In this document: positions 1-64,000 of the stretch, in pieces | Layout of the letters: every line of letters starts with the position of its first letter | How positions within the stretch are numbered: the first letter of the stretch is position 1 | Source of the DNA: an uncultured Bacteroidales bacterium | Lineage (GTDB): Bacteria; Bacteroidota; Bacteroidia; Bacteroidales; Muribaculaceae | Direction: 5' to 3' | NCBI GenBank assembly: GCA_902792435.1 | Contig: CADAZN010000004.1 | Coordinates: 22,052-86,051, forward strand | Length of the DNA stretch: 64,000 nucleotides | Translations under genes and position numbers: made by a program | Notes under the pieces: model-generated | The model's database searches: none | Told to the model about the DNA's origin: nothing | What the model saw: the letters and a program-made list of their open reading frames with translations, nothing else

Positions 1-936
1 CAATTCCTTTTTCTCGAGCGCCTTGTCATCTTTCTCGGGCTCGACTTTTTGAGTCGTTGCCGCCTTTAGCTCAGCAGCGGCCTTCGCAGCTTTTTTCAGG
101 CTCTGCTTGCTGTCGCTATTGATGCCATATTTCTCGGCAGGAGGAATGACGACAGCCGACCCTTTAGGAATCTTGTGATAGTCAGGAAATTGCTGCTGAT
201 TCTCAAGAGCTATGTATACCCAAAACGCTTGGTCGCCATAATGGCGCTGCGCCATGTCAAACAAGCGGTTGTCATTGCGCAACGTGTCGGTAACGACAGG
301 CGCTGCAGCTGGTTTAGGCGCAGCGATGCTATCGGCCTGAGCAACAGTCTCGTTAGAGCCATTTTTAATGTAATGAGTGGCAATTCCGGCAACTAGTGCT
401 ATTGCGGCGATACCAGCGGCGATGGCCAGCCATTTTCTCTTATTCGTCGTTTTGGGCACATCGACGGAAGCCTCCTCTTGTGGCTCAGTTGCTTCATCTT
501 GCTGAGGCACTTCTACAATCTCAACAACCTCTTCTTCCTTTTCAACCTCCTGCTTGACATCCTGCACCGGCTCAACAGCCTCAACAGGCTCGGTTGCAGG
601 TTCTGCCACTGGCTCAGGTTGCATCGCGGCGTCAATCTCGTCGAGCTGCTCCTGTGTCACCCCGTCGCACAGTTCCACTGCTTTGAACTGAGCAAACGGA
701 GCGTTCACAGCCTCGGCCAGCGCATTGTCGGGGATGAAAATCACATTTTTGCCATCATCATCCTTTTCGGTTTTAAAGGTGCCCAATCCTTTGATTTTCA
801 CCGTCTCTCCCTTTCCCAGAGCTTGTGAAATGGTGGTGAACAGCTCTTGCAGGAAGAGTTCGCTCATGCGGCTTGTGGTACTCGCCTTCTCGGCCACCAG
901 CTCAACCAGTTGCGGAAATGCTATCTTCTCTTTCAT
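1..936 (-). CDS. HU domain-TM-LysM-like fusion protein (partial, 3' end outside window)
   Basis: Reading leftward from the ATG at 936, this frame stays open to the window edge (312 codons, no stop). Residues 1-90 look like an HU/IHF DNA-binding domain, with VKIKGLGTF matching the usual beta-arm entry. Residues 106-160 are an acidic Pro/Glu/Val linker. Residues 169-190 are a strong transmembrane helix preceded by NKRK. Residues about 220-265 (LFDMAQRHYGD...VVIPP) resemble a LysM peptidoglycan-binding domain. The remainder is Lys/Ala/Glu-rich and incomplete. By the positive-inside rule HU would be cytoplasmic and LysM periplasmic, so the protein could tether the nucleoid to the envelope; that is inference. 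Its ATG overlaps the stop of the upstream HU gene (ATGA), so the two are probably co-translated. Confidence 0.82.
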   Translation of the reverse strand, partial: MKEKIAFPQLVELVAEKASTTSRMSELFLQELFTTISQALGKGETVKIKGLGTFKTEKDDDGKNVIFIPDNALAEAVNAPFAQFKAVELCDGVTQEQLDEIDAAMQPEPVAEPATEPVEAVEPVQDVKQEVEKEEEVVEIVEVPQQDEATEPQEEASVDVPKTTNKRKWLAIAAGIAAIALVAGIATHYIKNGSNETVAQADSIAAPKPAAAPVVTDTLRNDNRLFDMAQRHYGDQAFWVYIALENQQQFPDYHKIPKGSAVVIPPAEKYGINSDSKQSLKKAAKAAAELKAATTQKVEPEKDDKALEKKEL

Positions 937-1211
937 GGCTGGTTGAGGCGTTTCTTAAAGACAGTACTAGTTGTAAATTCAACCTCCACGCGTGGCGGTA
1001 GCAGCATGCGTTTACCAGTCGACTCGTCCACTTCAACTGTCTCGTTGTGCTTAACAGCGTCGATTGTGCCGAAACGAGGCACACTAATGCTGTCAAGCTC
1101 CGAGCAACGTTCAATAACCACATTGCTCAGAGCCTCAACCAGTTTATTGATATCACTCTTGCTACGGCCGAGTGATTTAGACAGTGTGTCGACTAATTCC
1201 TTGTGCTGCAT
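933..1211 (-). CDS. HU/IHF family DNA-binding protein
   Basis: A 92-residue protein of typical HU length. The sequence shows the HU helical N terminus (LVDTLSKSLGRSKSDINKLV) and a VPRFGTIDAVKHNET segment at the start of the beta arm. The arm is divergent and lacks an obvious RNPxT-like tip motif, so this is a non-canonical HU paralogue. Family members bend DNA as dimers. The stop overlaps the start of the HU-TM-LysM gene by four bases, so the pair may form heterodimers or at least be expressed together. It lies 48 bp downstream of glnS on the same strand, separated by a TCTAGA array. Confidence 0.85.
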   Translation of the reverse strand: MQHKELVDTLSKSLGRSKSDINKLVEALSNVVIERCSELDSISVPRFGTIDAVKHNETVEVDESTGKRMLLPPRVEVEFTTSTVFKKRLNQP

Positions 1212-1214
1212 CGC

Positions 1215-1247
1215 TCTAGAGTTTCTAGAAGTTCTAGAATATCTAGA
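1215..1247. repeat. 9-bp tandem array of TCTAGA palindromes
   Basis: Four TCTAGA hexamers start at 1215, 1224, 1233 and 1242, an exact 9-bp period with variable trinucleotides between them. The array fills most of the gap between the glnS stop and the HU start. Confidence 0.8.
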
Positions 1248-1259
1248 ATTTCTTATTAC

Positions 1260-2975
1260 TTACTTCTTCTGTGCCTTTGCCCAGCTGTCTTTCAGCGTGA
1301 TGGTGCGATTGAAGATCAGATGGTCGGGAGTGCTGTCGAGGTCGACGCAGAAGTAACCTATGCGCTGGAACTGGAACTTGTCCTCGGGCTTAGCGATTTC
1401 GGCCAAGTAAGGCTCTATCTTAGCGTTAGTGAGCACCTTGAGAGAGTCGGGGTTGAGCAACTCGCGGAAGTCCTTCTCGCTCTCGGCCGATGGATTCTCA
1501 ACGGCAAACAGGCGGTCATAGAGGCGCACCTCGGCTTCCTTGCAGTGACGTGCCGAAACCCAGTGCAGAGTGCCTTTCACCTTGCGCATGCTACCTGGAG
1601 TGCCACTCAGCGTGTCGGGGTCGTAGGTGCAGTGAATCTCGATGATGTTACCCTCATCGTCCTTAACCACATCGTTACACATTATAATATATCCACCCTT
1701 CAGGCGCACTTCCTTGCCAGGAGTCATGCGGAAGAATTTCTTGGGAGGATTCTCCATGAAGTCGTCGCGCTCGATGTAAATCTCGCGGCAGAATGGCATC
1801 TCGTGAGTGCCGGCATTCTCCTGCTCGGGATTGTTGTCCATGGCGAGCATCTCAACCTTATCCTCGGGATAGTTGGTGATAACCACCTTCACGGGATTGA
1901 GGACGGCGCACACGCGGTTGGCGTTCTTGTTCAGGTCCTCGCGGATGTTGTGCTCGAGCAAGTCGATGTCGTTGAGAGCCTCATATTTTGTGTAGCCAAT
2001 ATCGTCAAGGAAGTTCTTGATTGACTGTGGAGTGTAGCCGCGACGGCGCAAGCCGCAGATAGTAGGCATGCGTGGGTCGTCCCAACCAGCCACCAGGCCT
2101 TCCTTCACCAATTGCAGCAGTTTGCGCTTGCTCATCACGGTATAGGTGAGGTTCAAGCGGTTAAACTCAATCTGGCGGGGGCAGTACTGATCAACGGTGT
2201 CGCCAGCAAGAAGGTGAGCGAAATAGTCATAAAGAGGACGGTGAGGCACGAACTCCAGCGTGCAAATCGAGTGAGTCACACCCTCGAAGTAGTCGCTCTG
2301 ACCATGAGCGAAGTCATACATTGGATATACTTTCCACTTGGTGCCAGTGCGCCAGTGTGGAGTCTTGATGATGCGATACATGATTGGGTCGCGGAAGTGC
2401 ATGTTGCTCGACGCCATGTCGATCTTGGCGCGAAGCACGCGAGCACCCTCGTCAAACTCGCCAGCGTTCATGCGCTCAAACAGGTCGAGGTTCTCCTCCA
2501 CACTGCGGTTGCGGTAGGGGCTTTCGGTTCCTGCCTGGGTGGGAGTACCCTTTTGCTTAGCGATTTCCTCGCTAGTTTGGTCATCAACATAGGCAAGGCC
2601 TCGCTTGATGAGGTCGATGGCAAAGTTGTAGAGTTTCTCGAAATAGTCGCTGGCATAGTACAGACGGTCGCCCCAGTCATAGCCCAGCCAGTGGATGTCG
2701 CGCTTGATGGACTCTACGTACTCGGTGTCCTCCTTTTGGGGATTGGTGTCGTCGAAGCGCAGGTTGCAAGTGCCGCCAAACATCTCGGCAACTCCAAAGT
2801 CCATGCAAATGGCCTTGGCATGACCAATGTGCAAGTAGCCGTTAGGCTCGGGTGGAAAGCGGGTGTTAAGGCGTCCGCCGTTCTTACCTGCTGCCAAGTC
2901 ATCGGCAACAATTTGCTGTACGAAGTTGAGGACTTTCTTCTCCTCTACGGGTTTTATTTCGTTATTCTCTGCCAT
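1260..2975 (-). CDS. glnS: Glutamine--tRNA ligase
   Basis: Class I aminoacyl-tRNA synthetase of 571 residues, close to the usual GlnS length. It charges tRNA-Gln with glutamine in the cytosol. The [17 protein letters not shown] block places the HIGH motif at residues 49-52, and TVMSKRKL at 279-286 is the KMSKS-equivalent loop. DTNP (77-80) and [13 protein letters not shown] (100-112) are also characteristic of GlnS. The C-terminal half is the beta-barrel anticodon-binding region. A TATCTTTG -7 box at 3051-3058 on the same strand gives a leader of about 70 nt. Co-transcription with the following HU genes is plausible. Confidence 0.98.
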
Positions 2976-3050
2976 AATAGATATGAGATATAAAAATGTT
3001 ATTCAATGATTTAGAATTTCTTCAGTCTCACAGGACTATTTTTCAAACTG

Positions 3051-3058
3051 CAAAGATA
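3051..3058 (-). promoter_or_regulatory. -7 box of glnS promoter
   Basis: Read on the minus strand this is TATCTTTG, a perfect match to TAnnTTTG. No convincing -33 TTTG lies at the expected distance. Confidence 0.6.
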
Positions 3059-3104
3059 CAAAAATAATTCATAATGCACAACGCTCAATCCATAATTCAA
3101 ATGA

Positions 3105-3120
3105 TAATGTCATGACATTA
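3105..3120. promoter_or_regulatory. 16-bp perfect palindrome upstream of glnS promoter
   Basis: TAATGTCATGACATTA is a perfect palindrome about 50 bp upstream of the glnS -7 box. It follows a degenerate ATAATTCATAATGCAC-type repeat at 3063-3100. It could be a dimeric regulator site. The 2976-3277 gap otherwise holds only the glnS leader and the hairpin at 3221-3239. Confidence 0.45.
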
Positions 3121-3220
3121 ACGGCAATGTCAAGGTAATGCACGAGAGTGAGGCCATTGTTGTAATGGTCCACATATCTATGGTTTCGGTCCCATTGCGG
3201 AAAACAGGAAAGTCCCGTAT

Positions 3221-3239
3221 GTTGCGTTGTCAACGCAAC
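3221..3239. terminator. Inverted repeat after the DUF262-HNH gene
   Basis: Nine-base perfect arms GTTGCGTTG and CAACGCAAC flank one base, 38 bp beyond the stop of the minus-strand DUF262 gene. No clear poly-T follows, so a terminator role is uncertain. Confidence 0.35.
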
Positions 3240-3277
3240 ACCACACAGCGTCCGCCCACCTCCAAACTAGAGATTTC

Positions 3278-4447
3278 TCACTTATTCCCCTTCGCCCTGT
3301 TATGCGTCTTGCACAGCATCTGGCAGTTCTTGATGGTGGTGTCACCACCTTTGCTCCATGCCGTAACATGGTCGGCATCCATCTCGTTGAGTTTCCATAT
3401 TCGGTCACGGTTGTTGTCGTGACCAATAGCGCAGTAAGGGCAGTTCGACAAGCCTTTCTTCTTCGCCTTAATGGTCTGTTGCTCATACACCTTGCGCATC
3501 GTAGACTTGTCAAACAATCGCACATTAAGCAGTTTATGGTCAACGCATCCTCCTAGCACATATTCAAATATGCCACGGTGGTTGGTCACAAAGTCATCGC
3601 TCATCAGCTCACGCACCTTTGCCGACAGTTTAGTGTGGTCAAAGGCCATATTGTGGAATCGCTCATATAGCTCGCCCCAATTCAAGCCGCACATCTCGGG
3701 ATATACGTCATCAAATTTCGAGTCCACCCAGTCTATAACTGTGTTGAAATAGGTCTTTATCTCGTTGATGTTAGTGTCACGGCGGTGCTGGCTCATGTAG
3801 CTGTCCACCTTGCCTTTGCTCACCCATTCTAGGGCTGTGGCAAGATAATCCTGACGCTTGGCAACACCTTTGATATATGACTTCCATTTCTGGATATTGG
3901 CATTTTGCGAATTGCTGAATTCTGCCTTGCACAATGTCACAAAGGGCCCACTATACACCGAGTTCAACTCCTCTTGCCTGTTAAGCGCAATGCCGGCTGT
4001 ATTGATAATCTTGAACCACTCTTTCAACTCTTCCTCGGCATTGTCGCCTTCTCCTTCGCATATGTATACAAGCAGCTCGGTGTTCAGTATCTTCTCTTGC
4101 TTCTCTTTGTTTAATCCGTCAAAATTCTGCTCCAGGCCGTTAATCTTAACAGCAAACTTATTCTTGACAAACCTGCCAAGCGACGTGATACGTTGCTGGC
4201 CATCAAGCACTTCTAGCTTGCCATCTTCCATCTTATTGAAATATATCAACCCCAACGGATAACCCTTAAGCACCGACTCAATAACGGCGACATCACGTTT
4301 GCCGTCAGCATATATGTAGTTGCGCTGATACTCGGGCTGAATTGTCAACTTACCAGCAAGACCATACAATCCTTTGCCCTCAAGTTCGTTATACTCAAAT
4401 CCGTCACAAATCTCTTCTACGGTATATTTCTCTAATGTTGTCTTCAT
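3278..4447 (-). CDS. DUF262-HNH protein, candidate restriction or effector nuclease
   Basis: A 389-residue protein. The N-terminal part is a DUF262 (ParB/GmrS-like) domain: QPEYQRNY at 37-44 and LDGQQRITSL at 81-90, the DGQQR nucleotide-hydrolysis motif seen in GmrSD and SspE proteins. The C terminus, 336-389, is a canonical Zn-bound HNH nuclease: CPYC (336-339), DADHV (357-361), and further Cys at 375 and 379 with His382. This is the ordinary HNH type rather than DUF1524. It starts 4 bp after the methylase stop, so the two are one translational unit. Known DUF262-nuclease proteins act in modification-dependent restriction or in restriction partnered with DNA modification. Here it is probably the nuclease partner of the EcoRI-type methylase (inference). 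Confidence 0.88.
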   Translation of the reverse strand: MKTTLEKYTVEEICDGFEYNELEGKGLYGLAGKLTIQPEYQRNYIYADGKRDVAVIESVLKGYPLGLIYFNKMEDGKLEVLDGQQRITSLGRFVKNKFAVKINGLEQNFDGLNKEKQEKILNTELLVYICEGEGDNAEEELKEWFKIINTAGIALNRQEELNSVYSGPFVTLCKAEFSNSQNANIQKWKSYIKGVAKRQDYLATALEWVSKGKVDSYMSQHRRDTNINEIKTYFNTVIDWVDSKFDDVYPEMCGLNWGELYERFHNMAFDHTKLSAKVRELMSDDFVTNHRGIFEYVLGGCVDHKLLNVRLFDKSTMRKVYEQQTIKAKKKGLSNCPYCAIGHDNNRDRIWKLNEMDADHVTAWSKGGDTTIKNCQMLCKTHNRAKGNK

Positions 4448-4451
4448 TTCT

Positions 4452-5528
4452 TCACTGCTTTTTGCGAATTAATATTCTTCTATAAGGTAATTTAGGCTTC
4501 CCTTCAATCAAATAATATAGATCTCCATCTCTAAGTCCTTTATTTTGAACCTTTAGCTCACGAGGAAATGGTTTAAGGCCAAGTTCAATGCCATAGTCGC
4601 CATGAGGATGTCCTAGAATTTCAAATTGCTCGGGACAATACTTGTCTAAGAAAGAAATAGGGACACCCATTGCTCCGTAAAAATCTGATGGTATTGCATC
4701 AGTATAAGGCACTTCAATAGCATCAAAATTCTCATAATGAATATATTCTTGACCTCGTATCTCTTTATGTTTGCTATGCTTAATATTATCCGCCATTGTC
4801 ATTAATTGTAATGGCTGATGACGTCGGCCATGGTCTAAATTAGTGTACCAACATGTATTTCCCATTTTCATGAAACCTCCTTCTGGTTTAATATATTCTT
4901 TAGAGCCACTAGTCACACCTAGCCATACAATATTATTTTTGATTAGTGGAAACACCTCTTTATATGAAATTGCATTCATATTCCCAATAATAATAAATTT
5001 CTTATCGGCTTCTACTAACCAACCAATAAACTCACGAAACAGCGAAAATGGTGGATTTGTCACAATAATATCTGCCTCATCACGCAAGGCTTTTATCTCC
5101 TCACTACGAAAGTCTCCATCTCCCTCAAGGTACTGCCATTCAAGGTCATCAATATTGATGCGATTATCACCAGTGATGTCACGCTCCAAGATAAAAATCT
5201 TACCATTAGTCTTTGATTTATCCGGGTTGTAATATGGCTGAACAGTCTCAAAAAGTGTGGGTTGATAGGGAATCTTGTACTTTTTGCTCTCGGGGGCATA
5301 ACTAGTGGATATCAGCTTTTTCAAACCAAGCAATTCAAAATTCTGGGCAAAGAACTTGGTAAAGTTGCTCCACTCTGGGTCATCACATGGCAGCAGCACC
5401 GTCTTGCCACGAAACACATTTTTGTCGTAGTCAAGATAAGCGTTTATTTCCTTTTGGATGTCGGCATACTGCGTGTAGAACTCGTCATTCTTTGCAGTCT
5501 TGGCATTCGATAAATTCTGATTCGCCAT
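4452..5528 (-). CDS. EcoRI-type adenine-specific DNA methyltransferase
   Basis: A 358-residue protein from the ATG at 5528. It matches the EcoRI-like adenine methylase family: an N-terminal NDEFYTQ (14-20), FRGKTVLLPCDDPEWSNF (39-56) as the AdoMet-binding region, and the catalytic IIVTNPPFSLF (154-164) with the NPPF motif of N6-adenine MTases. GFMKMGNTCWYTNL occurs further on. It would methylate adenine in a specific, unidentified site. An in-frame ATG at 5570 would add 14 residues, but that extension runs through a perfect inverted repeat and lacks family similarity, so 5528 is preferred. Codon use is AT-richer than neighbouring housekeeping genes, consistent with acquisition. No EcoRI-type nuclease is adjacent; the DUF262-HNH gene occupies that place. 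Confidence 0.9.
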   Translation of the reverse strand: MANQNLSNAKTAKNDEFYTQYADIQKEINAYLDYDKNVFRGKTVLLPCDDPEWSNFTKFFAQNFELLGLKKLISTSYAPESKKYKIPYQPTLFETVQPYYNPDKSKTNGKIFILERDITGDNRINIDDLEWQYLEGDGDFRSEEIKALRDEADIIVTNPPFSLFREFIGWLVEADKKFIIIGNMNAISYKEVFPLIKNNIVWLGVTSGSKEYIKPEGGFMKMGNTCWYTNLDHGRRHQPLQLMTMADNIKHSKHKEIRGQEYIHYENFDAIEVPYTDAIPSDFYGAMGVPISFLDKYCPEQFEILGHPHGDYGIELGLKPFPRELKVQNKGLRDGDLYYLIEGKPKLPYRRILIRKKQ

Positions 5529-5531
5529 AAT

Positions 5532-5569
5532 TGATTGATAGTTATGATATCGCATCCAACTATCAATCA
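5532..5569. promoter_or_regulatory. 12-bp-arm inverted repeat next to methylase start
   Basis: Arms TGATTGATAGTT (5532-5543) and AACTATCAATCA (5558-5569) are exact reverse complements separated by 14 nt. The repeat begins 4 bp upstream of the methylase ATG. It could be an autoregulatory operator or an RNA hairpin controlling translation. Confidence 0.65.
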
Positions 5570-5854
5570 CGCCGAGACGGAAAAGGCGCGATACACCTTA
5601 TCCGTTCAGCAAGAGGTAGCGTCGCATGGCACCTCTGTCCCGTAATAAGAATGCATCACGCCAAGCGTGAGCATTGCTATATTCACGAGACAGTAAGCCC
5701 TATACGAACTTACCGCACTATTATTATCGTGCTTGTTATGCCTTTAAAAGTTTGCGACGCTTTTGGCTGAACGCGAAATAATAGCGAATGCTTATGTTTT
5801 TAATATGTCGATTGTGAGAAAAATGCCAACTCCTTGGCTCCCACAACTCAATCG

Positions 5855-5880
5855 CAAAATTAGTTAATTTATCTCACAAA
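5855..5880 (-). promoter_or_regulatory. Putative promoter of the methylase/DUF262-HNH operon
   Basis: On the minus strand TAATTTTG occupies 5862-5855, with TTTG at 5880-5877 or slightly further upstream. It would give an unusually long leader of about 320 nt before the methylase. That leader contains a TCACGC-CAA-GCGTGA hairpin (5656-5670) and the 5532-5569 inverted repeat, and no gene. Confidence 0.5.
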
Positions 5881-5960
5881 ACAAGCAAAAAATAGAAATT
5901 ATATCAATTTCTTAAATATTTCATGTTAAAAATAGACAAGATTTGCAAGCCTGTTGTCAA

Positions 5961-6151
5961 TGTATTGCGAGCCATTGGCTCGTACAAAAAAGAAAGAGGG
6001 TGTGCCAGAATTTTGAAACGCCCTCTCTCCGTCAAACCCACGTTCGGCGTTGTCCTGTATTGCAAGTTGCAACTTGCACCCATTTTACACCACTTCACGT
6101 TGCTATTTTCCAGCGTGGGTGTTGTTCATGTATTGCAAGGCAAGCGCCTTG
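5961..6151. repeat. Three TGTATTGC-hairpin elements
   Basis: TGTATTGC occurs at 5961, 6056 and 6129. Each copy runs directly into a different but self-complementary stem: CGAGCC/GGCTCG (5968-5982), the perfect palindrome TGCAAGTTGCAACTTGCA (6061-6078), and CAAGGC/GCCTTG (6136-6151), each ending in GTAC or GCAC. An AGAGGG/CCCTCT hairpin at 5995-6026 and an ACCCACG/CGTGGGT pair (6036-6042, 6114-6120) lie among them. The 5571-6276 interval holds no convincing gene. Confidence 0.6.
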
Positions 6152-6218
6152 TACTAAAAGAGGTAGATTCGCGGCAAGATTATGAACTGTGAACTCTTCC
6201 CTGTTATTTTAATATGGT

Positions 6219-6246
6219 TTTGAGATAAACAAAGCCTCTACCTTTG
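6219..6246 (+). promoter_or_regulatory. Promoter of the RecA-like ATPase gene
   Basis: TTTG at 6219-6222 and TACCTTTG at 6239-6246 are spaced 16 bp apart. The likely start of transcription near 6253 lies downstream of the in-frame start codon at 6244, which supports translation from the ATG at 6277. Confidence 0.7.
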
Positions 6247-6276
6247 CCTCAAAAAAATAATTTAAACTTAAATACC

Positions 6277-7620
6277 ATGGAAACAACAACCATTACCGAA
6301 GAATTCATCAGTCGCATGGACGACGAACTGCGATATAACTCCAACCTCTACCAAAAAGACGGCGAACCTTTTGGCTCCCAAGCACTTTCCTCTATGGCAG
6401 GAGGTTCCTTCCCTGCTGTAGACCTTTGGCACGGACTCTGGTACCAAGGTGAAATGGCGTGCCTTTTCGGCGAGCCCAACGTCGGCAAGACAATTCTCGC
6501 CATGCAAATTGCCAACGAACTAAACAAACGAGGTCTCAAGACACTCTACTTCGACTTCGAGAACGCTGCCCATCAGTTCAAGTCAAGATACAAGACCGAC
6601 AAGTTCAACTACAGCACTGGCGACGGAGAATTTATCGTCAAGCCACTAAACCCCAACTATTCCACTGCACCGCTCGACAGCCGCAGCATCCTCGACTACA
6701 TTAAGAAGGACTTCGTCACCGAACGCGCACCCGTCATCATCATCGACGACATCACTCACCTCATCGGCTCGGGCGACCAGGCCGACGTGCGATATGTCCT
6801 CAACACTCTGCGGAGCTGGTCGCAGCACTTCCTTGTTTCCATCCTTGTTCTGGCACATTCCAAGCGACGCAAACCCACTTCGCTCACTACCATCGACTCG
6901 CTCGCAGGCTCCTTCGAGTATTCCTACGCCTTCGACTCCATCTTCTCACTCACACGTGCCAATTACTACAACGCCAAGCAAAACAACATCACACATTATA
7001 TTAAACACCACAAGAACCGCATGGGCCCCGTCACCTACCACGAGTTCAACGTCATCACTGCACAGTTCGGACGCGACGAGAACAATGGCTTCCTGCAGTT
7101 CAACAACCTCTATACAGGTGGCAACGAGCGCCAACTACTACGAGATAACGGCTATAACACTCCCGAACAAATCACTCAAGCCATCATCGAATACAAGAAA
7201 CTCTTCTTAACAACTAGAGAAATCGCCAACCTCGTCGGCTGCTCACAATCCCACGTCTCAAAAACCCTCACCAAGCACTACACCACCTCCCCCTCTAAGC
7301 AAAATGGAGCAGAAAGCAGCTCCCCCTCTTGTCTAGACGAGGCAAGTAGCAGCTCCCCCTCTAAAATAGAGGGGGTTGGGGGGAGTATGAAAAAGGAACC
7401 TCAAGGCAGTTCCCCCTCTAAGAGGAGTATGCCTAATTGTGCATTGAGCATTATGCATTGTGCATTCCCCCAAAACCCTATGCCAAAAATAAAACTCGAA
7501 CCCGACCTCACACCCATCTACGATGCCTCACGATACCTCATCGATCCCTATGGGCGCAGGATAACCATCGAAGAATACAACGAGTATTACAGCGACGAAT
7601 CTCAAGATGAAGCACCTTAG
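6277..7620 (+). CDS. RecA/RepA-like AAA ATPase with C-terminal HTH and repeat-derived linker
   Basis: A 447-residue protein starting at METTTITEEF, the first ATG downstream of the promoter. It has a RecA-like P-loop domain of the AAA_25 / replicative-helicase kind: Walker A GEPNVGKT at 65-72, a TLYFDFEN strand near 89-96, and Walker B VIIIDD at 153-158. Residues about 309-330 (TTREIANLVGCSQSHVSKTL) form a helix-turn-helix. Residues about 337-397 are Ser/Pro-rich low complexity, encoded by sequence that looks like Bacteroidales intergenic repeats; the conserved frame resumes with PKIKLEPDLTPIYDASRY. Such ATPases are often encoded by plasmids and integrative elements, but no integrase, relaxase or primase gene is nearby. 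Its role (DNA replication, repair or element maintenance) is unknown. Confidence 0.75.
   Translation: METTTITEEFISRMDDELRYNSNLYQKDGEPFGSQALSSMAGGSFPAVDLWHGLWYQGEMACLFGEPNVGKTILAMQIANELNKRGLKTLYFDFENAAHQFKSRYKTDKFNYSTGDGEFIVKPLNPNYSTAPLDSRSILDYIKKDFVTERAPVIIIDDITHLIGSGDQADVRYVLNTLRSWSQHFLVSILVLAHSKRRKPTSLTTIDSLAGSFEYSYAFDSIFSLTRANYYNAKQNNITHYIKHHKNRMGPVTYHEFNVITAQFGRDENNGFLQFNNLYTGGNERQLLRDNGYNTPEQITQAIIEYKKLFLTTREIANLVGCSQSHVSKTLTKHYTTSPSKQNGAESSSPSCLDEASSSSPSKIEGVGGSMKKEPQGSSPSKRSMPNCALSIMHCAFPQNPMPKIKLEPDLTPIYDASRYLIDPYGRRITIEEYNEYYSDESQDEAP
7287..7466 (+). repeat. Intergenic-type repeats inside a coding region
   Basis: TCCCCCTCT recurs at about 7288, 7321, 7354 and 7411. One copy is followed by AGAGGGGG, giving a hairpin. 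The block ends with a GTGCATTGAGCATTATGCAT-like stretch (7439-7466). The same motif types appear between genes elsewhere in the window (3063-3100, 20641-20652, 25154-25190, 32512-32560). Here they remain in frame. Confidence 0.65.
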
Positions 7621-7635
7621 CCTGAAAAAAGTTGA

Positions 7636-7680
7636 CTGATTCCACTGATTCCACTGATTCCAGTGATTCCAGCGATTCCA
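7636..7680. repeat. 9-bp tandem repeat, five copies of nTGATTCCA-type unit
   Basis: Units CTGATTCCA, CTGATTCCA, CTGATTCCA, GTGATTCCA and GCGATTCCA run head to tail just after the ATPase stop. The period is exactly 9 bp and divergence increases to the right. Confidence 0.85.
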
Positions 7681-7708
7681 TTTCGCTACAAAGAAAAATG
7701 TGGATATA

Positions 7709-7740
7709 ATTGGAGATAAATAAAATAAAGTATATCTTTG
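7709..7740 (+). promoter_or_regulatory. Promoter of the M6 protease gene
   Basis: TATCTTTG at 7733-7740 is the -7 box. ATTGG at 7709-7713 is a plausible -33 element about 20 bp upstream. The leader is about 95 nt. Confidence 0.6.
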
Positions 7741-7841
7741 CGAGCTATTGTCAAATACATAATAATAATAGTGGTTTTGACACCACTACTGTTGTGATAG
7801 CAGAATATTAAACAATACACAATTATAAACAACTTAAACAC

Positions 7842-10073
7842 ATGAAAAAATTCTTTACTGTGATTGCTAGTGCACTAGTGACGCTTGCAGCGCTTGCAGT
7901 GCCCGCAGTCCCCACCCCCATCCAGGTTACTCAACCCGATGGCACCCAATTGATGATTAAAATCGTTGGCGACGAGTTCTTTAACTACCACACCACCGTT
8001 GATGGCTACACCATCGTTCGCGATGCTGCTGGCTATTTTGTTTATGCCCAGAGCCAGAACGACGACCTCGTTCCCAGCAAGGTGATTGCTCACAACGTGA
8101 CAGAGCGCTCGGCAAGCGAGGCTCAGTTTGTAAGCACCCTTCAGAAAGGCATTTTCAGCCGTGTTGCCGCTCGTAACGGCAAGCAGAAACGAGCTCCAAT
8201 TGATGCTGCTACTAAGGCTGCCGGAGCTAAGGCAGCCCAGTATGACTACAACAACTTCCGTGGCATCATTATCCTGGTGGATTATAATGATTGCCAGTTC
8301 ACCCGCAGCGATGCGCATGACTTCTACGACCGCATGGCCAACGAGGTGGGATACACTGGCTACACCAACGAGGACGGCTCCCCCAACTATTATGGCGCTT
8401 GCACCGGTAGTGTGCGCGACTACTACACCGACAACAGCCAGGGTCGTTTCAGCCCCACCTTCGACGTGTATGGTCCAGTTCACTTGACTAACTATTCGGT
8501 TGATGACCATAATAAGTGGGAAAACACTGGCGAGATTTGGAAGGCCGCAATGCTACAAATTAACTCGCAAGTTGATTTCACCCAGTATGATGGTGACAAC
8601 GACGGCAATATCGACATGATTTACTTCATTGGTGCCGGTAGCGGTTCAAACAGCGATGGCTCGAGCACTCACTTGTGGCCTCACAAGAGCGACCTCTATT
8701 GGGAGGACATCGTTGTTGACGGCAAGCGCGCACGCACCTATGCCTGCTCGACCGAGTATCTGTATAACTCATACTATGGCCTTTTTGACGGCATTGGCAC
8801 CATTTGCCACGAGTTCAGCCATGTGCTTGGCCTGCCCGACCTTTATGACACCGACTATGAAGATGGCGGTGGCCAGAGCCAGATTCCTGGCGACTGGGAG
8901 GTGATGTCGGGAGGTAGCTACAACAATTACTCTCGCACCCCAGTGGCCTACAGCCTCTATGACCGCTACTCAATTGGCTTTGCCAATGCTCAGGTCATTA
9001 ACGCTAAGGGAGAGTATTCACTCAACCAGATTGGCGCAACTGGCGAAGGCTACATTATCAATAGCCCCGAGAACCAGGTGAAGTTCTATCTTGAGAACCG
9101 CCAGAATACACGCTGGGATGCCTACGCTCCTGGCCATGGCATGCTAATTTGCCGCGTTGACTCTACCAACTCCTCGGTGTGGGACAGCAACGACGTGAAC
9201 TGCAACCCTGCCCACAACTACTATGTGCTGCTGCGTGCCGGCAATGGCACTGGCAACGAGCAGGCCGATGACGCATTCCCTGCAGGTGCTACATTTATCA
9301 CCAACACCACTACTCCAAACCTCAAGACCTGGAGCGGCCTTGCCTGCCAGTATAACATCACCAACATACGCGAGGAGAATGGTGTGATTTACTTCACCAT
9401 TGGCGATGACTCGTCGCTTCACAGCGTGGTTGAGGACTTTGAGGAGATGCCTGTTGTCACCACTCCACCAAGTGATGATGTGCAGGGTGTTTTATCGAAA
9501 TGGAAATTTGTGAACTGCTATGTAACCAACCCCGCGAGCGACTATTGCAACGGTGAGCACTCGGCAGTGTTCAAGAAACCAGCGTCGCTCACAATGACTC
9601 AGGACGTTCGTTACCAGAGCTACATGGTAACCTTTGATGCCTACAACTCATCGACCACCGCAGCCAAATTCATCCTCTATTGCTCTACCGACCAAGGTGC
9701 CACTTGGAATGCTGTTGCCAACAGCGATGGCGAGACCACCTCGACAGTTACTGCCAATGGCAGTGCAACGCTGCAATACACCTTCAACATGGACGTGCCA
9801 GCACGCTACCGCATCAGCATGAGCGCTGGCACCTCAAGCTATAAGACCTATGTTGACGACTTCACTATCCATTATACCGAGATTATACCCGGTGGCGTTG
9901 TGGCTGGTGATGTTAACGGCGATGGCGAGGTGACATCGGTTGATATTACAGCCCTTTACAACTACCTGCTCAACAATGACACTAGTGCCATTGTTAATGG
10001 TGACCAGGACGGTGATGGTGTAATCACATCAACTGATATTACTGTGGTATACAATATCTTGCTTAGCAATTGA
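7842..10073 (+). CDS. Secreted M6-family metalloprotease with dockerin-like C terminus
   Basis: A 743-residue secreted protein with an N-terminal signal peptide (MKKFFTVIASALVTLAALA). The catalytic zinc motif is CHEFSHVLGLPDLYD, with His323, Glu324 and His327 (HExxH) followed by GLPD as in immune-inhibitor-A-like M6 peptidases. DGDNDGNIDMIYFIGAG is the conserved acidic segment before it. A beta-sandwich region (about 530-680) follows the protease. Residues 688-743 contain two Ca-binding F-hand repeats (DVNGDGEVTSVDIT and DQDGDGVITSTDIT), a dockerin-like module. No T9SS or sortase tail is apparent. It probably degrades dietary, host or bacterial proteins outside the cell. It has its own promoter and a strong terminator. 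Confidence 0.92.
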   Translation: MKKFFTVIASALVTLAALAVPAVPTPIQVTQPDGTQLMIKIVGDEFFNYHTTVDGYTIVRDAAGYFVYAQSQNDDLVPSKVIAHNVTERSASEAQFVSTLQKGIFSRVAARNGKQKRAPIDAATKAAGAKAAQYDYNNFRGIIILVDYNDCQFTRSDAHDFYDRMANEVGYTGYTNEDGSPNYYGACTGSVRDYYTDNSQGRFSPTFDVYGPVHLTNYSVDDHNKWENTGEIWKAAMLQINSQVDFTQYDGDNDGNIDMIYFIGAGSGSNSDGSSTHLWPHKSDLYWEDIVVDGKRARTYACSTEYLYNSYYGLFDGIGTICHEFSHVLGLPDLYDTDYEDGGGQSQIPGDWEVMSGGSYNNYSRTPVAYSLYDRYSIGFANAQVINAKGEYSLNQIGATGEGYIINSPENQVKFYLENRQNTRWDAYAPGHGMLICRVDSTNSSVWDSNDVNCNPAHNYYVLLRAGNGTGNEQADDAFPAGATFITNTTTPNLKTWSGLACQYNITNIREENGVIYFTIGDDSSLHSVVEDFEEMPVVTTPPSDDVQGVLSKWKFVNCYVTNPASDYCNGEHSAVFKKPASLTMTQDVRYQSYMVTFDAYNSSTTAAKFILYCSTDQGATWNAVANSDGETTSTVTANGSATLQYTFNMDVPARYRISMSAGTSSYKTYVDDFTIHYTEIIPGGVVAGDVNGDGEVTSVDITALYNYLLNNDTSAIVNGDQDGDGVITSTDITVVYNILLSN

Positions 10074-10090
10074 TAATTGCGAGAATACAA

Positions 10091-10126
10091 CAAGAGGGGT
10101 GGCTCGCGCCACCCCTCTTGTTTATT
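10091..10126 (+). terminator. Terminator of the M6 protease gene
   Basis: Perfect 12-bp arms CAAGAGGGGTGG and CCACCCCTCTTG around a 6-nt loop, followed by TTTATT. It separates this gene from the convergent kinase genes and may work in both directions. Confidence 0.85.
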
Positions 10127-10211
10127 AAAATATTGTGAAAAAATCAATTAGATACGTCCACGACCTTTGCGGAAGCCTTCGATTAATTAGCTAAATTCGC
10201 TCAACTCGCCG

Positions 10212-10832
10212 TCAGATGATTGGGAAGAGGCCGTAGAGGAGGCCGTCGATGCGCTCGGTGACCTTGGCGAAGTCTTCGGGACGATCACCAAACTTGCAGT
10301 TGTCGCCATCGATGATGATGAGCTTGCCATCGTAGCCTTCAATCCATTTCTCGTAGAGACGCTCAAGACCTTGGAGATAGTCGAGGCGGATAGTCTGCTC
10401 ATATTCACGGCCACGCTTCTGAATTTGTCCTACCAGTGTCGAGATGCTCGAGCGGATGTAAATCATCAAGTCGGGCTTGTTGACCAGCGACATCATGAGC
10501 TGGAAAAGGTCCTGATAGGTCTCGAAGTCACGGTCGCTCATCTTGCCCTGGTTGTGAAGGTTAGGAGCGAAGATGCACGCGTCCTCAAAGATTGTGCGGT
10601 CCTGGATTATGACCTGGTCGCTCTGGGAGATTTCCACCACATCCTTGAAACGCTTGTTGAGGAAATAGATTTGAAGGTTAAACGACCAGCGCTCCATGTC
10701 GTCATAGAAGTCGGCAAGATAGGGATTGTTGGTCACTGATTCAAAACGTGGCTCCCATCCGTAGTGCTCGGCGAGCATACGTGTTAATGTGGTCTTGCCA
10801 CAACCGATGTTTCCTGATATTGCTATATGCAT
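10212..10832 (-). CDS. Deoxynucleoside kinase (copy 2)
   Basis: A 206-residue deoxynucleoside kinase of the dGK/dCK/dAK family, which phosphorylates deoxynucleosides for nucleotide salvage. The P-loop GNIGCGKTT is at residues 7-15, a DRTIFED motif (DRx) follows in the middle, and RGREYEQTIRLDYLQ is the lid region. It lies 41 bp after a second, clearly related kinase gene on the same strand, so they form an operon. Paired kinases with complementary base preference (dAK plus dGK) are known in other bacteria and may act as a heterodimer. Which substrate belongs to which copy cannot be read from the sequence. Confidence 0.92.
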   Translation of the reverse strand: MHIAISGNIGCGKTTLTRMLAEHYGWEPRFESVTNNPYLADFYDDMERWSFNLQIYFLNKRFKDVVEISQSDQVIIQDRTIFEDACIFAPNLHNQGKMSDRDFETYQDLFQLMMSLVNKPDLMIYIRSSISTLVGQIQKRGREYEQTIRLDYLQGLERLYEKWIEGYDGKLIIIDGDNCKFGDRPEDFAKVTERIDGLLYGLFPII

Positions 10833-10873
10833 GTTTTTAAGAATTTAGTTTTCAGTATTCAGTTCTCAGTCTC

Positions 10874-11518
10874 TTAAATCTCTAATCCCTCATCTTTTTT
10901 CATTGGGAAGAGACCATAGAGTAGACTGTCGATGCGGTTGGTGATGCCGATGAAGTCCTCACGTCGGTTCTCGAAGTCGAGATTGTCCTTGTCGACAATC
11001 ATCACGCGTCCCTTGTAATGGTTGGTGATGAAGTCCTCATAACGGCGGTTGAGATTGTCGAGATACTCGATTTGCATGGTCTGCTCATAGTCACGGCCAC
11101 GCTTTTGGATGTTAGCCACCAGATGCTCTACCGACGAGCGCAGGTAAATCATCAGGTCGGGCAGCTTGACAATCGAGAGCATGTGCTCAAAGAGCTCCAT
11201 GTAGGTCTCGAAGTCTCGTTCAGAGATGTTGCCCATCGCGCGGTTGTTGGCCACAAAGACATAGACCCCCTCAAAAATTGAGCGGTCTTGCAAAACAACA
11301 TCCTTGGCTTGAGATATGGCAAGCAGGTCGCGGAATCGCTCCTTGAGAAAATAGACCTCAAGGTTGAACGACCATCGCTGAATGTCGTGATAATAATCTT
11401 CGAGATAGGGGTTGTTGGTTACTGACTCATATCGCGGAGTCCACCCGTAATGCTGCGCCAACAGCTTGGTGAGCGTTGATTTTCCTGAGCCAATATTTCC
11501 GGCGATGACGATGTGCAT
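10874..11518 (-). CDS. Deoxynucleoside kinase (copy 1)
   Basis: A 214-residue paralogue of the downstream kinase, with P-loop GNIGSGKST (7-15), DRSIFEG, the lid RGRDYEQTMQIEYLD, and a conserved C-terminal IDSLLYGLFP. The two proteins keep the same length and share the YGWxPRxESVTNNPYL segment, so they arose by tandem duplication. It is first in the operon, with a TAACTTTG -7 box at 11551-11544. The short gap to copy 2 contains a degenerate TTCAGTATTCAG repeat (10851-10875). Confidence 0.92.
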   Translation of the reverse strand: MHIVIAGNIGSGKSTLTKLLAQHYGWTPRYESVTNNPYLEDYYHDIQRWSFNLEVYFLKERFRDLLAISQAKDVVLQDRSIFEGVYVFVANNRAMGNISERDFETYMELFEHMLSIVKLPDLMIYLRSSVEHLVANIQKRGRDYEQTMQIEYLDNLNRRYEDFITNHYKGRVMIVDKDNLDFENRREDFIGITNRIDSLLYGLFPMKKDEGLEI

Positions 11519-11543
11519 AAGGACTTGGAGTTTTCTTGGTTTG

Positions 11544-11551
11544 CAAAGTTA
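11544..11551 (-). promoter_or_regulatory. -7 box of the deoxynucleoside kinase operon
   Basis: Minus-strand TAACTTTG lies 25 bp upstream of the first kinase ATG. Confidence 0.6.
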
Positions 11552-11629
11552 AGAAATTCCGTCAAACTTTCCTAACGAAAAGACGATTTTTCTAAGAATA
11601 TTTGTTAGGGCATTGGTTATCAAAAAACA

Positions 11630-11659
11630 AGAGTGCGAGACTAAGTAGCCTCGCACTCT
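11630..11659 (-). terminator. Terminator of the mlaEF/secreted-protein unit
   Basis: Perfect 10-bp arms AGAGTGCGAG and CTCGCACTCT with a 10-nt loop. On the minus strand they are followed by TGTTTTTTG, downstream of the gene ending at 11687. Confidence 0.8.
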
Positions 11660-11686
11660 GAATATTCTAAATAAGAGCGATTAATC

Positions 11687-12199
11687 TTATTTTGCATAGA
11701 ATGTCATCTCGGCACCAGTGCTATCGGCAAGAACGAGACGGTGGCTGTCGAGAGAAACAACCTTCATGTTGCCCATGTCAGGAAGCACCTTAAACATTTC
11801 TTTCTTAGCCTCGGCTTTACCTTTCTCAAGCTCTGGTTTAATCATTTGCATCATCATAGCCTTGGTTTGAGCGTCCACGCCTTCAAAATCGATGTCGAAA
11901 TCAATTTTGGCTTTTCCCTTATCAAGATTAATTTTAAGGTCCTTAGCATCGAGCTTGTAGGTGCCAGGAACTTCAAGTTCAATTCCGATAGACATCTTCA
12001 TGCCGCCTTCTTTCATATCTTGGATAGCAGCAAGTTCGATTTCACAAGTACCATTGTTCTCAAATTTCATTTCAACTGCAATCTGTTGTCCATCTTCATC
12101 AGGTACCATGGTGCACCACTCTTTGCCAGTGAGGCTCTGGGCATTAACGGTTACGATCGATGCAATAATCAATAATAATGTAAATAATGTTTTCTTCAT
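11687..12199 (-). CDS. Secreted lipocalin-like protein of unknown function
   Basis: A 170-residue protein with a cleavable signal peptide ending near NAQ-SLTG. The mature part starts GKEWCTMVPDEDGQQ and has alternating hydrophobic/charged strands (AVEMKFENNGTCEIEL, KIDFDIDFEG) typical of a small beta-barrel, close to lipocalin-like families in Bacteroidales. It has no lipobox. It lies 44 bp downstream of mlaF with no terminator between, so it may be co-transcribed with the lipid-transport genes. A lipid-related role is only a guess from that position. Confidence 0.7.
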   Translation of the reverse strand: MKKTLFTLLLIIASIVTVNAQSLTGKEWCTMVPDEDGQQIAVEMKFENNGTCEIELAAIQDMKEGGMKMSIGIELEVPGTYKLDAKDLKINLDKGKAKIDFDIDFEGVDAQTKAMMMQMIKPELEKGKAEAKKEMFKVLPDMGNMKVVSLDSHRLVLADSTGAEMTFYAK

Positions 12200-12243
12200 A
12201 GTTGTAAAGAATAAAAAATGTGATATCTGGGGTTATTTAATAG

Positions 12244-13047
12244 TTACTCTTGAGTGATGCGAGTGCGATTGTAGCCGTGCTTGAGTCGGTATTTGCGCAC
12301 GTCGGCAAAGAGATCGGTTGCGTAAACGAAGTTGTTGAGATTATCGTTGTCGACATTGTAAATCTCGTCTTTGTTGCCAACCCATCCCACGTGGCCCTTG
12401 TAGATGAAGACGATGTTCTCGCCAATTCCCATCACCGAGTTCATGTCGTGGGTGTTGATGATGGTGGTGATGCCAAACTCGTGGGTGATGTCGTAGAGCA
12501 ACTCATCAATCACAATTGACGTCTTGGGGTCGAGGCCCGAGTTGGGCTCATCGCAGAAGAGGTATTTGGGATTCAACGCGATGGCGCGTGCAATGGCGGC
12601 GCGCTTCTGCATACCACCACTGAGCTCGCTGGGATACTTGTTCTCGCTACCGGTGAGATTCACACGGTCAATGCAGAATTGAGCGCGCTCCACTTGCTCG
12701 GCATGACTCATCTTGGAGAACATCTTCAATGGGAAAATGACGTTGCCCATCACAGTCTCGCTGTCGAAAAGTGCCGAACCCTGGAACAGCATACCAATCT
12801 CCTTGCGAAGTTCCTTCATCTGCTTGTCTTCAAGCTTGGTGATGTCGCGGCCATCGTAGAGTATCTCGCCACTATCGGGCTTGAAAAGGCCCACCAGGTT
12901 CTTGACCAGCACAGTCTTACCCGAGCCGCTCTGGCCAATTATCAGGTTGACCTTGCCGTCATAGAACTTGGCATTGATTCCAAAGAGAATCTGCCGGCGC
13001 TCATCACCATCCATGAACGATTTCTCAACATTCTTTACTTCAATCAT
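12244..13047 (-). CDS. mlaF: MlaF-type ABC transporter ATP-binding protein
   Basis: A 267-residue ABC ATPase with Walker A GQSGSGKT (38-45), Q-loop GMLFQGSALFDSETV (85-99), signature LSGGMQKR (142-149) and Walker B YLFCDEP (162-168). The GSALFDSxTVxxNVxFPL block is typical of MlaF, the motor of the intermembrane phospholipid transporter that works with permease MlaE. It lies 12 bp after the MlaE gene. No MlaD (MCE) gene is adjacent on the downstream side, so the substrate-binding subunit must be elsewhere or differ. Confidence 0.93.
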   Translation of the reverse strand: MIEVKNVEKSFMDGDERRQILFGINAKFYDGKVNLIIGQSGSGKTVLVKNLVGLFKPDSGEILYDGRDITKLEDKQMKELRKEIGMLFQGSALFDSETVMGNVIFPLKMFSKMSHAEQVERAQFCIDRVNLTGSENKYPSELSGGMQKRAAIARAIALNPKYLFCDEPNSGLDPKTSIVIDELLYDITHEFGITTIINTHDMNSVMGIGENIVFIYKGHVGWVGNKDEIYNVDNDNLNNFVYATDLFADVRKYRLKHGYNRTRITQE

Positions 13048-13059
13048 AGTCGTGTTGCT

Positions 13060-13809
13060 TTACATCATTAATAACTTGGTCAGGAGCACGTCGGTGAGCA
13101 GAATCATGATGTTGCTCATCACCACGGCATCGGTACTGGCCTTGCCCACCTCGATTGAGCCGCCCTTGACGGTGTAGCCGTAGAACGCCGAGATGCTCGA
13201 GATGATGAAGGCGAAGAACAGCGACTTGATGAGCGCAAACCACACATACCACTCAATGAAGAGCGTCTGTATGCCATAGACATAGGTATCGGTATCGATG
13301 ATTCCCGTTATCACGCAAATCATATAACCTCCAAAGAGGCTCGTTGCCATACAAATAATCACCAAGAAAGGCATAATGGTGACCAAACCTGCAATTTTGG
13401 GCATTATGAGGTAGTTGGCACTATTGATGCCCATGATGTCGAGCGCATCAATTTGCTCGGTAACTCGCATTGTGCCTATCTCGCTGGCGATGTTACTGCC
13501 AATCTTTCCCGAGAGGATAAGACACAGGATTGACGACGAGAACTCGAGCAGGATAATCTCGCGCGTGGTCAAGCCCACGGTGTAACGCGGCAACAACGGG
13601 TTGCTGATGTTGAGCTTGATGAGCAGCGTGCACAACGCACCAATGAACAGCGACACAATCAAGATCAAAGGAACGGAGTCGATGCCCAGTTTATATATCT
13701 CACCCATGTATCGCTTGAAGAATTCACGCCACTTGTCGGGAATTCCAATGCTGCGCCACATGAGCATGCAGTAAGAGCCTAATTTATCTAAAGAGCTAGT
13801 CAATGCCAT
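13060..13809 (-). CDS. mlaE: MlaE-type ABC transporter permease
   Basis: A 249-residue MlaE/YrbE permease with about five to six membrane segments. Diagnostic stretches include GLTTREIILLEFSSSILCL and IGSNIASEIGTMRVTEQIDAL, the conserved EIGTMRVTEQIDAL loop of the family. It moves phospholipids between membranes together with MlaF. The ATG at 13809 (MALTSSLDKLG) is chosen over one at 13848, because the latter falls inside the TAAATTTG -7 box at 13853-13846. First gene of the mlaE-mlaF unit. Confidence 0.93.
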   Translation of the reverse strand: MALTSSLDKLGSYCMLMWRSIGIPDKWREFFKRYMGEIYKLGIDSVPLILIVSLFIGALCTLLIKLNISNPLLPRYTVGLTTREIILLEFSSSILCLILSGKIGSNIASEIGTMRVTEQIDALDIMGINSANYLIMPKIAGLVTIMPFLVIICMATSLFGGYMICVITGIIDTDTYVYGIQTLFIEWYVWFALIKSLFFAFIISSISAFYGYTVKGGSIEVGKASTDAVVMSNIMILLTDVLLTKLLMM

Positions 13810-13845
13810 ATTTGTCGTTTTTATTCCATTTTTAGAAATAACTTG

Positions 13846-13853
13846 CAAATTTA
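13846..13853 (-). promoter_or_regulatory. -7 box of mlaEF
   Basis: Minus-strand TAAATTTG, about 37 bp upstream of the chosen mlaE ATG. It overlaps and excludes the alternative longer start. Confidence 0.65.
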
Positions 13854-13899
13854 GAAAAAACTTTTCATTAAAACACCCAATCAGTGAGTTTTTCGTGAT

Positions 13900-14649
13900 T
13901 TAAGGGGCGAGTTTCTGTTGCAGGCGCTCGGGGGCGTTGGTGGTGATAAAGTCGACGCCGTAGTTGATGCACCACTCCATGTCGCGGTCGCTATTGACGG
14001 TCCACACATTCACCTTCATGCCAAGCGAGTGCGCCTCGTCAATCCACTGCGGATGCTCACGCATCACCTTGATGCTGTAGTCGATACCTGCCATGTCAAT
14101 CTCGGCAAGTTGCGCTGGTGAGAGTTCACCGTTAAGATAATAGACAGGAGTTCCGAGGGGCGCCATTTCTTTTAGATTTTTCATTCCGGCATAGGAGAAA
14201 GTGATGTACTCTACCCTATCCTCCAAGCCTTTGTCCTTAACCATCTTCACGATTCTGCGAGCAGCTTCTTTCTCTTGCTCCTTGTTTTTGTGAGGTTTCA
14301 TCTCGACGATGAGACGAGTGGTGAGGCGCTTTCCGCATTCCAACATCTGGTCGAGCGTGGGCAGCGGCTCGCCGTTCTTGAGGCGCATGTCCTTGAGTTG
14401 CTTCCACTTAGCAGTCTCGATGGTAACTCCTTGATAGGAAGCATCGTGGTTGACCACCAGCACACCATCGGCCGTCATCCACACGTCAAATTCCGAGCCC
14501 CACGCCCCTATCGAGTCGGCCTTAACCAGTGAACGAATCGAATTCTGCGCTGAGCCCTCGGTGTCCCAATATCCACGGTGGCAAATCACTTCCTGCGCCC
14601 CCACCGTGAGTGCCATGACTGCCATGGCCATTAACCAGAACTTTCTCAT
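13900..14649 (-). CDS. Glycerophosphodiester phosphodiesterase
   Basis: A 249-residue exported GDPD/UgpQ-like enzyme that hydrolyses glycerophosphodiesters to glycerol-3-phosphate and an alcohol. A signal peptide (to about residue 18, TVGAQ) is followed by the catalytic motif HRGYWDTEGSAQNS with His24-Arg25. The metal ligands E53 and D55 occur in SEFDVW, and the second catalytic His68 in NHDAS. The C-terminal NVWTVNS and FITTNAPE are typical of the TIM-barrel end. Its ATG overlaps the stop of the CPBP gene (ATGA), so the two form an operon. Confidence 0.93.
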   Translation of the reverse strand: MRKFWLMAMAVMALTVGAQEVICHRGYWDTEGSAQNSIRSLVKADSIGAWGSEFDVWMTADGVLVVNHDASYQGVTIETAKWKQLKDMRLKNGEPLPTLDQMLECGKRLTTRLIVEMKPHKNKEQEKEAARRIVKMVKDKGLEDRVEYITFSYAGMKNLKEMAPLGTPVYYLNGELSPAQLAEIDMAGIDYSIKVMREHPQWIDEAHSLGMKVNVWTVNSDRDMEWCINYGVDFITTNAPERLQQKLAP

Positions 14650-15533
14650 ACTTCTTGATTATTCTTTTTTCTCATAAATAGCCAAATAACAACCATAGTT
14701 GCAAGCGCACTACCTACCGCGAGCAATGGCTGTTGACCTTTCTCGGGGACGCCCAAAGTTTCAATTAGATTGTCTTCGATATAGTGGTTGTTGGCAAGGA
14801 ATGTGAATACCACGACGAGGCCATTGTTCAAAGAATGGGCTATAATGGGAGTCCACACCTCACCGCTCCAAAGCATCACATAGCCAAACCAAGCACCAAG
14901 TAGCAGTCGGGGCACAAAACCAAAGAACTGCAAGTGAATGCCACTGAATATCAATGCCACAACCCACACAGCAACATGGCGTTGCACCTTGCTAAAGTGC
15001 ATCGAGCCAAGCATCCCAGCGCGGAAGAAAAGTTCCTCGCCCATGCCAGTGAGAATGCCAATCAGCAGGAACCTCAGCAACATGCCGCCCCAAGTCTTGG
15101 TTGTGAGTAGGTCGCTAGTAACTCCTTGTGCCGAATCTTCCATCTCACGCAACATGTCCTCAAGACCACGCAACTCATGAGGTAGATGTAATCCCTGGTT
15201 CCACTCCACAATGTAATTCATAGCAGGCAATGCCACAATGTAGACGAGCACAATGAGTGCAATCGACTTGAATGTGGGGGCCTTATTCATCCACAACGTC
15301 TGCACCACTGGTCTTTTCTCGGTATAGCGACATATCAAAGCAAGTATTACCACTGGAGCCATGAAAATAAGCAAATTCTGCAATGCGATCATGGTCAACT
15401 GCGCATTCATACTTGTATAACGGCCACCAAAAGCCACCAATGTAACAAGTGCCACTACAATGAGCATCATCATCGCGAAGGCCGCAAGCAGTAAAAACTT
15501 GACAAACCAAGACATCTGTTTCACGTTTTCCAT
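14646..15533 (-). CDS. CPBP family intramembrane metalloprotease
   Basis: A 295-residue polytopic protein with about eight membrane helices. The Abi/CPBP core is present: MGEELFFRAG at 164-173 (EExxxR with E166, E167, R171), then SGIHLQFFGF, and HSLNNG near the end. Members cleave membrane substrates in the manner of CAAX prenyl proteases; the substrate is unknown. The start at 15533 (MENVKQMSWF) is chosen because the TATTTTTG box at 15562-15555 rules out the longer frame from 15659. Confidence 0.88.
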   Translation of the reverse strand: MENVKQMSWFVKFLLLAAFAMMMLIVVALVTLVAFGGRYTSMNAQLTMIALQNLLIFMAPVVILALICRYTEKRPVVQTLWMNKAPTFKSIALIVLVYIVALPAMNYIVEWNQGLHLPHELRGLEDMLREMEDSAQGVTSDLLTTKTWGGMLLRFLLIGILTGMGEELFFRAGMLGSMHFSKVQRHVAVWVVALIFSGIHLQFFGFVPRLLLGAWFGYVMLWSGEVWTPIIAHSLNNGLVVVFTFLANNHYIEDNLIETLGVPEKGQQPLLAVGSALATMVVIWLFMRKKNNQEV

Positions 15534-15554
15534 AATAAAAATATTAATTGCTTG

Positions 15555-15562
15555 CAAAAATA
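15555..15562 (-). promoter_or_regulatory. -7 box of the CPBP/GDPD operon
   Basis: Minus-strand TATTTTTG, 22 bp upstream of the CPBP ATG. Confidence 0.6.
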
Positions 15563-15603
15563 ACATTTTCTTGAAAAAAAATTGGAAAAAACATGCAGTA
15601 AAA

Positions 15604-15636
15604 TTGTGACCACTGCGTTTATAATATGTAATTTTG
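15604..15636 (+). promoter_or_regulatory. Promoter of the DUF4251 gene
   Basis: TTG at 15604-15606 and TAATTTTG at 15629-15636. It lies divergently to the CPBP promoter. The -7 box covers the alternative start codon at 15634, supporting the ATG at 15667. Confidence 0.6.
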
Positions 15637-15666
15637 CAACAAATCATCCCAAAAACCATTTTTGTT

Positions 15667-16278
15667 ATGAAGAACTATAATTTCATATTACCACTGCTTT
15701 TAGCGGTATTGCTTGGAGTGCCATCGGTGGGAATGGCACAAGACTATGACGACATTTATGTGATAGAGAAAAATACACCCATCCCTGCCAACGAGACAAA
15801 GAAAGAGCGCAAAGAGCGCATCAACAAGGATCATGAGATTGTGGATTCCATTTTCCACCTCAAGGCCATTGACGCCATCGAGGATGGATACTTTGTGCTG
15901 CAGGCAACTCAAGTGAGGAACAGCTACGGCAGCTATGCTATGGGCCTCAACGACAACTCCAACTTCCTGCTCATGCAGGGCGACAAGGGCATTTTCCAGG
16001 TTGCTTATAACGTCATCAGCGCAGGAGCTAACGGGCTGGGAGGCGTCACGCTGCACGGCCGCATCAGCAACATGAAAGCCAAGCAGGACAAGAAAGGCAA
16101 CATGATTGTCACCTTCAACATGATAGGTCGATCAATGAACGCCTACGTCACCCTCACCCTCTTCAAGGGAAGCGACCAAGCCATGGCAATGATTGACCCG
16201 ACACTAGGAAGAGGACAAATCACGTTGCGCGGGCGACTCGTCCCCTACCGCAACGACGACATCGCCATTGATCCTTAA
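15667..16278 (+). CDS. DUF4251-like secreted protein
   Basis: A 203-residue protein with a signal peptide ending about VGMAQ-DYDD. A basic KKERKERINKDHE stretch is followed by a domain resembling DUF4251: FVLQATQVRNSYGSYAM, a central NVISAGANGLGGVTLHG, and IVTFNMIGRSMNAYVTLTLF. DUF4251 proteins are small exported Bacteroidetes proteins of unknown function. It is a single gene, bounded by its own promoter and a hairpin terminator. Confidence 0.75.
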   Translation: MKNYNFILPLLLAVLLGVPSVGMAQDYDDIYVIEKNTPIPANETKKERKERINKDHEIVDSIFHLKAIDAIEDGYFVLQATQVRNSYGSYAMGLNDNSNFLLMQGDKGIFQVAYNVISAGANGLGGVTLHGRISNMKAKQDKKGNMIVTFNMIGRSMNAYVTLTLFKGSDQAMAMIDPTLGRGQITLRGRLVPYRNDDIAIDP

Positions 16279-16307
16279 ACAGCAAGACACACATTTCCAC
16301 TATATTT

Positions 16308-16342
16308 CACGCCTAAAGCCAAGCGCTGTGGGCGTGTTTTTT
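16308..16342 (+). terminator. Terminator of the DUF4251 gene
   Basis: CACGCC (16308-16313) pairs with GGCGTG (16331-16336), followed directly by six T. Confidence 0.65.
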
Positions 16343-16390
16343 ATGTATTTAAACATAAAAGCGCAAATTTGGCTCCCGTTATTCTAGAAA

Positions 16391-16414
16391 TTGGCAAAAA
16401 TATAATTAACTTTG
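16391..16414 (+). promoter_or_regulatory. Promoter of rlmN
   Basis: TTGG at 16391-16394 and TAACTTTG at 16407-16414. Confidence 0.6.
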
Positions 16415-16453
16415 CACGTTCTTATTTAAAAATGACCAAAATAGCTAGAAGTG

Positions 16454-17536
16454 ATGGAAACCAAGAGCAAGAAACTCAAACCGCTAGCAGGAATGAACCT
16501 GCAGGAACTGCGTGAAGTGACAGCCGGGCTGGGAATGCCAAAGTTTGTGGCAACGCAACTCGCCGAGTGGATATATGGCAAGCGAGTTCACTCGCTGGAG
16601 GAGATGCGCAACATTTCCCGAGCTAATCAGGAGCTGCTCTCGCAGCAGTACTGCGTTGGGCTCTATGCGCCACAAAGCGCGCAGACGAGCGAGGACGGCA
16701 CAGTCAAATACCTCTTTGACGCTGGCGGCGACAAAGCCGTTGAGAGCGTCTTTATTCCCGAGGACGACCGCGCCACTCTGTGCATCTCGTCGCAGAAAGG
16801 CTGCCGCATGAATTGCTACTTCTGCATGACGGGCCGCCAAGGTTTCCACGGCAACCTCACCGCCAACCAAATCATCAACCAAGTGCTCAGCGTTCCACAG
16901 AGCCAGGAATTGACCAACGTGGTGTTCATGGGAATGGGTGAGCCACTCGACAACCTCGACAACGTGCTCAAAGTAATCGAGATACTCACAGCTCCCTGGG
17001 GCCTCGCTTGGAGCCCCAAGCGCATCACTGTGTCGACCGTGGGCGTGAAAAACGCCCTCAAGGTGCTGTGCGAGACAACTAACGTGCACATCGCCGTGAG
17101 CGTTCACAACGCGATTGAGGATGAGCGCAGCCAGCTGATGCCCATCGAGAACGCATACCACATCAAGGAAGTGATGGAGCTGCTTGGTAAGTATGACTTC
17201 GCTCACCAGCGCCGCCTATCGGTGGAATATATCATGTGGCAATGGTTCAACGACGACATCAAGCACGCCGAGGCGCTGCGCGAAATCCTGCCCAATGAGC
17301 ACGTGCGCGTCAACCTGATTCGCTATCACATGATACCCGGTGCCGCCAAGCTCCGCACCTCGAGCGACGAGCGTATGGCCTACTTCCGCGACTACCTTAA
17401 CAGCAAGGGTATCACCTGCACCATCAGGCGCAGCCGTGGCGAGGACATAGCCGCCGCCTGCGGCATGCTAGCCGGCAAAGTTAAAGAAGCCGAGAAAGAC
17501 GACGACAAGAAAACTAAAAAGAAATCACAACAATAA
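16454..17536 (+). CDS. rlmN: 23S rRNA (adenine(2503)-C(2))-methyltransferase
   Basis: A 360-residue radical-SAM methylase that methylates C2 of A2503 in 23S rRNA (and A37 of some tRNAs). The 4Fe-4S motif is CRMNCYFC with Cys117, Cys121 and Cys124. GMGEPLDNLDNV and IAVSVHNAIEDERSQLMP are conserved, and AAACGML near the C terminus supplies the mechanistic cysteine. The ATG at 16454 is used; a GTG directly upstream adds only one residue. The gene is followed after 16 bp by the propeller genes, possibly in one unit. Confidence 0.97.
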   Translation: METKSKKLKPLAGMNLQELREVTAGLGMPKFVATQLAEWIYGKRVHSLEEMRNISRANQELLSQQYCVGLYAPQSAQTSEDGTVKYLFDAGGDKAVESVFIPEDDRATLCISSQKGCRMNCYFCMTGRQGFHGNLTANQIINQVLSVPQSQELTNVVFMGMGEPLDNLDNVLKVIEILTAPWGLAWSPKRITVSTVGVKNALKVLCETTNVHIAVSVHNAIEDERSQLMPIENAYHIKEVMELLGKYDFAHQRRLSVEYIMWQWFNDDIKHAEALREILPNEHVRVNLIRYHMIPGAAKLRTSSDERMAYFRDYLNSKGITCTIRRSRGEDIAAACGMLAGKVKEAEKDDDKKTKKKSQQ

Positions 17537-17552
17537 AAACTATAACACTACA

Positions 17553-19049
17553 ATGAAACTGCGCAAAATCATTCTCGCCGCTGCTGCTATCATAGCAAGC
17601 AACGTTCTCGCCCAGAGTATAGTGCACCCCAAGGTGGGAGAAACAGCGAAATCGGACGATGGTAAACTCACTCTCACTCTAGTTGCCAAGAAGCAAAACT
17701 ACAGTGTTGCCATGAAGGACAGCCACGACCCAGACATCAACTCACCCAAGTCGGTGAACGTGTCGCCCGATGGCAAGAAATTCTATGTCAACTCCCTTGA
17801 GGGAGGAAAGACTGTGGTGTATGAAATGGGAAGCAACAAAAAGCTCAAAACCATAAGCCACAACTTCACCGATGAAGGTTCCAAACACCTGTGGGCTCCA
17901 TCGAGCGGCCTCTTCAAGTGGCATAAACAGTGGACCAAGCCTAACACCTTCATGGGCAAGCCCGTTGAGGCCACTTTCTCGCATGGTGGCCGCTACCTGT
18001 GGGTGCCTTATTACCGACGCACCTACGACTACAATGCCGTGGAGCCATCGGCAATGGCAATTATCGACACCAAAAAAGACGAGATTGTCAAACTCATGGA
18101 AACTGGTCCGCTGCCCAAAATGGTTAAGACCTCGCATGACGGAAAAACGCTTGCCGTTACCCATTGGGGAAACAACACCGTGGGACTGATTGACATAAGC
18201 AGCACCAATCCCAACGATTGGCATTACACCAAAATTCTGGTAGTTGACTATGAGCTACCTCTAAACTTTGGGAACCGCCACGTAGACCGTGACTCCGAGA
18301 GCGGATATTGCCTGCGTGGAACAGTGTTCACCCCCGATGACCAATACCTCATCATTTGCTGCATGGGAGGAGCTGGTGGCCTTGCTGTTATCGACGTCAA
18401 GAACCAAGAGTACTTGGGACGTATGCAGGGCATGATGCACAACGTGCGCCACATCCTGCTCAACGACGGCTATATCTACCTGAGCATCAACAGCGCTGGT
18501 GTGGTTCAACGCATCAAGCTCGACACCTTTATGGAAGCCGCCAAGCAAATGACCAACAAGAAAGGCAGCATCAGCGGATGGGAGAACTGCAAGGTGGGAA
18601 TTGGCGCTCGCACTATCGAGATTTCGCCAAGCGGAAAATATATCTTCGCTGCTTGCAACAATGCCAGCCGCCTGTGTGTGGTTGACACCCGCACCATGAA
18701 GATGATAGCCCAAATTCCTGTTGACTCCTACCCTGTGGGACTTGACATAAGCAATGACGGCCAATATGTGCTCGTCACATCACAAGGCCGAAAAGGTGGT
18801 GGCGGTAACGCTGTCAACATCTACAAGGTTGACTATCCAGAGCCCGAGCCCGTAATCAAAGAGCCTCAACCCGAGGAGCCCGACAGCACTAAAGCTGCAG
18901 CTGCCCAAGAGAAAGGCGGCACCAACTCAACCAACCAAATCATGAATTGGCTGGGCACCACTACAGGCAAGGTCACAGCAGGTGCCCTCGCCGCTGTGCT
19001 CATCGCTGCCATTGCAGTGCCCGTTTCGATGAAGAGAAAGAAAAAATAA
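17553..19049 (+). CDS. Exported beta-propeller (YncE-like) protein with C-terminal membrane anchor, copy 1
   Basis: A 498-residue protein. The signal peptide ends near NVLAQ-SIVHP. The main body has seven-bladed-propeller (YVTN/YncE-like) repeats such as SPKSVNVSPDGKKFYVNS, GPLPKMVKTSHDGKTLAVTH and TIEISPSGKYIFAACNN. A Pro/Glu linker (EPVIKEPQPEEPD) leads to a C-terminal hydrophobic segment (VTAGALAAVLIAAIAVPV) ending in a KRKKK tail. That topology puts the propeller in the periplasm, anchored in the inner membrane. The next gene is a close paralogue. Ligand and function are unknown; YncE-like proteins are often surface-binding or signal-sensing. Confidence 0.85.
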   Translation: MKLRKIILAAAAIIASNVLAQSIVHPKVGETAKSDDGKLTLTLVAKKQNYSVAMKDSHDPDINSPKSVNVSPDGKKFYVNSLEGGKTVVYEMGSNKKLKTISHNFTDEGSKHLWAPSSGLFKWHKQWTKPNTFMGKPVEATFSHGGRYLWVPYYRRTYDYNAVEPSAMAIIDTKKDEIVKLMETGPLPKMVKTSHDGKTLAVTHWGNNTVGLIDISSTNPNDWHYTKILVVDYELPLNFGNRHVDRDSESGYCLRGTVFTPDDQYLIICCMGGAGGLAVIDVKNQEYLGRMQGMMHNVRHILLNDGYIYLSINSAGVVQRIKLDTFMEAAKQMTNKKGSISGWENCKVGIGARTIEISPSGKYIFAACNNASRLCVVDTRTMKMIAQIPVDSYPVGLDISNDGQYVLVTSQGRKGGGGNAVNIYKVDYPEPEPVIKEPQPEEPDSTKAAAAQEKGGTNSTNQIMNWLGTTTGKVTAGALAAVLIAAIAVPVSMKRKKK

Positions 19050-19062
19050 AACCCATTCTAAC

Positions 19063-20580
19063 ATGAGGACTAAATCATTAATAGCCCTTGTTGCGGCAAT
19101 ATTGGCCACAAGCCTCACTTGCAACGCAGTAGTGCACCCCAACATAGGTGATGTGACAACATCGACCGACGGGAAGCTCAAAATAACATTCGCCGGCAGG
19201 ATACAGAATTTCAGCCCATCAATGACCGAGAGTTATGACACCGACATCAACTCTCCCAAGTCGGCCAACATCACTCCCGATGGAAAGAAATACTATATCA
19301 ACTCGCTGGAAGGCCGAGTTACCATTGCCTATGACATGGCAACCAACAAGAAACTCAAAACCATCCATCACGACTTCACCGACGAGAACTCCAAGCACCT
19401 GTGGGCTCCATCGAGCGGCCTCTTCAAGTGGCACAAGCAATGGGAGAAGCCTAACACCTTCATGGGAAAGCCCGTTGAGGGCGCTTTCTCGCATGGTGGA
19501 CGCTACTTGTGGGTGCCCTACTTTCGCCGCACCTTCGACCTCAACGCCATTGAGCCATCGGCAATGGCGGTGATTGACACACGCTGTGACTCAATCATTC
19601 GCCTTTTTGAAACAGGTCCATTGCCAAAGATGCTCGCCACCTCACACGACAGCAAGACGCTGGCTGTAACCCACTGGGGCGACAACACCATTGGATTAAT
19701 CGATATCTCAAGCAACAATCCCAAAGACTGGCATTACACCAAGATGCTCGTTGTGGACTATATCCTGCCACTGAACTTTGGCACCAGCAAGAAAATCAAC
19801 CGCAACAACCACAGCGGCTATTGCCTGCGAGGCACAGCATTCACGCCCGATGACAAGTATATCATTGTGTGCTGCATGGGTGGTAGCGGTGGACTGGCTG
19901 TTATCGATGCACAAAAACAGGAATATTTGGGACGCATCACGGGCATGATGTCAAATGTGCGACACATTCTCATTAGAGACGGATACATCTATTTGAGCGT
20001 GAATGCTGCAGGATATGTGCAACGCATCAAGTTTGATGAATTCATGAATGTGGCAAAAAATATGACCAACCAAAAAGGCAGCATCAGCGGATGGGAGAAC
20101 TGCAAAGTGGGTGCAGGCGCTCGTACCATCGAGTTCTCGCCAAGCGGAAAATATATCTTTGCCGCATGCAATGACGCCAGTTGCGTGAGCGTGATTGACA
20201 CTCGCACCATGAAGAAAATTGCTGACGTACCTGCCGACTCCTATCCTGTGGGACTTGATGTGAGCAACGATGGTAAGACAGTGATTATCACATCACAAGA
20301 ACACACCACTAACGGACATGACTACGGAGGCCAGGCAGTCGACATCTTCCACATTGAATATGCTGAGCCCGAGCCAGTAATTCCTGCCCCCAAGACGGCA
20401 GACAGCGACAGCGCGACTGTTGCAGCCAAAGAGAATGGAAACGGGAATGCCTCATCGAGCAACGCCATCATGAATTGGCTTAGTACGACAACAGGCAAAG
20501 TCACAGCAGGAGCCCTCGCCGCAGTGCTCATCGCCGCCATTGCAGTTCCTGTTTCGATGAGAAGAAAGAATAAGAAATAA
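19063..20580 (+). CDS. Exported beta-propeller (YncE-like) protein with C-terminal membrane anchor, copy 2
   Basis: A 505-residue tandem paralogue starting 13 bp after copy 1. It has the same architecture: signal peptide, propeller (SPKSANITPDGKKYYINS, KHLWAPSSGLFKWHKQW), variable linker rich in Glu, Ser and Asn, then IMNWLSTTTGKVTAG, a hydrophobic helix and an RRKNKK tail. The C-terminal 35 or so residues are almost identical to copy 1, although the preceding linkers have diverged. That suggests strong constraint on the anchor, or gene conversion. Blade sequences around KHLWAPSSGLFKWHKQW are also highly conserved. No terminator separates the two. Confidence 0.85.
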   Translation: MRTKSLIALVAAILATSLTCNAVVHPNIGDVTTSTDGKLKITFAGRIQNFSPSMTESYDTDINSPKSANITPDGKKYYINSLEGRVTIAYDMATNKKLKTIHHDFTDENSKHLWAPSSGLFKWHKQWEKPNTFMGKPVEGAFSHGGRYLWVPYFRRTFDLNAIEPSAMAVIDTRCDSIIRLFETGPLPKMLATSHDSKTLAVTHWGDNTIGLIDISSNNPKDWHYTKMLVVDYILPLNFGTSKKINRNNHSGYCLRGTAFTPDDKYIIVCCMGGSGGLAVIDAQKQEYLGRITGMMSNVRHILIRDGYIYLSVNAAGYVQRIKFDEFMNVAKNMTNQKGSISGWENCKVGAGARTIEFSPSGKYIFAACNDASCVSVIDTRTMKKIADVPADSYPVGLDVSNDGKTVIITSQEHTTNGHDYGGQAVDIFHIEYAEPEPVIPAPKTADSDSATVAAKENGNGNASSSNAIMNWLSTTTGKVTAGALAAVLIAAIAVPVSMRRKNKK

Positions 20581-20670
20581 TTCCTTTTCCAATAATTTAA
20601 TATCTGCCCCATGATTATTGCCCTTTAAAGCCTTACTCCTTTAGAGGGGGGAGCTGACAAGACTTTAACA

Positions 20671-20852
20671 TAAAGAGGGTGTGTCAAAATAGAGGAGTCA
20701 CGCTACGCGTGAGAAATCATTCAAATTGTTCCAAATCTAACAAATAATTAATTTTCTTGAAACCAATAAATTAAATAATGTTTGATTTGTGATGATTTGT
20801 TAGATTTCTGCGCGAAGCGCACTAAACCAGAATTTTGACACACCTCCTTTTA
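20671..20852. mobile_element. MITE-like structured element
   Basis: About 180 bp bounded by terminal inverted repeats: GGTGTGTCAAAAT at 20678-20690 and its complement ATTTTGACACACC at 20832-20844, flanked by TAAAGAG and CCTTTTA. A nested 13-bp pair AAATCTAACAAAT (20733-20745) and ATTTGTTAGATTT (20795-20807) lies inside, with hairpins CACGC-TAC-GCGTG (20699-20711) and TGCGC-GAA-GCGCA (20809-20821). It encodes no protein. Together with an AGAGGGGG motif at 20643 it fills the 20581-20910 gap. Confidence 0.6.
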
Positions 20853-20910
20853 TCTTGTTAATCAAGAACTTTTTCAAACAAATAATCGACCGTGTCGACA
20901 AAATCTAAAA

Positions 20911-22914
20911 CTATTTTCCTACCGGTGCTGTGGGATTGAAATAATAGTTGTCGGTCTTGTTGCCCTCTTCGAGCTCGTGATCGATGTTCTCATACTCGCT
21001 GTGCATGCTCTTATACTCAGGCACAAATTGCTTCATGCCCTTCACCATGTCGTGAATGCTTCCGCTTTGAGCTAGCTCGATGATATTATCGATGTTGTTG
21101 CACACGTCAAGGTAGTCATACTTGCGCACTTGCGCAATCATGATTTTCTCGTTGTCGGTCTTGACGGTGTTCTCCTTGTCGTTGAGAAGCTCCTCATAGA
21201 GTTTCTCGCCTGGACGCAGACCAATCTCCTCAATCTTTATGTCGATGTTGGGTCGCAGACCTGCAAGCGAAATCATGCGGGTTGCGAGGTCGTAGATGCG
21301 TACAGGTTGGCCCATATCAAAGATGTAAATCTCTCCACCGTGCCCCATGCATCCTGCCTCAAGCACCAATGAGCAAGCCTCGGGAATTGTCATAAAGTAA
21401 CGGATGATGTCGCGATGAGTGACAGTCACTGGCCCACCACTCTCAATTTGCTTGCGGAACAATGGAATTACCGAGCCATTGCTACCCAACACGTTACCAA
21501 ATCGAGTGGTGATGAACTGAGTTTTCTTGCCCATCTTTTGAGCGTCGAAGAACAGCGACTGGCAATAAATCTCGGCAAGACGCTTGGTGCAACCCATGAT
21601 GTTACTAGGATTGACAGCCTTGTCGGTAGACACCATCACAAACTTATAAACGCCATATTTCAGAGCCAAATCGGCAACATTCTTAGTTCCTTCAACATTG
21701 GTGAGCACTGCCTCGGTGGGGTTCAGCTCCATCATGGGCACGTGCTTGTAGGCAGCAGCGTGGAACACATATTTGGGCTGATATTTCTTGAAAGCCTCCT
21801 CCATGCGCGCATGGTTGTGGACGTCGCCCATATATAGCACCACATCACTATTAGGGAAGTCTTTTTTCAGCTCGAGGCTCAGGTCGTGCATAGGAGTTTC
21901 GGCCTGGTCAACAAGCACGATGAGTTTAGCCTTGTAGCTAGCTACCTGTCTCACAATCTCGCTACCTATTGAACCACAGGCACCAGTGATGAGCACCACC
22001 GAATTCTTGACGTGTGAACGTACAAGTGTGTTGTTCAACACAATGGGATCACGGCCAAGAAGGTCCTCAATCTGCACTTCCTTGATATAGGTTGAAATGT
22101 TGGAGCCTTCACGCTCATCATCGAGCTCAAACTCCTCAACCTTGTTAATAGCCAACAGCGAGACATTATTCTCGATAAAAGCATCGGCAAAACCATTACG
22201 CATCAGCTTAATATTTGACGAGTCAAAAATGAGCGCATGAATGCCACCTCCGACAAAGATTTTCACCACATCCTCAGGGCGATATTTATAAACCTTGAAG
22301 CCGTTGATTTCGTCCTTGTCCTTGCCACTCTTGATACTCAAAAGACCTACTGGCTCATACTTGCCTCCAATCTCGTTTTTAAGAGCGTTAGCAAGAATCA
22401 ACGAGTCGAGCGAAGTGCCAAGCACAAGAACCTTGCGTCGGTTGCTCTCAGTTGCTGTGATGCGAGCGTATATATACTTGATTACCAGCCTCTCGATAGT
22501 AAGCATGGCAAATGACAACACTCCCACATAAATCACTCCCCAATAGCTGAATAGCACGTCCTGAGTCACTGCCGAATAAACAAGATTTATTCCAATGAGA
22601 ATAAGAGTGGAGACAAACACCACAATAAACTCACGATATAAATCCTCGATTACCGACAGACGAATGACACAAGTGTAACTCTTAGTAAGATAGGTAACTA
22701 ACCCATAGACCGCAACAATAATAACCAAGTTGCGAATGAGCACAAAGGCGCTATCACTTAATTGTGGGTTTAGGCTTGAAATGACAAACACACCGTAGCT
22801 ACAAGCTACAAGCAGCATGTCGATAAGCAATATCATCCATCGTGGAACTGTATTGGTTTTCAGTTTCTTAAACCATTTCAGTTCAAATAACTGTCGTATT
22901 AATTTATCTATCAT
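20911..22914 (-). CDS. CapD/WbpM-type membrane-bound nucleotide-sugar 4,6-dehydratase
   Basis: A 667-residue protein of the FlaA1/CapD/PglF class. About four N-terminal membrane helices (to about residue 145) precede a CoA-binding-like Rossmann domain (VLVLGTSLDSLILANALKNE). The catalytic short-chain-dehydrogenase domain follows: ITGACGSIGSEIVRQ (NAD binding), FHAAAYKHVPMMELNP and VMVSTDKAVNPSNIMGCTKR, with the active-site T-D-K triad that replaces the usual S-Y-K in this class. These enzymes convert UDP-GlcNAc to a 4-keto-6-deoxy sugar for capsule, O-antigen or protein glycans. Here it stands alone, with its own promoter. Confidence 0.94.
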   Translation of the reverse strand: MIDKLIRQLFELKWFKKLKTNTVPRWMILLIDMLLVACSYGVFVISSLNPQLSDSAFVLIRNLVIIVAVYGLVTYLTKSYTCVIRLSVIEDLYREFIVVFVSTLILIGINLVYSAVTQDVLFSYWGVIYVGVLSFAMLTIERLVIKYIYARITATESNRRKVLVLGTSLDSLILANALKNEIGGKYEPVGLLSIKSGKDKDEINGFKVYKYRPEDVVKIFVGGGIHALIFDSSNIKLMRNGFADAFIENNVSLLAINKVEEFELDDEREGSNISTYIKEVQIEDLLGRDPIVLNNTLVRSHVKNSVVLITGACGSIGSEIVRQVASYKAKLIVLVDQAETPMHDLSLELKKDFPNSDVVLYMGDVHNHARMEEAFKKYQPKYVFHAAAYKHVPMMELNPTEAVLTNVEGTKNVADLALKYGVYKFVMVSTDKAVNPSNIMGCTKRLAEIYCQSLFFDAQKMGKKTQFITTRFGNVLGSNGSVIPLFRKQIESGGPVTVTHRDIIRYFMTIPEACSLVLEAGCMGHGGEIYIFDMGQPVRIYDLATRMISLAGLRPNIDIKIEEIGLRPGEKLYEELLNDKENTVKTDNEKIMIAQVRKYDYLDVCNNIDNIIELAQSGSIHDMVKGMKQFVPEYKSMHSEYENIDHELEEGNKTDNYYFNPTAPVGK

Positions 22915-22998
22915 TCAGAAATAATCTACAAAGTAAATAAGTTTAGACGCTTGCTCTAATTTATCATAAGAAACTCCAAGTTCTTAACTTTTGCGGCG

Positions 22999-23027
22999 CA
23001 AATATAGTAATTTTATTTAAAAACAAA
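22999..23027 (-). promoter_or_regulatory. Promoter of the CapD-type gene
   Basis: Minus-strand TATATTTG at 23006-22999 and TTTG at 23027-23024. Confidence 0.6.
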
Positions 23028-23110
23028 AAAATAAAAATAGCATTAAATATTATTTATTGTTTTGTAGTTTATTTTCTGTTATTTATATAATATAATTTAA
23101 AAAAAATTAC

Positions 23111-23118
23111 TACCTTTG
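23111..23118 (+). promoter_or_regulatory. -7 box of the PCMD lipoprotein gene
   Basis: TACCTTTG, 40 bp upstream of the ATG. The -33 region is an AT-rich stretch without a clear TTTG. Confidence 0.55.
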
Positions 23119-23158
23119 CAGCTTGAATTGACTTTTATTAAAAAACGATATAATTGAA

Positions 23159-24331
23159 ATGAGATTTTTCAATCACAAAACATTTATTGCTGTGGCAGTT
23201 ATAGCACTTGCAGTTATCTCTACTTCGTGCTTTAAGGAAGAGCCACTCAACGCCGAGTGCGACATCGAGATGGCATGGGTGCATGTGGACGACCTTGAAG
23301 CCAGCTTCTATAATGCCAACGACACACTCATCAACGTTATCAGCAATGAGGACAAAATTGTGTTCTCGATGCGTGATGATGCCGATGTAACAGCCTTTGC
23401 ACCACAGTTTAAAATAACACCTGGAGCCACAATCACTCCTGCCAGTGGAACGGCGCACGACTTCAGCGATGGCCCCGTGACCTACACTGTCACCAGCGAG
23501 GATGGCAAGTGGAGCCGCAAGTACCAAGTATCGTGCAACCGCATGGCGCGTTACACCACATCTGAAATCGATTTTGATTTCGAGCATTTCGAGCTCGATC
23601 CACTATATCACCAGTTTTACGTATGGCATAACTCTCTCGCCGACGGTTCGCTTGGCGACGACTGGGCTACAGGAAACTTGGGCTTCAGACTCTCAATGAG
23701 TCAAGCCAAAGCCGACGAATTCCCCACTTCAGTTCTTGAAAACGGCTATGATGGGCATGGCGTGTTGCTCATCACCCGCGACACAGGTCCTTTAGGCCAC
23801 ATGGGAAGCAACCCCAAGCCCATCGCTGCCGGAAATATGTTCTTAGGGAAATTTAATGTGGCTAAAGCATTATTCAATCCCATGCTAGCCACTGAGTTTG
23901 GTATTCCATTTATCCAAAAGCCCGTGCGTCTCTCTGGTTACTACCAATACAGCCCCAGCGCACCATTCACCGACAAGCAATTCATTGAGCACCCCGACCG
24001 CATCGATGCTGGCGACATCTATTCTGTACTCTATATCAACCACGACCGCAATGGCAATCCTCTAGTGCTCTATGGCGACAACGTGCTCTCAAGCGACAAC
24101 ATTGTGGCTGTGGCACGCGTGAAGAACGTGAATGAGACTAACGGAGAATGGGTGAAATTTGACATTGAGTATGAGTACAAGAAAGAGATTAACCCCGACA
24201 TGCTAGCCAACCGAGGCTATAACCTCACTATTGTGTTCTCGTCGAGCATTGATGGTGCAACATTTGAAGGCGCGATAGGCAGCACTTTGAAAGTTGACTG
24301 CGTTAAACTCACCTGCGAAGAGAAAGAGTGA
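23159..24331 (+). CDS. PCMD domain surface lipoprotein
   Basis: A 390-residue lipoprotein with lipobox ISTSC-FKEE (Cys near residue 25). An N-terminal Ig-like region (ITPGATITPASGTAHDFSDG) is followed by the putative carbohydrate metabolism domain: IDFDFEHFEL, GFRLSMSQAKADEFPTS, IAAGNMFLGKFNV, and PVRLSGYYQYSP, which is highly typical. The domain is thought to bind or process carbohydrates on the cell surface; no catalytic activity can be assigned. It is followed after 40 bp by an outer-membrane beta-barrel gene, suggesting a surface complex. The intervening gap is a degenerate TCAGTTATCAGTAATCAG repeat. Confidence 0.85.
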   Translation: MRFFNHKTFIAVAVIALAVISTSCFKEEPLNAECDIEMAWVHVDDLEASFYNANDTLINVISNEDKIVFSMRDDADVTAFAPQFKITPGATITPASGTAHDFSDGPVTYTVTSEDGKWSRKYQVSCNRMARYTTSEIDFDFEHFELDPLYHQFYVWHNSLADGSLGDDWATGNLGFRLSMSQAKADEFPTSVLENGYDGHGVLLITRDTGPLGHMGSNPKPIAAGNMFLGKFNVAKALFNPMLATEFGIPFIQKPVRLSGYYQYSPSAPFTDKQFIEHPDRIDAGDIYSVLYINHDRNGNPLVLYGDNVLSSDNIVAVARVKNVNETNGEWVKFDIEYEYKKEINPDMLANRGYNLTIVFSSSIDGATFEGAIGSTLKVDCVKLTCEEKE

Positions 24332-24371
24332 TCAGTTGTCAGTTATCAGTAATCAGTAATCAGATTTTGAG

Positions 24372-25157
24372 ATGAAACGATATATAGCAACAGTATTAAT
24401 CAGTGTCCTAGCTTCAATGAGTGCTTGGGCCATCATGGAAAATGACGGCGGATGCCAAAACTTGCAGAATTTTTTCCGCAAAGTGGAAGGCTATGGAAGA
24501 TTGGGTTATTCCATTGGTGGCACAGCTCCAATGGGCATGCCAGCCGAAATAAGGAAACTCAACAAGTTTATCCTGCAACCCAATGTTTCGTTTGGCGCCG
24601 ACCTAATCAAGCCCGCCAGTGAGCGCTGGGGCATTCTAGCCGGAATTCACTTTGAAAACAAGGCTATGCACATCGATGCCACGGTAAAGAACTATCACAT
24701 GGAGATCACCAAGGACGGCCAGTCGCTGGAAGGCGTGTTCACCGGCAAGAACGACAGTCATGCCGTGCAGTGGACATTTACCATTCCCATTCAAGCGGTT
24801 TATAAGTTCAACGACAAGTGGAAACTCAAGTTCGGCCCGTATTTCTCCTATGTAACCAGCTGTGGCTTCGAAGGCTTTGCCTATGACGGCTACCTGCGTG
24901 TGGATGACCCCACTGGGCCAAAAATTCTGCTGGGCACCACTAAAGATGACCGCGGAGACTACGACTTCAAAGAAGACGTGCGCAAAGTGCAGTGGGGCAT
25001 GGGACTAGGCGTTGACTACTTCTTCACACGCAAGTTTGGAGTCTACGCCGACCTGAATTGGGGTCTGAGTGGATTCTTCAAGAGCAGCTTCAAGACTCTT
25101 GACCAAACGCTCTACCCTATCTATGGAACCATAGGAATTGCCTACAGGTTTAAATAA
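24372..25157 (+). CDS. Outer-membrane beta-barrel protein
   Basis: A 261-residue protein with signal peptide (MSAWA). It has alternating amphipathic strands ending in the aromatic-terminated GTIGIAYRFK, the usual outer-membrane barrel signature, and KLKFGPYFSYVTS and GMGLGVDYFFTRKFGVYADLNWGL as in PorT/OmpW-like small barrels. It probably serves as partner or anchor for the adjacent PCMD lipoprotein; that is inferred from adjacency only. Confidence 0.85.
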   Translation: MKRYIATVLISVLASMSAWAIMENDGGCQNLQNFFRKVEGYGRLGYSIGGTAPMGMPAEIRKLNKFILQPNVSFGADLIKPASERWGILAGIHFENKAMHIDATVKNYHMEITKDGQSLEGVFTGKNDSHAVQWTFTIPIQAVYKFNDKWKLKFGPYFSYVTSCGFEGFAYDGYLRVDDPTGPKILLGTTKDDRGDYDFKEDVRKVQWGMGLGVDYFFTRKFGVYADLNWGLSGFFKSSFKTLDQTLYPIYGTIGIAYRFK

Positions 25158-25190
25158 TGCATAATGCATAATTCATAATGCACAATAATA
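25154..25190. repeat. Degenerate ATAATGCATAATTCAT intergenic repeat
   Basis: Repeated ATAATGCATAAT-like units directly after the beta-barrel stop. It belongs to the same family as 3063-3100, 7439-7466 and 32512-32560. Confidence 0.7.
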
Positions 25191-25234
25191 TTGAAACAAA
25201 AAATTTAGGAAACAATAATTTAAACGTTTAAATC

Positions 25235-25780
25235 ATGAAGAAAATTTTCACTTTTTTTGCTGCGGCAGCTCTTGCAATGAGCGCTTTTGCTACCGACTAT
25301 ACCGGTAAAATCACTGTGACAATCAACAACGAGCCAACCACTCAAGATGCCACCATTACAATTAACCAAAACGAGGATGGCACCTATGTGCTAAACATCA
25401 AGAACTTCCGCCTTACCACCGATGGAACCACCATGGATGTTGGCAATATTGTGCTTGACAACATGAAAGGTTACACCATCAATGGCACTACTACTGTAGT
25501 TGCCGACCAAATTATCAATATTCAAGACGGCGATGACCCAAATGTACCAATGTGGTATGGCCCATTGCTGGGTAATGTACCTATCGTTCTGGCAGCGCAG
25601 TTCGACGGCACCAAGGCCAAAGCCGACATTGACATTGACATGAGGAGTGTTATGGATCAGTTCATCTACGTTAAGTTTGAGACTCCCGACTTCAACGGCA
25701 AATATGGTGACGTAAACGGTGACGGTGAAGTTACCGCAGGTGACATTACTGCAATCTACAACATCCTTTTAAACAACTAA
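25235..25780 (+). CDS. Secreted calycin-like protein with a half dockerin-like tail
   Basis: A 181-residue exported protein with signal peptide to MSAFA-TDYTG. The mature domain (residues about 19-150) matches the Bacteroidales calycin/lipocalin-like barrel: YTGKITVTINNEP, ATITINQNEDGTYVLNIKNF, NIVLDNMKG. The C terminus carries a single Ca-binding repeat (YGDVNGDGEVTAGDITAIYN), half of a normal two-repeat dockerin. It shares this tail type with the M6 protease and the next gene. Its own hairpin terminator follows. Confidence 0.85.
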   Translation: MKKIFTFFAAAALAMSAFATDYTGKITVTINNEPTTQDATITINQNEDGTYVLNIKNFRLTTDGTTMDVGNIVLDNMKGYTINGTTTVVADQIINIQDGDDPNVPMWYGPLLGNVPIVLAAQFDGTKAKADIDIDMRSVMDQFIYVKFETPDFNGKYGDVNGDGEVTAGDITAIYNILLNN

Positions 25781-25799
25781 GATAATTCTTTATATTCTA

Positions 25800-25834
25800 A
25801 TGTTAAGTGTCAAGTGCACTTTGGCACTTAACAT
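25800..25834 (+). terminator. Terminator of the calycin-like gene
   Basis: TGTTAAGTG (25801-25809) pairs with CACTTAACA (25825-25833), followed by TCTTTATTTAAT. Confidence 0.7.
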
Positions 25835-25869
25835 CTTTATTTAATAGGTAATAATATTACACAATTAAC

Positions 25870-27762
25870 ATGAAAAAACTATTCACTACAATGCTCGCTG
25901 CAGTGACTGCACTGGCAGCATTGGCAACCGATTACAACGGCACACTAACTGTTAATGGCACATCGTCGCAAGCCACAGTGACAGTCAACAATAACGGAAA
26001 CGACTACACTGTTGCAATAAACAATGTGAGCGGCATTGGTAACATTGAGATTACCGCCCCTGGCACTACAAGCAATGGACTCACATCGGTTGTAACCAAC
26101 CAAGACATCGAAGCTGGAAATGCCAACCTGGTGCTGGCCTTCAACCAATATGCCATGACACTCAACCTCGACATCAATAACGGAGGGACTATAACTAACG
26201 TAAAATTCGCTCAAGACGGCGAGCTCACTGGCTATCAAATCAAGAACAGCGGCTTTGAGAATTTCAAGGGCAATGGCGAGCCTCTTGCTTGGCATGGTTT
26301 CAAGAGCGCTACCGGCACATGGGCTACCATGGCTCCTGGCTCGTTAACATCGAGCGACGACTGCCACGGCGGCAGCAAGAGCGCAGTAATGACTTCGGGA
26401 AGTCTTTTTGGAGTGGTTGGAAATGGCACCATGACTACTGGCCGTCTGAATGCAGGTAGCACCACTGCCAACGACCCTGCTAACTGCAGCAGAATGGACA
26501 TCAGCGACACCAATACAGATGCCAACGATGACCCCTACTACACTGTGATGCATGGTCGCCCCGACGGCATCACTTTCTGGGCGAAATTTGTGCCAAAAAG
26601 CACTTCCTATCGAGCATCGATGAGTGCAATAATCACCGACGGCACCTACTATCAAGACCCTGAGAACACTACTTACACAAACAAGCTTGCTACAGCCAAG
26701 GATATCAGCAATATCGCCTCTTGTGATTGGACTGAATTCTCGGTACCTTTTAATTACATAGATAATAACATCACAGGTCAAGCGCTGCTTGTTACTTTCT
26801 CGACCAACTCCACACCTGGCGGTGGCGCTAAAGGAGACGTACTCTACATCGACGACGTCGCCCTGGTTTATAACGCCGCTATTACTGGCATCACCGTTAA
26901 GGGCACTGCCCTTGAGGGCTTCGCACAAGATGTGTATGAGTACAACTTCGAGCTTGCTAACGGCGAGACTATCACCGACAGCGACATTGATGCCACTTTC
27001 ATCAGCGAGCATGCTTACCTTGTAAAGAAAGTTATTGAGACCAGCGATTGCTACAAAGTAATTGTTGCCGTTATCAGCAATGACCTCAACACTGTGAAGA
27101 CCTACACTATCAACTACACCAAGGCTATCAGCTACACAATCACCGTGGCCGAGACCCAGAATGGTACCGTTGAGGCACCTGCTACAGCACAATATGGTCA
27201 AGAGGTAACCGTAACCGTTAATCCCGCAACTGGCTATGAGGTCGAGACCTTGACCTACACTGTTGAGGGCAGTGAGCCTGTTACTATTGAGAATAACATG
27301 TTCTTGATGCCAGCCGCCAATGTCACAATCAATGCTACCTTCAAGGCAATCGACTACACAATCACCGTGGCCGAGACCCAGAATGGTACCGTTGAGGCAC
27401 CTGCTACAGCACAATATGGTCAAGAGGTAACCGTTACCGTTAATCCTGCAACTGGCTATGAGATCGAGACCTTGACCTACACTGTTGAGGGCAGTGAGCC
27501 TGTTACTATTGAGAATAACACGTTCTTGATGCCAGCCGCCAATGTCACAATCAATGCTACGTTCAAGGCCAACACTAACACGCTTGGCGACGTGAATGGC
27601 GACGGTGAGGTTAACACTGTTGATATCACAATTCTATATAACTACATCCTCAATGGCAACACCGAGGGAATGGCCTACGGCGACCAAGATGGCGACGGTT
27701 CTATAACAGCAGTTGACATCACAGTAGTTTATAATGTATTGCTTGGTGTTAATGCCAAATAA
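25870..27762 (+). CDS. Secreted multidomain protein: calycin-like, PCMD-like, two InlB-type repeats, dockerin-like
   Basis: A 630-residue secreted protein. After the signal peptide comes a short calycin-like domain (DYNGTLTVNGTSSQATV), then a PCMD/carbohydrate-binding-like beta-sandwich (residues about 118-335, with CDWTEFSVPFNYIDN and DVLYIDDVALVY). A linker strand domain follows, then two nearly identical 74-residue InlB B-repeat-like modules (YTITVAETQNGTVEAPA...), and a complete dockerin-like pair (GDVNGDGEVNTVDIT, GDQDGDGSITAVDIT). It is probably a surface adhesin or glycan-binding protein. The near-identity of the two repeats at DNA level shows a recent duplication or ongoing recombination. 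Confidence 0.85.
   Translation: MKKLFTTMLAAVTALAALATDYNGTLTVNGTSSQATVTVNNNGNDYTVAINNVSGIGNIEITAPGTTSNGLTSVVTNQDIEAGNANLVLAFNQYAMTLNLDINNGGTITNVKFAQDGELTGYQIKNSGFENFKGNGEPLAWHGFKSATGTWATMAPGSLTSSDDCHGGSKSAVMTSGSLFGVVGNGTMTTGRLNAGSTTANDPANCSRMDISDTNTDANDDPYYTVMHGRPDGITFWAKFVPKSTSYRASMSAIITDGTYYQDPENTTYTNKLATAKDISNIASCDWTEFSVPFNYIDNNITGQALLVTFSTNSTPGGGAKGDVLYIDDVALVYNAAITGITVKGTALEGFAQDVYEYNFELANGETITDSDIDATFISEHAYLVKKVIETSDCYKVIVAVISNDLNTVKTYTINYTKAISYTITVAETQNGTVEAPATAQYGQEVTVTVNPATGYEVETLTYTVEGSEPVTIENNMFLMPAANVTINATFKAIDYTITVAETQNGTVEAPATAQYGQEVTVTVNPATGYEIETLTYTVEGSEPVTIENNTFLMPAANVTINATFKANTNTLGDVNGDGEVNTVDITILYNYILNGNTEGMAYGDQDGDGSITAVDITVVYNVLLGVNAK
27133..27570 (+). repeat. 222-bp in-frame tandem duplication
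   Basis: The unit starts at 27133 and again at 27355 (period 222 bp, 74 codons). The copies differ at only a few positions, for example GAGGTC versus GAGATC and ATG versus ACG. Confidence 0.85.
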
Positions 27763-27792
27763 TTAATGACATTAATCCTATTTGGAATTCAG

Positions 27793-27827
27793 CCATCCCG
27801 AGTTTTTCACTTGGGATGGTTGTTTTT
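27793..27827 (+). terminator. Terminator of the InlB-repeat protein gene
   Basis: CCATCCC (27793-27799) pairs with GGGATGG (27813-27819), followed by TTGTTTTTT. Confidence 0.75.
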
Positions 27828-27842
27828 TAAATGAAAAACTAC

Positions 27843-27850
27843 TACTTTTG
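27843..27850 (+). promoter_or_regulatory. -7 box of the hydroxyacid dehydrogenase gene
   Basis: TACTTTTG, 38 bp before the ATG. Confidence 0.55.
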
Positions 27851-27888
27851 CGCTAGAAAAATTTTAACCATTAAACAAAACTTGAATC

Positions 27889-28860
27889 ATGAAAATTGTA
27901 GTTCTTGACGGTTATGTTGGCAATCCTGGCGATTTGTCGTGGGAGCCACTGGAGAGACTGGGTGATGTGATTGTTTATCCGCGCAGCAAGCCCGAGGAGA
28001 TTATTGAGCGTGCGTTACCTGCCGATGTGTTGTTAACTAACAAAGTGGTCTTCGACCGCAAACTTATTGAGGCACTACCCAACCTCAAATGCATAGGCGT
28101 TATTGCCACAGGCTTTAACATTGTTGACATTGAAGCTGCCAACGAGCGTGGCATCGTTGTGACCAATGTGCCTGCCTATAGCACCGCCTCGGTGGCACAA
28201 GTGGCTATAGCTCACCTGCTCAACATGACAACTCATGCCGAGCACTACACCCGCGAGGCACGGGCCGGCGTGTGGAGCCAAAGCATCGACTACACCTATT
28301 GCAGCGCGCCATTTATCGAACTTGACGGTAAGACTATGGGAATTGTGGGCCTTGGAAACATTGGCGGTACTGTAGCACGCATCACTGCGGCTATGGGCAT
28401 GAAGGTGCTCGCTTTTACAAGCAAACCACAAGAGGCTTTGCCACCTTATGTCACTCGCGTTGAAACTCTTGACGATTTGTTCCGTCAATGCGATGTGATT
28501 AGCCTGCACTGCCCGTTGACTGCCGACACTCGTGGCATCGTCAACGCACATCGATTAGCCTTGATGAAGCCCACTAGCATGATAATCAACACCAGCCGTG
28601 GACCACTCATCGTGGAAGAAGACCTAGCCGAGGCACTGAAGAACGGCGTGATAGCAGCCGCAGCCGTTGATGTGCTATGCCAGGAACCTCCTGCTGCCGA
28701 CAATCCCTTGCTCGCTCTTGACAACTGCTACTTCACACCTCACATTGGCTGGACAAGTGCCGAAGCGCGTCAGCGCCTGATGGACGTGGTGGTCAACAAC
28801 GTGCGCACCTTCATGGAAGGAAACCCAACTAACGTGGTGAACAATCCTGTCAGGAAATAA
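27889..28860 (+). CDS. D-2-hydroxyacid dehydrogenase (glycerate/hydroxypyruvate type)
   Basis: A 323-residue NAD(P)-dependent dehydrogenase that reduces 2-keto acids to D-2-hydroxy acids. The nucleotide-binding GLGNIGG is near residues 153-159. The catalytic Arg lies in NTSRGPLI, Glu in CQEPPA and His in THIGWTS. The overall sequence is closest in style to glycerate dehydrogenase/hydroxypyruvate reductase. It is a single gene between a promoter and a bidirectional terminator. Confidence 0.93.
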   Translation: MKIVVLDGYVGNPGDLSWEPLERLGDVIVYPRSKPEEIIERALPADVLLTNKVVFDRKLIEALPNLKCIGVIATGFNIVDIEAANERGIVVTNVPAYSTASVAQVAIAHLLNMTTHAEHYTREARAGVWSQSIDYTYCSAPFIELDGKTMGIVGLGNIGGTVARITAAMGMKVLAFTSKPQEALPPYVTRVETLDDLFRQCDVISLHCPLTADTRGIVNAHRLALMKPTSMIINTSRGPLIVEEDLAEALKNGVIAAAAVDVLCQEPPAADNPLLALDNCYFTPHIGWTSAEARQRLMDVVVNNVRTFMEGNPTNVVNNPVRK

Positions 28861-28877
28861 TATACTAGAATAAATGC

Positions 28878-28911
28878 AAAAAGAGCCACTCAATAATGTG
28901 TGGCTCTTTTT
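28878..28911. terminator. Bidirectional terminator
   Basis: Perfect 12-bp arms AAAAAGAGCCAC and GTGGCTCTTTTT between convergent genes ending at 28860 (+) and 28935 (-). A/T tracts on both sides serve both strands. Confidence 0.9.
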
Positions 28912-28934
28912 GTATTTAGTTGTAACTAGTGCGG

Positions 28935-29684
28935 TTAGTTGCGGCGAGTGAAGCGTGCTCGGTTGAAGATGCTGTCCCAACGCAGCTTGATAACGCCGAA
29001 GAGCGCCTCGCTGAAAATGCCGCCGCTCATCTTGCTTGTGCCAAGCACACGGTTGATGAACACGATGGGCACTTCCTTGATGCGGAACCCCATTTGATAA
29101 GCAGTGAACTTCATCTCAATTTGGAAAGCATAGCCCTTAAACTCGATGGCGTCGAGGTTGATGGCTTCGAGCACCTCGCGCTTGTAGCACACAAAACCAG
29201 CAGTGGTGTCGCGCACATTCATGCCTGTAACGATGCGCACATAAGCCGAAGCATAATAGCTCATCAGCACGCGCCCCATGGGCCAGTTCACCACGTTTAC
29301 ACCACTGATATATCGAGAGCCCACGCTCACATCGGCGCCTTCATCGGCACATGCCCTGTGCAATGGTATCAAATCTTCGGGACGATGCGAGAAGTCGGCA
29401 TCCATCTCAATCATGTAGCTATACCCCTTCTCTAGCGCCCACTTGAATCCTGCAATATAGGCCGTTCCCAAACCCAGCTTCCCGCTGCGCTTCACAATGT
29501 TGATGCGGTCAGGAATTTCCTCCATCAAGCGTTCCACTATTGCCGCTGTGCCGTCGGGGCTGTTGTCGTCGATAACCAGCACATCAAACTTGTGCTGCTC
29601 TTCAAGCCCCAGCACCGCTTTGATAATCGCCTCTATATTCTCTTTCTCGTTGTAGGTGGGAATAATAACTACGCTGTCGCTCAT
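28935..29684 (-). CDS. Polyprenol-phosphate mannosyltransferase-like GT2
   Basis: A 249-residue family 2 glycosyltransferase of the dolichol-phosphate mannose synthase type without a C-terminal membrane domain. IIPTYNEKENI, VIDDNSPDGTA and the metal-binding MIEMDADFSHRPED motif are all present. GSRYISGVNVVNWPMGRVLMS and RDTTAGFVCYKREVL are also typical of this group. It transfers a hexose from an NDP- or GDP-sugar to polyprenyl phosphate at the inner membrane for later extracytoplasmic glycosylation. A TAATTTTG -7 box lies at 29762-29755. Confidence 0.92.
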   Translation of the reverse strand: MSDSVVIIPTYNEKENIEAIIKAVLGLEEQHKFDVLVIDDNSPDGTAAIVERLMEEIPDRINIVKRSGKLGLGTAYIAGFKWALEKGYSYMIEMDADFSHRPEDLIPLHRACADEGADVSVGSRYISGVNVVNWPMGRVLMSYYASAYVRIVTGMNVRDTTAGFVCYKREVLEAINLDAIEFKGYAFQIEMKFTAYQMGFRIKEVPIVFINRVLGTSKMSGGIFSEALFGVIKLRWDSIFNRARFTRRN

Positions 29685-29754
29685 TGTCGATGAAGTTTGT
29701 TGATAATAATTCTGTTATAACAATCAAAACTGAAAGGATTGTTCATTTATTGCA

Positions 29755-29762
29755 CAAAATTA
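29755..29762 (-). promoter_or_regulatory. -7 box of the GT2 gene
   Basis: Minus-strand TAATTTTG about 70 bp upstream of the ATG. Confidence 0.55.
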
Positions 29763-29984
29763 GTAATAAATTCACTAATCCAATGTTTTCATGCGCTTTT
29801 TTTATTTTAAAAATAATTAATCTGGCAATTGGTATGTTTCTACTATTAATTTAAAGATAATTAATTTAAATATTTTGAGTTGTTGCGTGATATGGTTGCA
29901 ACAAGCATCCCATTCATTTTTATAAATCATAAAAAATAAATTTAATTTTTTAATCGTTTTATATTCTATAAAAGATAAAATTGT

Positions 29985-29992
29985 TATATTTG
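29985..29992 (+). promoter_or_regulatory. -7 box of the AAA_14/DUF4143 gene
   Basis: TATATTTG, 23 bp before the ATG. The 29685-30015 interval is otherwise AT-rich, with promoters on both sides and no gene. Confidence 0.6.
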
Positions 29993-30015
29993 CAGAAATT
30001 TCAATTATAAAAGAT

Positions 30016-31221
30016 ATGGATGCAATTATTAGACAAAGTTATCTTGATAAGATAGAGAAGTTTCTTGGTAAGGACTTTATTATTATCTTGACTGGTCAGC
30101 GACGTGTAGGGAAAAGCTATATTCTTCGCATGTTTAAAGATAAAGTCCAAACTGATGAGCAAACCAACATAATCTTTATTGACAAAGAGAAGAATGATTA
30201 TGACAATATAAAGACCTATCAAGACCTTAATGCGCACATCGACGAGCGATACAAAGAAAATAAGATCAATTATATTCTTATCGATGAGGTTCAAGACATT
30301 AAAGATTTTGAGAAATCGTTAAGGAGTTACTATGAAATTCCTAATATAGAAATAATTATTACTGGTTCAAACTCAATGATGCTCAGTAGCGACCTGAGTA
30401 ACAGAATAGGCGGACGCTACAAGGAAATATATGTTCAGGCTTTGAGCTATGAGGAGTTTATGCTATTCCATCAGTTGCCCGACTCCGACGACACTTTGGC
30501 ATTATACATCCAGTTTGGTGGACTTCCTGGCTTGTTAAAAATTGGGCTTGATGAACAAGATGCAAGAGAATACCAAAAAGATGTATACAACACAGTATTA
30601 TTGAAAGATGTGATAATGCGCAACTCTATTCGCAATGTTCCTTTTCTTGAAAATCTGGTGCGTTTCCTTTCCGATAATACAGGAAAAATATTCTCGGCAA
30701 ACAGCATTTCAAAGTATATGGTATCACAAGGGCAAAGTATCACATCGTCGGCAATCATCAACTATATCAAAATTCTGTGTGATTCCTACATTATCCACAA
30801 GGTAAACCGGTATGACATTCATGGCAAAAAGCTATTTGAGAGCAACGATAAGTATTATTTTGAGGATAATGGAATACGCAATGCCATAGTTGGAGGAACA
30901 CGTGAAGGAGACATTGAGAAAGTCATTGAGAACATAGTTTATAATCATCTCATCCGTTTAGGATATGAAGTGAATGTTGGCAAATTGCGCGACCGAGAGA
31001 TTGATTTTATTGCCCAAAAACCACAAGGGCATAAGGTGTATGTTCAAGTCTCATATATCATTGCCGACGAAGCAACTCGTAAGCGTGAATTCGGCAACCT
31101 TCGAGACATTAAAGATAATTATCCGAAATATGTCATCTCAACGACACCTTTACTCACCCAAAACGACGAGAACGGCATCACGCACCTACACCTAAGGAAA
31201 TTCCTCACACAAGGACTATGA
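30016..31221 (+). CDS. AAA_14/DUF4143 ATP-binding protein
   Basis: A 401-residue P-loop ATPase. Walker A TGQRRVGKS is at residues 26-34 and Walker B YILIDEVQD near 94-102. The sensor-like IIITGSNSMML is followed by the DUF4143 C-terminal half, which ends with a PD-(D/E)xK-like stretch (GKLRDREIDFIAQK and VYVQVSY). The family is very common and multi-copy in Bacteroidetes, with no settled function; it behaves like an accessory gene. The gene is AT-richer than its neighbours and stands alone with its own promoter, compatible with horizontal acquisition. Confidence 0.9.
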   Translation: MDAIIRQSYLDKIEKFLGKDFIIILTGQRRVGKSYILRMFKDKVQTDEQTNIIFIDKEKNDYDNIKTYQDLNAHIDERYKENKINYILIDEVQDIKDFEKSLRSYYEIPNIEIIITGSNSMMLSSDLSNRIGGRYKEIYVQALSYEEFMLFHQLPDSDDTLALYIQFGGLPGLLKIGLDEQDAREYQKDVYNTVLLKDVIMRNSIRNVPFLENLVRFLSDNTGKIFSANSISKYMVSQGQSITSSAIINYIKILCDSYIIHKVNRYDIHGKKLFESNDKYYFEDNGIRNAIVGGTREGDIEKVIENIVYNHLIRLGYEVNVGKLRDREIDFIAQKPQGHKVYVQVSYIIADEATRKREFGNLRDIKDNYPKYVISTTPLLTQNDENGITHLHLRKFLTQGL

Positions 31222-31402
31222 TTTCCCATTCTTTGTACACATTTTGCTAGACTGCTATTAATAGCCAAAATGCTAAAAACACAGCCTTTATGTTGGCAGT
31301 TTCGCAAAAAAGCAGTAATTTTACCGACTTATTTAAAATGCAGTGCTGGGCCTTATTGTAAACCTCGGCACCCAACAACATAGTTAATTTATTTATACAC
31401 AA

Positions 31403-32515
31403 ATGAGTAACGACCGAAAAATACGTATAGGAATCACCCATGGCGACACTAACGGAGTGGGCTATGAGGTTATTATGAAATGCTTTGCAAGCAACGACTT
31501 TTTGGAACTGTGCACGCCCATCATCTATGGGTCGAGCAAGATTATGAACTACCACCGCAAGGCGCTTGGTATTCAGACCATCCAGCTTAACATCACACGC
31601 AATGCTGGATATGTAAAAGAGAACAGTGTCAACCTTGTAGACGTCATCAACGAGGATGTGAAAATAGACCTTGGACAAGCTGGGAAACAAGCTGGAAAGG
31701 TTGCCTTCATGGCCCTCGAAGCTGCAGTGAGCGATCTCAAGAAGGGTGTTATCGACGTTCTAGTCACCGCGCCTATCAACAAGGAGAACATTCACAGCGA
31801 GGAGTTCTCGTTCCCTGGACACACCGAATATCTCGAAGCAAGCTTGGGCGAAGGAGAAAAAGCGCTGATGATATTGTGCAGCGACAAACTCAGAGTGGCT
31901 CTCGTGACAACTCACTTGCCAATTGCCCAAGTGGCAAGCGCTATCAACAAGAACCTTATTGTTGAAAAACTCAAGGCCTTTGACGCCTCGCTTCAACAAG
32001 ACTTCAATATCCAAAAACCACGCATCGCTGTTCTGGGCCTCAACCCCCACTGTGGCGACAACGGCGTGATAGGCAACGAAGAGAAAGAAATCATTGGACC
32101 TGCAATACAGGAAGCCAATGAAAACAACGTCCTTTGCTTTGGTCCCTATGCTGCCGATGGATTCTTTGGCAACGGTCAGTATCGCCGATTTGACGGTGTG
32201 CTAGCCATGTATCACGACCAAGGACTCGCACCATTTAAAGTCATATCGATGGACGACGGAGTTAACGTCACTGCAGGGCTGCCCTATGTGCGCACTAGCC
32301 CTGACCACGGAACAGGCTATGACATCGCAGGTCAAGGAATTGCCAACGAGCAATCGATGCGCCAGGCAATCTACACCGCCATCGACATCTTCCGCAACCG
32401 CAAGAACTGGGACGAGATGCACAAAAACCCTCTCAAGAAGCAATACTTTGACAAAGGTAAAGATAACGTGGTTCTTGATCTCACCAAAATAGAAGACGAG
32501 GAACCGTTAGGATAA
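31403..32515 (+). CDS. pdxA: 4-hydroxythreonine-4-phosphate dehydrogenase
   Basis: A 370-residue PdxA-family enzyme. It oxidises 4-phosphohydroxy-L-threonine in pyridoxal-5-phosphate synthesis. GITHGDTNGVGYEV at the N terminus, TAPINKENI, PGHTEYLE, HCGDNGVIG, AMYHDQGLAPFKV and RTSPDHGTGYDIAG are conserved family blocks including the metal-binding histidines. The length is somewhat greater than the E. coli enzyme because of internal insertions common in Bacteroidetes. It lies upstream of the inositol-lipid-type genes, separated by a degenerate repeat, and is not obviously part of that pathway. Confidence 0.95.
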   Translation: MSNDRKIRIGITHGDTNGVGYEVIMKCFASNDFLELCTPIIYGSSKIMNYHRKALGIQTIQLNITRNAGYVKENSVNLVDVINEDVKIDLGQAGKQAGKVAFMALEAAVSDLKKGVIDVLVTAPINKENIHSEEFSFPGHTEYLEASLGEGEKALMILCSDKLRVALVTTHLPIAQVASAINKNLIVEKLKAFDASLQQDFNIQKPRIAVLGLNPHCGDNGVIGNEEKEIIGPAIQEANENNVLCFGPYAADGFFGNGQYRRFDGVLAMYHDQGLAPFKVISMDDGVNVTAGLPYVRTSPDHGTGYDIAGQGIANEQSMRQAIYTAIDIFRNRKNWDEMHKNPLKKQYFDKGKDNVVLDLTKIEDEEPLG

Positions 32516-32560
32516 TGCATAATGCACAATTCATAATGCACAATTCATAATTGATAATGC
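32512..32560. repeat. Degenerate AATGCACAATTCAT intergenic repeat
   Basis: Multiple ATAATGCACAATTCAT units directly downstream of the pdxA stop, of the same family as 25154-25190. Confidence 0.7.
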
Positions 32561-32605
32561 AGGATGAGTATCATCTTCAATAAACGATAAACGAATAACG
32601 AAACA

Positions 32606-33319
32606 ATGCACTACGCGATAATAGCAGCCGGCGAGGGTTCAAGACTCGCACAAGAAGGCGTTGAAAAGCCAAAACCACTCGTTGAACTAAATGGCGAGCC
32701 AATGGTGATGCGACTGATGAATATTTTCAGGCGTTGCAATGCCGAGAGCATATCAATCATTATCAACGACTTCATGCCCGAGGTAAGGCAATTCCTCGAC
32801 AACATTGAGATTGACATTCCTCTAAACGTTGTTGTTAAGTCTACCCCAAGTTCCATGCACAGTTTTTGGGAGCTCAGCAAGGTGATGAAACCTGGAAAAT
32901 TCTGCCTCACAACAGTCGACACCATTTTCCGTGAAGACGATTTCGCACGCTACATCGCAGCTTTTGAAGCCGATGACAAACACGATGGGATGTGGGCTGT
33001 GACACCATTCATTGAGGATGAAAAGCCTTTATATGTTGACGTGGACCGCCGCATGAACATCAAGGCGTTTTGCGACAAGCCTTTTGACGGCGCTAAATAT
33101 GTGTCGGGAGGCGTCTACGCCATGAGCGACAAAGCGTTCCCCATACTTGACCAATGTATCGAGAAGGGCATATCCAGGATGCGCAATTTCCAACGGGCCC
33201 TCATCGAAAATGGAATGAAACTCAAAGCTTATAGCATAGACAAAATTATTGACGTGGACCACGCCAGCGACATTGCCGTGGCTCAAGAATTCATAAAATC
33301 AGGAGAAACTGAAATCTAA
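32606..33319 (+). CDS. Nucleotidyltransferase (sugar- or inositol-phosphate type)
   Basis: A 237-residue nucleotidyltransferase: IIAAGEGSRL at 5-14 and EKPKPLVELNG at 20-30 form the NTP-binding signature, with TVDTIF as the metal/acidic motif. Such enzymes make NDP-activated sugars, choline phosphate or inositol phosphate. The next genes are an ATP-grasp enzyme, a CDP-alcohol phosphatidyltransferase and a HAD hydrolase, and inositol-3-phosphate synthase follows. Inositol-1-phosphate cytidylyltransferase is therefore the best contextual guess (inference). It is the first gene of a run of five closely spaced genes. Confidence 0.85.
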   Translation: MHYAIIAAGEGSRLAQEGVEKPKPLVELNGEPMVMRLMNIFRRCNAESISIIINDFMPEVRQFLDNIEIDIPLNVVVKSTPSSMHSFWELSKVMKPGKFCLTTVDTIFREDDFARYIAAFEADDKHDGMWAVTPFIEDEKPLYVDVDRRMNIKAFCDKPFDGAKYVSGGVYAMSDKAFPILDQCIEKGISRMRNFQRALIENGMKLKAYSIDKIIDVDHASDIAVAQEFIKSGETEI

Positions 33320-33352
33320 TCTCTGAAATCTGATAACTAACATCTATATAAT

Positions 33353-34213
33353 ATGGCCGATATTAACATTGCGGGGGTGATGAGGGCAGGCGCCTATTCA
33401 CCCAATCACATAGGAAACGACACAGCAATCTTCAACGCGGTTGCCGAACAACTGCGCAAGCGAGGATGCATTGTAAACACCTATAGCGAGGAGCAGTTCA
33501 ACAACAACGAAATCAAGGAGGATATCATAATGAACATGTGCCGTGAGCACAGTTCCATTCTCAAACTGCAACGTCTCGAGAACGAAGGCAAGCTTGTCAT
33601 CAACTCGGGATTTGGCATCGAGAACTGCACGCGCGAGCGCATGACACGCATTCTGCTTGGCAACGATATCCCCTACCCCGACAGCATTATCGTCAATACC
33701 GACGAGGTGGTTAAAGACCGACTCGAGAGAAGTGGATTCCAAAGCTGCTGGATTAAGCGAGGCGACTTCCATGCCATGCACAAGGAGGACGTAAGCTACG
33801 TGCGACACAGCGAGGAAGCACAAGAGGTGCTGCAAGAGTACTTCCTGCGCGGCATCAAGCGCGCCGTTATCAACGTTCATCTTGTGGGAGACCTCATCAA
33901 GTTCTACGGTGTGAGAGGCACCAACTACTTCTTCTGGTTCTATCCCTTTGATGAAGGACACAGCAAGTATGGCCATGAGGTAATCAACGGCAAGTCACAG
34001 GGGCTTAAGTTTGACCTCAAGCACCTGAAGCACATATGCAACCGCGCCGCCGACGAGCTCAACATCGAGATATATGGTGGCGACTGCATCGTAGGTCCCG
34101 AGGGTGATGTAAAAATCATCGACTTCAATGACTGGCCAAGCTTTGCGCCCTGCCGCAATGAAGCCGCGCCTCACATTGCCAAGCGCATCATCAACATCAT
34201 CAAGAGCCGCTGA
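33353..34213 (+). CDS. ATP-grasp family protein in inositol-lipid locus
   Basis: A 286-residue protein. The C-terminal half fits an ATP-grasp fold: CWIKRGDFHAMH (Lys of the nucleotide site), AVINVHLVGDLIKFYGVRG, and VGPEGDVKIIDFNDWPSF with the acidic and Asn Mg-binding residues. The N-terminal part (IAGVMRAGAYSPNHIGND) looks like a preATP-grasp domain. Family members ligate a carboxylate to an amine or thiol, or phosphorylate alcohols. The inositol polyphosphate kinases of eukaryotes include ATP-grasp members, so inositol phosphorylation is one possible role. Substrate unknown. Confidence 0.75.
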   Translation: MADINIAGVMRAGAYSPNHIGNDTAIFNAVAEQLRKRGCIVNTYSEEQFNNNEIKEDIIMNMCREHSSILKLQRLENEGKLVINSGFGIENCTRERMTRILLGNDIPYPDSIIVNTDEVVKDRLERSGFQSCWIKRGDFHAMHKEDVSYVRHSEEAQEVLQEYFLRGIKRAVINVHLVGDLIKFYGVRGTNYFFWFYPFDEGHSKYGHEVINGKSQGLKFDLKHLKHICNRAADELNIEIYGGDCIVGPEGDVKIIDFNDWPSFAPCRNEAAPHIAKRIINIIKSR

Positions 34214-34292
34214 TTCACAATTCAGCAACCCACAAATATAGATCCAGAAATACTAGAAAAAACGAAACAACAACAAACGAACAACGATAATA

Positions 34293-35261
34293 ATGAATTT
34301 CAAGGAATTAAAAGAACAATATAATCAATCGCTCAAATCGATGGACACCGAGGAGCACATTGACCTGTGGTTCTATAGGCCACTAGGCTTTGCATGGGCT
34401 ACCCTTTTCGCCAAACTTGGAATCTCACCAAACATAGTGACAATAGCATCCATCTTTTTAGGTGTGGGAGGTGGCATTCTGCTCTACTTCGGAGCACAAC
34501 CTTACATTTGGCTCAACTATGTGGGAATTTTCCTCATCATCTGGGCTAACACCTATGACAGCGCCGATGGACAGCTGGCACGACTCACCAAGCAGTACTC
34601 GCAGATTGGACGCATCCTAGACGGAGTGAGCGGAGACCTGTGGTTCTTTGCCATCTACTTCGCGCTCGTCTTCCGCGAGTTACACTTTGGCGACGCTTGG
34701 TTGGGCGATTTCTTCATGCAGTCGCAGAACCACTGGATTATATGGACAATAGCTATCGCAGCTGGTGTGAGCCATGCGCTGCAGTGCGCCATGGCCGACT
34801 ACTACCGCCAGTTCCATCTCTACTTCCTCAAGGGCGAGAGTGGCAGCGAACTTGAGAGCACCGAGAAGCTCGATGAGCAAATCAAGCAGTCATCGGGTTT
34901 CAAGCGATTGACAATGTTCTTCTACCGCAACTACACCGCTAACCAAGAGCGCCTGACACCTGCCATGCAGCGCCTGCGCCGCGAGCTCAAGAAGCAGTTT
35001 GGTGATCAAATGGCACCACAGCAGTTCCGCGACGACTTCCGCAAACTGAGCTTGCCACTGATGAAGTATACCAACATGCTCACCTTCAACACCCGCACCA
35101 TTGCGATGTTCATCTCGGTGATTGTACGCATCCCTTGGCTATACTTCGCCTTTGAGCTCATCGTGCTCAACACCATGCTTATCTACATGATTTGCCGTCA
35201 CGAGCGCCTTTGCAAGAAACTCACCGCCGACCTCCAAGCTGGCAAATACAGTGATAAGTAA
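34293..35261 (+). CDS. CDP-alcohol phosphatidyltransferase
   Basis: A 322-residue polytopic enzyme. The family signature DG(x)2AR(x)8G(x)3D(x)3D is present in DSADGQLARLTKQYSQIG followed by RILDGVSGD, binding Mg and the CDP moiety. About six membrane helices are split by a large charged cytoplasmic insertion (about residues 190-265), which is unusual for the simple family. It joins a CDP-activated group to an alcohol in the inner membrane. With inositol-3-phosphate synthase nearby it is probably the phosphatidylinositol or phosphatidylinositol-phosphate synthase. Confidence 0.9.
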   Translation: MNFKELKEQYNQSLKSMDTEEHIDLWFYRPLGFAWATLFAKLGISPNIVTIASIFLGVGGGILLYFGAQPYIWLNYVGIFLIIWANTYDSADGQLARLTKQYSQIGRILDGVSGDLWFFAIYFALVFRELHFGDAWLGDFFMQSQNHWIIWTIAIAAGVSHALQCAMADYYRQFHLYFLKGESGSELESTEKLDEQIKQSSGFKRLTMFFYRNYTANQERLTPAMQRLRRELKKQFGDQMAPQQFRDDFRKLSLPLMKYTNMLTFNTRTIAMFISVIVRIPWLYFAFELIVLNTMLIYMICRHERLCKKLTADLQAGKYSDK

Positions 35262-35297
35262 AAAGTGTTAAGCAACAAGAACTGTGAACTCTCAACT

Positions 35298-36014
35298 ATG
35301 AACTCTGAACTAATCAAGGGCATAATCTTCGACTATGGCGGCACAATTGACAGCCGCGGCATTCACTGGAGCGAAGTTATTTGGGACGGATACTGCGACG
35401 CCGGCATACCCGTTACCAAGGAGCAGTTCCGCGACAGCTACGTAATGGCCGAGCGTGAACTCGCGCGAGTGCGCCACATACTCCCCAATGACAACTTCCA
35501 TGATCTGCTACTCAAGAAGATGCGCATCGAGCTGCAAGATATTGTTGACAAGGGGCATTTGCAATGCGATGACATCGAGCCCTTGGCACAGCAAGTAGCA
35601 CAATATTGCTACGATGCCGCACGTTCCAGCATTGAGGAGGCGCGCCCAACGCTTGAGCTCCTGAGCCAACACTATCCAATGATGCTTGTGAGCAACTTCT
35701 ACGGCAACGTCGACAGCGTGCTGCGCGACTTCGACCTGCGCAAATATTTCAAAGGTGTGATAGAGAGCGCTGTGGTGGGAGTGCGCAAACCCAACCCCGT
35801 GATTTTCAAATTAGGAGTTGACGTCCTTGAGATGGAGCCCAGCGAGGTTCTCGTTGTGGGTGACAGCCTAAAGAAGGACATCCTCCCCGCCGAGTCCTTA
35901 GGATGCCAAGTTCTATGGCTCAAAGGCAAAGGGTGGACCGCCGATGAAGATGCACAGACCCATCCCAACACAATCAAGACACTCTCGGAAGTGCTTCAAG
36001 CATTTAACCTGTAA
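35298..36014 (+). CDS. HAD family hydrolase
   Basis: A 238-residue HAD phosphatase from the ATG at 35298. An upstream in-frame ATG at 35265 would add residues encoded by a degenerate AACTCTCAACTATGAACTC repeat and is not favoured. Motif I is IFDYGGTID with nucleophile Asp12 but Gly at the +2 position instead of the usual general-acid Asp. Motif II is LVSNF, and motifs III and IV are VRKPNPVIFK and VVGDSLKKD. In this locus it could dephosphorylate inositol phosphate or phosphatidylinositol phosphate, replacing the PgpA-type phosphatase used in Bacteroides (inference). Confidence 0.85.
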   Translation: MNSELIKGIIFDYGGTIDSRGIHWSEVIWDGYCDAGIPVTKEQFRDSYVMAERELARVRHILPNDNFHDLLLKKMRIELQDIVDKGHLQCDDIEPLAQQVAQYCYDAARSSIEEARPTLELLSQHYPMMLVSNFYGNVDSVLRDFDLRKYFKGVIESAVVGVRKPNPVIFKLGVDVLEMEPSEVLVVGDSLKKDILPAESLGCQVLWLKGKGWTADEDAQTHPNTIKTLSEVLQAFNL

Positions 36015-36026
36015 ACTCTAAAACTC

Positions 36027-36794
36027 ATGAATATCAAACTCCACACTCCTAAGAGCCTGCAAACTGGTAGCGGCATGACTTCAATTAAACAATTTTTGCT
36101 TGCACTTCTTGCCACGACCATTTCGATTGTACTCACTTTTGGTACTGCTGCCATCATCGAGAACCACAAGAAAAAAACAGCCAAGAAAGAAATGGTGATG
36201 ATGGTCTTAAACGACTTTGACAAGACAATAGAGGTTGTAGAGAACATAGACTCCGGACTGTGCGAATGTAGACGTTTGCAGCGGGAAATTGCGATTCATC
36301 CCGAGCAGTATGATAGCCTGAGCAAATATCTTATTCAAGAGATGAAAGATTGGAATATTGTGGAATTTATTGAGACTACCGAAAGAATCTTCTCTACCAG
36401 CATTGAGACATTCAATACGATTGGCGATGTCAACTTTGTCAATGAAGTCTCCGATTTCTATTTATGTCGACGTAAATATAAAGAAGAGATGATAGACCAT
36501 CTCAAAGAGAATGTGACTTATAAGGATATTAGCTCATCATTAAAGTCACTCATGAGCATCGAATTCCCAGAATATGCTTTAATGAATAGCACTTTCTTGT
36601 CGGACATGAAGGCATACCGTGACAGGTGTATGCAAATGATGAACATTAGCCAAGAAGACTTGGCTAAATTCAGCGAGCAACATACGAGCAAAAAAGCCGA
36701 CGCCGACCGAGCTGCAATTAAAGAAAAGTTGATGAAAGAATATTTTGAACATCAAGAGGCACTTGAACAAGCAAGGGAAAAGCTTAACGACTGA
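36027..36794 (+). CDS. Single-pass membrane protein of unknown function
   Basis: A 255-residue protein with one membrane helix (about residues 20-44, KQFLLALLATTISIVLTFGTA). A basic KKKTAKKE cluster follows, then a helical, probably coiled-coil region ending EQAREKLND. I do not recognise the family. It lies 12 bp after the HAD gene and just before a strong terminator, so it is the last gene of the nucleotidyltransferase operon. It could position the lipid-synthesis enzymes at the membrane, but nothing in the sequence proves that. Confidence 0.7.
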   Translation: MNIKLHTPKSLQTGSGMTSIKQFLLALLATTISIVLTFGTAAIIENHKKKTAKKEMVMMVLNDFDKTIEVVENIDSGLCECRRLQREIAIHPEQYDSLSKYLIQEMKDWNIVEFIETTERIFSTSIETFNTIGDVNFVNEVSDFYLCRRKYKEEMIDHLKENVTYKDISSSLKSLMSIEFPEYALMNSTFLSDMKAYRDRCMQMMNISQEDLAKFSEQHTSKKADADRAAIKEKLMKEYFEHQEALEQAREKLND

Positions 36795-36840
36795 GGACAT
36801 ATCCCCTCAAAAGGAGGACATTTAGGAACTAACTTAATCA

Positions 36841-36885
36841 AACAAAAAAAGCAAAGACATAATTGTTGTCTTTGCTTTTTTTGTT
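36841..36885. terminator. Strong bidirectional terminator
   Basis: Exact 19-bp arms (36841-36859 and 36867-36885) containing GCAAAGACA/TGTCTTTGC flanked by A and T tracts. It ends the five-gene operon. The rest of 36795-37270 is AT-rich leader/promoter sequence for the inositol-phosphate synthase gene, with no gene seen. Confidence 0.9.
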
Positions 36886-37168
36886 ATGGACAATTACTAT
36901 GAATTGCGCATAGCTTTAAACCTTCTAAGTTGTCTCACGTCTAAAAGGTATTGCAATAAAGAAGAAAAAAAGAGTAAGACATTTCAATCGATTGACCAGA
37001 CACTAACCCCAAAAAGGGTACAAAAAAAACGGCTTTTGACCGCAAAAACTGCGAGGTAGCATTTTAGTTTATTAACTATAAAACACTATTTATATGTGAA
37101 AATTAGGTTAAATTCACCAAAACACAGCATCGTTGTGTATATTTAACTATTAAAGTTCATTAAATCCT

Positions 37169-37198
37169 TTTGTGGTTTAGAAAAAGGTAGTACTTTTA
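37169..37198 (+). promoter_or_regulatory. Promoter of inositol-3-phosphate synthase
   Basis: TTTG at 37169-37172 and TACTTTTA at 37191-37198 (one mismatch to TAnnTTTG). A leader of about 65 nt precedes the ATG. Confidence 0.55.
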
Positions 37199-37270
37199 CA
37201 CGCTTTTTTCGTTGAAAAATGCAAAAACGAGACTAATAACTAACAGAAATATAACATTAATTAATTTACT

Positions 37271-38578
37271 ATGAGTAATCCAAATGTAAAACCTGCTACC
37301 GGCAAATTAGGTATCATGGTAGTTGGTCTGGGTGCAGTGAGCACCACATTCATGACTGGTGTCATGATGGCACGCAAGGGTCTGGCAAAGCCTGTTGGCT
37401 CAATGACTCAGTACGACAAAATCCGCGTTGGTCGCGGCGAGAACAAGAAATATCTACATTACAAAGACATCGTTCCCCTGGCAAAGCTTGACGACATCGT
37501 ATTTGCTGCTTGGGACGTATATCCCGCTAATGCCTATGAGAGTGCCATCAACGCTGAGGTGCTCAAAGAGAAAGACATCGAGCCCGTAAAGGACGAATTG
37601 CTCAAGATTAAGCCCCTCAAGGCAGCTTTTGACAAGAACTATGCAAAGCGCCTCGATGGCGATAACGTAAAGCAATGCAAGGACCGTTGGGACATGATGG
37701 AGCAAGTGCGTGAGGACATCCGCAACTTCAAGAAAGAGACTGGCGTTGACCGCGTTGTAGTACTCTGGGCTGCATCAACCGAGATTTACGTAGCTCCCGA
37801 CAAGAACGTACATTATAAACTTGACCAGCTCGAGGCTGCCATGAAGGCTAACGATGTTGACCACATCTCGCCATCTATGTGCTATGCCTATGCAGCACTC
37901 AAGGAGGGCTGCCCATTCATCATGGGTGCTCCTAACACCACCGTTGACATCCCCGCTATGTGGCAACTGAGCGACGAGACCAAGGTGCCCATCGCAGGTA
38001 AGGACTTCAAGACTGGCCAAACTCTCGTTAAGAGTGGTTTCGCTCCTATCATCGGCGCCCGCATGCTCGGCATGAGCGGTTGGTTCTCAACCAACATCCT
38101 GGGTAACCGTGACGGACTCGTACTTGACGAGCCAGCAAACTTCCGTACTAAAGAGGTGAGCAAGCTCTCTACTCTCGAGTCAATCCTCGTAGCCGAGGAT
38201 CAGCCCGATCTTTACAGCGACATCTTCCACAAAGTGCGCATCAACTACTACCCACCTCGCAACGACAACAAAGAGGGCTGGGACAACATCGACATCTTTG
38301 GTTGGATGGGCTATCCAATGCAGATCAAGATCAACTTCCTGTGCCGCGACTCTATCTTGGCAGCTCCCCTCTGCCTCGACCTGTGCTTGCTCATGGACCT
38401 TGCTCACCGCGCCGGCCGCTATGGCACTCAGCGCTTCCTGAGCTTCTTCCTCAAGAGCCCACAGCACGACTACACAGTTGACGAGGTTCCCGTTAACCAC
38501 CTGTTCCAGCAGCACACAATGCTGAAGAACGCCATCCGCGAGATGGGCGGTTACGAGGCCGACGAGGAAATCGATTAA
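37271..38578 (+). CDS. Inositol-3-phosphate synthase (MIPS)
   Basis: A 435-residue synthase. It converts glucose-6-phosphate to myo-inositol phosphate using NAD. The Rossmann motif MVVGLGAVSTTF is at 16-27. VVLWAASTEIY, FIMGAPNTTVDIPA, GKDFKTGQTLVKSGFAP, NILGNRDG, VRINYYPPRNDNKEGWDNID and FLCRDSILAAPLCLDL are characteristic MIPS blocks including the catalytic lysines. In Bacteroides thetaiotaomicron a MIPS gene sits in the inositol-lipid cluster. Here it is 477 bp downstream of a matching operon, under its own promoter and with its own terminator. Confidence 0.95.
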   Translation: MSNPNVKPATGKLGIMVVGLGAVSTTFMTGVMMARKGLAKPVGSMTQYDKIRVGRGENKKYLHYKDIVPLAKLDDIVFAAWDVYPANAYESAINAEVLKEKDIEPVKDELLKIKPLKAAFDKNYAKRLDGDNVKQCKDRWDMMEQVREDIRNFKKETGVDRVVVLWAASTEIYVAPDKNVHYKLDQLEAAMKANDVDHISPSMCYAYAALKEGCPFIMGAPNTTVDIPAMWQLSDETKVPIAGKDFKTGQTLVKSGFAPIIGARMLGMSGWFSTNILGNRDGLVLDEPANFRTKEVSKLSTLESILVAEDQPDLYSDIFHKVRINYYPPRNDNKEGWDNIDIFGWMGYPMQIKINFLCRDSILAAPLCLDLCLLMDLAHRAGRYGTQRFLSFFLKSPQHDYTVDEVPVNHLFQQHTMLKNAIREMGGYEADEEID

Positions 38579-38612
38579 TCACCGAAGCAACACTAACTTC
38601 CTAAATATTTGG

Positions 38613-38650
38613 GTGAGCCTCCCACTCCACAGTGCGAGGCTCACTTTTTC
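38613..38650 (+). terminator. Terminator of inositol-3-phosphate synthase
   Basis: GTGAGCCTC (38613-38621) pairs with GAGGCTCAC (38636-38644), followed by TTTTTC. Confidence 0.85.
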
Positions 38651-38705
38651 AAAAAATAAGACCAATTGGTTACGAATCCATCGCAACCATCAACCGACTA
38701 CTAAA

Positions 38706-39041
38706 ATGTCTTTTACCGATCAAGAAAAAATCGCTATTGTCAGCCTGCTTATCGAAATGGCAAATGCCGACAACATCATAGCCTATGAGGAGATGATAAC
38801 CATCAACCTCATTTGTCGCAGGCTCGAGATTGACCACAACTCATTTGTTGTGGGCCACGGACTAAAGTGCGAGCATGCCATCGAGGTTCTCAAATCCATG
38901 AACGATGACAAGAAGCTCCAGCTAGCCAACATGATGGTTGAAATCATCGACAGCGACAACCAAGTTGATGACAACGAGATTGCGCTGCTCAACCACGCCT
39001 GCAAGAGAATAGGGATCGAAGATTTGCTACAACAATCTTAA
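38706..39041 (+). CDS. TerB-like small helical protein
   Basis: A 111-residue all-helical protein starting at MSFTDQEK. An upstream start at 38613 would lie in the MIPS terminator hairpin and is rejected. Acidic, regularly spaced MANADNIIAYEEM and IDSDNQVDDNEIALL segments resemble the metal-binding helices of TerB/DjlA-N domains. In Bacteroidetes such proteins are common singletons of unknown role. No Ter-system partner is nearby. Confidence 0.7.
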   Translation: MSFTDQEKIAIVSLLIEMANADNIIAYEEMITINLICRRLEIDHNSFVVGHGLKCEHAIEVLKSMNDDKKLQLANMMVEIIDSDNQVDDNEIALLNHACKRIGIEDLLQQS

Positions 39042-39084
39042 CAGCGAGACATTACTTTTTTTAATAAAATTATGTGCTCTTTTT

Positions 39085-39116
39085 TTTGAATTTCTCAACT
39101 AAAACACATAATTTTG
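39085..39116 (+). promoter_or_regulatory. Promoter of the 138-residue lipoprotein gene
   Basis: TTTG at 39085-39088 and TAATTTTG at 39109-39116, spaced 20 bp. It places transcription start downstream of the in-frame ATG at 39074, supporting the ATG at 39146. Confidence 0.7.
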
Positions 39117-39145
39117 CACTCTGTTCACTGACAAGACACCACAGA

Positions 39146-39562
39146 ATGAGGAAAATAATACTGCCAATAATTGCACTTGTAATTGTCTCGGTTGCAACAA
39201 CCACAACATTCACCAGTTGCAAAAACGAGACAAAGCACACCGACACCCTGCTCGACACTGCGGTAATCGCACCAAAACCCGTTGAGATGACTGCCGACAG
39301 CGACAGCGCAAACGTTGAAAACGGTAAAGCTTTGATAACCAAAAGTGTTACAGGAAAAGTCACCGATGGAGCTATGAACAGCGTTTTCATTGAAGTAGCT
39401 CCCGACAGCACAGTAGAATTCTCCTATCCTGAGCTCAACCGAAATGACAACAAGGTGTTCTATAATTGGCAAATTGACGACATGATTACAGTCACCTATG
39501 TTGAGACCACACGCAACGGAGAGCCCCTTGACAGTGTAGTGAGCATTCAGAAGGCACAATAA
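39146..39562 (+). CDS. Small lipoprotein of unknown function
   Basis: A 138-residue lipoprotein with hydrophobic leader and lipobox TFTSC-KNET (Cys25). The mature part has a Thr/Asp-rich linker, then a compact beta domain (TGKVTDGAMNSVFIEVAPDSTVEFSYPEL...IDDMITVTYVET) that looks like a small OB- or Ig-type barrel. I do not recognise a named family. It is a single gene directly upstream of the tRNA gene. Confidence 0.75.
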   Translation: MRKIILPIIALVIVSVATTTTFTSCKNETKHTDTLLDTAVIAPKPVEMTADSDSANVENGKALITKSVTGKVTDGAMNSVFIEVAPDSTVEFSYPELNRNDNKVFYNWQIDDMITVTYVETTRNGEPLDSVVSIQKAQ

Positions 39563-39609
39563 ACGGCCTGAAACGCAACAACATAAGAAAGTACCAACAC
39601 ACTTTGACT

Positions 39610-39685
39610 GCGGTAGTAGCTCAGTTGGTAGAGCATCAGCTTCCCAAGCTGAGGGTCGCGGGTTCGAGTCCCGTCTACCGCTCCA
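39610..39685 (+). tRNA. tRNA-Gly (anticodon CCC)
   Basis: Cloverleaf: acceptor GCGGTAG/CTACCGC (7 bp), D stem GCTC/GAGC, anticodon stem TCAGC/GCTGA with loop TTCCCAA (anticodon CCC), T arm GCGGG-TTCGAGT-CCCGT, discriminator T and an encoded CCA end. Confidence 0.97.
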
Positions 39686-39818
39686 TTAATAAGGAAGTGC
39701 ATGCTATCACACATATCAAATAAGGCTTCCTTATCCACAATATTACAACAATTAAAGACTTAGCCAGTGCATTAAACAGCATATACCATGTAAGGCACAA
39801 CAAAAATGAAATATACTT

Positions 39819-40025
39819 ATGAAATCTACTAAGAAAACATTACTCATTGGATTGCTGACCATTGTCATTGCCTGTGGCGTTACGCCTATATTCACTAGCT
39901 GTAATCGCGCCATGACCTTCGAGGACGGCATGTTTGACTATGACGACATCTATAACGATGATGCTACAAACGACACATTCCAAATTAATAGCGAGGTTGA
40001 CAACGACGACCAAGAAAGATACTAA
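39819..40025 (+). CDS. Tiny acidic lipoprotein
   Basis: A 68-residue protein with a hydrophobic leader and lipobox IFTSC-NRAM (Cys28). The mature part is about 40 residues, very rich in Asp, Asn and Glu (FDYDDIYNDDATND). There is no recognisable domain. A short inverted repeat TAACTGGTT/AACCAGTTA (40028-40055) and a terminator follow. It lies 134 bp after the tRNA gene. Confidence 0.65.
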   Translation: MKSTKKTLLIGLLTIVIACGVTPIFTSCNRAMTFEDGMFDYDDIYNDDATNDTFQINSEVDNDDQERY

Positions 40026-40065
40026 CGTAACTGGTTCACACATCTCAACCAGTTAACTCAACGAA

Positions 40066-40095
40066 AAAAAGATGCCCATTGCAAGGCATCTTTTT
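40066..40095. terminator. Terminator between tiny lipoprotein and rSAM gene
   Basis: AAAAAGATGCC (40066-40076) pairs with GGCATCTTTTT (40085-40095). It can serve both the plus-strand lipoprotein and the minus-strand rSAM gene. Confidence 0.85.
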
Positions 40096-40124
40096 ATGTT
40101 TTATTGGTGCATGCACCAAGACTA

Positions 40125-41186
40125 TCACCTAGATTTGCAGATGGTGAGATAGTTGCAGTGCAGCATCTCGCCCTCGTCGCCACGCAGGTGGAAAGGTCCG
40201 CCGGCACACCAATCCCAAGCTTTGCAGCGAGCACACTCGTCGCGCTTGAGCCATCGCCGGTTGCGCATCTGCTCGAATCGGTTGTTCCACACGTCACTGA
40301 AACTGTCACGATAAATATTGCCCTGCGCATAGTGTGAACGAATGCTCATGCATCCACTTATATCTCCATTGGCAAGCACCGAAGCTGTCATGGTGCCAGC
40401 GTCGCAGCGATAGATGTGGCTTCTCACTTCACCCTCATAGTCGCCCAAAAAGCCCTCGCAGCTGTAGGACAAGTCAATATCGCCCTGCTTGCGAGTCTCA
40501 ACGATAAAGTCCATGAGCTCAACATATTGCTCTGGACTGAGAAAGAGCTCGGAATTAAGTTTTGCCCTCCCCTGAGGGAAGATTGTAAAGATTCGCCATT
40601 TTTTCACACCAATATCTATAAGATACTGCTTGAGTTGTGGCAAAGTGGAAAAATTGCGCTGGCTCACACAAGTGATAATATCCCATAGCAAACCTTTGGT
40701 CCTAACCAAAAGCTTCACAGAGCTGATGGTAGCGTCAAACGAGTTGCCACGCAGCCAGTTGTGTTCTGCCTCAAGTCCATCGAGGCTCACAGCTATTGTG
40801 CGCAGCCCGGCATCGAGAAGCTTGCTGAGCATATCCTCGGTTAGCAACACGCCATTTGTCACAGTACCCCAAGAGAAGCCACGGTCGGTAATCGCTTTGC
40901 CACACTCCACGATGTCGGGACGAACGAGCGGCTCACCACCCACTGTGTTGACAAGCACACGATTAGGAGCAGTCATCGTTGCCACATCGTCAAGCACTTT
41001 CAAGAAATGGTCTAAGGGCATATCGGGAGTCGCTGAAATCTTGCGGCAGTCACTACCACAATGGCGGCACGAGAGGTTGCAACGCAGTGTGCACTCCCAG
41101 AACAGCTGCCGCAGCGGATGGTTTTTCTCAAGCCAACGACGCTCACGGCGCGTGTTCTCCAGGTCGATGAGCTGTCGTGTTCTCAT
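40125..41186 (-). CDS. Radical SAM/SPASM enzyme of an rSAM/lipoprotein pair
   Basis: A 353-residue radical SAM enzyme. The 4Fe-4S motif CNLSCRHC has Cys36, Cys40 and Cys43. VNTVGGEPLVRPD, GTVTNGVLL and AVSLDGLEAEHNWLRG are typical of peptide-modifying rSAM enzymes. The C-terminal SPASM region has several further Cys (YRCDAGTM, DISGCMS, CARCKAWDWCAGG, LHCN) for auxiliary clusters. It starts inside the stop of a short lipoprotein gene (ATGA). As I recall, NCBI models TIGR04133/TIGR04134 describe such an rSAM plus lipoprotein pair in Bacteroidetes; assignment to them is untested here. It probably installs a post-translational modification on the lipoprotein. Confidence 0.9.
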   Translation of the reverse strand: MRTRQLIDLENTRRERRWLEKNHPLRQLFWECTLRCNLSCRHCGSDCRKISATPDMPLDHFLKVLDDVATMTAPNRVLVNTVGGEPLVRPDIVECGKAITDRGFSWGTVTNGVLLTEDMLSKLLDAGLRTIAVSLDGLEAEHNWLRGNSFDATISSVKLLVRTKGLLWDIITCVSQRNFSTLPQLKQYLIDIGVKKWRIFTIFPQGRAKLNSELFLSPEQYVELMDFIVETRKQGDIDLSYSCEGFLGDYEGEVRSHIYRCDAGTMTASVLANGDISGCMSIRSHYAQGNIYRDSFSDVWNNRFEQMRNRRWLKRDECARCKAWDWCAGGPFHLRGDEGEMLHCNYLTICKSR

Positions 41187-41428
41187 AGGACGCTATCAGT
41201 TTTATGTTTCTTTTCCACTTCGACATTGTTGACGGCCGAGTCGATGCCGTTAACTGGTGGACCATATACATCTTCCACCACTTCGGGTGTGTCGGGCGAA
41301 ACGGGAGGAGGTCCATAAACTTTGGGAGAATTGAAGACTCCACCACATGACGACAATCCCAGCATGGCACCTATTGCCACCAAGGCTCTAACACTCCACT
41401 TCTTTATTACAAATACCGATTTATTCAT
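41183..41428 (-). CDS. Small lipoprotein, likely substrate of the adjacent rSAM enzyme
   Basis: An 81-residue precursor with a basic N region, hydrophobic leader and lipobox LGLSSC-GGVF (Cys28). The mature peptide is only 54 residues and contains two copies of VYGPP (37-41 and 54-58) separated by a Pro/Glu-rich stretch, then a charged tail ending KKHKTDSVL. The repeated Tyr-Gly-Pro-Pro cores are obvious candidates for modification sites. It is first in a two-gene operon with the rSAM enzyme, whose start overlaps its stop. The promoter contains a perfect 10-bp-arm palindrome. Final location is a membrane, probably the outer membrane. Confidence 0.82.
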   Translation of the reverse strand: MNKSVFVIKKWSVRALVAIGAMLGLSSCGGVFNSPKVYGPPPVSPDTPEVVEDVYGPPVNGIDSAVNNVEVEKKHKTDSVL

Positions 41429-41451
41429 TGCCCTATAGTTTAGTTACAGCG

Positions 41452-41486
41452 CAAATATACAACATTTGCAACACACTTGCAAATGT
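41452..41486 (-). promoter_or_regulatory. Promoter and palindromic operator of the rSAM/lipoprotein operon
   Basis: Minus-strand TATATTTG (41459-41452) is the -7 box and TTTG (41483-41480) the -33 box, spaced 20 bp. Overlapping the -33 region is a perfect inverted repeat ACATTTGCAA (41462-41471) and TTGCAAATGT (41477-41486) with a 5-nt spacer, well placed for a repressor. Confidence 0.65.
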
Positions 41487-41547
41487 CAAGAAACTAAAGG
41501 TTTACCAAAATCAACGAAAAAACTAATGCCAGTAGAGAAATTATCAC

Positions 41548-41555
41548 TACCTTTG
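41548..41555 (+). promoter_or_regulatory. -7 box of the 52-residue membrane protein gene
   Basis: TACCTTTG, 21 bp before the ATG at 41577. It excludes the longer frame starting at 41466. Confidence 0.6.
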
Positions 41556-41576
41556 CACACCAATAATCACATAATT

Positions 41577-41735
41577 ATGGACACACTCACATCTTTTGCC
41601 AAAGAGAACTTTCAGCTGATAACCCTATTTGTTGGCCTACTTGGTGTGCTTATAGGCATTTGGACCGTCTATTATGAGGTAAAGAAAAAACGCAAGCCGA
41701 AAGACAAGCAAAAGAAAGAGCAAAGCAACGACTAA
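41577..41735 (+). CDS. 52-residue single-pass membrane protein
   Basis: MDTLTSFAKENFQ leads into one hydrophobic helix (LITLFVGLLGVLIGIWTVYY) followed by a very basic tail (EVKKKRKPKDKQKKEQ). No family is recognised. It is first in a same-strand run with a TfoX-like gene (20 bp later), an Imm32-like gene and a YitT gene. The start follows a good -7 box. Confidence 0.6.
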   Translation: MDTLTSFAKENFQLITLFVGLLGVLIGIWTVYYEVKKKRKPKDKQKKEQSND

Positions 41736-41754
41736 GTTCAAAATCGACTTCAAC

Positions 41755-42096
41755 ATGGCAAGCAATCCAAGTTTCGCTCAGTATATTGCCGACCAATGCG
41801 CTGGAGCTGGAGAAATTATCACCAAGAAGATGTTTGGAGAATATGGAATCTACTGCGATGGCAAGATTTTCGGCCTCATATGCGATGATTGTTTCTACCT
41901 GAAACCCACCGACACTGTGAAACCATTGCTGCGCAATGTTGAGCTGCGACCGCCATATGAGGGTGCTAAAGACTATTTCTTCATTGCCGACGTAGATGAC
42001 CACGACTATCTCTCGCTGTTGGTGCGTGAAACATGCAGAGCTTTGCCCGAGCCAAAAGTCAAGAAAAGAAATAAATCATCTTCAAAAAAAGACTGA
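41755..42096 (+). CDS. TfoX/Sxy N-terminal domain protein
   Basis: A 113-residue protein matching the TfoX N-terminal domain: KKMFGEYGIYCDGKIFGLIC, DCFYLKPTD and RPPYEGAKDYFFI. In Gammaproteobacteria the two-domain Sxy/TfoX activates competence genes with CRP. This one lacks the C-terminal domain and ends in a basic tail (KVKKRNKSSSKKD), so that function cannot be transferred directly. It lies 3 bp upstream of the next gene. Confidence 0.88.
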   Translation: MASNPSFAQYIADQCAGAGEIITKKMFGEYGIYCDGKIFGLICDDCFYLKPTDTVKPLLRNVELRPPYEGAKDYFFIADVDDHDYLSLLVRETCRALPEPKVKKRNKSSSKKD

Positions 42097-42099
42097 GCT

Positions 42100-42315
42100 A
42101 TGAATCTAAAATGGGAAGACGGATTCACTATCGCCGTTAGTGTTCAAGACAACACCGTGACACTCAGGGCTAATCGCGAAGGACTCTTGTCACTCGCCAA
42201 CCACCTGGTGACAATAGCACAAGACCCAGCAACGGGCGCCCACTTGCACCTCGACCAACACAACTCCCTTGAAGAGAACTCAGCCGAACTTATAATAGAA
42301 AAAATAAACAACTAA
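42100..42315 (+). CDS. Imm32-like small protein
   Basis: A 71-residue protein. NREGLLSLANHLVTIAQD and HLHLDQHNSLEENSAELII closely resemble the short Imm32 immunity-protein type found in Bacteroides. No polymorphic toxin or effector gene is adjacent, so immunity is not established. It may be an orphan immunity gene or a housekeeping relative. It is translationally close to the TfoX-like gene (3-bp gap) and 12 bp before yitT. Confidence 0.65.
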   Translation: MNLKWEDGFTIAVSVQDNTVTLRANREGLLSLANHLVTIAQDPATGAHLHLDQHNSLEENSAELIIEKINN

Positions 42316-42327
42316 AACACTTATAAA

Positions 42328-43281
42328 ATGTTAGATCTCAACAAAAAGAAAAAACTTAAACGTGAGATTATCGCCTACTTCCTGCTCGTGATAGGAAGCG
42401 CATTGTTTGCCATTGGCGACGTGATGTTTGTGAACCCCTACCTCATGGCTCCCGGTGGAACCTACGGTCTTAGTAACGTGTTTAACACCGTGTGGCCCTG
42501 GAAGATTTCGTATTATGCCATCTGCATGGATGTGCCATTGCTCATCATAGGCACTTGGATTTTGGGACCAAAATTCGGCATCAAGACCATCATATCCACA
42601 GCCTTGATTTTCGTCTTCACATTCATCCTTGAGAGCTGGTGGGGCTACAACCCCGTGCTCCACGATGGCGACATCGTTAGCCAGGCTACCAACTCGTCGA
42701 TGGTTCCCATTCCCCACGACGGTGGTTGGTTCTCACCCGACTATTTCCTCAACACAGTGGTTGCCGGTCTCATCTACGGCGTTGCCATTGGTCTGATTTT
42801 CCGTTCTGGAGCCACCAGCGGCGGTAGCGACATCATCTCGATGATATTGCACAAGTACACCAAAATTTCGCTTGGCACTCTCGTAATGATTGTAGACGGC
42901 ATCATCACCCTGAGCACACTTGTTGCTTTTGGCGACATTCGCCTGCCCATCTACTCAGTGATTGTCATCTTCATTGAGGGTAAGGTTATTGACCTCGTGG
43001 TCGACGGAATGAAGAGCTACAAGACCATGTTCATCATCACCGACAACCCCGAGCCAGTGCGCGATTTCATCATCAACAACCTGAAGCGTGGCGGCACCTG
43101 CATCACTGGTAGCGGACTCTACAAGGGCAACGAGCGCAAGATGGTGTATGTGACCCTCGACCGCGCCGACATGATTAAGCTGCGCTCGGTGCTTTATCGC
43201 ATTGATCCCAAGGCTTTTGTGAACATCATGGAGAGCAGCGAAATCCTGGGCCAGGGCTTCCGCCGCCTGCCACAAGAATAG
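42328..43281 (+). CDS. YitT family membrane protein (DUF2179)
   Basis: A 317-residue protein. About six membrane helices, with the family loop FRSGATSGGSDIISMILHKY, are followed by a cytoplasmic DUF2179 domain (KSYKTMFIITDNPEPVRDFI, GGTCITGSGLYKGNERKMVY). YitT proteins are thought to be transporters or channels; the substrate is unknown. It is last in the small 41577-43281 unit. A hairpin terminator follows. Confidence 0.92.
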   Translation: MLDLNKKKKLKREIIAYFLLVIGSALFAIGDVMFVNPYLMAPGGTYGLSNVFNTVWPWKISYYAICMDVPLLIIGTWILGPKFGIKTIISTALIFVFTFILESWWGYNPVLHDGDIVSQATNSSMVPIPHDGGWFSPDYFLNTVVAGLIYGVAIGLIFRSGATSGGSDIISMILHKYTKISLGTLVMIVDGIITLSTLVAFGDIRLPIYSVIVIFIEGKVIDLVVDGMKSYKTMFIITDNPEPVRDFIINNLKRGGTCITGSGLYKGNERKMVYVTLDRADMIKLRSVLYRIDPKAFVNIMESSEILGQGFRRLPQE

Positions 43282-43360
43282 ACATTATTTGAACATAAGG
43301 ACTATGCGCATTTCGCAATTTGTGTAACGCATTTTGCGAAATCAAAAAACAAAGGCTTGA

Positions 43361-43394
43361 CAACCGCGCCACTGATAAGGCGCGGTTGTTTTTT
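43361..43394 (+). terminator. Terminator of yitT unit
   Basis: Perfect arms CAACCGCGCC (43361-43370) and GGCGCGGTTG (43379-43388), then six T. A second inverted repeat ATTTCGCAA/TTGCGAAAT lies upstream at 43310-43342. The rest of 43282-43596 is AT-rich, with the moxR promoter. Confidence 0.9.
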
Positions 43395-43529
43395 CTAGTG
43401 TGAATATACATGTGAATGGGTAAAACACGAGTTTTCCTAACAAAGAACTCTGGTTTAACTTTAATGATGTTAAAATTGCGTTATAATTAACATTTATAAC
43501 ACAAAAACATTATTAATTAACGATGAATA

Positions 43530-43562
43530 TTGTGTTCTTTATAATTCAAAATAATAATTTTG
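43530..43562 (+). promoter_or_regulatory. Promoter of the moxR-bat operon
   Basis: TTG at 43530-43532 and TAATTTTG at 43555-43562, 34 bp before the moxR ATG. Confidence 0.6.
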
Positions 43563-43596
43563 CACATACAAAAGAACTAAAAACAAAAATGTTATT

Positions 43597-44592
43597 ATGA
43601 ATGATACAGTAAACATTCGCGAACTGAACGAAATCATTGCCACAAAGAGTAATTTTGTGAACACAATCACTCAGGGCATGAACCAAACTATAGTAGGCCA
43701 GAAACACCTAATTGACTCATTGTTGATTGCTTTGCTAGCCAACGGGCACGTTCTTCTTGAAGGTGTGCCAGGACTTGCAAAGACATTGGCCATCAAGACA
43801 CTTTCTCAAATCATCGATGCCAAGTATAGCCGCATCCAATTCACACCCGACTTGCTGCCTGCCGACGTTATTGGCACCATGGTCTACAGTATTCAGAAGG
43901 AAAAATTTGAGGTAAAGAAAGGCCCTATTTTCGCCAACTTTGTCCTTGCTGATGAGATTAACCGTGCACCCGCCAAGGTTCAGAGTGCTTTGCTCGAAGC
44001 CATGCAAGAGCGCCAGGTGACAATTGGCGACAACACTTTCGCCCTTGATGAGCCATTCCTTGTGATGGCGACCCAAAACCCAATTGAGCAGGAAGGAACC
44101 TATCCATTGCCCGAGGCGCAAGTCGACCGATTCCTAATGAAAGTGGTGATTGGTTACCCCAACCGTCAGGAAGAGAAAGAAATCATTAGAATGAACATAG
44201 GCAGTGAGCAACCCAAAGTCACCCCATTGGTAACACCTGCCGACATTGTTGACGTGCGCAACGTGGTGAAACAAATCTACATTGACGAGAAGATAGAACG
44301 ATATATCGTTGACATCGTGTTTGCCACACGCTTCCCCGACGACTACGGCCTGAGCGACCTGAAGAGCATCATTTCGTTTGGCTCATCGCCACGCGCCTCA
44401 ATCAGTATGGCACTCGCAGCACGCGCCTACGCCTTCCTGCGTGGACGTGGTTATGTGATACCCGAGGACGTGCGCGCCGTGTGCCACGACGTGATGCGCC
44501 ACCGACTTGGCCTAAGCTACGAGGCCGAGGCCAACAATATCACTGCCGACGAGATTATCAGCAATATCCTCGACAAGATTGCAGTACCTTAA
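43597..44592 (+). CDS. MoxR family AAA+ ATPase
   Basis: A 331-residue AAA+ chaperone-like ATPase. Walker A GVPGLAKT is near residues 54-61, Walker B VLADEINRAPAKVQSALLEAMQE is conserved, and QNPIEQEGTYPLPEAQ is the sensor-1 region. MoxR ATPases work with vWA proteins to assemble or activate complexes. Here it heads a seven-gene operon with DUF58 and Bat proteins, the usual Bacteroidetes order. The gap to the next gene (74 bp) contains an AGTTAATAGTTCATAG repeat. Confidence 0.96.
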   Translation: MNDTVNIRELNEIIATKSNFVNTITQGMNQTIVGQKHLIDSLLIALLANGHVLLEGVPGLAKTLAIKTLSQIIDAKYSRIQFTPDLLPADVIGTMVYSIQKEKFEVKKGPIFANFVLADEINRAPAKVQSALLEAMQERQVTIGDNTFALDEPFLVMATQNPIEQEGTYPLPEAQVDRFLMKVVIGYPNRQEEKEIIRMNIGSEQPKVTPLVTPADIVDVRNVVKQIYIDEKIERYIVDIVFATRFPDDYGLSDLKSIISFGSSPRASISMALAARAYAFLRGRGYVIPEDVRAVCHDVMRHRLGLSYEAEANNITADEIISNILDKIAVP

Positions 44593-44632
44593 CAGTTAAT
44601 AGTTCATAGTTAATAGTTCAAAGTTTTTAGAA
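44592..44632. repeat. Degenerate AGTTAATAGTTCATAG repeat
   Basis: Four imperfect AGTTnATAG-like units directly after the moxR stop codon, in the operon gap. Confidence 0.6.
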
Positions 44633-44666
44633 CTAATACAACTCAAAAACTTTGTATTAAAAGTAG

Positions 44667-45536
44667 ATGGAACGAAGTGAATTGTTGAAGAAGGTACGCA
44701 AGATTGAGATAAAGGCCAAAGGCCTATCTCAAAACATCTTTGCTGGCGAGTACCACACTGCCTTTAAGGGGCGTGGTATGACTTTTAGCGAGGTGCGAGA
44801 GTACCAGTATGGCGATGACGTGCGCGACATTGATTGGAATGTTACCGCCCGCCAAAACCACCCTTACGTCAAGGTCTACGAGGAAGAACGTGAGCTCACC
44901 GTGATGCTCGTTGTTGACGTGAGTGGCAGCAAAAACTTTGGTGCCGTGGGAGAATCGAAACAGGATGTGATGACCGAAATTGCTGCAACACTTGCCTTTT
45001 CGGCTATCGAGAATAACGACAAGGTGGGAGTGCTGCTCTTCAGCGACAAGATTGAGAAGTTCATTCCGCCTCAAAAGGGACGCAAACACATCCTGCGTGT
45101 AATCAGCGAACTCCTTGACTTCAAAGCTGAGAACCGTGGCACAAACTTGAACCTTGCTCTCGAATACCTCACCAGTGGCATTAAGAAGCGCTGCACTGCA
45201 TTCCTTATCAGTGATTTCCTTGACACTCAAGACTATTACAAAAGCCTATCGATTGCTAACCACAAGCACGATGTGATTGCTGTGCAGGTCTATGACAAGC
45301 GCGAAGCACATCTTCCTAATGTGGGATTAATAAAAGTCATCGACTCGGAGCGTGACACCCAACGCTGGATTGACACCAGCAGCAAAAGGGTGCGTCAAGC
45401 CTATGACCAATGGTGGTATAAACGACAGCAAGTCATGAGTGACACCCTCACCCGAAGCAATGTAGACCTTGCGCAGGTAGCAACCGATGAGGACTTTGTG
45501 AAGTCACTGCTGGCACTCTTCAAGAAAAGGAGTTAG
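44667..45536 (+). CDS. DUF58 domain (vWA-like) protein
   Basis: A 289-residue protein with the DUF58 signature: EYHTAFKGRGMTFSEVREYQ, DDVRDIDWNVTARQNHPYVK and a vWA MIDAS-like DVSGSKNFG. DUF58 proteins accompany MoxR ATPases. The protein is cytosolic, with no signal or membrane segment. It is the second gene of the moxR-bat operon and probably a client or adaptor of the MoxR ATPase. Confidence 0.95.
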   Translation: MERSELLKKVRKIEIKAKGLSQNIFAGEYHTAFKGRGMTFSEVREYQYGDDVRDIDWNVTARQNHPYVKVYEEERELTVMLVVDVSGSKNFGAVGESKQDVMTEIAATLAFSAIENNDKVGVLLFSDKIEKFIPPQKGRKHILRVISELLDFKAENRGTNLNLALEYLTSGIKKRCTAFLISDFLDTQDYYKSLSIANHKHDVIAVQVYDKREAHLPNVGLIKVIDSERDTQRWIDTSSKRVRQAYDQWWYKRQQVMSDTLTRSNVDLAQVATDEDFVKSLLALFKKRS

Positions 45537-45563
45537 AGATTAGGCAAAGATATTTATAAGAAA

Positions 45564-46532
45564 ATGAATATTAAACGACACATAATAAACGTAGTATTGC
45601 TGCTGACACCATTCATAGCATGCGCTGCCAGCACTACTGTCACAGCAAAACTCGACTCCACCCACATGGTGATGGGCAAAACAACTACCATGCACATCAC
45701 CATTGCGCAAGACAAGAATGTGAACGGACTTTTGCTTACCCTGCTGTCCGACACATTAAATTCAAAAGTTGAAATTGCCGACAAGGGAAAGGCCGACACT
45801 ACAACCCTTGACAATAACCGCATAGAAATAAAGCACGACATCACTCTCCAAGCTTTTGATCCTGGAACCTACCAACTACCACCAATCGCTTATTTGGTAG
45901 GTAACGACACCATCAAGAGCAAGCAACTAACGCTCAATGTTGACTCCATTCAAGTTGACACCAACGGAAACATCAAAGACTTCAAGCCTGTGATGGATGT
46001 TCCGTTCAAGCTCACCGACATAATACCTGATTTCATCAGCAACTACTGGTGGGCATGGCTCCTGGGCATCGCACTGATTGCTGCAGCAATATTCTCTTAT
46101 CTCAAGTGGTTCAAGAAGGGTATCAATCCGCTCAAAATCGTCAAGAAACGACTCCCACCCTACGAGGAAGCAATGCTCGCACTTCAGCAACTCAAGGAGC
46201 GAAACTTGTGGCAAAATGGGCAGGAGAAAGAATACTACACCCAACTCACCGACATCTTGCGTGTGTACATCAACCGCCGATTCGGCATCAACGCTGTAGA
46301 GATGCCTTCAAGCGAAATTATGGAGAAAATCAAGCAGAACAATGAGGCCAATCTTGCTAATGACCAGCTCAACAATGTGCTTGAAATCGCCGACTTTGTG
46401 AAGTTTGCAAACATGCGCACCCTAGCCGATGATAACGAGATAGCTTTCCAAAGAGCCATCAACTTTGTTGAGCAAACTAAGCCAATAGTTATCCCCGAGC
46501 CCGAAAATGCAAGAAAGGAGGAATCGAAATGA
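45564..46532 (+). CDS. BatD-like membrane protein of the bat operon
   Basis: A 322-residue protein with a signal peptide (to about residue 21, IACAA), an exported beta domain (VTAKLDSTHMVMGKTTTMHI) and one membrane helix (WWAWLLGIALIAAAIFSYLKW, about 157-177). A cytoplasmic helical domain (YTQLTDILRVYINRRFGINA) follows, resembling DUF4381/BatD-type C-terminal regions. It lies between DUF58 and batA, where Bacteroidetes operons carry this type of gene. Its stop overlaps the start of batA (ATGA). Confidence 0.82.
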   Translation: MNIKRHIINVVLLLTPFIACAASTTVTAKLDSTHMVMGKTTTMHITIAQDKNVNGLLLTLLSDTLNSKVEIADKGKADTTTLDNNRIEIKHDITLQAFDPGTYQLPPIAYLVGNDTIKSKQLTLNVDSIQVDTNGNIKDFKPVMDVPFKLTDIIPDFISNYWWAWLLGIALIAAAIFSYLKWFKKGINPLKIVKKRLPPYEEAMLALQQLKERNLWQNGQEKEYYTQLTDILRVYINRRFGINAVEMPSSEIMEKIKQNNEANLANDQLNNVLEIADFVKFANMRTLADDNEIAFQRAINFVEQTKPIVIPEPENARKEESK

Positions 46533-47527
46533 TTAACAACCTACATTTCATGCATCCCGGCCTGTTATGGCTTTTGCTGCTCATCATTCCTCTAACGGTG
46601 TGGTATGTGCTCAAGAATCACAAGAGCGACCCAACCCTGCGACTGCCCACAACTCAGGCTTTTGACTCAATGCCACGAAGCTGGAAAGAGTGGATGCGAC
46701 ACGTATTGTTCGCTCTCGAAATGCTTGCACTGGCTTGCTTGGTGATAATCCTGAGCCGGCCCCAGTCGCCAAACAGCTGGTCGAAGACCGATATAGAGGG
46801 AACCGACATTGTTATCGCACTCGACGTGAGCACCAGTATGCTAGCTCGAGATTTCAAGCCCGACCGATTTGAAGCCGCCAAAGACGTTGCAACAAAATTT
46901 GTTAGCAACCGCACTAGCGATAACATCGGACTCGTGATTTTTGCCGGTGAAGCATTCACTCAAGTTCCAATGACTAACGATATTGCCACCCTCGTCAATC
47001 ACATCCAAGACCTAAAAATGGGAGTGCTCGAGGACGGAACTGCAGTGGGCGACGGTCTTGCCACAGCAATCAACCGCATTAAGGACGGAAAAGCTAAGTC
47101 AAAAAGCATTATCCTGCTAACCGACGGTAGCAACAACACTGGTATGCTTGAGCCCATAACCGCAGCAAAGATTGCCGCAAAATATGGCATTAAGGTCTAT
47201 ACCATTGGTGTGGGAACTATGGGAGAAGCACCTATCCCGTCGGCCGATATTTTCGGACAACTCGTTTTCACAATGGGTAAGGTGGAAATCGACGAGCAAT
47301 CCCTTCAAGAAATAGCTCAAGCGACGGGAGGTAAATATTTTAGGGCAACCAACAACAATGTGTTGGAGAATGTCTTCGCCGAGATTGACAAACTAGAAAA
47401 AACACGCATGGATGTGCAACAGCACAGCCAAATGGACGACAATTATCAGCCATGGGCCATTGCATTACTGTTGCTGCTTACCATTTGTGCAATAATACGT
47501 TACACCGTGCTCAGGACTATTCCCTGA
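46529..47527 (+). CDS. batA: BatA, vWA membrane protein
   Basis: A 332-residue protein: two N-terminal membrane helices (LLWLLLLIIPLTVWYVL and FALEMLALACLVIIL), then a von Willebrand A domain with MIDAS DVSTSM. GTAVGDGLATAINRI and ILLTDGSNNTG follow, then a C-terminal membrane helix near 310-328. Bat (Bacteroides aerotolerance) proteins were described in B. fragilis, where loss reduces oxygen tolerance; the biochemical role is unsettled. It overlaps the preceding gene by four bases and is 29 bp from batB. Confidence 0.95.
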   Translation: MINNLHFMHPGLLWLLLLIIPLTVWYVLKNHKSDPTLRLPTTQAFDSMPRSWKEWMRHVLFALEMLALACLVIILSRPQSPNSWSKTDIEGTDIVIALDVSTSMLARDFKPDRFEAAKDVATKFVSNRTSDNIGLVIFAGEAFTQVPMTNDIATLVNHIQDLKMGVLEDGTAVGDGLATAINRIKDGKAKSKSIILLTDGSNNTGMLEPITAAKIAAKYGIKVYTIGVGTMGEAPIPSADIFGQLVFTMGKVEIDEQSLQEIAQATGGKYFRATNNNVLENVFAEIDKLEKTRMDVQQHSQMDDNYQPWAIALLLLLTICAIIRYTVLRTIP

Positions 47528-47556
47528 TCACAAAAGATATATTTTGACACACGACA

Positions 47557-48603
47557 ATGTTTAGTTTTGCAAATCCTGAATATCTGTATCTGCTATTCCT
47601 GCTTCCAGCAATAGCGGGGCTATTCCTGCTTGAAAGAATGGCAAGACGCCGCAAAATAGCGGCATTGGGAAAAGAAGAGCAGATTACTAGACTCATGCCC
47701 GATGTGTCGGGGCGCAAGCCCATCATCAGGCTCATCATCATCTTGCTGCTTCTGGCAACAACAATAATTATTTTGGCACGACCTAGAGCAGGAGCTGGCA
47801 AGAAGACCACAGGAAACGTTAACGGTATCGAGGTAGTGGTAGCTATGGATGTATCCAATTCAATGAACGCAAGCTGCACAAGCGACCCACAAGACATGAG
47901 CCGATTAGAACGCTCCAAAATGATAATGCAAAAGCTCATAGACAGATTGCGCAACGATAAGGTCGCGCTTGTGGTTTTTGCCGGTAAAGCTTACATGCAG
48001 ATGCCCATGACCATCGACGGACAAAGCGCAAAAATGTTCCTCAACGGCATCAAAACCAGTATGGTTCCAATGCAGGGAACGGCAATTGGCTCGGCTATCG
48101 ACATGTCGATGACAGCCTTCACCAAGGAGACAAAAGCATCTAAAGCCATAATCCTCATCACCGATGGAGAGAACTTTGAGGACGATGCTGCGGACGCTGC
48201 TAAGAATGCCAGCCACAACGACATTCAAGTTAATGTGATAGGCGTGGGAACCAGCGAAGGTGCACCTATCCCTACCGCTGGTGGATTTATGGTTGATGAT
48301 GCTGGAGAAATTGTCACCACCAGACTCGACGAGGACAAAGCGCAACAAATCGCCAAGGCTGGCAACGGTATTTATGTTCAAGGTAATGCCACCGATGCCG
48401 TTGATGCCCTTGATGGCTCTCTAAAGAAACTCGCAAGCACCAATCTGTCGCAGGTGACCTTCACCAAGAGCGACGAGCAATTCCCTGTATTTGCATGGAT
48501 TGCCCTAGCCCTGCTTGTGGCCAATGTTATTCTTATGAACCGAAAGAATCCATGGGTTGCACGTCACAACTTCTTTAAAACTAAGAAAGCAACGGAACAA
48601 TGA
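47557..48603 (+). CDS. batB: BatB, vWA membrane protein
   Basis: A 348-residue paralogue of BatA with the same layout: FANPEYLYLLFLLPAIAGLF membrane helix, second helix LIIILLLLATTIIILARPR, vWA domain with MIDAS DVSNSM, GTAIGSAIDMSMTAF and ILITDGENFEDDA, and a C-terminal helix. BatA and BatB probably form a complex in the inner membrane. Its stop overlaps the start of batC (ATGA). Confidence 0.95.
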   Translation: MFSFANPEYLYLLFLLPAIAGLFLLERMARRRKIAALGKEEQITRLMPDVSGRKPIIRLIIILLLLATTIIILARPRAGAGKKTTGNVNGIEVVVAMDVSNSMNASCTSDPQDMSRLERSKMIMQKLIDRLRNDKVALVVFAGKAYMQMPMTIDGQSAKMFLNGIKTSMVPMQGTAIGSAIDMSMTAFTKETKASKAIILITDGENFEDDAADAAKNASHNDIQVNVIGVGTSEGAPIPTAGGFMVDDAGEIVTTRLDEDKAQQIAKAGNGIYVQGNATDAVDALDGSLKKLASTNLSQVTFTKSDEQFPVFAWIALALLVANVILMNRKNPWVARHNFFKTKKATEQ

Positions 48604-49517
48604 GATTATCATATAAACATATTTTTATCATTATAGCAACAACCATTGTTACTGCTTTGACTCTCATGAGTTGCGGTAGCGACAAGGAACCTCAACAAGA
48701 GCCAGAGTCGAACAAGGCTGAGAGAAACTTTATCAGAGAAGGCAACAAACTGTTTGCTAACGGTGATTATGCCGATGCCGAGATTCAATATAGCAAGGCA
48801 CTTCAAGCCAACCCTTCATCGGCCATAGCTGCCTATAATATGGGCCTTGCACTCGCAAAGCAAGCAGCGCCCAACGACTCTACCGGGATTATTGAACGAG
48901 CCGACTCGCTTTTTGAACACGCAGCATCGCTAACTGCCGACAAAAAGCTCAGAATGATGGCCTTCTACAACAAGGGAAATCTGGCATATAACGCACAACA
49001 TTTTGACAAAGCTATTGATAACTACAAAAATGCTTTGCGTGCTGTGCCCACCGATGAAGAATCGCGTTACAACTTGCGAATGGCTCAACTCAAGCTACAG
49101 GAGCAACAACAGCAGCAACAGAATAAAGACAACAACAAAGATCAAAATCAGGATCAAAACCAACAGAATAAAGACCAAAATCAACAAAATCAGGATCAAA
49201 ACCAAGACCAACAAAATCAGGATCAAAACCAGCAAAATCAGAATCAAAATCAAGACCAGAACCAACAAAACCAAGATCAGCAGAATCAACAACAAAATCA
49301 ACAGAATAAAGACCAACAACAGCAGCAAAATCAACAGCAGCAGCAACAAGGTGGCCAAAAGAATCAGCAAGGTCAAGCTGTTAAAATGAATGACCAAAGT
49401 GTGCAACAAGCACTCAAGGCTATACAAGACAAAGAAAAAGAAACTCAACAAAGAATTTATCAAGCGGGAGAACGACAACGTGAACAGCAACGACGCGCCA
49501 CACAAAACAAGTGGTAA
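48600..49517 (+). CDS. batC: BatC, TPR lipoprotein with long Gln/Asn-rich tract
   Basis: A 305-residue protein with signal peptide and lipobox TLMSC-GSDK. Tetratricopeptide repeats span about residues 38-165 (FIREGNKLFANGDYADAEIQYSKAL, AYNMGLALAKQ, FYNKGNLAYNAQHFDKAIDNY). Residues about 170-262 are almost entirely Gln, Asn, Asp and Lys in repeats of NQDQNQ and QQNKDQ, encoded by CAA/AAT/CAG/GAT-rich DNA. A short helical C terminus follows. The tract is far longer than expected for a simple linker and is prion-like in composition. TPRs suggest protein-protein contact with BatA/BatB. Confidence 0.9.
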   Translation: MRLSYKHIFIIIATTIVTALTLMSCGSDKEPQQEPESNKAERNFIREGNKLFANGDYADAEIQYSKALQANPSSAIAAYNMGLALAKQAAPNDSTGIIERADSLFEHAASLTADKKLRMMAFYNKGNLAYNAQHFDKAIDNYKNALRAVPTDEESRYNLRMAQLKLQEQQQQQQNKDNNKDQNQDQNQQNKDQNQQNQDQNQDQQNQDQNQQNQNQNQDQNQQNQDQQNQQQNQQNKDQQQQQNQQQQQQGGQKNQQGQAVKMNDQSVQQALKAIQDKEKETQQRIYQAGERQREQQRRATQNKW

Positions 49518-49555
49518 CACTCCCCCACTATGGTATACATTTACACTCGTTAGAC

Positions 49556-52177
49556 ATGAAAACAACACGATATATAGTAGTAGCTTTAGCATTGATGATG
49601 ACCCTCTTGACGGCCTCGGCTGCTTCATTTAGAGTGCAGGCACCTAGTCAAGTGCCTGCGGGAAGCGCTTTCACCGTTGAGTTCATTCTAGAAGGTTCCG
49701 ACGGTTCCAACTTGTCGCTACCTAAGTTAGAAGGTGCTGAACTTTTATACGGGCCCGCCCAATCAAAGAGCATGAGCACCACCATCATCAACGGACGCAT
49801 GTCAAACAGCTTCTCATTAGTCTATACCCTATACTATCAAGCGGTCACTCCAGGAAGGCATACTCTAGGATCAGCTTCAATTACAGCCGATGGCAAGCGA
49901 CTCACAACCAGGCCGACAACTATTGAGATTCTGCCTGTAGGGAGTGCTCCTTCACAACAACCTGCTATACCACAACAACAGTCTCCCACTCCGGCTCAAT
50001 CATCACCAAGCAACAAGATGCCAACCAATGGGGGCAACGACCCTAGTGTAAGAGATAAAGACATCTTTGTGAGAATGACTCTGTCGAAAGATGTAGTTTA
50101 TGAGCAAGAGGCAGTGCTGTGCACTATAAAAATTTACTCGCGCATCAATGCCAACCTCTCTTGGAGCTGCAAGCAGCAACCTTCTTTCAACGATTTTCTT
50201 ATTGAAGAGCTTCCTGTGAACAGAAATTCACAACACACTGAGGTCCTAAACGGGCAGACCTATAATACTGTAGAGGCCAAGAAATACATTCTATTCCCTC
50301 AAGAATCAGGAAAACTCACAATCTCACCAGGAAAGTATGAGGCTAGTATCACCTACGACCCATTTGATGATTTCTTTGGCTTTGGTTCATCCAATCCAAC
50401 CACATCTTCAGTCATCAACATTCCGGCTTCGCCTGTCACATTAGATGTAAGACCTCTGCCTAGTCCTAAGCCCGCCAACTTCAGCGGTGCTGTCGGCGAT
50501 TTTTCGGTAATCACACGCATCAAACCCAACAACAATTTCAAGACCTATACTCCCGCCACCTACAGCATAATCGTTAGCGGAACAGGAAACTTGAAAGGCA
50601 TTCAAAATCCTATCATCAACATGCCCAAGGAGTTTGACACCTACGACCCCCAGAGCACTGTCAAGATGGTTCCTAATGATGAGAATGCTAGAGGCTCGGT
50701 AACTTTTGACTATCTCTTTATTCCACAGTATGAGGGAAGTTTCAAGATTCCCGACAGCTATTTCGTGTTTTTCAACACCGAGACACAACAATATGACAGC
50801 ATCAAGGTAGACGGATATAATCTTAATGTGGGCAAAGGCGAAGGCAAGCCTTCAGAACACTACAAGCTTCGTAGCATGGACATTCGCGACATCGACAAGG
50901 GCGACAACGCATTGTCAAAAGGACAAAGCTTCTTCATCACAAGTCCAATTTACTGGATTGCTGCTTTACTGACTCTGCTGGCTGCATTGGGAGGAATAAT
51001 CGCCTACAAGAAGATGGAGAAAACACGAGCCAACACCAACCTCATGCGCAAGCGTCGTGCTAGCAAATTGGCTCAACAAAGACTAAAAGCTGCGCAAGCT
51101 AGGATGCTCAGTAACGACCGCAACGGATTCTATACCGAGACCCTTACTGCACTGTGGGGATACCTGAGCGACAAACTTAGCATACCCGTATCGGAGCTCA
51201 GTAAGGACAATATCGCTACCGAGATGACCAACTTTGGTTTCACGCAGCAACACATCGACGACACAATGCGAATGCTCGAGACTTGCGAATTTGCACAATA
51301 TGCTCCTGAACTCGAAGGAGGCAACATGGAGCAAGTCTATAACGAGAGCGCTGCGCTCATCGACAACCTCGAGAAAGTAAAACGCAATAAAGCACAATCG
51401 CTCAACAACACCATGCGAGCAATCACTATAATCACTACCCTACTATTCTCTTTCACCGCTATGGCAGCAGGTGACAGCCTGGTTTCACAAGGCAATAAGG
51501 CTTATGAGAGCAAACAATTTGACAAAGCCGTGGAACTCTATGAGCGTGCTTCTAAAGATGGAGTATCATCTCAACTGTACTATAATCTGGGCAACGCTTA
51601 CTACCGACTAAACAAAAGAGAGCATGCCATTCTCAACTATGAGAGGGCATTGAAAATTGACCCTGCCAATGGCGATGCACGCTATAACTTGGAATTCGTG
51701 AGAGAGAAATCGCAGCTTGTTGACGACAATGGCGCCAACTACTTCTCTTCCCTTCTTGGGAACTGGGTGAGCCATGCTTCAAGCAACACCTGGGCGGTGA
51801 TTGCATTTATCGCGTTTTTGCTCACTTTGGCTGGTGTTGCATGCTACCGCATTGTAGATAGTATTGCCTTGCAGAAGTTAGGATTCTTTGGAGCTATTGC
51901 CATGGCTCTGATAACTATCATAGCAGTAATTTGTTCTTTCTATATGCACAACCGAAGCACTAGCAAGAGCCAAGCTATCATCATGGTCAACAATGCTCAA
52001 ATCAAGAAATCGCCACACGATGGCGACAAAGATGCGGCATTCAAACTAAGCAACGGAGCTAAGATAGAAATAATCGATTCCATCTCTAATAAAGGCGAAA
52101 AGAACAAGTGGTATAAAATCATGACTGCCGACGAAAAAAGTGGATGGACACAACGCGACAAATTTGAAATTATTTAA
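49556..52177 (+). CDS. BatD-BatE fusion protein
   Basis: An 873-residue protein from the ATG at 49556; an upstream in-frame start at 49511 lies within batC and is disfavoured. The N-terminal part (1 to about 600) is BatD: signal peptide, beta-sandwich domains (FRVQAPSQVPAGSAFTVEF), Pro/Gln linker, DIFVRMTLSKDVVYEQEAV, membrane helix near 464-485 and a helical cytoplasmic part. At residue 620, in the same frame, a new Met begins a signal-peptide-like stretch (MRAITIITTLLFSFTAMAA). It is followed by BatE features: TPRs (DSLVSQGNKAYESKQFDKAV), two membrane helices and an SH3-like end (WYKIMTADEKSGWTQ). BatD and BatE are usually separate genes. BatE could also be translated from the internal ATG at 51413. 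Confidence 0.88.
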   Translation: MKTTRYIVVALALMMTLLTASAASFRVQAPSQVPAGSAFTVEFILEGSDGSNLSLPKLEGAELLYGPAQSKSMSTTIINGRMSNSFSLVYTLYYQAVTPGRHTLGSASITADGKRLTTRPTTIEILPVGSAPSQQPAIPQQQSPTPAQSSPSNKMPTNGGNDPSVRDKDIFVRMTLSKDVVYEQEAVLCTIKIYSRINANLSWSCKQQPSFNDFLIEELPVNRNSQHTEVLNGQTYNTVEAKKYILFPQESGKLTISPGKYEASITYDPFDDFFGFGSSNPTTSSVINIPASPVTLDVRPLPSPKPANFSGAVGDFSVITRIKPNNNFKTYTPATYSIIVSGTGNLKGIQNPIINMPKEFDTYDPQSTVKMVPNDENARGSVTFDYLFIPQYEGSFKIPDSYFVFFNTETQQYDSIKVDGYNLNVGKGEGKPSEHYKLRSMDIRDIDKGDNALSKGQSFFITSPIYWIAALLTLLAALGGIIAYKKMEKTRANTNLMRKRRASKLAQQRLKAAQARMLSNDRNGFYTETLTALWGYLSDKLSIPVSELSKDNIATEMTNFGFTQQHIDDTMRMLETCEFAQYAPELEGGNMEQVYNESAALIDNLEKVKRNKAQSLNNTMRAITIITTLLFSFTAMAAGDSLVSQGNKAYESKQFDKAVELYERASKDGVSSQLYYNLGNAYYRLNKREHAILNYERALKIDPANGDARYNLEFVREKSQLVDDNGANYFSSLLGNWVSHASSNTWAVIAFIAFLLTLAGVACYRIVDSIALQKLGFFGAIAMALITIIAVICSFYMHNRSTSKSQAIIMVNNAQIKKSPHDGDKDAAFKLSNGAKIEIIDSISNKGEKNKWYKIMTADEKSGWTQRDKFEII

Positions 52178-52204
52178 TCCTTAATAACTGATAACTCTTA
52201 AGCT

Positions 52205-52873
52205 ATGGATGCACTACAACAATTCGACGCCGGCATTTTCTCAACGCTCAACGGGTTTCATGCCTACTACTTTGATAGTTTCATGTATCTTGTGACTAAA
52301 ATAGCCACATGGATTCCCATGATCCTCATGTTGCTATATTTGCTCTTCATCAAGAAAGGATGGCGCAAAGCAATTGCTATAGTACTTGCAATAGGACTGG
52401 TAATCCTGATTGCCGATCAAGTGTCGGCATCAATTATCAAGCCACTTGTTGCTAGAGCGAGACCATCACACAATCCCGATCTTGCATCCACCATACACAT
52501 TGTCAATGGCTATAGAGGCGGTCCGTTTGGATTTGTTTCGAGCCACGCCGCCAACTGCTTCGGCATCGCTCTACTACTAGCCATGATTTTCAAGAACAGG
52601 CTCTTCACCTGGACTATGGTAGTGTGGGCAGCACTCATGTGCTACAGCCGCATCTACCTTGGAGTGCACTATCCTGGTGACATAGTGTGCGGTGCCATTC
52701 TTGGATTTGTTTCGGCTTGGATTGTTTACCGCATTTTCCTGTGGGTTGGCAAGAAACATCCCGAATGGGCGCAAGTCTCATTCTCACACGAAGAAAGCCG
52801 ACAGATGATTTATGCTGCAGTCATCAACATAACACTGCTAGCTGTGTGGGCAGTATTTTATGAGGTCAACTAA
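52205..52873 (+). CDS. PAP2 family phosphatase
   Basis: A 222-residue polytopic protein with the three PAP2 motifs: KPLVARARPSHNP (Kx6RP), FVSSHAANCFG (SxH variant of PSGH) and SRIYLGVHYPGD (SRx5Hx3D). It removes phosphate from lipid phosphates such as undecaprenyl pyrophosphate or phosphatidate, on the periplasmic side. It starts 27 bp after the Bat operon on the same strand, separated by a TTAATAACTGATAACTC stretch and no terminator, so read-through is possible. Confidence 0.92.
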   Translation: MDALQQFDAGIFSTLNGFHAYYFDSFMYLVTKIATWIPMILMLLYLLFIKKGWRKAIAIVLAIGLVILIADQVSASIIKPLVARARPSHNPDLASTIHIVNGYRGGPFGFVSSHAANCFGIALLLAMIFKNRLFTWTMVVWAALMCYSRIYLGVHYPGDIVCGAILGFVSAWIVYRIFLWVGKKHPEWAQVSFSHEESRQMIYAAVINITLLAVWAVFYEVN

Positions 52874-52913
52874 AAAAAACTCACAAATATTTTTATAGTA
52901 CTAAAAAAAGCAC

Positions 52914-52921
52914 TATCTTTA
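52914..52921 (+). promoter_or_regulatory. -7 box of the HTH protein gene
   Basis: TATCTTTA (one mismatch), about 50 bp upstream of the ATG. Confidence 0.5.
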
Positions 52922-52971
52922 TAGCACAATTCTAAAAATCTTTTTTTCTAAATCATAAAATCAATATTATC

Positions 52972-53238
52972 ATGCCAAAGACGATTACTTTCAATGAGCT
53001 TAGACGCATCAAGGCTAGCTTGCCCGAAGGCTCTACCCACGAGATTGCCGAGAAGTTGAATCTCAGTGTTCAAACAGTTAGAAACTACTTTGGCGGTTCA
53101 AACTATGACTTCGGTATTCACATGGGAGTTCACATCGAGCCAGGACCCGATGGTGGTATTGTTGTGCTCGACGATCCTACAATACTCGACATGGCATTAG
53201 ACATCCTTGAGCGTGATAAGCTAAAAGAGCAAGTCTAA
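52972..53238 (+). CDS. Small HTH DNA-binding-like protein
   Basis: An 88-residue protein. The first half has a helix-turn-helix-like pattern (GSTHEIAEKLNLSVQTVRNYFGG, about 19-41), resembling DNA-binding transcriptional or phage-type regulators. The second half is short strands and a helix (HIEPGPDGGIVVLDDPTILDMALDIL). I do not recognise a named family; similar small proteins are common in Bacteroidales. Single gene with its own promoter and terminator. Confidence 0.75.
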   Translation: MPKTITFNELRRIKASLPEGSTHEIAEKLNLSVQTVRNYFGGSNYDFGIHMGVHIEPGPDGGIVVLDDPTILDMALDILERDKLKEQV

Positions 53239-53259
53239 ACTCTGGAACAAGAGTAAAAC

Positions 53260-53303
53260 ACATGGAATCCCCACCACAAGTGAAGATTCCATGTTTTTTT
53301 TTA
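53260..53303. terminator. Terminator between HTH gene and tex
   Basis: ACATGGAATC (53260-53269) pairs with GATTCCATGT (53285-53294), followed by eight further T. It lies between convergent genes and could serve both. Confidence 0.85.
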
Positions 53304-53318
53304 ATATAATACCAATCT

Positions 53319-55457
53319 TTAAGGCTGTTTTACGCCTTTCATGGAGAGGGCGATGCGCTTGCGCTCAAGGTCGACACTCTCAACTCGAACTCTCACATGC
53401 TGGTTGAGTTTCACGGCCTTAGCTGGGTTCTCTACACGCTTATCGCTGAGCTGCGACACATGCACTAACCCTTCTTTGTGAACGCCCACATCAACAAATG
53501 CTCCGAATTGAGTGATATTGGTCACGATACCTGGCAATTCCATACCTGGCCTGAGGTCGGTAATTTCGTGAACGCTCTCATCAAACTCCATTGCCTTGAC
53601 CTCGCTGCGCGGGTCACGGCCTGGTTTCTCGAGTTCTTTCATGATGTCGATTAACGTCAACTCACCTACCTCACGCGAAATGTAACGCTTGATGTCGATG
53701 AGATTGCGTTTGTCAGGATCCTTAATGAGTTCAGCCACCGTGCAGTTGCAGTCACGAGCCATGCGTTTCACCAGTTCATATCTTTCGGGATGCACTGCGC
53801 TGTTGTCAAGCGGGTTGTCACTCTCGGGAACACGCAAGAATCCAGCGGCCTGAGTGAATGTCTTTGGACCGAGCTTGGGCACCTTGAGCAATTCGGCTCT
53901 TGAGTGGAAATCGCCATTCTCGGCACGATAATCCACAATGTTCTGCGCAAGAGCAGGCCCAAGTCCCGACACATAGGTGAGCAACTCCTTGCTGGCGGTA
54001 TTGAGGTTCACACCCACACTATTCACGCAGCTCTCCACGGTGTAGTTCAGCGCCTCTTTAAGCTTCGTTTGATCCACATCGTGCTGATACTGCCCTACTC
54101 CAATCGACTTGGGATCGATTTTCACAAGTTCGGCAAGCGGGTCTAGCAGGCGACGACCTATAGATACCGCACCGCGCACTGTCACATCTTTGTCGGGAAA
54201 CTCATCGCGCGCTATCTTGCTCGCACTGTAAATCGACGCGCCATTCTCACTCACAACAAACACGTTAATATCACGATGATAGCGAATGCGCTTGAGGAAC
54301 TTCTCGGTCTCGCGGCTAGCTGTACCGTTACCCAGAGCAATAGCATCTATCTTATAAGTTTCCACCAAGTTATGAATTTTCTTGGTAGCGCCCTCTATAT
54401 CGTAGTTGGGAGCTGTGGGATATATCACGTCGTTGTGCAGCAGATTGCCGTTCTCGTCAAGGCATACCACCTTGCAACCGGTGCGGAAACCTGGGTCAAC
54501 GGCAAGAATGCGCTTGTGACCTAATGGTGGCGCAAAGAGCAACTGACGTACGTTCTGAGCAAACATATCTATTGCCTCGGCATCGGCGCGCTCCTTGGAT
54601 ATAGCGGCAAACTCATTCTCTATTGATGGCTTTATAAGTCGGTCGAAACTGTCCTCGGCGGCCTCCTCTACAAGCTGGGCAGTTTCGCCCTTGCCGCGCA
54701 CCACAATGCGACACACATTATCAACGGCACGATTGTTGTTGATGTCGATGCTCACCTTGAGGAAACCCTCTTTCTCACCACGGCGAATGGCGAGAAGTTG
54801 GTGCGACGAGATTCGCTTCAATGGTTTGGAGAAATCGTAATAGAACTCATAGTTGCGTCCCTCAATCTCCTTGCCTTTCACCACACTGCAGTTAAGGATA
54901 GCATCGTAGCGGAACGAACGACGCACACTGTTGCGCACCGTCTGATTCTCACTCACCCACTCGGCAATAATGTCGAGAGCTCCATCGATGGCCTCGTCGC
55001 TACTTGGCACCTTGTCGCCATCGACAAAACGTGAAGCCATTTGATTAACATCGCCACCTTTCTGTGCCATTATCATCTTTGCAAGCGGCTCAAGACCTTT
55101 CTCTCTAGCCATTAGGGCACGAGTGCGACGTTTGGGCTTATATGGCAAGTATATGTCTTCCAACTCAGTAGCGTCCCAGCAATTGAGGATTCGGTTAGAA
55201 AGCTCGTCGGTAAGTTGTTCCTGAGCCTCGATTGTTTTTAGTATTGTCGACTTGCGCTTCTGCAGCTCATCATAGTAAGCCATGCGAGCGTCAATTGACT
55301 GAATCTGAGTCTCGTCAAGGTTGCCAGTCTGCTCCTTGCGATAACGACTAATAAAAGGAATTGAATTGTCGTCACGAAGCAAACTCACGGTCCCACTCAC
55401 CTGATTAATTGGGATGTTGAGCTCTTGAGAAATGAGTGTTGAAATTTTGTCAGCCAT
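53319..55457 (-). CDS. tex: Tex family RNA-binding transcription accessory protein
   Basis: A 712-residue protein with the full Tex architecture: N-terminal helical domain (IPFISRYRKEQTGNLDETQI), YqgF/RNase H-like domain (ILAVDPGFRTGCKVV), helix-hairpin-helix motifs (YVSGLGPALAQNIVDYR) and a C-terminal S1 RNA-binding domain (MELPGIVTNITQFGAFVDVG). Tex binds nucleic acids and acts in transcription and RNA metabolism. It is the last gene of a three-gene minus-strand unit (acyltransferase, metallophosphoesterase, tex) with a 33-bp gap. Confidence 0.97.
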   Translation of the reverse strand: MADKISTLISQELNIPINQVSGTVSLLRDDNSIPFISRYRKEQTGNLDETQIQSIDARMAYYDELQKRKSTILKTIEAQEQLTDELSNRILNCWDATELEDIYLPYKPKRRTRALMAREKGLEPLAKMIMAQKGGDVNQMASRFVDGDKVPSSDEAIDGALDIIAEWVSENQTVRNSVRRSFRYDAILNCSVVKGKEIEGRNYEFYYDFSKPLKRISSHQLLAIRRGEKEGFLKVSIDINNNRAVDNVCRIVVRGKGETAQLVEEAAEDSFDRLIKPSIENEFAAISKERADAEAIDMFAQNVRQLLFAPPLGHKRILAVDPGFRTGCKVVCLDENGNLLHNDVIYPTAPNYDIEGATKKIHNLVETYKIDAIALGNGTASRETEKFLKRIRYHRDINVFVVSENGASIYSASKIARDEFPDKDVTVRGAVSIGRRLLDPLAELVKIDPKSIGVGQYQHDVDQTKLKEALNYTVESCVNSVGVNLNTASKELLTYVSGLGPALAQNIVDYRAENGDFHSRAELLKVPKLGPKTFTQAAGFLRVPESDNPLDNSAVHPERYELVKRMARDCNCTVAELIKDPDKRNLIDIKRYISREVGELTLIDIMKELEKPGRDPRSEVKAMEFDESVHEITDLRPGMELPGIVTNITQFGAFVDVGVHKEGLVHVSQLSDKRVENPAKAVKLNQHVRVRVESVDLERKRIALSMKGVKQP

Positions 55458-55490
55458 CGATGTTATATTTAGTTCATAGTTTTTATTTCT

Positions 55491-56753
55491 TTAGTCAGCG
55501 ATTTTATTACCGTTGCCATCCACGATGCATGGACCACGTCGCTTTAGGGTGATGAGTGTTATTTCAGGATAAGCACTAGCCAGTCTCACCGGCATCCCCA
55601 CCATACCGAGCCCTATGTTTACATAGAGTTTGTGATCGCCTTCAGTATATAGACCGCCCCAATATTCATACTTGAAACATGCTGGAGAGTATTTTCGCCC
55701 AAATAATGTGAACATGCACTGCATTGCATGGGTGTGCCCCGATAGCATTAGGTCGGCCTTGTCGGCAGGGCGCACCATTGTGACGCGACACTGGTAGAAT
55801 CTGTCGAGCTTCCATTGCTCGGGACTGTGCTGCAGCAAAATCATGAAGCGCTTAGACTTGTCATATTCAGCATAAGCAGTGTCGAGATAGGCATACCGTG
55901 GGAAAGGCCACCCCTGAAAGCTTTTGGTACCCACTACAGCAATCTCGCTAGAGTCGCGACGCAAGATAATGTGGTCGTTAACAAGCACTTTCCATCCCAT
56001 CTGCTCTTGCAGTTTGATAAGGGCTTGCACGTCGGCCTGCTGTGCCTTTGCCGAGGGCCACGCCTTGTAATGACCATCGTCATGGTTACCAAGCACCGAT
56101 ATCACACCGTCGGGAGCATGGAGCCTTGACAATGTCTTAATAAAAGGCTTTGCTTCTCCCGAATGACGACTCACAAGGTCGCCAGTGAAACAAATCAAGT
56201 CAGGCTTCAGTGAGTTAATGCTGTCAACACAAAAATCTATAAAACGTGTATTACCATTGTAAGTGACTAAATGGGTATCGCTGAACTGAGCAATTTGGTA
56301 TCCGTCAAACTCTGGTGGAAGATTCTCAAACTCAAGTTCCAGCCTATTCACATTGATGCGATAGGTAGTAAAGAACTCTCCTGACCACATGAAAAGGAAC
56401 ACCGCAATGCCTAGCACTGTGGCCACTATCCCGCCCACGCGACGAGTGCGAGGGCCGCTCTTTTTCAGGTGGGTGGGAATCCATGCCAAGCCAGCAATAT
56501 AGCGAGGCACATAGAATGAGTAATATAAATAGATTGCCCACATAACACCCAAGAAAGTTGCGTCGTCACATTCCTTCCTTGGTATGGCTATCACTGCTAC
56601 TATCAAACCTAGCAGCACAAGCGACAAGACAGCATGGGCCCCACTCTTGAGACGGGGCCAACGCTCACTGCGCTTGAACTTGCGAAAAAGCCACAAGTCA
56701 AGAACAAAGTTGACTACAAGCAACGTAATCAGGGGTATCCATTGTATTGTCAT
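55491..56753 (-). CDS. Membrane metallophosphoesterase
   Basis: A 420-residue calcineurin-like phosphoesterase with four to five N-terminal membrane segments (to about residue 135). The metal-binding motifs follow: QFSDTHL, CFTGDLVSRHSGE, VLGNHDDGH and the C-terminal LSGHTHAMQ. It resembles YaeI/UDP-2,3-diacylglucosamine-type membrane phosphoesterases. The substrate is unknown. Its neighbour is an acyltransferase gene 20 bp upstream, so a lipid-related role is plausible. Confidence 0.9.
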   Translation of the reverse strand: MTIQWIPLITLLVVNFVLDLWLFRKFKRSERWPRLKSGAHAVLSLVLLGLIVAVIAIPRKECDDATFLGVMWAIYLYYSFYVPRYIAGLAWIPTHLKKSGPRTRRVGGIVATVLGIAVFLFMWSGEFFTTYRINVNRLELEFENLPPEFDGYQIAQFSDTHLVTYNGNTRFIDFCVDSINSLKPDLICFTGDLVSRHSGEAKPFIKTLSRLHAPDGVISVLGNHDDGHYKAWPSAKAQQADVQALIKLQEQMGWKVLVNDHIILRRDSSEIAVVGTKSFQGWPFPRYAYLDTAYAEYDKSKRFMILLQHSPEQWKLDRFYQCRVTMVRPADKADLMLSGHTHAMQCMFTLFGRKYSPACFKYEYWGGLYTEGDHKLYVNIGLGMVGMPVRLASAYPEITLITLKRRGPCIVDGNGNKIAD

Positions 56754-56773
56754 AGGTGTGCTTTCACATTAGT

Positions 56774-57952
56774 TTATCCTATTGCCTCAAGATGGTTGGT
56801 CAGCGGATTGCTATACATCTGCAACATATATTTTAGCATATAGTTGCGGTCACTTGCATTGACAGGGATATCATCGATGCGGTCGACCTGGCCATTGAGG
56901 TAGTCACGGAACTCTTTCTCGTCCTGAGCAGTGTAATGCTCGGCAAAGTCTTTGTTGTCAAAGAGTAAATCGTGAGCGATGTAGTTGGTTTTGAAAATCT
57001 TATAATTGGCGTGGATTGAGTGGTCGATGATGTTGCAAATGCGCTGAACCATGAGCAGGCGGTCAAGGTCGGCAGGAATTTTATCCAATCGTTCGTTGAT
57101 GCATGGAGTGAATGCATAATGGATGTGTCCCTTATTCTCCATGATACCAATCTTCATGCTCTCGAGATCATCCTCTTGAGTCTTCTTATAGTTAGGATTC
57201 TTGCTCTTGAGCAGATACTCACGTGCCTTGAGGCGGTCGTTGGGGTCATATTCATAGCTAATCGCGATAGGAGCGATATTGAGTTCCTTAAGGCTCTCAA
57301 TGAATGGAACATCACGATTGCCATAGGTGAGCATCTTCAAGAGGCTCTCCTGAGTGCGGTCATTGCCGTCCTTGCAGCGACCTTCACGCTGAGCTATCCA
57401 CACCGAAGCGTTCCTTTGAGTAAGAACATAGTGAATATATCTCGAGAGCTGTATGGCGGCGGCCATGGTTTGCAATCGACCCAAGTTGCGCTTTACCACA
57501 AAGCACTTATTGAGTCTCACAAGCCTTGTTATCCAGTTATATATCAACAAATTGTTACCAATAGCAATCTCGCAAGTGTCCATTCCGTTCTCCAGCATCA
57601 AGTAGCTAAGTTGAGCTGAGTCGAGAACGATATCGCGGTGATTGGTGATGAACGTGTTGGGCACGTCTTTCACAAGGTTCTCTTGTCCGCTGAATGTGAG
57701 ACCTTGAGAGGTTTTCTTGAGCAATCCCTCAACTACGGGCTTCATGACCTTGGTTTGGAATTCTTGTTTTGAATTTAGGCTCAGCAATAGCAATCTGATT
57801 TTTGTGAAGCTATAGTCGGGAGCAATCATTTTCACAATGTGCCTGAACATTGGTTCATTTACAAGCATCGACATCTCGTTGTGGAAATCCTTGTCCTGAA
57901 TAGGACAAATATCGACAAACTCGCTAGGTATTGTGCTGTTTTTATTTTCCAT
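56774..57952 (-). CDS. Glycerol-3-phosphate acyltransferase-like protein
   Basis: A 392-residue protein from the ATG at 57952. A longer frame from 58012 would include the -7 box at 57984-57977 and is rejected. Acyltransferase motifs: TNHRDIVLD (103-111) and AQREGRCKDGNDRT as the Gly-rich motif III. The first motif has His105 and Asp111 five residues apart (HX5D) instead of the canonical HX4D, though Asp107 is also close. It probably acylates glycerol-phosphate, lysophosphatidate or another membrane lipid. First gene of the three-gene unit. Confidence 0.85.
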   Translation of the reverse strand: MENKNSTIPSEFVDICPIQDKDFHNEMSMLVNEPMFRHIVKMIAPDYSFTKIRLLLLSLNSKQEFQTKVMKPVVEGLLKKTSQGLTFSGQENLVKDVPNTFITNHRDIVLDSAQLSYLMLENGMDTCEIAIGNNLLIYNWITRLVRLNKCFVVKRNLGRLQTMAAAIQLSRYIHYVLTQRNASVWIAQREGRCKDGNDRTQESLLKMLTYGNRDVPFIESLKELNIAPIAISYEYDPNDRLKAREYLLKSKNPNYKKTQEDDLESMKIGIMENKGHIHYAFTPCINERLDKIPADLDRLLMVQRICNIIDHSIHANYKIFKTNYIAHDLLFDNKDFAEHYTAQDEKEFRDYLNGQVDRIDDIPVNASDRNYMLKYMLQMYSNPLTNHLEAIG

Positions 57953-57976
57953 AATCTGTGATATTATAACAATTTT

Positions 57977-58008
57977 CAAAGGTACACCATTTTTTTTATC
58001 TAAACAAA
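57977..58008 (-). promoter_or_regulatory. Promoter of the acyltransferase-metallophosphoesterase-tex unit
   Basis: Minus-strand TACCTTTG (57984-57977) and TTTG (58008-58005), spaced 20 bp. Confidence 0.7.
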
Positions 58009-58015
58009 TCAAATG

Positions 58016-58046
58016 TTTGCTATTTATTTATTTTTATGTACTTTTG
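58016..58046 (+). promoter_or_regulatory. Promoter of recR
   Basis: TTTG at 58016-58019 and TACTTTTG at 58039-58046, spaced 19 bp. The -7 box ends only 4 bp before the recR ATG, so the mRNA may be leaderless. Confidence 0.7.
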
Positions 58047-58050
58047 CACT

Positions 58051-58680
58051 ATGGAACAAGAATTTGCTTCTAGACTTTTGGAGAACGCTGTAAGCGAGTT
58101 TGCACAACTGCCGGGAATAGGCCGAAAGACCGCTCTCAGGCTGGTTTTATACCTACTCAAGCAGCAAGAGGATGTCGCCACTCGATTTGGCGAGAGCATC
58201 ATCAAGCTGCGCAAGGAAATTCGCTACTGCAACGTGTGCCACAACATCAGCGAGACCGAGACTTGCCCCATCTGCTCCAACCCAGCACGCGACCGCTCAA
58301 CAGTGTGCGTGGTCGAGAACGTAAAAGACGTGATGAGCATCGAGAACACAGCTCAGCACCATGGGCTCTATCATGTGCTGGGAGGTCTCATCTCGCCCAT
58401 GGACGGCATCGGGCCTCAAGACATTGAGATAGAAAGCCTGGTGGAGCGTGTGAAAAGCGGCGAGGTGAAAGAGGTGATTCTTGCTCTGAGTGCAACCATG
58501 GAAGGCGACACCACCAATTTCTACATTTATCGACGCCTAGCGCCCTACCCCGACATTAAAATCACCATACTTGCACGAGGTGTGAGTGTGGGTAACGAGA
58601 TTGAATACACCGACGAGCTCACCTTGGGCCGTTCAATACAGAACCGCACCCTCTTCAGCGACTCTTTCGCCCGAGAATAA
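58051..58680 (+). CDS. recR: Recombination protein RecR
   Basis: A 209-residue protein of usual RecR length from the ATG at 58051; the alternative start at 58036 falls in the -7 box. An HhH region ([18 protein letters not shown]) is followed by a C4 zinc finger (CNVCHNIS...[10 protein letters not shown]), a Toprim domain ([31 protein letters not shown]) and a C-terminal Walker-B-like end. With RecO it loads RecA at single-strand gaps. It is divergent from the acyltransferase gene. A 51-codon gene follows after 17 bp. Confidence 0.97.
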
Positions 58681-58697
58681 CAAACTGACAACTCACA

Positions 58698-58853
58698 ATG
58701 GCCGACAACTACGTTGAAAACCACTATAACGACTATCTAAAGGCGAAGGCTAAAAAAGAAGCCGCCCGCAAGCACAGGCAGCACCAATATCTTGAGGCCT
58801 ATCGCAAACGCCTCAAGCAACAAAAGGAAGAAGAGGGAAAAACCGAGAAATGA
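58698..58853 (+). CDS. 51-residue charged helical protein downstream of recR
   Basis: ATG at 58698 and TGA at 58851. The product begins MADNYVENHYNDYLKAKAKK and continues as a strongly charged single helix rich in Lys, Arg, Glu and Gln. It starts 17 bp after recR without a terminator, so it is probably co-transcribed. No family is recognised. The codon pattern and position favour a real small gene over chance. Confidence 0.55.
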   Translation: MADNYVENHYNDYLKAKAKKEAARKHRQHQYLEAYRKRLKQQKEEEGKTEK

Positions 58854-58906
58854 TATAAGAATTGTCTGTAATTGTCTGAAAAAACAACATAGCTAATTAT
58901 GCATTA

Positions 58907-59653
58907 CTACAGTTTTTTGTGCTTCCAGTAGAAATAAAGCAGCGCTTTGATGTGCATGCGGCCCAACTTGGAGAACGGGCTGCGGCGGGTTGAACGACGA
59001 TAGTCGTGGATGATGGTGTAGTTGTTGAGGCAGTGAGTTTTCCAGCCTTCACGCTTAATGCGTATGCACCAGTCGGCATCCTCGGGACCGTAGAAGATGT
59101 GCTCGTCGAGCATTCCCACCTTCTCCACTACTTTGCGCCAAAACATCTGGCATGCTCCAATCACATACACGGGTTCAATGATGCCATCCTTATCAGGCAC
59201 ATAACGCATTTTGTTGCCTATTCCAAGCACATTCCTAACCTTTATCATCAGCCCGGGATAAGGCTTGCAACTGTCTTGTGGAATGCCGTCTTTATCCACC
59301 AGTCGGCAAGAGCACAGTCCCACATCGGGGTGAGCATCCAGATAGTCGCTCATGGCATTGATGGCATCATCGTTGGCCTCGGTGTCATTGTCGAGCAGCA
59401 GCAATTTCTCTCCTTTAGCCACAGCAATGCCTTGATTGCGTGCAGCTGCCACACCTCGGTTCTCACTGTTGAGAATGAGCTGCAACTGTGGATAGTTCTC
59501 GCGCAGGAAATCGAGCGTGCCATCGGTAGAATAGTTGTCAATGATTATCACCTCGCACGTGTCGTCTTCAATAAACGTGCGCAACGATGCTAAGCATCGG
59601 GTCAAGAACCCCAGCCCATTATAAGTGATTAGAATTATTGACAACCGTTTCAT
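58907..59653 (-). CDS. Family 2 glycosyltransferase
   Basis: A 248-residue GT2 enzyme: SIILITYNGLGFL, VIIIDNYSTDGTLDFL, NRGVAAARNQGI and the metal-binding LLLDNDTEAN motif, then GPEDADWCIRIKREGW as the acceptor/catalytic region. There are no membrane helices, and the C terminus (LYFYWKHKK) is basic-aromatic. It resembles rhamnosyl- and other sugar transferases of surface polysaccharide. Its ATG overlaps the stop of the radical SAM gene by one base, so the two genes are translationally coupled. Confidence 0.92.
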   Translation of the reverse strand: MKRLSIILITYNGLGFLTRCLASLRTFIEDDTCEVIIIDNYSTDGTLDFLRENYPQLQLILNSENRGVAAARNQGIAVAKGEKLLLLDNDTEANDDAINAMSDYLDAHPDVGLCSCRLVDKDGIPQDSCKPYPGLMIKVRNVLGIGNKMRYVPDKDGIIEPVYVIGACQMFWRKVVEKVGMLDEHIFYGPEDADWCIRIKREGWKTHCLNNYTIIHDYRRSTRRSPFSKLGRMHIKALLYFYWKHKKL

Positions 59654-61095
59654 TATCCGAAGAGCTTGATCTTCAATGCGCGCGCCGCATGAGCAAACTC
59701 GCTCCAGCTAGTGAATCGCTTGAGTTGCTTGGAAATGAAATTCCACGACAAGAAGTAACTCAAATTGTTCTTGAACAGGATTTTCTCCATCTCGTCACTG
59801 CTGATGTTGGGCAAGTTCAAGATTGACTCGCGCTGAACATCGGTGGGCACATAGTCGGGTGTCGACAGCCAGTTATTCTCTTTGCACAACTTGTAGTACT
59901 CGGTGCCTGGGAATGGCGACACAATATTAAACATCACCTGGTCAACCTTGAGTTTCTTTGCCTCCTTAAGAGTGTGGCGCAAAGTCTCCTTAGTTTCAAG
60001 TGGACTGCTACCAATGAGCACATTAAGTTTCACCGGCACGTCATATTTCTTTAAAAGACCGATTGCCTCATAGATTTGCTCGGTGGTGATACCTTTGCGC
60101 ACATACTTGAGAATCTCGTCATTGAAAGATTCCACACCCAAATCAACATATTGGCAACCACTCTCGCCAAGCATCTTGGCGATTGGCTCGGTGATAGCGT
60201 CAACTCGAGCCTGGCAGCCCCACAGCATGCCATATTTCTTCATGATCTCGCACATGAGACGAGTGCGCTCCTCATTCCAAATGAAGTTGTCGTCCATGAA
60301 GCCAATGGCCTTGTAACCCTGCTCGTGCAGCAGCGCCATCTCGCGGTCAACACTATCGGCAGTGCGATAAGATATAGTGGGTTTGCGACCATTGAAACGC
60401 TTGTATTCAATTTCACGTGCAAAAGTGAGCGAACTAGGCACGCAGTAAATGCAGCGATAGGGGCAGTTGCGCGAAGTGAATGCTGTAGTGTAGCCACTAC
60501 GCTTAATCTTGGGATTATGGTAACGACGATTGGCAATAAAATGACGAGCTGGCAATGGCAGCGCATCAAGGTCGCCAATGAGCGGACGGAAACCATTATT
60601 CACTACCTTGCCATCGTTGTTCATCCACGAAATGCCAAGGATATCGCTCAAGGGCTTGTTCTCGTCAAGAGCATGCAACAATTCAACGATAGTTGCCTCG
60701 GGCTCACCACGCACTATGATGATGCGCTTGTCTACAAGGCATTTCTCTATAAAGTAAGAGGGACCAGGGCCCATCAATATCACCCTTGCCTCAGGGCGCA
60801 TCTTCAACAACGTGTCAATTGCGAGCATGTCACTCTCTATCGACAAGTTCACTGTCCATATGCAATAGATGTCGCTGTTGTCGCCGCTAAGGAACTGTCG
60901 ATAATCCTCTTCTTTTTTCTTGTAGAAAACAAAGTCCTCATAGGCCACTTCTCCAAGTTTCTCGGCCTCGACAACTCCTATGACTGTGAGTTCATATATA
61001 TTTGGCGCAAAATACACCACCCTTGTGCATCCCGCCGAGCGCTCGGCTGGTCGCTGTCCATCAAGAACTGGTGGCACCAAGAAAGTAATCTTCAT
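59653..61095 (-). CDS. B12-binding-type radical SAM protein
   Basis: A 480-residue protein. An N-terminal Rossmann-like, B12-binding-type domain (about 1-165, TFLVPPVLDGQ... VILMGPGPSYFIEKCL) precedes a radical SAM core with CPYRCIYC (Cys211, Cys215, Cys218). GFMDDNFIWNEERTRL and YVDLGVESFNDEILKYVRKG follow. No clear DxHxxG cobalamin motif is seen, so B12 binding is inferred from fold position only. The family includes methyltransferases and ring-forming enzymes acting on lipids and antibiotics. Coupling to a glycosyltransferase suggests modification of a surface lipid or glycan. Confidence 0.9.
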   Translation of the reverse strand: MKITFLVPPVLDGQRPAERSAGCTRVVYFAPNIYELTVIGVVEAEKLGEVAYEDFVFYKKKEEDYRQFLSGDNSDIYCIWTVNLSIESDMLAIDTLLKMRPEARVILMGPGPSYFIEKCLVDKRIIIVRGEPEATIVELLHALDENKPLSDILGISWMNNDGKVVNNGFRPLIGDLDALPLPARHFIANRRYHNPKIKRSGYTTAFTSRNCPYRCIYCVPSSLTFAREIEYKRFNGRKPTISYRTADSVDREMALLHEQGYKAIGFMDDNFIWNEERTRLMCEIMKKYGMLWGCQARVDAITEPIAKMLGESGCQYVDLGVESFNDEILKYVRKGITTEQIYEAIGLLKKYDVPVKLNVLIGSSPLETKETLRHTLKEAKKLKVDQVMFNIVSPFPGTEYYKLCKENNWLSTPDYVPTDVQRESILNLPNISSDEMEKILFKNNLSYFLSWNFISKQLKRFTSWSEFAHAARALKIKLFG

Positions 61096-61136
61096 ATATT
61101 GTTCTCAAGTTGTATATTTCAAATAAAATGCAATAG

Positions 61137-61163
61137 CAAAAATACGTTCTATATCTAGAACGT
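61137..61163 (-). promoter_or_regulatory. Promoter and palindromic operator of the rSAM-GT2 operon
   Basis: Minus-strand TATTTTTG (61144-61137) is the -7 box. Immediately upstream is a perfect palindrome with arms ACGTTCTA (61144-61151) and TAGAACGT (61156-61163), covering the -10 to -30 region as a repressor site would. Confidence 0.6.
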
Positions 61164-61193
61164 AAAAAGTTATAATTTATTACATAAAAAACG

Positions 61194-61580
61194 CTAGATG
61201 TTTTCCACAAAATCTTTGGGCAGAATGATATTCTCCACATCGATTGCGGCCTCAAACAATGGGGCTATTTCTTGAACCGAGAAGCCCGCTATACCACATG
61301 CGATTCGGGTCACTAAGAACTTGTATTCAGGATGTTGCGAGGCATAAGCTATAAATTCATCAACATAGGGCGCAATGGTCTCAACACCACCTTGCATCGT
61401 CGGGATAGCATAGCACTGTCCTTGCATGCCCACGCCCTGGCCCCACACGGCACCAAACTTATCAACTGCTACTCGCGCAGCACCCCCACCATGCATCCCC
61501 TTGAGGTTGCTACCAAACACAAAAATCTCGTTCTCTTTTAATTCCTTAATAAAATCAGGTGTAAACTCTCTATCGTACAT
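61194..61580 (-). CDS. Macro-like protein of the A1S_2505 phage-protein type
   Basis: A 128-residue protein. EIFVFGSNLKGMHGGGAARVA, GAVWGQGVGMQGQCYAIPTM and FLVTRIACGIAGFSVQEIAPLF are characteristic of a small family annotated as phage non-structural A1S_2505-like, with a Gly-rich loop reminiscent of macro domains that bind ADP-ribose. Function is not established; an ADP-ribose- or nucleotide-linked role is possible. It occurs in phages and chromosomes. Single gene with its own TAAATTTG box. Confidence 0.8.
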   Translation of the reverse strand: MYDREFTPDFIKELKENEIFVFGSNLKGMHGGGAARVAVDKFGAVWGQGVGMQGQCYAIPTMQGGVETIAPYVDEFIAYASQHPEYKFLVTRIACGIAGFSVQEIAPLFEAAIDVENIILPKDFVENI

Positions 61581-61606
61581 AGTATCTAAATCTTAATGTT
61601 TGCTTG

Positions 61607-61614
61607 CAAATTTA
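61607..61614 (-). promoter_or_regulatory. -7 box of the macro-like gene
   Basis: Minus-strand TAAATTTG, 26 bp upstream of the ATG. Confidence 0.6.
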
Positions 61615-61750
61615 CTAGATTCTCCCTTCCCACACAACTTTTTTGACAATAAATGACATCTATCCTTCAATCTAGTAATGTGGGATTTTTAGTGAAAATT
61701 TTGAATCCCTGTGCTCAAAATGACATGGAATCAACATCCCCAGGGGCGGT

Positions 61751-61928
61751 TGCGTCGAAGACGCCGAGTGCTTCGAAGAAGCTATTTGTCATTAAGACCA
61801 TGCAAGAGGGTCGAAGACCCTCGCAGCTTGGTTCCCGGGGGCGGTGTGCGTCGAAGACGCCGAGTGCTTCGAAGAAGCTATTTGTCATTAAGACCATGCA
61901 AGAGGGTCGAAGACCCTCGCAGCTTGGT
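61751..61928. repeat. Two identical 82-bp repeats, each with three GAA-triloop hairpins
   Basis: Copies at 61751-61832 and 61847-61928 are identical and 96 bp apart. Each holds GCGTC-GAA-GACGC, GCTTC-GAA-GAAGC and GAGGGTC-GAA-GACCCTC. Short frames through them have no coding character. They lie in the gene-free stretch 61581-62323. Confidence 0.85.
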
Positions 61929-62049
61929 CCATGTAGAATCTAATGAACAGTGCCCCGGAGGGGAACTTCATAGCCATCATTACAAGGAGAGAACAACAAA
62001 CTAACGTCAGTTCGATGAATTCACTATTTGACAATCATTGCGTCTGTAG

Positions 62050-62069
62050 GGACAAGGCGTGCCTTGTCC
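62050..62069. repeat. GGACAAGGC hairpin repeat
   Basis: Arms GGACAAGGC and GCCTTGTCC around a GT loop. It resembles hairpin repeats seen near 6136-6151. No poly-T follows. Confidence 0.6.
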
Positions 62070-62271
62070 GCAAAGAGGGCGGGCAAGGAAGTCATCCAGG
62101 TTTGTCACGTTGAGCTTCTGGGCGATTCGTACTAATATTTTCAGCTCATTTTTTATATAATTCCGTTTCAATTTAGGTGAATTTGTGCAAAATAATCAAA
62201 GGGCACATTTTTGACGCTTGTTACTAATTGATTTACAGCAACTTGTAAAAAGTAAGGGCACGGGCAAAATG

Positions 62272-62303
62272 TTTGGTGGTTAACAGAAAACGTGCTAAAT
62301 TTG
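62272..62303 (+). promoter_or_regulatory. Promoter of the TPR regulator gene
   Basis: TTTG at 62272-62275 and TAAATTTG at 62296-62303, spaced 20 bp. Confidence 0.7.
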
Positions 62304-62323
62304 CAACGTTTTAAAGCACCATT

Positions 62324-63970
62324 ATGAAGAAACTATTATACATTTCGCTCTTGGCTGTTCTGCTCTCGGCAGCGATAAGTTGCAACCGCAGCGTTGACAA
62401 GCGCCTTGTTCTAGCCGATACGCTTATGTGGACTAACCCCGACAGTTCGCTTGCCATCCTCTCAGCAATCAACCGAGATTCACTGCAAGGTGACGAGAAC
62501 CAGGCATATTATGCCCTCCTTTTCACACAAGCACAGTTCCGCTGCAATATCCCACTGACAAGTGACACGTTAATCAGCAAAGCAGTCGATTACTATAGCG
62601 ACAACCATAACCGTGAGCACTACACTCGCTCATTATTATATAAAGGTGGAGCCTATGAAAACATGAATAACCCCGTTGAAGCAATAAAGTGGTATAAACA
62701 AGCCGAAAACAATGCTGACACCACCGACTACAGAAATCTCGCTCACATCAATATGCGATTGGGAATACTCTATTTTAAGAATTATGCCAGCAACAACCTC
62801 GATTTAAACAAGTTCCAAATGGCTGCTCATTATTACGAGATATTAAGAGACAAAAAAATGACGATGGTTGCCTTAGAATATTGTGGAAATGTGCTAAGAA
62901 TTACAGATGTTAATGCGGCGAAAAAATGCTATGACAAGGCTTTGGCAACGGCAAGTGAGTTAAATGACACTACAAGTATTTACAGCATCAATGTCAATTA
63001 TGCATTAATGTATATTGAAGATTCTTTATACTCGCAGGCAAAGAAATATATTTTGGAGGCTTACCGGTTGAATAACAGTTTTACAGAAAATAACAATTAT
63101 TACATGCTGAGCCTTATTTACGCTAATCAGAAAGATCTTGATTCAGCTAAATATTTCATCTCTTTGCCTGATAAATCACAAAATACTGCCTACGACAGCC
63201 TGCTGATGTATAAAGCCATGAAGGAAGTTGCTTTGTGCGAAAATAACCTTACACAATATCGTAAATTTGACAAACAGTACAATAGAATCTCTAACTCTCT
63301 CGAACACAACGAAACAAAATATGCACTTAGCAAGTTTGAGGATGATTTTGATGCTGATAGAATTGCATCTAAAGGCAAGAAGGTGAGCTTATTAAATAAA
63401 AGCATATTTATCCTTGTTGCTTTATTCTTAATCTTAGCATTGGTTACCGCAGCACTCTTTATCATCAGCCGCAGGAAAAATCGCAAAGATCAGCAGCAGA
63501 TGATTGACGAACTGAAAGAAGAGAGTTTCGGCAATTATGAGGAGTTGAGGAGCAACCTTGCCGACATTGATAACCACTTCAGCAAGACCATGACCGAGAA
63601 GCTAATATCTCTTGAAGAGATTATGACTGGTGCCTACAATCCCAACCAGGACTCAAAGAGCAAGGAGGTGGAACACAAGATATCGCCTATTGCCGACGAT
63701 GACACGAAGTTCTGGGAAGGGCTATATTCCTATATCAATATCAAGCATAATGGCGCAATGGACAGGATTGCCAATGACTACCCGCAACTCTCGGCGAGCG
63801 ACTTGAACTTCATCAAGCTGATGTGCTGCGGCTTCTCCGATGCCGCCATCGCCGTGTGCAGGAATTACAGGAATGTCGCTTCGGTCAGAAGTCGTCGACG
63901 CAAGATAAGAGACAAGATGGGTATAGAAGGTAACCTCACTGACTATATTAGAAACATCACTGTCCGCTGA
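62324..63970 (+). CDS. TPR membrane protein with LuxR-like C-terminal HTH
   Basis: A 548-residue protein with a lipobox-like leader (AAISC-NRSV, Cys20). Tetratricopeptide-like repeats span about 30-330 (RSLLYKGGAYENMNNPVEAIKWYK, HINMRLGILYFKN), with one membrane helix near 363-385 (SIFILVALFLILALVTAALF). A coiled coil (QQMIDELKEESFGNYEEL) is followed by a C-terminal HTH resembling LuxR/GerE regions (LSASDLNFIKLMCCGFSDAAIAV...RSRRRKIRDKM). Such one-protein sensor-regulators are common in Bacteroidales. The TPR part would be periplasmic and the HTH cytoplasmic, passing a signal across the membrane (inference). Target genes are unknown. Only 30 bp follow to the window end, and they show nothing. 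Confidence 0.9.
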   Translation: MKKLLYISLLAVLLSAAISCNRSVDKRLVLADTLMWTNPDSSLAILSAINRDSLQGDENQAYYALLFTQAQFRCNIPLTSDTLISKAVDYYSDNHNREHYTRSLLYKGGAYENMNNPVEAIKWYKQAENNADTTDYRNLAHINMRLGILYFKNYASNNLDLNKFQMAAHYYEILRDKKMTMVALEYCGNVLRITDVNAAKKCYDKALATASELNDTTSIYSINVNYALMYIEDSLYSQAKKYILEAYRLNNSFTENNNYYMLSLIYANQKDLDSAKYFISLPDKSQNTAYDSLLMYKAMKEVALCENNLTQYRKFDKQYNRISNSLEHNETKYALSKFEDDFDADRIASKGKKVSLLNKSIFILVALFLILALVTAALFIISRRKNRKDQQQMIDELKEESFGNYEELRSNLADIDNHFSKTMTEKLISLEEIMTGAYNPNQDSKSKEVEHKISPIADDDTKFWEGLYSYINIKHNGAMDRIANDYPQLSASDLNFIKLMCCGFSDAAIAVCRNYRNVASVRSRRRKIRDKMGIEGNLTDYIRNITVR

Positions 63971-64000
63971 AATCAAAAAAGAATGGCATTAACCCATGAT

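Follow-up and report, generated by a model that had tools for sequence, protein, structure and literature searches.

A radical SAM/SPASM enzyme of family TIGR04133 and a short two-VYGPP lipoprotein in a Muribaculaceae genome, with Tyr-Gly-x-Pro as the candidate site of modification

The window analysed here (the whole stretch of 64,000 nucleotides, from an uncultured bacterium of the Muribaculaceae) carries a two-gene unit in which a radical SAM (rSAM)/SPASM enzyme of family TIGR04133 is preceded by an 81-residue lipoprotein with two VYGPP motifs, and the VYG of these motifs is very probably modified by the enzyme before export. Over 132 TIGR04133 loci, Tyr-Gly-x-Pro (YGxP), carried on unrelated scaffolds, appears to be the common feature of the partner proteins, a feature that is new here. 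Excision of tyramine at VYG, with a predicted change of -135.08 Da per site, is put forward tentatively as the single most likely chemistry. The rSAM/lipoprotein pair is present in NCBIfam only as hypothetical equivalogs (TIGR04133/TIGR04134), and the survey gives it a concrete candidate target site and a predicted mass shift, which is sharper than the present family annotation.

Gene layout and the lipoprotein

The positions of the two genes and of their features are listed in Table 1. The overlap of the lipoprotein stop with the rSAM start, noted in the sequence-only reading, is a shared ATGA, and the description given there of an 81-residue lipoprotein with 54 mature residues and two VYGPP motifs was borne out by the ORF, by the lipobox LSSC at residues 25-28 (54 residues counted from Cys28) and by the two motifs, whose VYG is of the XYG type required of PlpX substrates. 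The ORFs that flank them (39819-40025 and 41466-41735) are both encoded on the opposite strand, which leaves the two genes as a unit of their own, in which no protease or exporter gene was seen. The first of these neighbours (+ strand, 68 aa) resembles a small lipoprotein, converges on the rSAM gene and has no NCBIfam or Pfam family match.

Table 1. Features of the two-gene unit (window coordinates)
Feature	Position	Strand	Remarks
Lipoprotein, proposed rSAM substrate	41183..41428	-	81-aa ORF; TIGR04134 14.0 bits (cut-off 39.8)
Signal peptide and lipobox, residues 1-28 (..VIKKWSVRALVAIGAMLGLSSC)	41345..41428	-	KKWxVR-type, as in both orphan lipoproteins of this genome
VYGPP copy 1, residues 37-41, proposed modification site	41306..41320	-	also G000:C4:63358-63371
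VYGPP copy 2, residues 54-58, proposed modification site	41255..41269	-	also G000:C4:63307-63320
ATGA overlap, lipoprotein stop/rSAM start	41183..41186	-	putative translational coupling
TIGR04133 radical SAM/SPASM enzyme, 353 aa	40125..41186	-	490.6 bits (cut-off 425); Pfam; structure model
CX3CX2C radical SAM cluster motif, residues 36-43, then the family's GSDC	41058..41081	-	C36, C40, C43 and C47 conserved in 132/132 aligned rows (131 distinct)
C-terminal auxiliary cluster region, residues 243-344	40155..40460	-	C243, C261, C279, C318, C321, C327, C344 and H333, each in 132/132 rows

The lipoprotein falls below the curated cut-off of TIGR04134 (E 0.038) and has no Pfam domain over cut-off, and it occupies the place, directly upstream of a TIGR04133 gene, that is the positional criterion of TIGR04134. 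It had been described as shorter than the lipoproteins of the known pairing; this holds against the TIGR04134 model of 150 positions, but the length is not unique, since 30 of the 112 nearest YGxP partners in the survey have at most 100 aa. At most 54 mature residues are present in 10 of the 98 nearest partners with a lipobox, the window's included. Neither YG.P nor VYGPP was found in the background ORFs of the window (48 ORFs, 17,726 aa), and the background ORFs of related loci (106 ORFs, 37,940 aa) contained 10 YG.P and no VYGPP.

The enzyme

Assignment to the radical SAM/SPASM enzymes was confirmed by PF04055 (61.6 bits) and PF13186 (SPASM; 38.1 bits, gathering score 21.5), both over cut-off, and the match to TIGR04133 extends over profile positions 2-346 of 350. 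The usual SPASM domain has a seven-Cys pattern with CX2CX5CX3C; the window enzyme departs from it, the last Cys of CX3C being missing. Cys243 and His333 are invariant in the enzyme alignment, in which the window enzyme is present twice (WIN and L002) and from which the truncated L039 was left out. A structure model of residues 2-353 (pLDDT 88.0, pTM 0.88) is closest among solved folds to SuiB, anSMEcpe, ChlB, CteB and PqqE, which are SPASM enzymes of several chemistries, and a sequence comparison with proteins of solved structure places cytosylglucuronate decarboxylase and PqqE nearest to the enzyme, from which no chemistry can be deduced. On other models the enzyme scores 133.3 (AhbD), 130.2 (TIGR04053), 129.9 (NirJ2), 121.6 (TIGR04103; cut-off 725, not reached) and 114.3 bits (TIGR03913; cut-off 591.75, not reached).

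Survey of TIGR04133 loci

Three genome samples, each including the window's own genome, were searched for TIGR04133; matches over cut-off were present in 61 of 295 genomes at the level of the order, 28 of 198 at that of the family and 2 of 296 at that of the phylum. The nearest relatives of the window enzyme, up to 89% identical (the window's own record is possibly absent), come from MAGs of Muribaculaceae and of other Bacteroidales, many being of rumen origin. The survey comprised 132 loci, including the window's own and two from plasmids, which were made non-redundant by the first 300 residues of the enzyme, five duplicates being dropped; loci from the genome samples and from the own genome were scored against the TIGR04133 model, and a further set, apart from the plasmid loci, was obtained with the window enzyme as tblastn query (45-89% identity).

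At 112 of the 132 loci the enzyme gene has beside it, on the same strand, an exported ORF with YG.P, a count drawn from partner lists that were read by eye in part and unchanged with tighter limits, and about 4 loci would be expected by chance (one 120-aa partner per locus, background 10 per 37,940 aa). L095 and L096, counted within the 112, are less sure, as the motif lies late in a downstream ORF. The remaining 20 loci comprise 4 with VYGPPP in a small ORF lacking a signal, 10 with YG variants such as YGPRP and YGPAP (L032, L033, L075, L079, L081, L082, L098, L113, L114, L135) and 6 in which no YG partner was found (L012, L064 with its flank cut short, L067, L100, L120, L146); the partner in L146 is a lipoprotein with CYAPAP instead of YG. 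In the four loci with the small ORF (L076, L078, L086, L087), (C)VYGPPP is encoded directly upstream of the enzyme without a signal peptide, and in L076 and L078 the product has a hydrophobic segment at its C terminus.

Partner and enzyme genes are tightly coupled, 51 of 100 upstream partners overlapping the enzyme gene and 91 ending at most 50 nt before its start. Among the 29 short-lipoprotein loci of the window clade (L005-L030, L036, L038, L039), a same-strand YGxP lipoprotein lies upstream in 28, L012 being the exception; the nearest one carries the motif once in 2 loci, twice in 21 and three times in 5. Ten of these 28 have a stop/start offset of +4, and two YGxP lipobox ORFs lie ahead of the enzyme within 400 nt in 12 of the 29. 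A TIGR04133/TIGR04134 pair (L162, 3583-5059; enzyme 451.4 bits) is located on a plasmid of Treponema saccharophilum beside an invertase-type recombinase, so the system is present outside Bacteroidota.

The YGxP motif

The motif occurs once in the nearest partner of 68 loci, twice in 37 and three times in 7. The residue before YGxP is V (115), E (28), M (23), C (19), K (18) or, in fewer cases, another, and x is P (111), T (43), S (20), V (14) or G (12). Tyr occupies the Tyr position in 182 of 184 motif-like partner sites and Gly fills the open position of VY?PP in all 100 cases, figures that are partly circular because partners were picked by YG.P/YGPP. Conservation of VYGPP in orthologous pairs, on which the sequence-only reading had staked its claim, was thus upheld for the core YGxP, which is kept far beyond close orthologs, but not for the residue before Tyr. 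From this conserved core and variable preceding residue, Tyr-Gly is the likely target.

The scaffolds that carry the motif include a CarboxypepD_reg-like protein (Parabacteroides distasonis), coiled-coil-like proteins as judged by eye (L055, L101), the short low-complexity proteins of the window clade, small lipoproteins in which KYGVP lies towards the C terminus (L109, L112) and an exported protein with a phosphopantetheine domain (L154). As the motif is constant while the scaffold changes, it behaves as a modification site would; no other feature was seen to be common to partners of unrelated build, and the presence of YGxP at 112 of 132 loci against the few expected argues for VYG as the modified site. 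In the 98 nearest partners with a lipobox, Tyr directly follows the lipobox Cys in 18 (offset 1), and YG lies at an offset of 5-17 from the lipidated Cys in 56.

Orphan lipoproteins and a paralogous enzyme in the same genome

Counts in the own genome rest on codon-pattern and family searches. The VYGPP codon pattern gave five matches in the 2.96 Mb assembly (two in a backward-read control), and all five fall within three lipoproteins with KKWxVR signal peptides. One orphan lipoprotein (L189, G000:C32, 3544-3789, + strand) has 81 aa and VYGPPP twice, and its gene is followed after approximately 40 nt by that of an OPT oligopeptide transporter; another (L190, G000:C35, 3949-4251, + strand) has 100 aa with VYGPP and VYGPR, and a C10 peptidase carrying a Spi inhibitor domain is encoded approximately 2 kb upstream of it. 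The two TIGR04133 genes of the genome are on contigs C4 and C21, and none was found on C32 or C35. A search with TIGR04134 at E up to 10 returned eight weak matches, none over cut-off, of which five are in frames of at least 558 aa and one (10.8 bits) is the C35 orphan; the window lipoprotein is absent from them.

In G447, a genome of the same genus, the C32-type lipoprotein is kept upstream of the same transporter (L222), and another lipoprotein is encoded on C13. These were the only two such lipoproteins among 13 stretches with the VYGPP pattern that lie apart from the enzyme, taken from enzyme-bearing genomes of the genus; of the other 11, four are an unrelated secreted protein of approximately 445 aa, which was found in four relatives, and seven are other proteins or spurious frames. 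The TIGR04133 enzyme may act in trans on lipoproteins encoded elsewhere, a thinly supported suggestion that, with 2 of 13 distant stretches, is a local observation and not a rule of the family. The pattern matched 62 times in the 28 family genomes with TIGR04133 and 84 times in the 170 without it, a co-occurrence that is not strong support because the pattern is blind to frame, the excess consists largely of operon partners and the distant stretches are mostly unrelated. No convincing VYGPP lipoprotein was found in 26 loci (of 30 kept) from TIGR04133-less genomes, the signal-like flags in L215 and L218 appearing spurious, and one further match in G464 was spurious.

Directly downstream of the second TIGR04133 enzyme of the own genome, an exported acyl-carrier-like protein (PF00550, 36.5 bits) with LMYGVRRPKVYGGPP is encoded (L154, G000:C21, 6073-6648, - strand). 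An acyl carrier protein bearing a signal peptide is unusual. Similar exported proteins with VYGPP adjoin the enzyme in four relatives. The reading that includes this protein as a target of the paralogous enzyme is, taken as a whole, possible but somewhat doubtful.

Proposed chemistry and alternatives

PlpX, which catalyses the reaction proposed here as part of PlpXY, is taken by us to be a member of TIGR04103. An enzyme encoded on a Nostoc plasmid scores 853.1 bits on TIGR04103 and lies adjacent to a Nif11 precursor that ends RGSIALYGLPPELF (ALYGLPPELF); a second Nif11 precursor at this locus has no YG. TIGR03913-type enzymes are approximately 48% identical to the Nostoc enzyme and fall in the same tree group, and of eight DUF1843 peptides encoded beside such enzymes (two Azospirillum loci, one Aureibacter) four have YG (MLYGG, KPYGV, RPYGP, QPYGAG) and four YM or YA. 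An Agathobacter rectalis plasmid (L163, 3719-3925 and 4007-5161) encodes an rSAM enzyme with 234.9 bits on TIGR04103. Ahead of it lies a short ORF, absent from the gene table of the plasmid, whose product ends in VMYGTGVRM, and after it an MFS transporter, so that this is possibly a spliceotide locus. HCGS at the SAM cluster is common to TIGR04133 and most of the PlpX group (HCAS in L157 and L159) and is not present in the NirJ, TIGR04053, TIGR04347, MftC and PqqE rows. In the tree, TIGR04133 and the PlpX group lie on one side of a 99/93 split from NirJ, TIGR04053, TIGR04347, an AhbD-like row, MftC and PqqE, a split that depends on rooting and on long-branched outgroups and that reduces to three unrooted groups without MftC and PqqE. 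XYG partners had been expected for all enzymes near PlpX, but no convincing one was present for 6 of the 11 PlpX-group rows (L150, L151, L155, L157, L159 and the Tropicibacter row). L150, L155, L157 and L159 are PlpX-side Bacteroidota rSAM enzymes, and their small upstream ORFs lack XYG (e.g. TLYLAEWQKRM.., VVMYLVIVDKLL..).

In the available text of the sources, PlpXY excises tyramine (C8H9NO, 135.0757 Da) from Xaa-Tyr-Gly, with MYG and LYG as natural sites and without need of the leader (PMC10533398, PMC11002830). Of 16 listed insertions of splice tags in FtsZ, two were accepted and 14 failed, so that a local tag is not always enough, and the tested tag AVAAGYGVVFP has no Pro two places after Tyr-Gly, so that x-Pro is not a splicease hallmark (PMC10533398, available text).

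Tyramine excision at VYG is suggested by the XYG of splicease substrates, the Nostoc ALYGLPPELF, the YG of half of the DUF1843 peptides, VMYGTGVRM, the shared HCGS and the tree split. Against it stand the TIGR04103 score far below cut-off, the slightly higher AhbD, TIGR04053 and NirJ2 scores, the differing auxiliary ligands, the XYG-less rows of the PlpX group, the second Nostoc precursor without YG and the open rooting. The weight given to it was lowered by the four DUF1843 peptides without YG, the Tropicibacter row without an XYG peptide and the failed FtsZ insertions, and the 18 partners in which Tyr directly follows the lipobox Cys are awkward for splicing at Xaa. In the mechanism proposed, the enzyme would act on the nascent lipoprotein, probably in the cytoplasm and ahead of export and lipidation, and modify each VYGPP in its Tyr-Gly region. 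Recognition would depend on a short local sequence, Xaa-Tyr-Gly-x-Pro, rather than on a fold, and the enzyme could thereby reach lipoproteins encoded elsewhere. The resulting lipid-anchored flexible tail would bear ketoamides, electrophiles that could inhibit proteases or combine with other nucleophiles of the envelope.

A different rSAM/SPASM reaction at VYGPP without backbone excision (a C-C or C-O cross-link of Tyr, or dehydrogenation or epimerisation at Tyr-Gly-Pro) is a serious possibility: the same motif evidence applies to it, the nearest folds span several chemistries, the auxiliary ligands are unlike those of the Nostoc enzyme and more than half of the PlpX-group rows show no XYG peptide. 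It would make the XYG match to splicease substrates a coincidence, and, judged by eye, no second conserved residue fit as a cross-link partner is present beyond Y, G and P, the residue before Tyr and x varying widely.

It is improbable that the lipoprotein is left unmodified, with YGxP as a docking or sorting tag and another molecule as the substrate of the enzyme. Export signals of Bacteroidota lipoproteins lie close to the lipidated Cys, as YG does in many partners, but the motif is also present in exported acyl-carrier-like proteins and in small proteins without a signal peptide, and its two or three copies in 44 of 112 nearest partners, together with its occurrence in orphan genes, are the behaviour of a substrate tag. 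A coincidental gene overlap, with VYGPP as a structural proline-rich repeat unlinked to the enzyme, would agree with the VYGPP of the unrelated secreted protein of approximately 445 aa; it is strongly disfavoured by the locus survey, in which YG.P accompanies the enzyme at most loci and about half of the upstream partners overlap its gene, and is extremely unlikely. Modification of VYG remains the preferred reading, and the modified, lipid-anchored, RiPP-like peptide first proposed stands in so far as an rSAM-modified lipoprotein is the best reading; 'RiPP-like' is loose, the system being closer to site-specific protein modification because no protease or exporter gene is in the unit and many partners are longer proteins.

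If splicing is true, gut and rumen Bacteroidales would have backbone beta-amino acids in their envelope, and TIGR04133 would be an enzyme, compact and independent of a leader, for placing ketoamides in proteins. Inhibition of proteases is reported for spliceotide products in the available text of the sources; lipid-anchored ketoamides might suit inhibition of serine or cysteine proteases, a weak suggestion. A C10 peptidase is encoded near the C35 lipoprotein and an OPT transporter next to the C32 one, which is consistent with such a role but proves nothing.

Comparison with known systems

TIGR04133, TIGR04134, VYGPP and the NCBI name of the partner were not found in the open-licence literature, to which the search was confined (subscription papers lay outside it), and the available parts of PMC10352776 and PMC8939145 contain no TIGR04133 system. 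Compared with the structures of SuiB, anSMEcpe, ChlB and CteB, the window enzyme is 15-18% identical in the respective rows, and its model has approximately 25 residues before the first barrel strand, leaving no N-terminal domain of the size of an RRE.

The system resembles PlpXY (Pleurocapsa) and the Nostoc TIGR04103 locus in having a SPASM rSAM enzyme and an XYG target, and the Nostoc precursor and the tag PIRPxYGLPI, in the available text of PMC10533398 and PMC11002830, also have Pro two places after Tyr-Gly. It differs in that there is no Nif11 leader, the product is a lipoprotein, the enzyme is far below the TIGR04103 cut-off and, relative to the Nostoc enzyme, the auxiliary ligands include an extra Cys243 and lack the CX3C cysteine. 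A tblastn search of window positions 38001-44000 with the 71-aa protein encoded after the Nostoc enzyme (PlpY-like by position) gave nothing at E 1, a search that a diverged or distant partner could escape. The DUF1843 partners of the TIGR03913 'GDL motif' maturase are, unlike the window lipoprotein, small peptides without a signal sequence.

The closest known system is the TIGR04133/TIGR04134 pair, with which the unit shares an enzyme over cut-off and a lipoprotein encoded directly upstream with overlapping stop and start. Canonical long TIGR04134 partners also carry YG.P, namely EYGSP in P. distasonis (207.1 bits) and CYGMP in T. saccharophilum (43.7 bits); the window lipoprotein differs from them in its 81 aa, its two VYGPP, its 14.0 bits and its lack of a Pfam domain over cut-off. 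The pairing itself is catalogued, the enzyme passing TIGR04133, and the short, repeat-bearing substrate is a variant within it. Judged from their sequences, short lipoproteins with several VYGPP, some of them encoded away from the enzyme, appear to be a new variant of the substrate of this known family.
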